DNA of 35,092 nt from Phycisphaerales bacterium (lineage in GTDB: Bacteria; Planctomycetota; Phycisphaerae; SM23-33). Each line of letters begins with the position of its first letter. The first letter of the stretch is position 1. Under the pieces are notes generated by a model that was not told the DNA's origin, made no database searches, and was given only the letters and a program-made list of their open reading frames with translations. Below, piece by piece: positions 1-35,092 of this stretch. The position numbers and the translations under genes are program-made. Location: positions 1 to 35,092 of the forward strand of contig JABGPF010000017.1 in the NCBI GenBank assembly GCA_018645065.1, read 5' to 3'.

Positions 1-216
1 CGTTGCCGTTACAAAATCTTCGCCGTTGCCGTTCTCTGTGATCTCTGTGGCAAGGCCGTTTGTCGTTGCCGTTGCCGTCCTCTGTGTTCTCGCCGTAAGC
101 CGTAAGTCGTTGCCGTTACAAAATCTTCGCCGTTGCCGTTCTCTGTGATCTCTGTGGCAAGGCCGTTTGTCGTTGCCGTTGCCGTTCTCTGTGCTCTCTG
201 TGGCAAGGCCGTTTGC
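1..216. repeat. Tandem repeat with ~107-bp period, reaching the left window edge; contains three copies of GTTCTCTGTGNTCTCTGTGGCAAGGCCGTTT
   Basis: Positions 1-78 match 108-185 exactly by eye; the core word recurs at about 31-61, 138-168 and 184-214. Confidence 0.9.
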
Positions 217-346
217 CGTTAATAATGGTGACAATGCGTTTGCCCTGTTCATCCAGGGGAATCACATCTTGACGCGGAGCACGACAGGGGCTAGACTTAC
301 TGGCGTTGGGAAAGTGTCCTAACGCTAACATGAAACTGGAAAGACT

Positions 347-1126
347 GTGGCTGGAGAGTTTTCAAAGGATTTCAGGCGTTTTTTCTTTCGCGGTCTTGCC
401 GCGGTGCTTCCTACTGTCCTGACGCTGGCGATTCTTATCTGGGTGCTCAGTTTCATTCACACGTATATCGGGCAATACACCAATCGCGGCGCCCAATGGA
501 TTGTCGTACAGTTTATCTCCTGGATCAAATACGATTCGATGTCCTGGTCAGGCCCGCCTGGTGCGTGGAAATCCGTCGAGCAGGCCTGGGCGGATTATTG
601 GCTGGTTTGGATCGGTTTTGCCCTTGCGTTCGTCGGAATCTATATTTTCGGACGTTTTATCGCCAGTTTCCTCGGACGGGCAGTTTGGCGCCGAGTTGAG
701 CGAGGAATTTTCCGATTACCGATTGTCAAGCAGGTATATCCGCCTGTAAAACAAGTTACCGACCTATTGTTTTCAGATCGAAAGATAGAATTTTCCCGCG
801 TAGTGGCCGTCTCTTATCCCCGTAAAGGCATATGGTCACTAGGCTTAGTCACATCACTGGGAATGAAGGAGCTTCAGGGACCCGATAATGAGATGCTAAC
901 GGTGTTCATTCCTTCAAGTCCCATGCCTGTAACGGGCTATACTGTAACAGTGAGACGTGACGAAGTTGTCGATTTACCGATAAGTATTGATGAAGCCCTC
1001 CGTTTTACTGTAAGTGGAGGCGTCGTACTGCCGATGAATCAAATACTGAAAGACAGCAAACTTCAGGACCAGGCCCCACGCCACGTCCTGAAAGTCCCTG
1101 AAGATAACAAGGAGACAGTAGAGTGA
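347..1126 (+). CDS. DUF502 family membrane protein
   Basis: 259 aa from a GTG start; N-terminal hydrophobic segments (FRGLAAVLPTVLTLAILIWVL) and overall layout typical of DUF502. Confidence 0.8.
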   Translation: MAGEFSKDFRRFFFRGLAAVLPTVLTLAILIWVLSFIHTYIGQYTNRGAQWIVVQFISWIKYDSMSWSGPPGAWKSVEQAWADYWLVWIGFALAFVGIYIFGRFIASFLGRAVWRRVERGIFRLPIVKQVYPPVKQVTDLLFSDRKIEFSRVVAVSYPRKGIWSLGLVTSLGMKELQGPDNEMLTVFIPSSPMPVTGYTVTVRRDEVVDLPISIDEALRFTVSGGVVLPMNQILKDSKLQDQAPRHVLKVPEDNKETVE

Positions 1127-1455
1127 ATATAGTTATTGAAGCACGACACATGGAAGTAACAGACTCGATTCGGGACTACATCGAAACAAAAGCCGAAAAA
1201 TTGCCCAAATACTACGACAACATCCATTCAATCGAAGTTACCCTTGATATGGAAGCCGATCAGCCCATGAGCGAAATCATAGTTCATGGCGGGAAGAAAA
1301 CCACATTTGTGGCAAGCACGAGAAACGAAGACATGTACGCATGCGTAGATCAGAGCTTGCACAAAATCGCCGAACAACTCAGACGCCACAAAGATCGTGT
1401 TCGAGGACATCACGCACCGACGAAAACATCGGGAAACGAACCGACTGAGCTGTAA
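1123..1455 (+). CDS. hpf: Ribosome hibernation promoting factor / RaiA-like
   Basis: 110 aa; MNIVIEARHMEVTDSIRDYIETKAEKLPKYYDNI matches the HPF/YfiA fold; overlaps the upstream stop by 4 nt. Confidence 0.9.
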   Translation: MNIVIEARHMEVTDSIRDYIETKAEKLPKYYDNIHSIEVTLDMEADQPMSEIIVHGGKKTTFVASTRNEDMYACVDQSLHKIAEQLRRHKDRVRGHHAPTKTSGNEPTEL

Positions 1456-1721
1456 AAACAGCAGCGACAGGCACAGATAATTAAATTTCAGCAGCACCCC
1501 CGACGCAAAAAAAAATGTCGGCCTGTCCCGATGGGTCCACACCGTTTTCCAGGACACGGGCGAGCGTTATTTCACCATCTGGAAATTCGCCTTATGCGCT
1601 GGTAAATCCAGCAAATAAACGGTAGACTTATTCTCAAAATCAGTCGGTATGACTGCGATGAACAAAAGTAGTCGCAAACATGGGCGACAATAGCTATTAA
1701 GCAAGCTCCCAGGAGTCAGAT

Positions 1722-2189
1722 ATGAAACTGTCAGACATTATCGTTGAAGAGGCAATCGTAGCCGATCTCAAGGCCACGACCCGCGACGAGGCGATCGACG
1801 AACTCGTAGCCGCAATGGCCGAGTCCGGAGCCATCGCGAAAAGTAAAGTCAAGACCGTCACAGAAGCGATAAGAGCGCGTGAAGCACAAGCTACAACCGG
1901 AATCGGAAAGGGTGTTTCACTACCGCACGCAAAACTCCCGGGTATCAAAAAACCGATCGGAACAATCGGACGATCAAGCGAAGGGATCGATTTCTCCTCA
2001 CTCGACGGGCAACCGGTCTACTCGGTTATACTGCTACTGTCGTCACCAGACTGCCCAGACGAACATTTGCAGGCGATGGAAGCTATCTTCAAACATATAC
2101 AGAGAGATATCTTCCGAAAGTTCCTCAGGCAAAGTGAAACCAAAGCCGCAATCATCGACCTTATACATGAAGCCGACGAACTCGGCTGA
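1722..2189 (+). CDS. ptsN: PTS EIIA domain protein (PtsN/fructose type)
   Basis: 155 aa; EIIA motif TTGIGKGVSLPHAKLPGIKKPIG with the phospho-acceptor His; AGGAG-like RBS upstream. Confidence 0.85.
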   Translation: MKLSDIIVEEAIVADLKATTRDEAIDELVAAMAESGAIAKSKVKTVTEAIRAREAQATTGIGKGVSLPHAKLPGIKKPIGTIGRSSEGIDFSSLDGQPVYSVILLLSSPDCPDEHLQAMEAIFKHIQRDIFRKFLRQSETKAAIIDLIHEADELG

Positions 2190-2210
2190 AAACCATAGAC
2201 CGTATCTATG
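2171..2210 (+). other. Two tandem small hairpins at the ptsN-ptsH junction
   Basis: AGCCGA-CGAAC-TCGGCT (2171-2187) spans the ptsN stop; CATAGA-CCGTA-TCTATG (2194-2210) follows. Confidence 0.6.
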
Positions 2211-2239
2211 CAAGACACGGTGATAATGGAATACAAAAA

Positions 2240-2521
2240 GTGCCAACGGCAGAACAGGAAATCAGCATTGTCAACAAATACGGATTGCATGCCAGACCGG
2301 CGATGCAACTTGTAGAGTTGGCTAATGGATTTGGTAGCAAAATTGAGTTATCTACAAACTCAATTACGGTCGATGGTAAGAGTATAATGTCTGTTATGCG
2401 ACTTGGCGCGGCCAAGGGTACTGTTTTGAAAGTCACCGCCGATGGTGAAGACGCGACCGAAGCGATCAACGCCATCGCGATATTAGTTAACGATGGGTTT
2501 GGCGAAATGGAAGGCGCCTGA
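2240..2521 (+). CDS. ptsH: HPr phosphocarrier protein
   Basis: 93 aa, GTG start; NKYGLHARPA (His15 site) and GKSIMSVMRLGAAKGT (Ser46-type site). Confidence 0.93.
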   Translation: MPTAEQEISIVNKYGLHARPAMQLVELANGFGSKIELSTNSITVDGKSIMSVMRLGAAKGTVLKVTADGEDATEAINAIAILVNDGFGEMEGA

Positions 2522-4266
2522 TGAAAACTAAGGAAGGCATAGGGGTTTCTCCGGGTGTTGCGATCGCTCCGGCGGCTATCGTTGACGCTGAAGAATTCGA
2601 TATCCCCGAACGACATGTCGCCCCGGAATTATCAGGAAGGGAAATAAACAGGCTCGAAAAAGCCGTCGAAATCTCGCAAAACGAAATCCTCGATCTCAGA
2701 AAAAGCACCAGCGAACAAATCGGTAAGGAAATCGCGTCGATCTTCGATTTCCATCTCGGACTGCTGAAAGACACAACGCTACTCAAAAAATTCACTGACG
2801 CAATCAACGATGATCACGTCACCAGCGAATACGCAGTCGCCGCTGTGCTCAGAGCATACGCCAAAGAATTCCTCGACATGCCCCAGTATCTCGCAGATCG
2901 AGTGAAAGACGTTTACGATATCGAAAAACGACTGCTGAGAAATCTAGTCGGGCAAAGCAGACAAGCGCTCAAGCATCTCGAAAGCGACAGGATACTTCTG
3001 GCCCACGACCTGACGCCAAGCCAAACCGCAGGGATGGACAGGGAGCACGTCCTGGGACTCGCCATCGACGCAGGCGGACAAACCAGCCACACCGCTATCG
3101 TCGCAAAAGCCCTCGGAATACCCGCAGTTGTAGGCCTTAATAGTGTCACGGGTGAAGCAACCGCCGGTGATATGGTTATCATAGACGGGCATCGCGGAAC
3201 GGTCATTATTGACCCGGACGAAAAAACACTCGCACATTATCGGGTCCTGGCCAAACAGCAAGTCGAGTTCATACACTCGCTGGACTCGCTGAAAGACCTA
3301 CCGGCGGTAACGCTCGACGGACACGAAATCAACCTGCTGGGCAACATCGAATTCCCCGCAGAAGCCGCCTCAGTAATAAACAAAGGCGGAACAGGAATCG
3401 GACTCTATAGAACCGAATTCCTATACCTCGGCGCAGAATCAGAACCTACCGAAGAAGATCACTACAACGCTTACAAGGAAGTGATCGACCTGTGCAAGGG
3501 CAGGCCCATCGTCGTCAGAACTCTCGACCTGGGAGCCGACAAACAAACCCAAAGCCGGGCCAGAACACCAGAACGAAACCCGTTCCTGGGCTGCAGATCA
3601 ATTCGATTCTGCCTGCAGGAACTTCCAATGTTCAAAACCCAGATCAGGGCGCTGCTGCGGGCAAGCGTAGACGCCGACGTCAGGATGATGTTCCCGCTGA
3701 TAACAAACCTCAGGGAGCTCAGGCAGGCAAAGGCGATCGTACGCGATGTGGCTGAAGATCTGGAAGAAGACGGAATAGAGCATCGTCACGATATCCCGCT
3801 GGGAATGATGATAGAGACCCCCTCGGCGGCGCTGCAGTGCAATGCGTTCGCCCAGGAAGTCGACTTCTTCTCAATAGGCACAAACGATCTGATCCAGTAC
3901 ACCCTGGCTGTAGATAGAGCAAATGAAAAGGTGGCGCCGCTGTTCACCGCGGCCCATCCGGCGATTCTCAGACTCATCAAAGAAGTAATTCGCGCCGGAC
4001 AACGCTACGAAGTGCCCGTAAGCCTCTGCGGAGAAATGGGAGGCGACGTCGTGTTCACCATGCTCCTTATGGGCCTGGGGGTCACCACTTTTTCATGCAC
4101 TCCGCCAGCGATACCAGAAATAAAACAACTGATCCGATCAGTAACAATGGAACAAGCCGCAAAAGTCGCCAGACGCGTGATGACTTTTGACGGTGATCAG
4201 GAAATCCTGAATTACATCCGAGTGGCCACCAGAAAGGTGCTGCCGGATGCTTACACGAATTTTTAG
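2521..4266 (+). CDS. ptsI: Phosphoenolpyruvate-protein phosphotransferase (PTS enzyme I)
   Basis: 581 aa; GGQTSHTAIVAKALGIPAVVG (His site), FSIGTNDLIQYTLAVDR, SLCGEMGGD. Confidence 0.96.
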   Translation: MKTKEGIGVSPGVAIAPAAIVDAEEFDIPERHVAPELSGREINRLEKAVEISQNEILDLRKSTSEQIGKEIASIFDFHLGLLKDTTLLKKFTDAINDDHVTSEYAVAAVLRAYAKEFLDMPQYLADRVKDVYDIEKRLLRNLVGQSRQALKHLESDRILLAHDLTPSQTAGMDREHVLGLAIDAGGQTSHTAIVAKALGIPAVVGLNSVTGEATAGDMVIIDGHRGTVIIDPDEKTLAHYRVLAKQQVEFIHSLDSLKDLPAVTLDGHEINLLGNIEFPAEAASVINKGGTGIGLYRTEFLYLGAESEPTEEDHYNAYKEVIDLCKGRPIVVRTLDLGADKQTQSRARTPERNPFLGCRSIRFCLQELPMFKTQIRALLRASVDADVRMMFPLITNLRELRQAKAIVRDVAEDLEEDGIEHRHDIPLGMMIETPSAALQCNAFAQEVDFFSIGTNDLIQYTLAVDRANEKVAPLFTAAHPAILRLIKEVIRAGQRYEVPVSLCGEMGGDVVFTMLLMGLGVTTFSCTPPAIPEIKQLIRSVTMEQAAKVARRVMTFDGDQEILNYIRVATRKVLPDAYTNF

Positions 4267-5056
4267 CGACTTGCACGCCGCGTCGCGTAATACGCGGCAG
4301 CAAGAGCAAAACAGAAAGGACGGCCGAGCATTGCCGCAACGTTGGGCAATGTGGATGGCAGTGTCCGGAGACCTGAGGTTCGCCTCGCATCATGACATGA
4401 TGCGAGTGATCGAACGCACGCTTCTCCGTGCAAAACTGCCGCTGAAATACAGCCAGGGCTTCAGTCCCAGAGCGATTATTTCGTTGGCGTTCCCACGACC
4501 CGTGGGCGTTGCGACGCATCGCGATCTATTGGTGATTTCCCTGGACGCGGATTTGGTGCGCCAAGATTTACTGGACGCAGCCAATCGATGCAGCCCCGTC
4601 GGACTCAGCTTTTCAGACGCTATCCCGCTGGAAGGCAAGACCACTCCCCAGCCGATCGAATGCACATTCCAACTGACCGTCCCACCGGACAAAATCGACG
4701 CAGTCAAGCGAGCAGTCGAGCATTTCTTATCGCAGGAAACCTACACCATCACTCGCACAAAACCGCCTAAGCGACGCAAACGATACGCACCAGGCCAGAC
4801 AAGCGAACCGGTGACCAGAACCCTCGATTTGAAGCTCCTGATCGACAACGTCCAATTAAACGACAATACACTATCCTGGCGCCAGAAACCTCATCAGACC
4901 AGATGGGCCAAGCCCATCGAAGCGATCGCAGCATTCCGGCTCGATCCGACGAGCGATATGGCCCTGGCGACACGAACGTCGCTGGTGTTCCAGGATCTAA
5001 ATGAATATACGGGCCAGGCGGACGATAAAATCGACCGCGAGCCCAACACAACATAA
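4247..5056 (+). CDS. DUF2344 / TIGR03936 radical-SAM-associated domain protein
   Basis: MAVSGDLRFASHHDMMRVIERTLLRAKLPLKYSQGFSPRAIISLAFPRPVGVAT is characteristic; directly upstream of RNase E/G. Start codon uncertain (ORF start overlaps ptsI by 20 nt). Confidence 0.8.
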   Translation: MLTRIFSDLHAASRNTRQQEQNRKDGRALPQRWAMWMAVSGDLRFASHHDMMRVIERTLLRAKLPLKYSQGFSPRAIISLAFPRPVGVATHRDLLVISLDADLVRQDLLDAANRCSPVGLSFSDAIPLEGKTTPQPIECTFQLTVPPDKIDAVKRAVEHFLSQETYTITRTKPPKRRKRYAPGQTSEPVTRTLDLKLLIDNVQLNDNTLSWRQKPHQTRWAKPIEAIAAFRLDPTSDMALATRTSLVFQDLNEYTGQADDKIDREPNTT

Positions 5057-5090
5057 CGACGCAAGTTAACTGAAAGCGAGTTGCAGCATT

Positions 5091-7496
5091 ATGGCAAGAC
5101 AAATGCTCATCAACAGCCTAACCGGACAAGAGTGCCGGATCGTGACACAAAACGACAGTGTCATGGAAGAACTCTACGTAGAACGAGCCTCAAACGCCTC
5201 GCGGGTAGGCAACATCTACAAGGGACGAGTGACCAACATTGAACCGTCGATCCAGGCGGCGTTCATCGACTTCGGACTGTACAAAAACGGATTCCTGCAC
5301 ATCTCCGATCTGACCAGCGAGTACTTTCCAAAGGGTAAAGGAAAGGTCTCAGGCGGTGAAGGCGTGGGGCGAAAAACCGCGCACAGAGACAGGCCCCCTA
5401 TCCAGGAATGCCTCAAACGCGGTCAGGAAGTCGTCGTGCAGATGACCAAGGAAGGCATCGGGACCAAAGGCCCGACGATGACCACCTACCTTTCCATACC
5501 CGGACGACTGCTGGTGATGATGCCCGGCATGAAACGCCTGGGCGTATCGAGAAAAGTCGAAGACGACGAAATCCGCGCAAAAGCCAAGGAAGCACTATCG
5601 CAACTTAAGCTACCGACGGACATGGGCTTCATCGTGAGAACCGCTGGGGTCGACAGGCCCAAACGCGAAATGCAGCGCGACTTGAACTATCTGCTGCGAT
5701 TGTGGAAGTCGACCAGCAAACTGATCAAAACTGAAAAGGCTCCGGTCGAAATCTACCGCGAGTCGGACCTGATCATCAGGACGCTGCGCGACGCTTACGA
5801 CACTGATATTTCGCGCATAGTTTGCGACAACGCCGAAGTGGCGGTTAAAGTTCGCGACTTCCTGAAAGTGGCGACTCCGCGCACGAAAACTAAAATCGAA
5901 GTATACACCGGCTCGGGCGGGCTCTTCCATGATATGGGGCTCGACGAGGAGATCGACAAGATCAACGCGCGGCGCGTGGAGTTGCCCTCGGGCGGTTCGC
6001 TGGTCATCGACCCGACAGAAGCGCTGGTGGCGATCGACGTAAACTCAGGCAGATCACGCGGACACAGCGACGCCGAAGCCACCGCGTTGAACACAAATCT
6101 CGAAGCGGCTCGCGCAATCGGAAGACAAATGCGAATGCGAGATCTGGGCGGGCTGGTCGTCATGGATTTCATCGACATGCGATCCGAGAAGAACCGCCGC
6201 GCCGTCGAGAAGGAACTGAAAGACGTGATGAAAGGCGATCGGGCCAAGAGTCGCGTTCTGCGTATCAACAGCTTCGGTATCCTGCAGATGACCAGGCAGC
6301 GGCTCGGACCACCGCTGAAGAACAGCTACTACAATAGCTGCCCGCATTGCGACGGGCTGGGGATGGTGAAATCCGATGAATCCCAGGCTCTGGTGGCTAT
6401 GCGGCTTTTGGCCCAGGCGTCGGGCAATCCCGACATCTCTAAAATCAACATCGTCTGCCCACCGCCAGTTGCCCACTACCTGAACAACTCACAGCGCAAA
6501 GATATAATCCTGATCGAGGAGCAGACGAAGAAACGGATTATAATCACCGCCGACAGCGATATGACCGGCGACGATGTGCGACTCGAATGCACAAACGCCA
6601 GGGGCTCGAAAGTAGCTAGCGAGGGCAAGCACAATCGCAAGAAGTTGAACACAGTCTCTCTCGATTCTTACCTCAACCAAAAGCCCGGTGAAACGGATCT
6701 TACCGACGAACTGGAAGAAAGCAAACCGGACAAGCCGAAAAAATCACGCAGGCGCAGAAGATCGAAATCATCGAAAAAGACCGAAGAGCAGGCTGATGCG
6801 GTCGAGACCAAAACCGACGAAGAGGCGAGCGATCAGCCCGAAGAAAAAACCGACGAGCAGCCTGAAAAACCCGCAAAATCCTCCAGGCGTCGACGACGGT
6901 CGGGAGCAAAACAAACCTCCAAAAAGACGGGCGACGAAGAGGCGAGCGACGAGAAAACCGAGGAAAAGTCCGAAGAGAAAACTGACGAGAAAACCGGTGA
7001 TGCGCCTGAAAAACCCGCTAAGCCCTCGCGACGCAGACGGCGTTCGGGTTCGAAACGAACGTCCGAAAAGACAGGCTCCGAAGACACGAACGGCGAGAAA
7101 ACCGAGGAAAAGTCCGAGGAGAAAACCGACGAGAAAACCGGCGATACGTCTGAAAAACCCGCTAAGCCCTCGCGACGTCGACGGCGATCGAGTTCGAAAC
7201 GAACCTCTGAAAAGAAGGACACCGACGACAAAGCAAAAAGCGAATCCGAGGATAAAGACAAGGGCGAAAAAGACGCCGCCAAGAAACCCCCTAGGAAAAA
7301 GGCAGCCAAACGCGCCAAGAAGAGCGCATCAGCCAAACCGGACAAGACCACACGAAGCATCGACGACGACCAGCCAATAGTTACACCGCCCTCGAAGCTT
7401 CGCGAAGAATTTGAAGCAGAGATACTGAAAGCACAAAAGGACAAACCGCCGAAAAAAACACTGCTCGAAGCAATGGGCTTCGACGACGGTGAATAA
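5091..7496 (+). CDS. Ribonuclease E/G family protein with long charged C-terminal tail
   Basis: S1 region, ALVAIDVNSGRSRG, DLGGLVVMDFIDMRSEKNRRAVEKELK, zinc-link CPHCDGLG, then a Lys/Glu/Arg-rich tail. Confidence 0.95.
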   Translation: MARQMLINSLTGQECRIVTQNDSVMEELYVERASNASRVGNIYKGRVTNIEPSIQAAFIDFGLYKNGFLHISDLTSEYFPKGKGKVSGGEGVGRKTAHRDRPPIQECLKRGQEVVVQMTKEGIGTKGPTMTTYLSIPGRLLVMMPGMKRLGVSRKVEDDEIRAKAKEALSQLKLPTDMGFIVRTAGVDRPKREMQRDLNYLLRLWKSTSKLIKTEKAPVEIYRESDLIIRTLRDAYDTDISRIVCDNAEVAVKVRDFLKVATPRTKTKIEVYTGSGGLFHDMGLDEEIDKINARRVELPSGGSLVIDPTEALVAIDVNSGRSRGHSDAEATALNTNLEAARAIGRQMRMRDLGGLVVMDFIDMRSEKNRRAVEKELKDVMKGDRAKSRVLRINSFGILQMTRQRLGPPLKNSYYNSCPHCDGLGMVKSDESQALVAMRLLAQASGNPDISKINIVCPPPVAHYLNNSQRKDIILIEEQTKKRIIITADSDMTGDDVRLECTNARGSKVASEGKHNRKKLNTVSLDSYLNQKPGETDLTDELEESKPDKPKKSRRRRRSKSSKKTEEQADAVETKTDEEASDQPEEKTDEQPEKPAKSSRRRRRSGAKQTSKKTGDEEASDEKTEEKSEEKTDEKTGDAPEKPAKPSRRRRRSGSKRTSEKTGSEDTNGEKTEEKSEEKTDEKTGDTSEKPAKPSRRRRRSSSKRTSEKKDTDDKAKSESEDKDKGEKDAAKKPPRKKAAKRAKKSASAKPDKTTRSIDDDQPIVTPPSKLREEFEAEILKAQKDKPPKKTLLEAMGFDDGE
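6861..7275 (+). repeat. In-frame 144-bp (48-aa) tandem repeat within the RNase E/G tail, just under 3 copies
   Basis: Units start at 6861, 7005 and 7149: PEKPAKSSRRRRRSGAKQTS..., PEKPAKPSRRRRRSGSKRTS..., SEKPAKPSRRRRRSSSKRTS... Confidence 0.9.
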
Positions 7497-7516
7497 TCGC
7501 CCCTGGCCTCTGGATG

Positions 7517-8386
7517 CTATCGGATGCAGTAGTCGATCAGACGGGCGATTTCGCTGCGAAGTTCACCGCGGTGTACGATTCGATCGATAAATCCGTGTTC
7601 CAGCAGGAACTCGGCCCGTTGGAATCCCTCTGGTAATTCGCTTTTGATGGTGTTGGCGATTACTCGCTGACCTGCAAAACCGATCAGGGCTTTGGGCTCG
7701 GCGATTATCACATCGCCCAGCATCGCGAAACTCGCGGTCGTACCGCCGGTCGTAGGATCGCTCAGGACGGAGATGAACAGCCCGCCTGAGTTATCGTAAC
7801 GGGCCAGCGCCGACGATGTTTTCGCCATTTGCATCAGGCTCAGGGCGCCCTCGTGCATTCTTGCTCCACCGGAAACGCAGATGATAACCAGGGGCAGTTT
7901 CTCGTCGGTTGCAAATTCGATAATCGACGTTAGCTTCTCACCAACAACCGAACCGAGCGAGCCCATCAACCAGTCACCGTCCATTACGCCCAGGGCTACG
8001 CGGCGTCCTTTGATGTAGGCTACGCCCGTGCGAACGGCTTCGAGCTGCCCGGTTTTGGCCTGCTCAGCCGCTATGCGATCAGCAAGTTTTTTACCGTTCC
8101 AGGTGAATTTAAGCGGATCGGCGGGAGCCAGGTTCCCGAACATTTCCTCGAAGCTGTCCGGATCGGTGAGTTGCAGTATCCTTCTCTCACCGTTCAGGCG
8201 AAAGTGATGCTCACACTCTGGGCACACTTCCTGATTCTCAGCGACTGTTTTGCGATACAGCATCTCCTCACACACTGGGCATCTCAGCCACAGACCGTCG
8301 GGGATGTCTCGCTTCTCACGCATCGCCGGACCGGCAAAACCGGAGGAATCGTAAGGATTAGTTGTTTCAGAATCTGGTTGGGACAT
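7517..8386 (-). CDS. accD: Acetyl-CoA carboxylase carboxyltransferase subunit beta
   Basis: Zinc ribbon CPVCEEMLYRKTVAENQEVCPECEHHF; GGARMHEGALSLMQMAKTSSAL; GFAGQRVI. Start chosen at MSQPDSE (ATG at 8386). Confidence 0.95.
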   Translation of the reverse strand: MSQPDSETTNPYDSSGFAGPAMREKRDIPDGLWLRCPVCEEMLYRKTVAENQEVCPECEHHFRLNGERRILQLTDPDSFEEMFGNLAPADPLKFTWNGKKLADRIAAEQAKTGQLEAVRTGVAYIKGRRVALGVMDGDWLMGSLGSVVGEKLTSIIEFATDEKLPLVIICVSGGARMHEGALSLMQMAKTSSALARYDNSGGLFISVLSDPTTGGTTASFAMLGDVIIAEPKALIGFAGQRVIANTIKSELPEGFQRAEFLLEHGFIDRIVHRGELRSEIARLIDYCIR

Positions 8387-8393
8387 ATCAGCC

Positions 8394-9005
8394 TCACAAA
8401 GACAGCGAATCCATTTCGTAACTTCCCCATGTGAACTCACTGTCCACATGCGCCCATATCTGCTCGACCGGGTCGTTTGTCACCATGCATCGCAGCAGTC
8501 CGACCGCCACCGGGCGCAACACGAGCATCGCGGGGCCCTCTTTGTGGCGTTTGAGTATATTTTTAATCGCAGCGCGAAGGCGTTGCTGCGCTTCGTCGAG
8601 AGTCTCACCGCCCGGTGGGCGCACGCTCGAAGGCGAATCGATCCACTGGCGAACCAACTTGGGCTGGCGACGTTTCAGCTCTTCACGCGTCAGGCCCTGC
8701 CACAAACCGTAATCCAATTCGTGAAGGTCCGGATCGGTGCGAACTTTCGCTCCAATCGCCTCGGCGACCAGATCGGCGGTCTGACGCTCGGACTCACTAT
8801 CGCAAGCGTAAACCGAGCATACGCCCGAACCGCAGGCTGCAAGCTCATCAGCCACTTGCGACACCGCCACCGCGCCGTCGTCAGTCAGCGGAGCGCCTGG
8901 AAGCGATTCGATACGATCCTGGACCTCCCAGATAGTCTGCCCGGTCTGGACCACAAACAGCTTCAATATCTTACTTTTATTGCTTACGTTCAATTCGTGC
9001 CTCAA
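8394..9005 (-). CDS. Histidine phosphatase / phosphoglycerate-mutase fold protein, apparently catalytically degenerate
   Basis: Fold signature (LHELDYGLWQGLTREEL, RPPGGETLDEAQQRLRAAI) but RHGET is replaced by QTGQT and the C-terminal SHGG-type motif by RPVAV. Confidence 0.8.
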   Translation of the reverse strand: MRHELNVSNKSKILKLFVVQTGQTIWEVQDRIESLPGAPLTDDGAVAVSQVADELAACGSGVCSVYACDSESERQTADLVAEAIGAKVRTDPDLHELDYGLWQGLTREELKRRQPKLVRQWIDSPSSVRPPGGETLDEAQQRLRAAIKNILKRHKEGPAMLVLRPVAVGLLRCMVTNDPVEQIWAHVDSEFTWGSYEMDSLSL

Positions 9006-9009
9006 TTAC

Positions 9010-9714
9010 TCACCGACATCCGAGCCTTAGATCGTCAATGGCCCGCCCCACGTTGTCGGCTCGGAATATACTGCTGCCGGCTACGAATACGTCCGCACCG
9101 GCCTGTGCGCATTTCGCGATAGTTTGCGAGTCTACTCCACCGTCGACCTGCAAACGCTGCTCCGGGCGGAGCATACCGCGCAAGATCGTTATTTTATCCA
9201 GCATATCGTCCATGAACGCCTGTCCGCCATAACCGGGCTCCACCGTCATCACAAGCACCAGGTCAACCGAGTCGATAACTTCCGCCAGCGACTCAGCGGG
9301 CGTTCCAGGGCGAACCGAAACACCGGCGCCCAGCCCCAACTCGCCAAGACGCCTGATCAGCGTCATAGGTTCGTCAGTCGTTTCGATATGAAACGTGATG
9401 CTGTCGGCTCCGACTTCGGCGAAGCGTTCGATGTAATACGCCGGATCGGTCACCATTATATGCACATCGAGCACTGCGTCGGTGTGCTTTCTGATCGACT
9501 TAACCACCGGCGGGCCCATCGACAGGTTGGTCACAAAATGACCGTCCATAACGTCAACGTGTATCACGTCGGCTCCGGCGGCGAGCACCGAGTCGATCTC
9601 GCGACCGACGTTGGCGAAATCGCACGCCAGCAGCGAGGGCGCAATCACAGACCGTCCTGTGAATCCCCCCCACGGGTTGCCTCGTTCATTTTGGATATCA
9701 ATCACCTCAGACAT
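9010..9714 (-). CDS. rpe: Ribulose-phosphate 3-epimerase
   Basis: IAPSLLACDFANVGREIDSV, HVDVMDGHFVTNLSMGPPVVKSIR, VEPGYGGQAFMDDMLDKI, QVDGGVDSQTI. ATG at 9714 preferred over the upstream TTG at 9720. Confidence 0.96.
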   Translation of the reverse strand: MSEVIDIQNERGNPWGGFTGRSVIAPSLLACDFANVGREIDSVLAAGADVIHVDVMDGHFVTNLSMGPPVVKSIRKHTDAVLDVHIMVTDPAYYIERFAEVGADSITFHIETTDEPMTLIRRLGELGLGAGVSVRPGTPAESLAEVIDSVDLVLVMTVEPGYGGQAFMDDMLDKITILRGMLRPEQRLQVDGGVDSQTIAKCAQAGADVFVAGSSIFRADNVGRAIDDLRLGCR

Positions 9715-9716
9715 CA

Positions 9717-9762
9717 CCAAAGCCCATCAGCCGTTCGATTAGCACCGGCCGCTGGGCTTTGG
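9717..9762 (-). promoter_or_regulatory. Hairpin in the pgk-rpe intergenic region immediately 5' of the rpe start
   Basis: Perfect 10-bp arms CCAAAGCCCA (9717-9726) and TGGGCTTTGG (9753-9762), plus inner GCCG/CGGC; no T-tract follows on the - strand. Confidence 0.65.
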
Positions 9763-9788
9763 TATATGACGTTATTATCGTGATTATG

Positions 9789-10997
9789 CTACTTCTGGTC
9801 AAGTACTTCGATGGGGCCCATCGGCTTGCCCTCGAGATACGTAAGCGACGCCCCACCACCGGTCGACACGTGGGTCATGCGATCGGCAAGGCCCATTTGA
9901 TCGACTGCCGCCGCCGAATCGCCTCCGCCAATTACACTTACGGCTCCGGCGTCAGTAGCGTCCGCCACCGCTTTTGCGATCGATTCAGTGCCGGTAGCGA
10001 ACGCGGGCTTCTCGAATACGCCCATCGGACCGTTCCAGATAACCGTTTTCGATGCGGTGATAATTGCACTGAACGCTTCGATCGATTTCGGGCCAATGTC
10101 CAGGCCCATCAGTCCGGCGGGGATGTTCACGCCGTCGTTGGGTATCGCAGCTCCGTTTGCGAAGTCGTCTGTGCAGACATGATCGCAAGGCAGGACGATT
10201 TTATCGCCCGCTCGGGCCAGCAGTTCCTTCATCGGCTCGACCTGGTCTTCCTCCAGCAGGCTGCTGCCGATCTCGGCGCCCTGGCTTTTCAGGAGCGTGA
10301 ACGCCATCCCGCCGCCGATGATGATCTTGTCGACCTTGTCAAGCAGCGTCGAGACGAGTTTGATTTTGTCGGACACTTTCGCTCCGCCCAGAATGGCGGT
10401 GAAAGGTCGTGCAGGTTCGGCGACGGCTTCGGCGAGATATTTGATCTCTTTTTCGACGAGGAATCCCGCAACTGCCGGTCCGCCGGCGGCTTGGACCGAC
10501 TTCGGGGCGCCCCACATTGAAGCGTGGTTGCGATGGCAGGTTCCAAACGCGTCGTTAACGTACACTTCGCCCAGGAGGGCTAGTTCGGCTCCGAAGGCTT
10601 CTACTTCGCCGACATCCTTGCTCTTTTCGCGCGGATCGAACCGCACGTTTTCCAGCAGCAGAACGTCACCGCCCTTTAGCCCGCCAACCATCGCAGCCGT
10701 TTCGGGTCCGGCGATCTGAGAGGGGCCCATTTTAACTTCACGGCCGAGCAGTTCGCTCAGGCGTGCAGCCACCGGAGCCAGTGAGAAGTCAGGGTTAACC
10801 TGCCCTTTCGGGCGTCCGAGATGGCTCATCAGGATCAGCGATCCGTTTGCTTCGAGCACTTTGTTAATCGACGGCAGCGCCGCCACTATTCGCTTATCGT
10901 TAGTGACTTTTCCGTCAGCCAGCGGGACATTGAAGTCCACTCGCATGAGTACTCTCTTGCCCGCTACGTCGATATCTGAAATCGTTTTTGTCGCCAT
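9789..10997 (-). CDS. pgk: Phosphoglycerate kinase
   Basis: RVLMRVDFNVPL, LMSHLGRPKG, LLENVRFDPREKSKD, AILGGAKVSDKI, VIGGGDSAAAV; AAGGA-type RBS upstream. Confidence 0.98.
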   Translation of the reverse strand: MATKTISDIDVAGKRVLMRVDFNVPLADGKVTNDKRIVAALPSINKVLEANGSLILMSHLGRPKGQVNPDFSLAPVAARLSELLGREVKMGPSQIAGPETAAMVGGLKGGDVLLLENVRFDPREKSKDVGEVEAFGAELALLGEVYVNDAFGTCHRNHASMWGAPKSVQAAGGPAVAGFLVEKEIKYLAEAVAEPARPFTAILGGAKVSDKIKLVSTLLDKVDKIIIGGGMAFTLLKSQGAEIGSSLLEEDQVEPMKELLARAGDKIVLPCDHVCTDDFANGAAIPNDGVNIPAGLMGLDIGPKSIEAFSAIITASKTVIWNGPMGVFEKPAFATGTESIAKAVADATDAGAVSVIGGGDSAAAVDQMGLADRMTHVSTGGGASLTYLEGKPMGPIEVLDQK

Positions 10998-11078
10998 TAC
11001 AGTAATCCTTCTAGTCGTGGTTATACAATCCGGGCGTTCCTGCCGCCCAAGCGAAGTATTTTCGCAGAAAAGCCCCCA

Positions 11079-11114
11079 ATTTTCAAGCCAAGTTCACGCA
11101 CAGCCAGTGCGAAG
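11079..11114. repeat. Dispersed direct repeat, copy A (ATTTTCAAGCCAAGTTC core)
   Basis: 17-mer at 11079-11095 identical to 12333-12349, with similar flank (ACGCACAGCCAGTGCGAAG vs GCACACAGACAGGGCAAAG). Confidence 0.75.
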
Positions 11115-11170
11115 TGTGTGCGACACAAAAAGGGGGCAGCGTTAAAACGACCAACGACAACGGCTTTTTA

Positions 11171-11283
11171 AACCACGGATAACACTGATAGCACGAATAT
11201 AAAACGGCAAACGGGAAGCGTCTACGCCTTCGGCTTCGTCGCCTCAAGACGGCAACGGCATATGCTACGGATTTCCACGGATA
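11171..11283. repeat. CCACGGATA-type interspersed repeat
   Basis: AACCACGGATAACACTGATAGCACGAATA on the left and GGATTTCCACGGATAG on the right; CCACGGATA occurs at 11173-11181 and 11275-11283. Confidence 0.6.
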
Positions 11284-11655
11284 GTTGCAGTAAGCGATCC
11301 GATGACCTGAAAAGGCGATACTTTTGCATTTCTTTGCATAGCCGCACCAACTCGACTTTTGCGCTACTGTTAAGGCGTTTTTGCTCATTTCCCTCCATTT
11401 TTTCGCCCCGCCTTAGTACTGTTAAGTTATTAAAATGCCAAAATGTCCGTTTGAACGCTCATTTTGACGCCCCGAGCCGGGCGGTTTCCACCTTATATGA
11501 TTGCTGTATAACGCTTTACATATTGCTGAATACCGTTCATTGTTTCGCGCGATTTTGCACATTTTTGCATATTCCCGTGCAATACCATGGGCACCTCCCA
11601 CCCGCCAATCTTTGCAAATGCCTTCAAGTAAGCATTTTACAGATCGTGAAACATG

Positions 11656-11688
11656 AATGCAAAAGCAATGCAAAAACGATGCAAAAAA
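11656..11688. repeat. Three tandem 11-bp units (AATGCAAAAGC / AATGCAAAAAC / GATGCAAAAAA)
   Basis: Read directly; further TTTTGCAY/TGCAAA words lie between 11320 and 11620. Confidence 0.75.
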
Positions 11689-11699
11689 AACGACCGCAG

Positions 11700-11769
11700 A
11701 AAGCTGCCAAGCCGCAAGCGGCGACCACCGTTTCCCCACATGTCCCGCCGCTTGCGGCTTGGCAGCTTT
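11700..11769. repeat. Perfect 24-bp inverted repeat with 22-nt loop
   Basis: AAAGCTGCCAAGCCGCAAGCGGCG (11700-11723) is the reverse complement of 11746-11769. Confidence 0.95.
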
Positions 11770-11843
11770 GATATCGCATGGATCCCATAGACGCACCCGG
11801 AAGAACTGCGTCGCAGTTGCCTTCTCCACCGTCTTGAACCCAC

Positions 11844-11938
11844 CCCCGGGAACGCCGATCTCCCGATCGGCTTTTAGAAAAAGGGCGTTAGGCCGGTGAG
11901 TCTGCTCAGGGCCAATCAGGAGATTGGCGTTCCCGGGG
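11844..11938. repeat. Pair of inverted hairpin-containing repeats (BIME-like)
   Basis: CCCCGGGAACGCCGATCTCC (11844-11863) vs GGAGATTGGCGTTCCCGGGG (11919-11938); each unit carries its own 7-bp hairpin (GCCGATC-TCCC-GATCGGC and GCCAATC-AGGA-GATTGGC). Confidence 0.85.
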
Positions 11939-12265
11939 ACATGGGTAACACTTTTACCGTAAAAAGGATCGGAACTATCTATACCTTTCTTTGCGTTCTA
12001 TTCGGGCAATAGTGGAAGGCCCAACTCGGCGGGGATGTCATTATGCTTCTTGGTTGCGGTTTGGATTTCCCTTTAGGCGGCAACCAGACCCGTGTGCCCA
12101 GCCGCAATTTGATGATCGGTTCTGGTTTGGCGGTGCTGACGCCTCGAGAGATATCCGGGTTAGGATTCGGGCTTCTATTTTCAACTTCCCACCGCCTGTT
12201 TTCTCGCACAGTGCGGCGCCACAGAATTTAACATCTACAAAAACCCCTATAAAACAAGACTCAAA

Positions 12266-12289
12266 CCCCTTAATTGATAATTTAAGGGG
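12266..12289. repeat. Short inverted repeat CCCCTTAA...TTAAGGGG
   Basis: 8-bp perfect arms with 8-nt loop; no adjacent T-tract. Confidence 0.6.
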
Positions 12290-12293
12290 CCGA

Positions 12294-12330
12294 CCCCTAT
12301 GCCTCCCCTATGCCTCCCCCCCTATGCCTC
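12294..12330. repeat. Tandem CCCCTATGCCT repeat, 3 copies
   Basis: cccctatgcct cccctatgcct cccccctatgcct read directly. Confidence 0.85.
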
Positions 12331-12332
12331 CC

Positions 12333-12368
12333 ATTTTCAAGCCAAGTTCGCACACAGACAGGGCAAAG
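12333..12368. repeat. Dispersed direct repeat, copy B
   Basis: 17-mer ATTTTCAAGCCAAGTTC shared with 11079-11095. Confidence 0.75.
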
Positions 12369-12541
12369 GCATTCTGGAACCAAACGCCCACGGCCTTGCC
12401 ACAGAGATCCTAGCGCAACCGTCGGCTGCAACCAAATCTAAAAACCAGATGGGGATTACACATAATACAACGATCATCATGCATGCAGAGCTTTTCTACC
12501 GAGCCGTTCTGCCCCCTTTTCTTTTCCATTCGCTATTAATT

Positions 12542-13171
12542 TCAGTTACGAATCAGTTTCCATATCATTTTCTGTAGAGCCTGCGGATGCTCGATACTTC
12601 GCCACACAATTTCCATATTACTTGATGCTGATGTCGAAAACCCCAATCCCCCTACATCCAGCAAACGTCCCATAATATCTTGCTGCATACGAACCTCTCT
12701 CAAATGAGCAACAGGGATCTCTGTCAAATGACGGGAGAAAATACCCGTTTTTTTCTGGATCATTTGATCGGTAACACGATAACGCGTGCATCTTCGGCCT
12801 ATTTCAGACAGTAATATACCCAGTGACGATGCAGCCATCACGAACATACCACTTCCAATATCAGGTAAAACGAAGCACATTATCAGCCCAATAAAAAGAA
12901 GCAATCCACACAGAATATACAGAGAAATAGATCCTTTCCACGATGGAACCCCTTCCCATAAAATGCGAGCGGGTGGCTGAGATGATGCGGATTGCCCTGA
13001 AACTTCTATTGCCGTCCTGGAGGATAATTCCGCTTGCACGGGGGGATTTATCGAAGCCGGTTCTGGAACTAACGCCACATTACCGCAGTTTGGACATGTG
13101 TCACTCTGGCCAGCCATACCATCAGGTGAAGCCATTGGAGCTTGGCATCTTGGGCATCCGTAGTAGATCAT
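12542..13171 (-). CDS. Membrane protein with N-terminal zinc ribbon and bacterial PH (bPH2/DUF304-like) domain
   Basis: CPRCQAPM...CPNCG; two hydrophobic segments; YRVTDQMIQKKTGIFSRHLTEIPVAHLREVRMQQDIMGRLLDVGGLGFSTS. Confidence 0.8.
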   Translation of the reverse strand: MIYYGCPRCQAPMASPDGMAGQSDTCPNCGNVALVPEPASINPPVQAELSSRTAIEVSGQSASSQPPARILWEGVPSWKGSISLYILCGLLLFIGLIMCFVLPDIGSGMFVMAASSLGILLSEIGRRCTRYRVTDQMIQKKTGIFSRHLTEIPVAHLREVRMQQDIMGRLLDVGGLGFSTSASSNMEIVWRSIEHPQALQKMIWKLIRN

Positions 13172-13310
13172 TCAACGTTTCCTATACAATGGTAGACCAC
13201 AGTAATCCTGTGGGATCGTCCCTATCCCGACTGCTTGCAAATTTGACGATATGAGTATCGATTATCGATAAGTTGATAACAAGAAAAAATATTGGAGTTT
13301 TTGATCGCTC

Positions 13311-13337
13311 GTAGACACGGCGGGACGCCACTTCTAC
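13311..13337. repeat. GTAGACACGGCGGGACGCCACTTCTAC hairpin (REP-like)
   Basis: GTAGA/TCTAC and GGCG/CGCC arms separated by a 3x3 internal loop; begins with GTAG. Confidence 0.55.
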
Positions 13338-13535
13338 GGTACGCTCGCATTCGCTACCTGAAAGACAAATAGCCGTATATCGTTATGCAGCAATGGCTTA
13401 CACAGCCACTCCTTATATAAACAACCCTGTAAGCAAACCACAATGCCGCCAAAATCGATGCAACTTCTTTCTAGGCATGAGATAAAATAATTTTGGCCCT
13501 TTTTTCTTTCACACCGCCTCGGGGGAATTCCGGGG

Positions 13536-14846
13536 TCATAACGGTAACTGCTCGCGATTGCCCAGTTGCGGTGTCGCGTACAAAGGCCAAAACACCAACT
13601 TCTGTTCCGGTAGTTCGCGATAAGGTCCGCTTTGAAGAACCCATCCCTGTTCGCAATTGGGATAAGTTTTAAGCATTAAATGCAAGCTTCGCAGTTGGCC
13701 CGCCGAGCCGGACTTAACTTCAACAGGATAAATCTTTCCACTTTGAACAGCCAGATAATCCACCTCTGCACTAGAGCTTTTGGCGGCGCGAGACCAGTAG
13801 TGCAACTGGCGAGTGTGCCACGCGATCATCTCCTGAGCGACAAACTGCTCAGCCAACCTCCCGCGATACATCGCCAGAAGATCCTCCCTGGCTAACTCAA
13901 CCTGGGCATCCATACCGCAAAGCCGCTGCATCAAACCGATATCAAGCATGCATGCTTTGAATCGCTTGCCGACAGATCCGCCCAACGGCAGGCCCGAAGG
14001 ATCGCAAGATGGGATCTTATGAATCACCTTGGCTTTAACGAGCAGATCGAACGCCTTTCGATTTGTTTTGTGGTTATGATCCCGGTCAAGATGGGTGTAT
14101 TTCAGTTGCTGGCCAACGGACTTGGCGGCCTGGGTAAATACGCTGTCCAAACATTCCACCGACACGCGCGGGGTGTATTTGTGGAAGTCCTGCTGATACG
14201 AATCGAGGATATCACTTTGCAACTTGAATGTCTCAAGGAACGAATTGCTGTCCCGATACGTTTTTACCGCCTCGGGCATTCCGCCAACGAGAAAGTAAGT
14301 TTTCAATTCCCGCAAAATATCATCTTGGATCAATGGCGACAACTCAGCCGGTGAGATCAAAAGTTTTTCCGCGATAACATCTTTACCCAAAGCCCCGAGA
14401 TATTCGTAAAACGTCATGGGGCAAAGGTGCAAGTATTGCACTCTACCGACCGGAACGGATATTTCGCCAAAGGCGAATTCCAATAACGAACCGGCCGCGA
14501 CAACATGCAGCTCAGGCATTTCTTCATAGAAATATCGAAGCGCCGTAATCGCTTCGGGGCAAGCCTGGATTTCATCGAGGAACAGTAATGTTTTCCCCGG
14601 CTCGACCCGCCCGGTAATAAACTCCAATGCCTGCAAAATGCGTTGGGGTACGAAGTCGGCCTGAAAATGCTTGCGGGCATCCTTGTGCAACTCGAGATTC
14701 ACCGTAGCGACATGATCAAATTGCTCGCCCAGCACTTTTTCGATAAGCCATGTCTTACCAACCTGCCTCGCGCCACGCACAATTAACGGTTTGCGACGAG
14801 GAGAATCTTTCCACCGCATCAATTGATTTTCAGCCAGCCGTTTCAT
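13536..14846 (-). CDS. AAA family ATPase with DUF4143 domain
   Basis: RRKPLIVRGARQVGKTWLIEKV (Walker A), LLFLDEIQACPEAI (Walker B), VAAGSLLEFAFGEISVPVGRVQYLHLCPMTFYEYL; C-terminal YLAVQSGKIYPVEVKSG. Start at MKRLAENQ (ATG at 14846). Confidence 0.92.
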   Translation of the reverse strand: MKRLAENQLMRWKDSPRRKPLIVRGARQVGKTWLIEKVLGEQFDHVATVNLELHKDARKHFQADFVPQRILQALEFITGRVEPGKTLLFLDEIQACPEAITALRYFYEEMPELHVVAAGSLLEFAFGEISVPVGRVQYLHLCPMTFYEYLGALGKDVIAEKLLISPAELSPLIQDDILRELKTYFLVGGMPEAVKTYRDSNSFLETFKLQSDILDSYQQDFHKYTPRVSVECLDSVFTQAAKSVGQQLKYTHLDRDHNHKTNRKAFDLLVKAKVIHKIPSCDPSGLPLGGSVGKRFKACMLDIGLMQRLCGMDAQVELAREDLLAMYRGRLAEQFVAQEMIAWHTRQLHYWSRAAKSSSAEVDYLAVQSGKIYPVEVKSGSAGQLRSLHLMLKTYPNCEQGWVLQSGPYRELPEQKLVFWPLYATPQLGNREQLPL

Positions 14847-14857
14847 TTCCAAATCCT

Positions 14858-14908
14858 CGATCCCATAATACAAGGGTATTATAGACGCCCCGATCCCATA
14901 ATACAAGG
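14858..14908 (-). promoter_or_regulatory. Candidate promoter with duplicated 18-bp operator-like element upstream of the DUF4143 gene
   Basis: CGATCCCATAATACAAGG at 14858-14875 and 14891-14908 (33-bp spacing). On the - strand: TTGTAT (14901-14906), 17-nt spacer, perfect TATAAT (14878-14883). Confidence 0.65.
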
Positions 14909-15006
14909 CAAATTCGGGAAAGTGTTCCCGAAATACAACCCATATCACTGAAAACTCCTGGCAACCAATAAATCTGCAGGCCGGGAAAACGAGGGAGCTT
15001 CGAGAA

Positions 15007-15684
15007 TTAATCCAGAGTTACTAACATGTCGGGCAGTTCGTTTACGTCGTCGTCTTGTCGGGGTAGGACCTCGCCCAGGCGCTGGCCGGCTGAGATAAGT
15101 GTCTTGCAGATCGCCTCGCTCATATCGCCTGCTCGCAAGGAGGCGGTTAGTTCGGCGCACAGTTCGTCCAACGCGGCCTGGCCGAGTTTTTCGGTTACCG
15201 CTTCGTCGGCGATTAACGCGGCGCAATGTTCATACAGCGACATGTACACAAGCAAGCCCGACCCGCCGGCGGTTCGGTGGACCCGATTGTCGAAGAAAAC
15301 CGCTCTGGCGCGTAACTGTACTTCATCGCTCATCTGTTGGCGCGGTGTGCAGAGGCGCCTGAGCCACCCGACGCGGCTTGCGACGACCGCTCCGACAATG
15401 AACCCCGCGACTATGCAGCCAAGCAGGATGCTCAGTTTCGCGATCCCGCTGGTTTGGCCCCAGCTATTCGGATCATCCACCGGATTGGGGACTAGCAAAT
15501 ACGCGACAGTCGCCAGAATGAGCCCAAACCACAGCCCGAGCATATCTTCGGCTCGATCATATCGTCCTGAGGCGGTAGCGAGAACCGGCACGATTTCCGC
15601 CGACGTATGCGATTCGGCTTCGATGATCGCGTCGTTGATTCGTTTAGTTTGTTCGTCGTTAAATATTTCTGATGCTTTTTTCAT
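15007..15684 (-). CDS. TPM-domain membrane protein
   Basis: RINDAIIEAESHTSAEIVPVLATASGRYDRAEDMLGLWFGLILATVAYLL. Start at MKKASEIF (ATG at 15684). Confidence 0.75.
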   Translation of the reverse strand: MKKASEIFNDEQTKRINDAIIEAESHTSAEIVPVLATASGRYDRAEDMLGLWFGLILATVAYLLVPNPVDDPNSWGQTSGIAKLSILLGCIVAGFIVGAVVASRVGWLRRLCTPRQQMSDEVQLRARAVFFDNRVHRTAGGSGLLVYMSLYEHCAALIADEAVTEKLGQAALDELCAELTASLRAGDMSEAICKTLISAGQRLGEVLPRQDDDVNELPDMLVTLD

Positions 15685-15715
15685 CGTCCTGCTCCGCCTG
15701 TATTTTCCCGCGAGA

Positions 15716-16552
15716 TCACCATGAGCCCGTAGCTCCCCCACCGCCTGACGACCCGCCGCTGAACGAGCCTCCCCCTCCTCCGCCGCCACCTCCACGCGAG
15801 GTAAGCGCAGTGTACAGGATCATTCCGACAACCGTAAACACCACGCCCCAGAGCAACCACGCCCATCCGGAAGAACCTCGTTTGTACAACGAAACCGCCG
15901 TGAATATCGCCAATCCGATGAATCCCACTACCGCCAGATAATGCCACATCGGCCTCGGCCGCTTGGGAATCTCCATGTCGCGGGCCATCTTGTCCAACGC
16001 CCCAACCCCAGCCAGAATACCGCCTGGAAAATCACCGTCTTTGAATTCCGGGATGATCAGATCTTCCATGATCTGGGCGCAGACGTTATCTCTTTGGTGT
16101 CCCCACCCGGCTCCGAGTTCTATTCGGGCCTTCCTGTCGCCTTCGGAGATCAGCAGCAGGATACCGGTGTTCCAAACCGAACCGTTGAGCTCTGCGACCC
16201 CGATTTCCCACTGATCGAACAGTAGGCGGGCGAAAGTTTCGATCCGCATTCCCCGCCCACCGTGATCGGACATCGATTTGATGGTGACCACGATAATCGG
16301 AGTAGCTTTGTCGAACATGAGTTCGTCGCCGATCTCTTTGATTTTCTGCTTGTCGGCTGGCGAGAGCATACCTGCGAGATCTCGCACGAACTCTCTATCG
16401 CCCGGTCGAGGCAAGGCCTTTATAAGATCCTGCCCCATCACCGCCGGGGTGCAAACCCCGCACAGCAGTAGTGTTACCGCAATCCTGGCTTGAACTGATA
16501 GTTTCTTTGGCATCATTTGAACCCCAAACTTAAACCCGCCGTTTGGCGACAT
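15716..16552 (-). CDS. TPM-domain (YgcG-like) secreted/membrane protein with Gly-rich C-terminus
   Basis: LPRPGDREFVRDLAGMLSPADKQKIKEIGDEL, IELGAGWGHQRD, C-terminal SRGGGGGGGGGSFSGGSSGGGGATGSW. Start may be internal (MMPKK, 16516). Confidence 0.85.
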   Translation of the reverse strand: MSPNGGFKFGVQMMPKKLSVQARIAVTLLLCGVCTPAVMGQDLIKALPRPGDREFVRDLAGMLSPADKQKIKEIGDELMFDKATPIIVVTIKSMSDHGGRGMRIETFARLLFDQWEIGVAELNGSVWNTGILLLISEGDRKARIELGAGWGHQRDNVCAQIMEDLIIPEFKDGDFPGGILAGVGALDKMARDMEIPKRPRPMWHYLAVVGFIGLAIFTAVSLYKRGSSGWAWLLWGVVFTVVGMILYTALTSRGGGGGGGGGSFSGGSSGGGGATGSW

Positions 16553-16555
16553 TTT

Positions 16556-16601
16556 TTCAAAAAATTAAAAAGGCCCGCCGGGCGTTAACCCGACGGACCT
16601 T
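16556..16601 (-). terminator. Rho-independent terminator downstream of gap
   Basis: - strand: AAGGTCCGTCGGG-TTAACG-CCCGGCGGGCCTT followed by TTTAATTTTTT; 13-bp stem with G-U pairs in RNA. Confidence 0.85.
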
Positions 16602-16638
16602 ATTATTGTACTAAATCAGCTAAGCTGCAAGTGTTTAC

Positions 16639-17658
16639 TTACAGAGCGGCCATTTTCAGGACCAGATCGCAGGTGCGGCTTGAGTAGCCCCACTCGTTGT
16701 CGTACCACATGGTGACCTTCGCCATGTTTCCGCCGATGACCTTGGTGTTGAGGCTATCGAAGATGCTGCTGGCGGGATGGTGAACGATGTCCGAGGAAAC
16801 GATTGGGTCGGCGGTGTATTCGATGATTCCGGCCATTTCGTTTTCGGCGGCTTCTTTGATTACCGCATTGATCTCTTCAGCCGTTGCTTCCTTGGCCAGT
16901 TCGACCGTCAGGTCGGTGATCGAGCCAGTCGGGATCGGGACGCGGAGTGCGTATCCGTCCAACTTGCCCTTAAGTTCGGGCAGAACCATACCGACAGCAA
17001 CGGCAGCGCCGGTGGTGGTCGGGATGATGTTCACGGCGCCTGCACGTGCGCGACGCTTGTCGGTGTGGACGAAGTCCAGGATCGACTGGTCATTGGTGTA
17101 ACCGTGGCAGGTGGTCATGAGGCCTTTGACAACGCCGAACTTCTCGTGAAGGATCTTGACAACCGGGGCCAGTGAGTTTGTCGTGCATGAAGCATTCGAA
17201 ACGCATTTGGTATCGGCGGTGAGGATATCGTCGTTAACGCCCAGTACGACTGTGGCTGCATCGCCCTTAACCGGCGCGGAGATGATAACTTTCTTTGCTC
17301 CGGCGTCGATGTGGGTGTCGTATCCGGCTTTGTCGGCGGACTTGTTGTCGCGGAAGATACCGGTGGACTCGACGACGATGTCGGCGCCAAGTGCTCCCCA
17401 CGGAAGGGCTGCCGGGTCACGCTCGGTGATCATGGCGACTTTCTTACCGTTAACGAGCAGGGATTCTTCGCTCTCGATTTCGACGGTTCCGGGGAAGCGA
17501 CCCTGGGTTGAGTCGTACTTCAGCAGGTGAGCCATCATGTCGGTGCTCGCCAGATCGTTGACGCCGACTATTTCAAATTGATCGCCTCGTTCGCACATGG
17601 CGCGGAAGACCAGGCGTCCGATACGTCCAAAACCGTTAATTCCAACTTTTACGCTCAT
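16639..17658 (-). CDS. gap: Type I glyceraldehyde-3-phosphate dehydrogenase
   Basis: [47 protein letters not shown]. Confidence 0.98.
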
Positions 17659-17755
17659 TTTCTATGCTCCTGACAGTTAGCTTTGCTAAGCCATGGTGAT
17701 TGTTAAAGACCGGTGAACTGCGCATTGAGTCATCACAGGCCTATCGAGGGCGAAT

Positions 17756-17784
17756 AGATTACAGTTATTTCCCCAATATGTCAA
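17756..17784 (-). promoter_or_regulatory. Candidate sigma70-type promoter for gap
   Basis: - strand TTGACA (17779-17784), 17-nt spacer, TAATCT (17756-17761); the -10 match is weak. Confidence 0.5.
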
Positions 17785-17873
17785 CCTTTATTCACCAGAA
17801 GGCCAGATCGCAGGTGCCTAAATTCCCTTATGATGCCTGCCGACCGAGGCGTTCGGAATGAAAAGGCGGTTAA

Positions 17874-20216
17874 TTACTTGGCGGCGGCGGGTTGCATGGC
17901 TTGGGCCAGATCGGACACCAGGTCGTATTTATCCTTTTCGAAGTGCTTCAATATCGTCCCCTGCCCCGCCAGGCCCGAGGCTCCCAGGAGCTCGACCAAC
18001 CGGAATCGAACAAGCGCACTGCGATCGGACACAATTCCCCCCAGGCGTCGTATGATCGCTCCGTCAAGTTTCACTTGCCCCAGCGCCGCGAGCGTTTCGG
18101 CTCGCACTACGTCGCTGGGATTCTTGAGGGCCTCGCCGATCATGAGGACCAGCACGTCGCGTTTGATCATACCGGTAAGCTGGGTCGGTGCGCGAAGCTT
18201 GCCTGCTTTCATCCCATCGCTGAGCACCAGCAGGGAGGCTATCTGGTTGGCTGCACGTATCCTGGTTTTCAGTTCGGCGACCTTCAGGTCGCCCATAATA
18301 AGCGACAGGCTTCGGGTGTAGGCGGTCTTCCAGGCGGCGCTGGATTTCTGGTCAAACTTGCCCAAAATGCTGGTGCATTCGATAACTGCCGGGGTAACGG
18401 CGCTCATTCCGGGCGGTAATTTCCCATACTTCCCGGGTGTTTTGGCGCCGGGGGCAACCAATCTCGGGGTTACCGTAAGTTGAAAATCGTCCACCGGATG
18501 CCCAGCGAGAAAATCACCGAATTTCCCGACATCAATTCGCCCAGACGCGGTGACCTTCTGCTTGCTGGAAACATACCTTCCGAAAGGCAGGGCAATTCGC
18601 AGAACGTCCTGGAACTTCTCGCCCTGGCGTCCTTCGGCTGTTACATCAAGACTCACGGTGGCGGGAATAAAACCGCCCGCCCCGGCCGACAGCTTCTGCT
18701 CGTAACTGCTGGACAATTCGACCTTAACAACAATACCGCTTCCGGAATCAACTCGCTTGGGTGCAACAACCTTCAGCGAAATGCTTTTTTCCGGCTCCAT
18801 CCCCAACGCCAGCAGGTCATCGGGAATACTTTCGGCGAGCGTTTTAAGCTCCTTGCTTCCTTCGATGGGTTCGATTGCGATTTTATGCTGTTTCGCCATG
18901 GCCATCAGTCGCCTGGCCGCCTGTCCGCTCCTGCTGATTTTGAGCCCTGCGAGCACAAGTTTTTTCGCGTCGTCTTCACGATTGATCTTGAAGTAATGTT
19001 CAGCAAGAAAAGCTGCGGCGAATACGTCTTTATCAGCGATTTTTTCCAGCCCTTCTCTTCCCAGGTCGACCAGGCTCATTTTCCCAGAGAGCAGTCGCGC
19101 TGCAGCTAGTGCTTTTACTGTTTCCGGCGCCCGGGGCTTGAGTTCCTGGGCGCGTTTTGCATGTTCGAGCGCCAGCGGCAGATCGATTCCGGCGATCAGG
19201 CGCAGCCACGCCAGATCGGCCTCCGCACCCGCATCGGGCACGCCTCCGGTTATCCTTGGCGCAAAGAGCACCACGATTTCGCCGAGATAGAGTTTCGCAC
19301 GTTCGGTCTGCCCACCCTTATTGCACGCTTCTATCAGCAGCATCCGCAGCGTAATGCTTTCGGTGTATTTTCTGGTCAACGGGCCGAAGATTTCGATCGC
19401 TCGCTTGTATTGCCCCGCGTTAAGCAGCGCGTTGCAATGCTGAATAGCAAAATCGAGACTTACTTTTTGTCCCGGTCGCAGTTTTTGATCCACGTCCAAC
19501 GCATAATCGTAGAATCTGGCGGACTGCTTATAAAGCCCCGCCGCGTCGAACATTTCACCAAGTTTCGCCGCTTGCGCAATCGAGTGCGGATTGATCGTCA
19601 GCTCGTTGATCAGGAGTTTCGCATGATCTGCGGCTGTGGTTTTATCCGCCAGCGTGAGCTTACCGGCCAATGCAGCCGGTAAATTTGGATCGAGCTTCAC
19701 CGCGGTGTCAAAGGCGTCGCTGGCCTTTTTGCGATCGCCCTGCCCGATAAAGATATCGGCCAGGTGCACCGCAGCGGCAGCTCGCAACTCGTCTGAACGC
19801 TTTGTGTCTTCAACCAGCACGCCCAGAAACTTCGTTCGCGAATCGGCGTCCTGCAAGCCCTTCATTTCCGATGCGAGCCATTGCAGTCCCAGCGCGTAAT
19901 CTCCGGGCCTGGCCTGGAGATTTTTGTTGATCGCTTTGGCGAGTTCCTTTGGTTTATTTCGCACCAGCGACAGGTACGCAATGGTGCTGTTGATGTCAGG
20001 GGCGTCAGGCGTAAGGCGCCTTGCGAACTCGGTAAGCCCAACGAGCCTTGCAGCCCGCCCCAGCGGCTTATCAGACGAATGCCTCAATCGCATAACGCTA
20101 TGGTGCAACTCACTGGCCGCCAGCTTATCCGCATTCTGCACGGTCTTTTCAGCATCACGCCCTAGAGCTACCGAGGCGGTCAACAAACACATTACTATCG
20201 TCAGATATAATCTCAC
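17874..20216 (-). CDS. Secreted TPR-repeat protein with HEAT-like C-terminus
   Basis: 780 aa; signal peptide MRLYLTIVMCLLTASVALG; TPR-like helices (KKASDAFDTAVKLDPNLPAALAGKLTL); C-terminal VVRAETLAALGQVKLDGAIIRRLGG. Confidence 0.7.
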   Translation of the reverse strand: MRLYLTIVMCLLTASVALGRDAEKTVQNADKLAASELHHSVMRLRHSSDKPLGRAARLVGLTEFARRLTPDAPDINSTIAYLSLVRNKPKELAKAINKNLQARPGDYALGLQWLASEMKGLQDADSRTKFLGVLVEDTKRSDELRAAAAVHLADIFIGQGDRKKASDAFDTAVKLDPNLPAALAGKLTLADKTTAADHAKLLINELTINPHSIAQAAKLGEMFDAAGLYKQSARFYDYALDVDQKLRPGQKVSLDFAIQHCNALLNAGQYKRAIEIFGPLTRKYTESITLRMLLIEACNKGGQTERAKLYLGEIVVLFAPRITGGVPDAGAEADLAWLRLIAGIDLPLALEHAKRAQELKPRAPETVKALAAARLLSGKMSLVDLGREGLEKIADKDVFAAAFLAEHYFKINREDDAKKLVLAGLKISRSGQAARRLMAMAKQHKIAIEPIEGSKELKTLAESIPDDLLALGMEPEKSISLKVVAPKRVDSGSGIVVKVELSSSYEQKLSAGAGGFIPATVSLDVTAEGRQGEKFQDVLRIALPFGRYVSSKQKVTASGRIDVGKFGDFLAGHPVDDFQLTVTPRLVAPGAKTPGKYGKLPPGMSAVTPAVIECTSILGKFDQKSSAAWKTAYTRSLSLIMGDLKVAELKTRIRAANQIASLLVLSDGMKAGKLRAPTQLTGMIKRDVLVLMIGEALKNPSDVVRAETLAALGQVKLDGAIIRRLGGIVSDRSALVRFRLVELLGASGLAGQGTILKHFEKDKYDLVSDLAQAMQPAAAK

Positions 20217-20231
20217 CGCTGATCTCCAGAC

Positions 20232-21626
20232 TTATTTCCTGGGAGGCATAATACTGATCGGGTAGGTCTTATCACCGCGTTGGACCAGAAGTACAAGAGT
20301 TTTATTCGGGGAGTACTTGAATGCCTTTGTAATGATTTCACTCATAGCCTTTACCGTTGTTACCGGCTGCCCGTTAACCTGGATGAGCAGGTCGCCTCGC
20401 CTGAGTCCGGAGACCCCGGCGGGTCCTTTTTCCGGAGCCGCTATAACAATCAAACCCTCAACCGTTCCGGTGGGGCTGGTGTCAAGGTAGCTGTCCGGGG
20501 GAACCTTCTCGCGGGCAACCAAGGCGATATCCTTGTTAATGTACCGTTCAGCCTCAAACGGTTGCTTGGGGATAGGCACCAGGTCCACTGTGGCTGACAG
20601 TTGCCTGTCACCGCGTTTTATATTGATCGTAATCTGTTTTTTCCCGGCAAATGCAAGTTTCTGCAGTTGGTTGAGGAACTGTTTTCCGACGAGTTCCGGC
20701 ATGGGGAATCGTTCGAGTTGCACACCGCCGATCCCGATAACAAGATCGCGTTCCTGGAGTCCTGCTTTCTCTGCGGACCCGCCCTTGACGATTTTCCCGA
20801 GCATGACCGCCGGTACTTTCAACCCGTATGTTTTCGCATCGCTGTCGGTCACCGGTTGGTAGGCCACCACGCCAGTCCAAACGCGTCGCTTGGGTGCTCC
20901 GGGCGCCGGCATGGAGGTGATTGTATTGGCGAATTCGTCGATCGGAAGGAAGTAGCGTTTTTCATCCTGCCCGGTCATTCCAACATAGGTCTGCCCTCTT
21001 GGCGTAGCCATCTGGAACGTTGTGGGCAACTGGCGTGCGACGAGCCCTACAACCTTACCGTCAAGATTAAACACAGGCGAGCAGGTTCCGGTAAGGTTTC
21101 CGCCCGTAACGCGATACAGGGTTTCCGGAACGCGAGCCCGTCCCGAAACATACGCCACGCCCACATAAGGATCGTGCCCTCTTCCGGCGTCCTGCAGACC
21201 AATCGAAACTATCTGCTGGCCGATCTGGAGCCCACTGGTCTTACCGACGAAGACGACTTTAGTCCACTTAACCGCGCCAACCGTGCGAACAAACGCCATT
21301 CCAGTCAGCGGATCGACGCCCATCACTTCGGCCGGAACCGACTTGGCGCCCAAACCGCCCGGTTTCACCGTCAGGTCGCCAATCTGCTTCAACGGTGTCT
21401 GAATACCGAATGCAGTGGTCAGGAAAACAGCTCTACCCTTCTGGTCAATGTGAACGCAAACCCCGGGCCCCGTAATGTTCTGGGCCATCTCGCCTGAGCC
21501 TATTTTCATTCCCACTATCGCCAGGGAGCCCGAAAACTCCTTGTATATCTCCGCGGGGCTCTTGGCGTAGAGCGGAGCGGAAAACGTGGCGGCGATCGTT
21601 GCGATCATAATACCTATTCGCATCAT
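20232..21626 (-). CDS. Secreted two-PDZ protein with HtrA-like domain lacking a recognisable catalytic triad
   Basis: Signal peptide MMRIGIMIATIAATFSAPLYA; PDZ-like VMLGKIVKGGSAEKAGLQERDLVIGIGG and GPAGVSGLRRGDLLIQVNGQPV; HtrA-like layout with FLTTAFG, DPLTGMAFVR and GTCSPVFNLDGKVVGL. Confidence 0.75.
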   Translation of the reverse strand: MMRIGIMIATIAATFSAPLYAKSPAEIYKEFSGSLAIVGMKIGSGEMAQNITGPGVCVHIDQKGRAVFLTTAFGIQTPLKQIGDLTVKPGGLGAKSVPAEVMGVDPLTGMAFVRTVGAVKWTKVVFVGKTSGLQIGQQIVSIGLQDAGRGHDPYVGVAYVSGRARVPETLYRVTGGNLTGTCSPVFNLDGKVVGLVARQLPTTFQMATPRGQTYVGMTGQDEKRYFLPIDEFANTITSMPAPGAPKRRVWTGVVAYQPVTDSDAKTYGLKVPAVMLGKIVKGGSAEKAGLQERDLVIGIGGVQLERFPMPELVGKQFLNQLQKLAFAGKKQITINIKRGDRQLSATVDLVPIPKQPFEAERYINKDIALVAREKVPPDSYLDTSPTGTVEGLIVIAAPEKGPAGVSGLRRGDLLIQVNGQPVTTVKAMSEIITKAFKYSPNKTLVLLVQRGDKTYPISIMPPRK

Positions 21627-21654
21627 CTTAAAATCTCCATTTTTCAGAGCAAAA

Positions 21655-22836
21655 TCAACGTTTGCGTTTATTGCGTTTCGGCGTCGAAGCTTGAGCAGAC
21701 TGCTGTGCATCAACCGCCAGTCGCTGCGCCCAGGTCGGGCCAGCACTGGCGGGCAACTTACTGATAACAAGCAGCATGATAATCCCCGCGACAGCTGTCG
21801 CCAACGAGGTATATTGATTATGAGTCAGCCCGTAGTGGACTGCGGTGTCTATGCGAATGTTTTCCAGCAAAAATCGCGTGATCGGGTAGATAATCACGAG
21901 CACCGCAAACACCTGACCCTCACGTCGGCGATAGCGGAAAAATATGCACAACAGCAACGCCAGCAGCAACGCGTTAAAGAAACCCAACGCCTGGGCCGGA
22001 CGAATCGCCAGCGAATGACTCTCCAGTGCGACCTTGGTCTGCTCGTCGGTGAAACTCGCAGGCGGAAGCATCGCGAGCATCTTTGCAGCATGCGTATGCC
22101 CGTCTTGCTCGTAATACACCTCCCGAGGGATCCCCGAAGTATCAGTCAAACACGGATCGGGATTGATCAGGCCTTCAAATTTTCGCGTTTCTCGCAGCTC
22201 CACCGAATCTTCCAGACCCAACTTGTCCAACGCAATAGCACGCTGCTCAAGCTGATGCCCATAGACCGGTGATACGCCCTGAGTGCCCTCGGAGAAGGGA
22301 TTGTCGCGACCGTCGAACTTCAGCAGCGGTTTGGAGTACATCGGGAAATGCGTCGCCAGCGCCCACTGTTCAGAACACTTACCACCGTAGCAGCATCCGT
22401 TAAGGAAGCAACCGGCCCGACCGAACGCCAAACCAACCATCAAGCTGACCGCTACGATATCCAGATATCGCCTGATAGCAATTCGTTTTGATTTGAGGTA
22501 AAGCACCACCAACAGCGCTCCCCCAATCAGTCCGCCGTAGTAGATAAGTCCGCCCGAAGTCACGTCGAGAACACCGCCCAAACCCTGCATCCTGAACTGT
22601 TCCCAGTTCTGAATAATGAATGCGGCCCGAGCACCGACGATCCCGCCCACGAGCGATAAAATACCCACAACGGTCACGGTCTCGTGATTTTCGCCCATAC
22701 GTTTGGCCCGCCAATGGGCCAACCATATACCGGAAATGAAGCCCAAAACGAGCATCAACCCGTAACCGTATACTCGCGGAGTAAAACTAAAGCCAAACAG
22801 CTCTATCGTACCAAAGTCAATTATAGTCTGCAGCAT
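21655..22836 (-). CDS. lgt: Prolipoprotein diacylglyceryl transferase
   Basis: GGLIYYGGLIGGALLVVLYL, GLAFGRAGCFLNGCCYGGKC, IRPAQALGFFNALLL, ITRFLLENIR; contains a long insertion. Confidence 0.92.
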   Translation of the reverse strand: MLQTIIDFGTIELFGFSFTPRVYGYGLMLVLGFISGIWLAHWRAKRMGENHETVTVVGILSLVGGIVGARAAFIIQNWEQFRMQGLGGVLDVTSGGLIYYGGLIGGALLVVLYLKSKRIAIRRYLDIVAVSLMVGLAFGRAGCFLNGCCYGGKCSEQWALATHFPMYSKPLLKFDGRDNPFSEGTQGVSPVYGHQLEQRAIALDKLGLEDSVELRETRKFEGLINPDPCLTDTSGIPREVYYEQDGHTHAAKMLAMLPPASFTDEQTKVALESHSLAIRPAQALGFFNALLLALLLCIFFRYRRREGQVFAVLVIIYPITRFLLENIRIDTAVHYGLTHNQYTSLATAVAGIIMLLVISKLPASAGPTWAQRLAVDAQQSAQASTPKRNKRKR

Positions 22837-22863
22837 CTGAGGCCTTCCGGAGCCGGTCCGGGA

Positions 22864-23220
22864 TTACAGTTTATCGGATACCCTGTTAGCTTTGTCGACC
22901 AATACGACATTGGGCTTGAGCGCCCGGGCCTCTTCGGACTCCATATATCCGTAGGCCATTATGATCACTTCATCGCCAACGTTGACCAATCTAGCCGCGG
23001 CGCCGTTAATGCAGATAACTCCGCTTCCCGGTTCGCCTTCGAACACATATGTCTCGAACCGGGCGCCGTCAGTCATGTCGGCGACCAGGACACACTCACC
23101 AACCATAATTCCGCTGGCGTCCAGAAGATCCTTGTCGATCGTAATCGATCCGACGTAATCAATCATGGCCTCGGTGACCGTAGCGCGATGTATTTTGCCT
23201 CTAAGTAATTTAAGCAGCAC
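22864..23220 (-). CDS. panD: Aspartate 1-decarboxylase
   Basis: [18 protein letters not shown], self-cleavage Gly-Ser in [34 protein letters not shown]. Confidence 0.97.
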
Positions 23221-23258
23221 AATAAACTCCTATCTCTGACGTCTCTATGGCGTCGATT

Positions 23259-24122
23259 CTATTGGCTCCGGGGCTCGGAGTCCACCAACATATTATCTAT
23301 AAGCCTCGCGCCGGGAAATTTCACAGCCAGGGCGATCAATACGCCATTGTCTGTTGTTTCTACGTCGCAAAGCGTCTCAGGGTCGATAATTTGTATATAA
23401 TCAATCTCACCGTCGGGCGCATTTAACCGAATATAGGCCTCAATGGCGTCAATAATTTCAGTCGCTGGGCTATGAGATTGGCGTATCTGATCGCGGGCTT
23501 CTGTCAGTGCGGCGTGCAGCGAGACGGCCTGGGCGCGAGATTCGGCGCTCAGGCGCTGGTTACGCGTGCTCATCGCCAGTCCGTCCGATTCGCGAACTAT
23601 CGGGCAGGGCACGATCTGAACGGGGATATCCAGATCGGCGACCATGCGAGTAATAATCGTCAACTGCTGAAAATCCTTCCGTCCGAAAAACGCCTTGTCG
23701 GGCGCGACGATGTTCAGCAGTTTGGTCACAACCGTGCAAACTCCGTCAAAATGCGTGGGTCGGCTTTGTCCGCAGAGGGTATCGGTAAGTTGACTTACGC
23801 TTACCGTGGTAAGGGCGTTACCGGGGTACATCGTCTCGACATCGGGGATAAAGACCAGATCGGCTCCGGCGGCGTCGCAGGAGGCAAGATCGGCTTCGAG
23901 GCTTTGCGGGTACGTTGACAGGTCCTCGCCCGGTGCAAATTGCGTAGGGTTCAGGAAAATGCTGACCACCACAAAATCACACGCCCGCCGGGCCGCTTCA
24001 ACCAGGCTGATATGCCCAGCGTGCAGACCTCCCATCGTGGGGACGAACCCAACGCTAAGCCCCTGAGCCCGAGCAGTGGAGACCGCGTGTCGAACTTCAG
24101 CTATTGTTCGTGCTGTTTTCAT
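23259..24122 (-). CDS. panC: Pantoate-beta-alanine ligase
   Basis: VGFVPTMGGLHAGHISLVEAAR, FFGRKDFQQLTIITRMV, SDGLAMSTRNQRL. Start at MKTARTI (ATG at 24122), ATGA overlap with the upstream gene. Confidence 0.97.
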   Translation of the reverse strand: MKTARTIAEVRHAVSTARAQGLSVGFVPTMGGLHAGHISLVEAARRACDFVVVSIFLNPTQFAPGEDLSTYPQSLEADLASCDAAGADLVFIPDVETMYPGNALTTVSVSQLTDTLCGQSRPTHFDGVCTVVTKLLNIVAPDKAFFGRKDFQQLTIITRMVADLDIPVQIVPCPIVRESDGLAMSTRNQRLSAESRAQAVSLHAALTEARDQIRQSHSPATEIIDAIEAYIRLNAPDGEIDYIQIIDPETLCDVETTDNGVLIALAVKFPGARLIDNMLVDSEPRSQ

Positions 24123-24712
24123 GACATTATGCCGCGAATTTCCGCTATAAGTCCACTGCGCGCCTCGGCGCAGCGAAGGTCCGTGGCGCCTGTGTCCACA
24201 CATATCACCGGGCAACCAACGATTTTATCGATTTCATTATACGCCATTCGCATCTCATGGAGAAACTCCAGCGTCATAGCAGTTTCGTATTCTCTGCCTC
24301 GTGCGGCAATTCGCGACTCGAGCACCGCTTCGGGCGCATCGAGGTGCAGAATAACGCTCACGGGGCGAACCAGGCCCGAAACACGATCGGCTAATTTACT
24401 ATAAAGCGACATTTCATCTTGAGTCAACTTAACCGCCGCGTAGATGCGATCCTGACAGAAACCGTAATCGCTGACGACCAGCCCGCTTTCAGGCCAACCG
24501 GCCAGCGATAATTGATTCACCCGCGACAGCAAAAAGAACAACTGCGCCGGAAGGCATGTGTCCTGCCCGTGCAAATACGAATCTGCGAGAAACGGATTAC
24601 CCTCGAAATCTTCGCAGATGAGTCGAGCGTCCATTTCTTCCGCCAGCCCGCGAGCCAGCGTGGTTTTACCAACTGCAGGCGGACCTATAATGCTTATCAG
24701 GGGCGCAGGCAT
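24119..24712 (-). CDS. Deoxynucleoside kinase family protein
   Basis: ISIIGPPAVGKTTLARGLAEEM (P-loop), FLLSRVNQL, SDYGFCQDRIYA, ILHLDAPEAVLESRIAARGREYE. Confidence 0.85.
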   Translation of the reverse strand: MPAPLISIIGPPAVGKTTLARGLAEEMDARLICEDFEGNPFLADSYLHGQDTCLPAQLFFLLSRVNQLSLAGWPESGLVVSDYGFCQDRIYAAVKLTQDEMSLYSKLADRVSGLVRPVSVILHLDAPEAVLESRIAARGREYETAMTLEFLHEMRMAYNEIDKIVGCPVICVDTGATDLRCAEARSGLIAEIRGIMS

Positions 24713-25200
24713 TATTGCTCCGATCCCTCCAGTTCGGCCAGTAGTGTCGCGACCGTTTTACCCAGCAGCGGATGGACCGCCTCGGCGGCGATTTCGTTCA
24801 GCGGAGCCAAAACGAACTGCCGCTGATGCATTCGAGGGTGCGGGATTGTAAGCGACGGTGAGTCCATAATTACGTTATCGATTAAAAGGATGTCCAAATC
24901 GCAGGTTCGCGAGCCCCAACGCTCCTGGCTGGGGCGATCTCGCCCGAGTTTTCGCTCGATATCCTGCAACACCGCCAGAAGTTCGTCCGGGGCCAGAGAA
25001 GTTTCAATCGCCACCGCACCGTTCAGGTAATCGCCCTGGCCGCTCGGCCCGCCGACCGGCTTGGTGCGTATCATTTGCGAAACCCGCAACACAGAAACGC
25101 CCGGCAGATCGCCCATCATCTCGACCGCCGTTTCCAACGTTTTCGACATGTCGCCGAGATTGGCGCCAAGTGCTATGTAAGCGATCTGCTCGCTGGTCAC
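24712..25200 (-). CDS. folK: 2-amino-4-hydroxy-6-hydroxymethyldihydropteridine diphosphokinase
   Basis: AYIALGANLGDMSKTLETAVEMM, KPVGGPSGQGDYLNGAVAIET, RWGSRTCDLDILLID, IPHPRMHQRQFVLAPLNEIA. Confidence 0.97.
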   Translation of the reverse strand: MTSEQIAYIALGANLGDMSKTLETAVEMMGDLPGVSVLRVSQMIRTKPVGGPSGQGDYLNGAVAIETSLAPDELLAVLQDIERKLGRDRPSQERWGSRTCDLDILLIDNVIMDSPSLTIPHPRMHQRQFVLAPLNEIAAEAVHPLLGKTVATLLAELEGSEQ

Positions 25201-25203
25201 GAT

Positions 25204-25635
25204 TTAGCTCCGGCGTGATGGTCTGAGGTCTTCGGGCCATTGATTCCCATCGGCAACGCCCAATTCGAGCCTGTCGATCGAGACTTTCACATACCGACCA
25301 GTCAATCGCTCGTCGCTGCACCAGTTCGGGTCAACCAATGTCAGGATACCGAAATCGATCGTCACCGGCATTATCGACATGACGCGGCCGAATCCGATAT
25401 ACGACCAACCGCTCACGTGCTCCAGACGAACCTTGCTGCTGGGATTATCCCTGATCGCCTGAGGCCACTCGAACCCCTCAAGCGACGGGTAGGTGAACTG
25501 CGCGTTATCGATAACACCAGGCATGCAGCGCTGCTCGGGCGTACTTACGCTGTCGCATACTATCAGCGATTCGTTGTTCAGCAGGATCTCAGCCTTGCGG
25601 GCGAAACCCTCGGTATGTTCCATTCTTACTTCCAT
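25204..25635 (-). CDS. Hypothetical protein between folK and the aminotransferase gene
   Basis: 143 aa, fills the gap within 3-8 nt of both co-oriented neighbours; no family recognised. Confidence 0.65.
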   Translation of the reverse strand: MEVRMEHTEGFARKAEILLNNESLIVCDSVSTPEQRCMPGVIDNAQFTYPSLEGFEWPQAIRDNPSSKVRLEHVSGWSYIGFGRVMSIMPVTIDFGILTLVDPNWCSDERLTGRYVKVSIDRLELGVADGNQWPEDLRPSRRS

Positions 25636-25642
25636 GTGGACG

Positions 25643-26821
25643 CTACTTGTTGATGCTGATCATGCGATCGAGCGCCTCTTTGAGGGTTGCGTCGGGGTAG
25701 GTCAGCGAGATGCGGAAGTACCCCTCGCCGGTTTGTCCGTATCCGCGCCCGGGTGTAACCACCACGCCTGTCTTATCGAGCAGATCGGCGGCGTATTTAC
25801 CGCTGTCGCCGTCGTATTCGTCCGGAACGGGAGCCCAGATATAAATCGTTGATTCCGGCTTCTCGATGCTCCAACCGTTAGCGTTGAGCGTGTCGACCAC
25901 CAGATCGCGGCGCCGTTTGTAAACCTCGCAGATCGGCGGGATGATATCCTCAGCCGTATCAAGCGCCTTTGCCGCTGCGAACTGAACCGCACGCAGCGTA
26001 CCGTTATCGATATTGTCCTTAACCGTAGACAGAGCCTTAACCGCCGAAGCGTTGCCCACAACGCACCCTACTCGCCATCCGGTCATGTTAAACGCCTTGG
26101 ACAGCGAGAAGAACTCGACCGCCACTTCGTCGGCGCCGGGAACCTGGAGAATACTGGGCGCTTTGTACCCGTCGTAGGTGTTCTCGCTGTAGGCTGAATC
26201 GTGTGCGATGAGAATATTGTGCAGGCGTCCGAACGCGACGGCCTTTTCGAAAAACTCGATCGTCGCGTTGGCGCAAGTCGGGTTGTTCGGGTAGTTGAGC
26301 CAGAGGATTTTGGCTTTCTCAGCCACTTCGCCCGGTACTTCATCGAAGTCGAATAACCAGTCTTTCTCGGGGCGCAGCGGGATTATGTGGCTTCTGGCGC
26401 CGGCGAAAACGTGCGAAATGTTGTACGTCGGGTAGCCCGGCTCGGGAATGATACCGATATCACCGGGATTCATTATCGCCATGCCCATTTTCGCGATGGC
26501 GTCTTTGGAGCCCATGGTGCACACAACCTGATCATCACCCAACTCAACGTCCCAACGTCGCTTGTAGAAGCTCTGAATCGCCTTGGCGAACTCAGGAGCC
26601 GGTGCGTCGCAACCGTAACGATGGCGATTCGGGTCGCTGGCGTCAAGCGCAGCGCGGCTAAGCTCTTGGATAACCGGATCGGGCGTGGGATAGTCAGGGT
26701 CGCCTATGCCCAGCGTTATAACATCAACGCCTTCGGCGCGAGCGGCGGCGATCTTGCGACGAAGATCGGCGAATAAATATGGGGGAAGCTGTCCGAGTCG
26801 TTCTGAAAGTTTGACGTCCAT
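25643..26821 (-). CDS. dapL: LL-diaminopimelate aminotransferase-like (DapL) class I/II aminotransferase
   Basis: LPPYLFADLRRKIAAARAEGVDVITLGIGDPDYPTP, WLNYPNNPTCANAT, EFFSLSKAFNMTGWRVGCVVGN. Start at MDVKLSER (ATG at 26821). Confidence 0.9.
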   Translation of the reverse strand: MDVKLSERLGQLPPYLFADLRRKIAAARAEGVDVITLGIGDPDYPTPDPVIQELSRAALDASDPNRHRYGCDAPAPEFAKAIQSFYKRRWDVELGDDQVVCTMGSKDAIAKMGMAIMNPGDIGIIPEPGYPTYNISHVFAGARSHIIPLRPEKDWLFDFDEVPGEVAEKAKILWLNYPNNPTCANATIEFFEKAVAFGRLHNILIAHDSAYSENTYDGYKAPSILQVPGADEVAVEFFSLSKAFNMTGWRVGCVVGNASAVKALSTVKDNIDNGTLRAVQFAAAKALDTAEDIIPPICEVYKRRRDLVVDTLNANGWSIEKPESTIYIWAPVPDEYDGDSGKYAADLLDKTGVVVTPGRGYGQTGEGYFRISLTYPDATLKEALDRMISINK

Positions 26822-26986
26822 CGTTTTTGACCTTTCGTAATTCAAATACACCGCACGGTGACTGCTTAAGCTGGAGCATTGTAGCAATTCCTGGCCTCGG
26901 AGCAACCCGATTGCGAACAAAGAGAACAAAACAGACGTTGCAGATCGAACCGCCAGCGGTAATACTGAGCGAGAGAAACGAGAAAA

Positions 26987-27253
26987 ATGTTCTTCCCACC
27001 ATCATTATTACGCCTTCGAATCGTTCGCAACGGACAGCGACAGCGCAACTTGTTCGTCCCGTTGATCATCATCTGGCCGATCCTGCTGGCGGGCATGCTG
27101 GTCCCGATGGCGGTCATGGCGATCCTGAACCACAAAGCCGCCTGGCGGACAATCAAAGCGATCTGCCGATTCGCCTCCCTTGCCAGCGACGCGCGACGAA
27201 CGCACATAGAAATAAGCAACACCCGCGATAACATACTGCTATACCTGTGGTAA
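26987..27253 (+). CDS. Small single-pass membrane protein (hypothetical)
   Basis: 88 aa with hydrophobic LFVPLIIIWPILLAGMLVPMAVMAIL; next to and co-oriented with the following gene. Confidence 0.5.
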   Translation: MFFPPSLLRLRIVRNGQRQRNLFVPLIIIWPILLAGMLVPMAVMAILNHKAAWRTIKAICRFASLASDARRTHIEISNTRDNILLYLW

Positions 27254-27258
27254 CGATC

Positions 27259-27639
27259 ATGAATAACGAACGCAGACGAATCCTGGAAATGCTCGCACGG
27301 GGCGATATAAACGTAAACGAAGCCGATAAGCTGCTGGCCCGAGCAACCGAAACCATGCCAGCGCGAAAACGCCCCCGCTACCTATATGTACTCATCGAGA
27401 AGGCCAACGAGTCTAAGGACAAGGTCAATCTCCGCATCCCGATCAAACTTTTAGCCCACGGGCTGAAACTCACCAAATTGCTGCCGCCAGAGGTCCGCGA
27501 AAAAATAAATCTCGCACTGATGAAAGTTGGGATGAGTTTTCAGATCACCGAAGACAACATAATGGACCTCGTCGACGCACTGACAGACATCTCAGTAGAA
27601 ATCGCCGGTGGAGAAACAGTACAAATCTACTGCCGATAA
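27259..27639 (+). CDS. SHOCT-like (YvlB N-terminal type) domain protein
   Basis: MNNERRRILEMLARGDINVNEADKLLARA followed by VNLRIPIKLLAHGLKLTKLLPPEVREKI. Confidence 0.7.
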   Translation: MNNERRRILEMLARGDINVNEADKLLARATETMPARKRPRYLYVLIEKANESKDKVNLRIPIKLLAHGLKLTKLLPPEVREKINLALMKVGMSFQITEDNIMDLVDALTDISVEIAGGETVQIYCR

Positions 27640-27643
27640 CCCA

Positions 27644-28030
27644 TCAACAAGCCCGAGAACGAAAGAACTCAGCAATTGCAGTTTTGTCCGCCTGCCCGGT
27701 AGCGGCTGACAACGTCAGCTTGACCAGCCCCTCTTCATCATTGTCGATCCATATGTCATTAATCGCCAGAAACACAATCGCCGCCGCTGCGGAGGTTCGC
27801 TTGTTACCATCGACAAATGGATGATTTCGAACGATATGGTACAAGTACGCTGCGGCCATATCGAATATATCACAATGCATGTACTGACCATCAAAAGCGG
27901 TCTGAGGCATCGCCGCCGCAGAATCAAGCAAGCCTGCGTCGCGAATCCCCTCTATCCCGCCATATTGCTCAATCAAGCTGCGATGCAACCGCATGAGATG
28001 ATCCAGATCAAGAAACAATGGCGCCAACAT
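27644..28030 (-). CDS. doc: Death-on-curing (Doc/Fic) family toxin
   Basis: Fic-type motif HPFVDGNKRT; EQYGGIEGIRDAGLLDSAAAMPQTAFDGQ. Confidence 0.93.
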   Translation of the reverse strand: MLAPLFLDLDHLMRLHRSLIEQYGGIEGIRDAGLLDSAAAMPQTAFDGQYMHCDIFDMAAAYLYHIVRNHPFVDGNKRTSAAAAIVFLAINDIWIDNDEEGLVKLTLSAATGQADKTAIAEFFRSRAC

Positions 28031-28033
28031 ATA

Positions 28034-28261
28034 CTACTCCGCCAGCTTCTTCATCGCATTACCGAAACGTTTGTGAACCATCGCAACGGCGTCTTCAAAC
28101 TTCTTGTCCTCTTGCGGACCACGAACTGGTGTCAACACCAGGGATCGACCATCTGATATAATCTCAAACGGGGTTTCCGGCGTGGCTTTGAGCAACTCCA
28201 TGATCGGTTTATCGATCACCATGGCGTAGCTGTTTCCGTGCTTAGTCAACCTCTTAATCAT
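28034..28261 (-). CDS. AbrB/MazE/SpoVT-type antitoxin
   Basis: MIKRLTKHGNSYAMVIDKPIMELL...FEIISDGRSLVLTPVR swapped-hairpin signature; 3 nt from the Doc start. ATG at 28261. Confidence 0.85.
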   Translation of the reverse strand: MIKRLTKHGNSYAMVIDKPIMELLKATPETPFEIISDGRSLVLTPVRGPQEDKKFEDAVAMVHKRFGNAMKKLAE

Positions 28262-28274
28262 GACAGCAATCTCC

Positions 28275-28318
28275 AGACGATACACACATAGTATATACAT
28301 CGTCTATACAGAGGTCAA
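28275..28318 (-). promoter_or_regulatory. Candidate autoregulated promoter/operator of the antitoxin-toxin pair
   Basis: - strand TTGACC (28313-28318), 17-nt spacer, TATACT (28290-28295); perfect 7-bp inverted repeat AGACGAT (28275-28281) / ATCGTCT (28299-28305) brackets the -10. Confidence 0.7.
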
Positions 28319-28361
28319 TCTGAAAAACTGCCCGATAAACCCGCCTGAATCACTTCGGAAC

Positions 28362-31300
28362 CTACGCTTGGGTCGGTTCGAGTGATGTGTCGAGTTTGTT
28401 GTCGGAATCTTCGAACCGCACCGAAATGCGCTTGGAGACTCCGGGCTCCTGCATGGTCACGCCGTAGAGCACGTTGGCCATGCTCATCGTTCGCTTCGCG
28501 TGCGAGATAACGATAAACTGGCTGTGCTCGACGAAGTCGGCCAGCAGGTTTCCGAATCGCTCGGTGTTCGCTTCGTCCAGAGCGGCGTCAACTTCGTCCA
28601 GCAGGCAGAACGGGCTGGGGCGTGCTTTGAAGATACTGAACAGCAGCGAGAGCGCCGTCATCGTTTTCTCTCCACCGCTCAGAAGTGAAAGTTTGCGAAG
28701 TTCTTTTCCAGGCGGGCGTGCGACAATTTCGATCCCCGATTCCAGAACATCTTCCGGATCGGTCAGCATGATATCGGCCCGTCCGCCGCCAAAGAGTTTC
28801 CTGAACAGCACCTGGAAATTCTCGCGGACCAGGTCGAAGGTCTGCAGGAACAGTTCGTGACTCTCGAGGTTTATTCGTTCGATAAGATCGTTCAGCTGCT
28901 TGCGGCTTTCGGCGATATCCTTCAGTTGGGTCGCGAGGAACTCCTGGCGTTTTTCCAGGTCCTCCTGCTCGCCAATCGCGTCGAGATTAACATTCCCAAG
29001 CCGTTGGATCTTCGCCGACAACTCTTCGATCCGGACCCGCACCTGCTCCCAGTCGCGCTCATCATCGTGCTCGTATTCAGCGAACGTTCCGATAAGGTCC
29101 ATACCCAGATCGTCCTGCGAACGAGCTATCAGATTCTCAACCTTCGTGTCGACTTGCCCGAGTTTTACGCGATAGGCGTTGATCTGCTCAGCCGTGTCGT
29201 CGTGCACTTTTCGCTGCTCGGTAAGCGCGTTTCGCGCCGCTTCGTGCTTCTGCTTGAGGCCTTGGCGGGTCTCTTCGAGATCGGTGGCTTCTACGTTGAG
29301 TTCCTGCTGACGTTTGTAGAGTTTGTCTGTTTCGTCGCGTGCGCCCTGGACGCCCTTTTCGGCATCGGCTCGGCGCTGACGGATCAGTTCGATTTCGTTC
29401 ACTCCGTCCAGGCGATCTTTCTTCATTTGTTCGCACTGTCGGTTCAGGCTGGCGGTCGATTCACGCAGCGCGAGTCTCTTCTGCTCGGCTCCTGCGATTG
29501 CGACCCTTACTTCCGTAAGCCTCGAAGCCAGGGCTCCCTGGCGCTGTGCGGCGCCGGCGATTTCAGCTTCAAGCCGTTTCGATTCGGCTTCTGTGGTCAC
29601 GCTGAGTTTCTGGATCGAGGCGAGTTCTTCGCTCGCCTGTTTGGCCTGTGCCTGTGCGGCGGCAAGGTCCTTATCGATACCCTTAATGTCTTCGGCGATT
29701 ACGGGTTGTTCGCGCCGCGCCTGGTCAACCTGCTCGTCAAGCTGGGCGAGGTTGGCCTCAAGGCGTACGCGTTTAGTGTTGGCTTCGTTTATTTCAGCTC
29801 GCAAGGACTGCCTGCGCAGATCGAGTTGTTTGATCTCGTCGTGTGCGTCGCGGCATTGCGATTCGAGTCCCTCGATAACGGTGTCGAGTTGCGCCTGGGA
29901 CGCCTGCAGCGCCGCCAGCTCACTTTTCCGCGCGATCACGCCGGTGGAGCGATTGGCCGCACCGATTCTTATCCGTCCGTCAGGTTCGATCACTTCACCG
30001 TTAAGCGTGACGAATCGCAGATCGCGATTTTCGGCCGATACCGCAGCAGCATCGGTAAAATTCGCGACGACCATCGTCCTGCCCAACACCGATCGCACAA
30101 CCGGCTCGATCTCCGGATCGCATTTCACCCAGTCGATCACCCGCGCGATCACCAGCGGTGAACCGGCCGGATCGAAGTCGCATGACATCGGAACCGCGCG
30201 ATCCATCGCCATGATCTCCACCGCTCCGCCCGTCCCGATAATTTCTTTAATCCGCCCGCCCTGTGCTCGCAGCGCCTCGAAGTTATCGGCAAGCAGCCAT
30301 TGATCGGCTCCGGCCAGTGCGGCTTCGACGATCGGCGCGTTCTTGACGTCCGCTTCGATACGATCGCCCAGCATTCCGCCAACGGCTGAAATATCTCCGC
30401 TTGCGACAGCTTTAAGTACGCGTTTCACACCGGCCGACACGCCTTCCATGCGTTCCTGCATTTCGGTGATAACAGCGATTCGCGATACCGTTGCGCTTCG
30501 TTTTTCACGGTTTTCGGCGAGCTGAACTCTCAGGGTTTGCTCTTCTGCGGTGAGTTTTTGGCTGTTCTGATCGGCTTGGTCCAGTCGCTCCTGGCCTGCA
30601 GTTACGCTTGTTCGGGCCTCGGTAACTTTTTTCTGCAGTTCGCCCTGTTCTACGACGAGGCTTTCGAGTGTTTCGGCCAGTTCCTTTGCGCGTTGCGTCA
30701 GACGTTCTTTGCGTGCGGTCAGGTTTTCGCTTCGAATATTCGAAGCCTGGATAGCATTATTGAATTGCGAGGTTCTTCGCATCAGATCGAGCACGGAGGC
30801 TTTTTCGTCTGCCAGTGCGGTCTGCAGCTTCGCCATCGTCATTTCGCCCGCCGAGTGCTCTTTTCGCACGGTCTGGTGCTGTGCTTCGTGTCGTGTGATG
30901 TCTTCTTCTGTGGTTTGCAGATCGGCTTGGCCTTCTGCGAGTGCTTTCTGACAGGCTTCGATTTTGGCTTCGAGCCCTTCGTTTCTCGCCGATATCGCTA
31001 CAATTTGCTGGCCTAGTTCTATAACTTTCTGGGCGAGCATTTCGGCTCGTTCCTGGCAGGCGGTGATCCGGGCGTCCATCGAGGCGATCTGGCCTTGAAG
31101 TTCTCGTGCTGCCCGTTCGAGTTCAACAGACTCTATTTCCGTCGCGCTTCCTGCCGCTTCAAGCTGATTGATTCTGGTCTGCACCGACGAGGCTCTATCG
31201 TTTCCGGCATCGATTTTAGCCTGCATCTCTTTGCGATCGTTTGAGAGCCCATGATACTGGGCCATCAGGTGCAACGCCTTCAGCTCGCTGAGTTCCTGCG

Positions 31301-31973
31301 AGTATGTCTGGTAGTTGCGGGCTTTTCCGGCTTGGTATTTGATGGAACGGAGGCGTTTTTCAACTTCGTTGAGCACATCGTTTACGCGCAGAAGGTTCTG
31401 CTCTGCACGATCGAGTTTTCGCATAGCCTCTTTTTTCCGGGCCTTGTACTTGCTGATACCCGCCGCTTCGTCGAAGATCGATCGTCGCTCGTCCTGATTG
31501 GCCTGCAGGAAAGCTTCGACTCGCCCCTGCTCGATAACGCTGTATGCGTCTTTCCCCAGACCGGTGTCCATGAACATTTCACGGATGTCTTTTAATCTGC
31601 ACGGGGCCTTGTTGATAAGATATTCGCTCTGACCGCTGCGATAGAGTCGTCGCGTCACCGCCACAACGTCTGTTGATTCACCATCGCTGAACCCCGGTTG
31701 CAGCACACCATCTGAGTTGTCGAAAACCAACGTGACTTCCGCCGACCCCGCCGCACGCCTGGCTGAGGATCCGTTGAAGATAACGTCAAGCATTTCGGTT
31801 CCGCGGAGCGATTTTGCCGACTGTTCACCCAGCACCCACTTCATCGCGTCGACGACGTTGCTCTTCCCGCATCCGTTCGGCCCGACAATACAGCTTATAC
31901 CGTCGTCGAACTCCAGTTCCGTGCGGTCTACAAAGCTCTTGAACCCGCACATGATCAGCTTTTTCAGTTTCAT
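28362..31973 (-). CDS. smc: Chromosome segregation protein SMC
   Basis: MKLKKLIMCGFKSFVDRTELEFDDGISCIVGPNGCGKSNVVDAMKWVLGEQS, coiled coil, hinge region, LSLLSGGEKTMTALSLLFSIFKARPSPFCLLDEVDAALDEAN. ATG at 31973. Confidence 0.97.
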   Translation of the reverse strand: MKLKKLIMCGFKSFVDRTELEFDDGISCIVGPNGCGKSNVVDAMKWVLGEQSAKSLRGTEMLDVIFNGSSARRAAGSAEVTLVFDNSDGVLQPGFSDGESTDVVAVTRRLYRSGQSEYLINKAPCRLKDIREMFMDTGLGKDAYSVIEQGRVEAFLQANQDERRSIFDEAAGISKYKARKKEAMRKLDRAEQNLLRVNDVLNEVEKRLRSIKYQAGKARNYQTYSQELSELKALHLMAQYHGLSNDRKEMQAKIDAGNDRASSVQTRINQLEAAGSATEIESVELERAARELQGQIASMDARITACQERAEMLAQKVIELGQQIVAISARNEGLEAKIEACQKALAEGQADLQTTEEDITRHEAQHQTVRKEHSAGEMTMAKLQTALADEKASVLDLMRRTSQFNNAIQASNIRSENLTARKERLTQRAKELAETLESLVVEQGELQKKVTEARTSVTAGQERLDQADQNSQKLTAEEQTLRVQLAENREKRSATVSRIAVITEMQERMEGVSAGVKRVLKAVASGDISAVGGMLGDRIEADVKNAPIVEAALAGADQWLLADNFEALRAQGGRIKEIIGTGGAVEIMAMDRAVPMSCDFDPAGSPLVIARVIDWVKCDPEIEPVVRSVLGRTMVVANFTDAAAVSAENRDLRFVTLNGEVIEPDGRIRIGAANRSTGVIARKSELAALQASQAQLDTVIEGLESQCRDAHDEIKQLDLRRQSLRAEINEANTKRVRLEANLAQLDEQVDQARREQPVIAEDIKGIDKDLAAAQAQAKQASEELASIQKLSVTTEAESKRLEAEIAGAAQRQGALASRLTEVRVAIAGAEQKRLALRESTASLNRQCEQMKKDRLDGVNEIELIRQRRADAEKGVQGARDETDKLYKRQQELNVEATDLEETRQGLKQKHEAARNALTEQRKVHDDTAEQINAYRVKLGQVDTKVENLIARSQDDLGMDLIGTFAEYEHDDERDWEQVRVRIEELSAKIQRLGNVNLDAIGEQEDLEKRQEFLATQLKDIAESRKQLNDLIERINLESHELFLQTFDLVRENFQVLFRKLFGGGRADIMLTDPEDVLESGIEIVARPPGKELRKLSLLSGGEKTMTALSLLFSIFKARPSPFCLLDEVDAALDEANTERFGNLLADFVEHSQFIVISHAKRTMSMANVLYGVTMQEPGVSKRISVRFEDSDNKLDTSLEPTQA

Positions 31974-32081
31974 CGCCAGGTATTCTCCATAAACTCCGGC
32001 GTATTGCGACTTGAACCGAGAGTGCGGCGGATCATTAGTTTTCACTACCCGATCACCGGTATCCGGTGTCGGTTATCGATA

Positions 32082-33899
32082 TTATTTTCCGGTAACGTTA
32101 GGTCTTCCGGTTTCCATGGCGTCTCTCAGGAATTCCTGTAGATCCGCAGGTTTCTGCAAGACGAACTTCGCGGGCTTGCCCCCACCGTCCGAGACGATGG
32201 CGCCCTGCTTACACAAACGATACAGCACCGCGACGACCTGACCGTAACTGAGCCCAAGGCCCTTCACATTGGCCATTTTATACACGATTTGACCATCGCT
32301 GTCACGCTTTGGTTTGCGATCAGCACCCCGATCAGGGACCATTAAAGTGGCTTCGCCCAACACCGCCTGGTGCCCCATAGCCCGCACAAGCGACTTTGCG
32401 CTCGGGGCAATTTTAAACGCTGGACTTATCCGCCCCGTCTGCCCGATCTTGCGGAAAATGGTGACGTATTTCTCTTTCTTTGAAGCATTTAAGGTAAGTA
32501 GATCCTGTAGGCAAGTGAAGTAGATAGGACGTATCAACGACATTCCCTTGCCCATGAGCACTATCCGAGAGTCTTCGGACTGAGTGGCGTATATCAAGCC
32601 TCGCCCGTCAGATTCCACCAGATCGAGGTGAAAATCTCCGACAGGAATCGTCATCACCGAGCTGCTTCGCCCTATTTTCTTAAGCGACTCGTACGCCATA
32701 ATTCGGAGTATATCATTCGAATCGTCAAGCGTTTTACGCAAAACTGCAATCGCTCGGATGTACTGCCTATGACGCCCGAGTTCCTTTATCGCTTCTCCCC
32801 TTAACGGGTTTCCCGGACTCGATGCGGTGCGAAGGATAATTTCCGGCGCCGCCACAAGATCTCCGAGCCTCATGCCCGCTCGCGCCGAATAGTACGATAC
32901 GAACGGGTCGGCCTGGGTGTAGTATTTTCCCAAAATGGGAATCGCGCGGCGCCCCATAGCCTCCCAAACCAACGACAGCTCGTTGTGATTGGCTTCAGGA
33001 AGCGTCATTGCGTGGGCGATCTGGCGAGCTTTTCTTTCCCACTGCCCACCGGCGCTCTGAAGAGGCATGTGCATTACAAGGTCCAGAAAGTGCTCATAGT
33101 CCTTTCTCCACTCGGGCGGAATGTCTATCGAGACTACGTCAGACCCCTTTGCATTAGCAACGCGAGGCTTGCCTGGTCTTTGAAATCGTTCGTTGATACT
33201 GCGTTGGATAACCGCGGCGCGGCTGAAGTCCGGTTCCAGCATTTGCAGCAGCACCGGTCGCGAGTTACTGGCCTGCCCTCCCCCGATTACTCGCCCGTCG
33301 CGAAGTTTGACCAGTTCAGCAACTTTTGTCTCGTCAATGAACGGATTAACGAAAACCGGGCCTGCGGCAGTGGCCAGTATTTTCGAACCTCTGTTCGGCG
33401 CGGTGATAGTACTCGTCGCCAATCGCAGTTCGGCGCCGTACAACACGCCTCCTTCGAGGCTTTTGACCTGCGATCCAATAGCACGAATCTGCACGTCAAA
33501 CGCCTTGCCCTTTGGCGCACATGCCGGAATCGAACCGCTGATTTCCACTATAGCGGTGTCCATATCCCGCAAGATTCTCTCGGGCGGAAGGTTACCGAGC
33601 CCGGCCTTTTTCGAACCGATATCGCGTCTTCGCAGGTACTGGATAAGATAGTTTCGCAGTTGGGGCGGTATCTGTGACGACCCGTTTTTACCTAGCGCCC
33701 CAACGATACCGTATCCGCGCACCGGAAGCGTGCGATTGCCCGCAAGACGCGCGTACTGCATAACAGTGCCCGCATGATGCGTCGGAATAACAATCGTCCG
33801 TTCACCAACGTTCGCACCAGGGTTCACCTTTTTTTTCGAGCATCCTGCGCTAAACAGGCACACCGCAACAGCCAAAACCGTCACAAGACTATTTTTCAT
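32082..33899 (-). CDS. FlgI (flagellar P-ring)-like lipoprotein with HEAT-like repeats
   Basis: Lipobox LFSAGC; FlgI-like RGYGIVGALGKNGSSQIPPQLRNYLIQYLRRRDI, MDTAIVEISGSIPACAPKGKAFDVQIRAIGSQVKSLEGGVLYGAEL; then SSPGNPLRGEAIKELGRHRQYIRAIAVLRKTLDDSNDILRIMAYESLKKI. Start uncertain (33899 or slightly upstream). Confidence 0.75.
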   Translation of the reverse strand: MKNSLVTVLAVAVCLFSAGCSKKKVNPGANVGERTIVIPTHHAGTVMQYARLAGNRTLPVRGYGIVGALGKNGSSQIPPQLRNYLIQYLRRRDIGSKKAGLGNLPPERILRDMDTAIVEISGSIPACAPKGKAFDVQIRAIGSQVKSLEGGVLYGAELRLATSTITAPNRGSKILATAAGPVFVNPFIDETKVAELVKLRDGRVIGGGQASNSRPVLLQMLEPDFSRAAVIQRSINERFQRPGKPRVANAKGSDVVSIDIPPEWRKDYEHFLDLVMHMPLQSAGGQWERKARQIAHAMTLPEANHNELSLVWEAMGRRAIPILGKYYTQADPFVSYYSARAGMRLGDLVAAPEIILRTASSPGNPLRGEAIKELGRHRQYIRAIAVLRKTLDDSNDILRIMAYESLKKIGRSSSVMTIPVGDFHLDLVESDGRGLIYATQSEDSRIVLMGKGMSLIRPIYFTCLQDLLTLNASKKEKYVTIFRKIGQTGRISPAFKIAPSAKSLVRAMGHQAVLGEATLMVPDRGADRKPKRDSDGQIVYKMANVKGLGLSYGQVVAVLYRLCKQGAIVSDGGGKPAKFVLQKPADLQEFLRDAMETGRPNVTGK

Positions 33900-34062
33900 C
33901 TTTTTCTCGGGCATGATCCTCATCTCGCTGCGGGGGTTTCAGTACGATTCATTTAAAAAACAAGCACATAACGACAAACGCCTCGGCATGAGGCCTGGAT
34001 TGATCTTGATCGAAAATTCTACCCTAAAACACCCCTCTGGTCAAAGAAAGCTTACAGTAAAC

Positions 34063-34099
34063 AATCGGGTCTGGGACATCACTGTCGCCAGACCCGATT
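34063..34099 (-). terminator. Strong hairpin downstream of the LysM gene, probable terminator
   Basis: Perfect 12-bp arms AATCGGGTCTGG (34063-34074) / CCAGACCCGATT (34088-34099) with inner GACA/TGTC; T-tract on the - strand is weak (TTGTTTACTG). Confidence 0.6.
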
Positions 34100-34132
34100 A
34101 GTTTCAGTCGCACCAGGGCGATGTAGTTTTAC

Positions 34133-35092
34133 TTAACTGAAGTCAGGCTCGTCAGATCCGCCCGTCGGCGCTGGCGCCGGCGCGGGTCGGGGCGTGGGCC
34201 TTGGTCTTGGTATGGGCCTGGGGACCGGACTCGACGTCCCACCGCCCGACGACGAACCGCCGGAAACATGCGATTGGGCTTGTTCGAGCGAAGGAATAAC
34301 GATCTTCTGACCAATTTTCAGCTTCGACGGATTTATCTTCGGGTTCCTGCTTGCGATGGCGGTAAAATATTTCCCGTCACCGTACTGGCTCTTGGATATC
34401 GCCCACATTCCGCTATCACCGTCTTTAACAACATATATCTTTTCACCGAGACCCAGCGTCGGGCCGGAAATCGCCCCACCGCCCGCACCAACCACGGTAA
34501 CACCGCTTCCGCCTGTATCACCAGCAGTTACAGTTCCGCCTGAAATCAGAATCTTCGCCTGCTCCAGCGACGGAATAACGAGCTTCTGACCAACCTTAAG
34601 ATTGGCCGAATCCACCTTTGGATTGCGTTTGGCGATCGCCTGAAAGTACTTACCGTGCCCGTACTGGCTTTCAGAAACACCCCACATCCCGCTATCACCG
34701 GATTTGACGACATAGACTTTTTCACCAGCGCTGGTCAGCGGATCGGCCGAACCGGCGCCGCTAACGGCACCTGCACCAGCAGTCGAAATCGGAAGCGGCG
34801 GGATAGTGATAGTCTTACCAATCGGGAGCGAAGTCGGATTAAGTCCCGGATTGGCGGCTACAATAAGCTGCCAGTGCTTCCCGGTTTGATAATGCTGTTC
34901 CGAAACATTCCACAACTGATCACCGGACTTGATAACGTACGTCCTGGCTCCCCCGCCAACCCCTGCGTCAGCAGGCCCAACACCAATATCGGTAATGACA
35001 CCAGGCGAATCATCATACGGGATATCCCTGGGCGGACCCAAATCAGTAGGCCCGTCCACAAAGTCGCTACCGCCTCCAGCCACATCCGTCGG
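34133..35092 (-). CDS. LysM-repeat protein with Pro-rich C-terminus (5' end beyond window)
   Basis: Three LysM-like units (YVIKSGDQLWNVSEQHYQTGKHWQLIVAANPGLNPTSLPIGKTITIPP; YVVKSGDSGMWGVSESQYG...; YVVKDGDSGMWAISKSQYG...). Frame stays open to the window edge. Confidence 0.85.
   Translation of the reverse strand, partial: PTDVAGGGSDFVDGPTDLGPPRDIPYDDSPGVITDIGVGPADAGVGGGARTYVIKSGDQLWNVSEQHYQTGKHWQLIVAANPGLNPTSLPIGKTITIPPLPISTAGAGAVSGAGSADPLTSAGEKVYVVKSGDSGMWGVSESQYGHGKYFQAIAKRNPKVDSANLKVGQKLVIPSLEQAKILISGGTVTAGDTGGSGVTVVGAGGGAISGPTLGLGEKIYVVKDGDSGMWAISKSQYGDGKYFTAIASRNPKINPSKLKIGQKIVIPSLEQAQSHVSGGSSSGGGTSSPVPRPIPRPRPTPRPAPAPAPTGGSDEPDFS

Follow-up and report, generated by a model that had tools for sequence, protein, structure and literature searches.

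In histidine phosphatases, the His of the RHG motif is the nucleophile and forms a covalent phosphohistidine. The best sequence and fold matches to the protein considered here are PspA (4ij5/4ij6) and PhoE/YhfR (1h2e/1ebb), with which it shares its length, the order of its motifs, and the GxW(E)G and GE elements. PspA and PhoE have the RHG His, the second Arg, and the second His, whereas our protein has none of these; the PspA 4ij6 structure is that of an engineered His-to-Ala mutant. Cofactor-dependent phosphoglycerate mutases of the GpmA/GpmB type belong to the same superfamily, and the gene studied here lies near the glycolytic gene pgk, but its product is without the catalytic His and iPGM covers the mutase step in this genome. 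Loss of the RHG His has been described in fungal PFK2/FBPase-2 proteins of the PFK26/pfk2-b type, in which the FBPase-2 domain is kept without this residue and phosphatase activity is lost (PMC9721465). Those proteins are eukaryotic and have two domains, one of them a kinase half, whereas the protein described below is stand-alone and bacterial, and its second Arg and second His are gone as well. Other pseudophosphatases, STYX and MTMR13 among them, are inactive phosphatase folds whose regulatory effect comes from binding (PMC10211241); STYX and MTMR13 are eukaryotic and have unrelated, Cys-based folds, unlike our protein. In the open-access literature, which gives weak evidence on this point, we found no published description of a stand-alone bacterial pseudo-histidine-phosphatase family or of the planctomycete locus that encodes it.

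The gene lies in a minus-strand cluster within a 35,092-nucleotide stretch of Phycisphaerales DNA, the whole of which is called the window. The features of this cluster are as follows:

7517..8386, minus strand: accD, acetyl-CoA carboxylase carboxyltransferase beta (PF01039 and PF17848)
8394..8993, minus strand: pseudo-histidine-phosphatase gene, 199 amino acids plus stop, with an inferred TTG start; the open frame reaches 9005
8514..8516, minus strand: second catalytic His, now Arg (VLRPVA), by alignment to PhoE and PspA
8604..8618, minus strand: PPGGE, conserved fold and pocket-rim motif (second Pro 1.00, Gly 1.00, and Glu 0.98 in 108 sequences)
8694..8708, minus strand: GLWQG, conserved fold motif (both Gly 1.00 and Trp 0.97 in 108 sequences)
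8718..8720, minus strand: acid Glu, retained, by alignment to PhoE and PspA
8790..8792, minus strand: second phosphate-binding Arg (SxxxRAxxTA), now Ser, by alignment to PhoE and PspA and the motif table
8913..8915, minus strand: Arg28, invariant (frequency 1.00 in 108 linked sequences)
8940..8948, minus strand: QTG in place of the RHG motif, with Gln for Arg and Thr for the nucleophile His, by alignment to PhoE and PspA
9010..9720, minus strand: rpe, ribulose-phosphate 3-epimerase, directly upstream of the pseudoenzyme gene (PF00834, E=2e-70)
9789..10997, minus strand: pgk, phosphoglycerate kinase, upstream of rpe (PF00162, E=3e-148)

The preliminary description of this DNA had proposed an open minus-strand frame at 8394-9005 between accD and rpe, and the sequence and the Pfam matches agree: the frame is uninterrupted, with its TGA stop at 8394-8396, and pgk follows upstream of rpe. 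The likeliest start, as judged from the sequence, is the TTG at 8991-8993, six bases after a GAGG at 9000-9003; another possible start is the TTG at 8967-8969, which is in register with orthologue starts. The number of Arg28 counts from codon 8994-8996. The accD ATG (8384-8386) falls 7 nt past the pseudoenzyme stop, and the accD GAGG overlaps the TGA. Convergent with accD is an 801-amino-acid RNase E/G-like frame (5091-7496, plus strand; name assigned by eye), whose C-terminal tail is long and contains acidic and basic repeat segments (SRRRRRS, EEKSEEKTDEKTG).

Pairwise alignment of the window protein to PhoE (1ebb/1h2e) and PspA (4ij6), which spanned all motifs, revealed that four of the five canonical active-site residues are gone, with the acid Glu as the sole survivor. 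Of the residues expected in an active histidine phosphatase or mutase, the RHG His, second Arg, and second His are absent and the acid Glu is present; the Gly and Thr of RHGxT are unchanged. These alignments bear out the earlier proposal that the RHG motif and the second-His region are replaced while other fold features, such as GLWQG and PPGGE, stay intact. Replacement of the second Arg by Ser is a further loss beyond the two named there.

Despite these replacements, membership in the fold family is clear. The window protein matches PF00300 with E=1.2e-31 and 110 bits against a cut-off of 21.7, over profile positions 6-168, and all 25 pseudoenzyme family members tested match the same profile. 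Against the NCBIfam subfamily models, the window protein scores below their cut-offs only. An AlphaFold2 model computed from a three-sequence alignment was of moderate confidence (pLDDT 67, pTM 0.67), with the lowest values (pLDDT 30-45) just past the first strand, around the former RHG loop. Searched with Foldseek, this model found PspA H9A as its best match (E=1e-12, TM 0.75 by query), together with other branch-1 members. The profile and Foldseek results together identify the protein, on both sequence and fold, as a homologue within branch 1 of PF00300. GLWxG, PPxGE, Arg28, and Arg139 are nearly invariant fold-core and pocket-rim motifs in the linked family described below; that they line the pocket is taken from general knowledge of the fold rather than from coordinates.

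To place the window protein among its relatives, homologues with pgk, rpe, or accD beside them were called linked, and those without these neighbors were called unlinked. A first protein search of 100 related genomes gave matches in 49, with linked orthologues and distant unlinked homologues mixed; two named Phycisphaerae contigs from metagenome-assembled genomes match the window protein at 76% and 62%. A 25-sequence alignment (A1) was then searched against 248 class and 244 phylum genomes, all of them from Planctomycetota. The motif and neighbor table was compiled from the fetched hits, with the weakest phylum-search hits left out, and after duplicate removal it comprised 108 linked sequences from 18 Planctomycetota family-level groups and 14 unlinked sequences. 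Not one of the 107 linked sequences with a letter at the RHG-His column has His there (S, P, T, A, C, and W occur instead), and the second Arg is found in 0 of 108. The first Arg of RHG is kept in 49/108 and the acid Glu in 74/108, with Asn replacing the latter in 21, the f46, f79, and f86 groups. At the second-His column, 51 of the 108 have Arg and three have His, with Gly, Ser, or Pro in others. In contrast, the first Arg, RHG His, and second Arg are each present in all 14 unlinked sequences, as is the second His in 13/13 with a residue at that column. Because these unlinked matches, which retain RH and the second Arg (14/14), came from the same searches, the method was able to detect intact motifs. 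The search profile, having been built from linked sequences, ranks linked sequences first, and intact members were still recovered at E values of ∼1e-24 to 1e-40.

A branch with an SH-aLRT of 99 separates the linked sequences from the rest, in a tree made by a quick method, with no bootstrap and no inferred root. Mapped on this tree, linkage requires a least-changes count of 1, and none of 500 shuffles was as low. The pseudoenzyme has apparently been inherited vertically. Three f22 members (L126, L135, and L137) have the second His and lack the RHG His, a state that is possibly an intermediate or a reversion. In members of f46, f79, and f86 (L064-L071, L074, L075, L077-L085, L145, and L149), the acid Glu is also replaced, by Asn, and the first Arg is the only catalytic residue left (His in L079).

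Constraint on the protein was estimated by the method of Nei and Gojobori. The dN/dS of the window gene against three relatives was 0.13-0.18, compared with 0.11-0.18 for rpe and ∼0.05-0.06 for accD in the same pairs; these values are approximate, since dS was at least 1 in most pairs. At this Rpe-like level, decay or relaxed selection is ruled out, and the relatives' frames are open, with a few single stops flagged. Compared with intact homologues, the columns lost are those of the RHG His, the Asn after the motif Trp, the second Arg, the second His, and a few minor positions. Those kept, several of them at 100%, are the Gly and Thr of RHGxT, Arg28, both Gly of GLWQG, PPxGE, and Arg139. His reaches at most 23% in any column of the 108 linked sequences, which argues against a displaced catalytic His. 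The preliminary description had named two contrary outcomes, catalytic His residues displaced but present, or orthologues with RHG intact and this copy under relaxed selection. Neither holds, given the absence of a conserved His column, the absence of the RHG His from the linked sequences, and the low, Rpe-like dN/dS. Its proposal of a maintained pseudoenzyme is supported: the catalytic motif is lost in common across orthologues, the frame is open, and selection is purifying, with loss of activity inferred from sequence. We conclude that the gene, as judged from these comparisons, is a member of an ancient, maintained family of branch-1 histidine-phosphatase-fold pseudoenzymes, not a decaying gene.

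Most groups share the gene order pgk-rpe-gene-accD. In f5 and f46, the pseudoenzyme gene is flanked by rpe and accD, with no pgk within the fetched stretch. In f4, pgk is the only linked neighbor detected in 9/12 genomes; in the two f4 loci examined (L171:3820-5411 and L172:3305-4916), the pseudoenzyme gene lies between pgk and a DeoC/LacD-type (class I) aldolase gene. In G005, it is linked to rpe without accD. A partnership with AccD only is weakened by f4, with its pgk and aldolase, and by G005. Fusion to rpe or accD was also considered and rejected: long stop-to-stop frames look like shadow frames of GC-rich DNA, and for L115:2162-3247 (minus strand), where rpe and the pseudoenzyme share one frame, residues in rpe and at the junction are masked or unknown and we make no claim of fusion. 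The pseudoenzyme gene is missing from many genomes. When 20 class genomes without a linked match were searched permissively upstream of accD, no orthologue with an intact RHG was detected at the locus. In 6 of these 20 (L157, L159, L163, L164, L167, and L168), rpe and accD are immediate neighbors, indicating that the pseudoenzyme gene can be absent or lost. It is dispensable in part of the class and has no universally essential role.

In the window genome, whose assembly is estimated to be 92% complete, neither a second PF00300 protein nor the archaeal-type mutase (apgM) was detected, and iPGM is present. With no other PF00300 match and with iPGM present, the window protein does not duplicate a detected intact paralogue, and it is not the sole candidate for the glycolytic mutase. 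The idea of a displaced glycolytic mutase is likewise ruled out, as iPGM supplies phosphoglycerate mutase.

Since the same catalytically lost form is kept at the same place across Planctomycetota, the protein probably has a non-catalytic, perhaps regulatory, job. We consider a maintained non-catalytic regulator or scaffold the probable role. Such a protein would carry out neither phosphate hydrolysis nor phosphate transfer. Its intact fold, conserved pocket-rim motifs, and frequent Arg in place of the second His would most likely serve the binding of a ligand or partner protein, and it may tune a central-carbon enzyme from a neighboring gene, with Pgk, Rpe, AccD, or, in one group, the aldolase as candidate partners. 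The rim motifs and the replacing Arg, found in about half of the family, would fit an anion- or partner-binding pocket. However, pocket residues vary among relatives, so that no single conserved ligand site is evident and we put this pocket forward as a hypothesis. It may also be that the neighbors are simply left over from a housekeeping operon and are functionally unconnected to the gene. A more elaborate proposal is that this phylum-wide pseudophosphatase is a metabolite sensor or an allosteric subunit that connects Pgk/Rpe flux (lower glycolysis and the pentose phosphate pathway) to AccD and fatty-acid synthesis through a repurposed Arg-bearing pocket. We offer it tentatively and think it doubtful.

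A repurposed enzyme that is still catalytic, performing another reaction with residues such as Glu93, Glu131, Cys170, and the new Arg161, is unlikely. Several residues near the former site are well kept (Glu131 in 98%, Glu93 in 69%, Cys170 in 55%, and Arg161 in about half), and some pseudoenzymes do have other activities, for example SelO (PMC10211241). However, Glu93 is Asn in f46, f79, and f86, Arg161 is Gly, Ser, or Pro in others, and no new nucleophile is conserved family-wide, while Glu131, Arg28, and Arg139 are likewise conserved or frequent in active homologues. It is very unlikely that the gene is a structural or translational passenger, mainly coupling rpe to accD translation through a protein of little importance. 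The tight spacing, with 7 nt to accD and the overlap of its GAGG with the stop, and the clean absence of the gene from several genomes would suit that role, but amino-acid constraint as strong as that on Rpe and phylum-wide invariant residues require a selected protein, and in f4 the linked neighbors are pgk and an aldolase gene rather than accD. We give scant credence to weak residual phosphatase activity through remaining or solvent groups: the acid Glu is kept in the window protein, the first Arg in 49/108 relatives, and the second His in 3/108, but the phosphohistidine nucleophile is missing from all 107 linked relatives that have a letter in the RHG-His column, and fungal domains with an RHG His-to-Ala change are reported to be without phosphatase activity (PMC9721465). 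Although catalytic residues are missing, a decaying gene or an annotation or assembly artifact has a negligible chance of accounting for the same losses in 108 distinct sequences from independent assemblies and 18 family-level groups, with open frames and low dN/dS.

The maintained, probably non-catalytic protein favored here bears on how planctomycete genomes are read. Its PF00300 match invites annotation as a phosphatase or phosphoglycerate mutase, and metabolic reconstructions of Planctomycetota would be led astray by such labels. As a stand-alone bacterial pseudo-histidine-phosphatase in a core-carbon operon, it provides a test case for the retention of a fold after loss of the phosphate site. 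These results suggest an undescribed layer of central-metabolism control in a phylum with cultured members.
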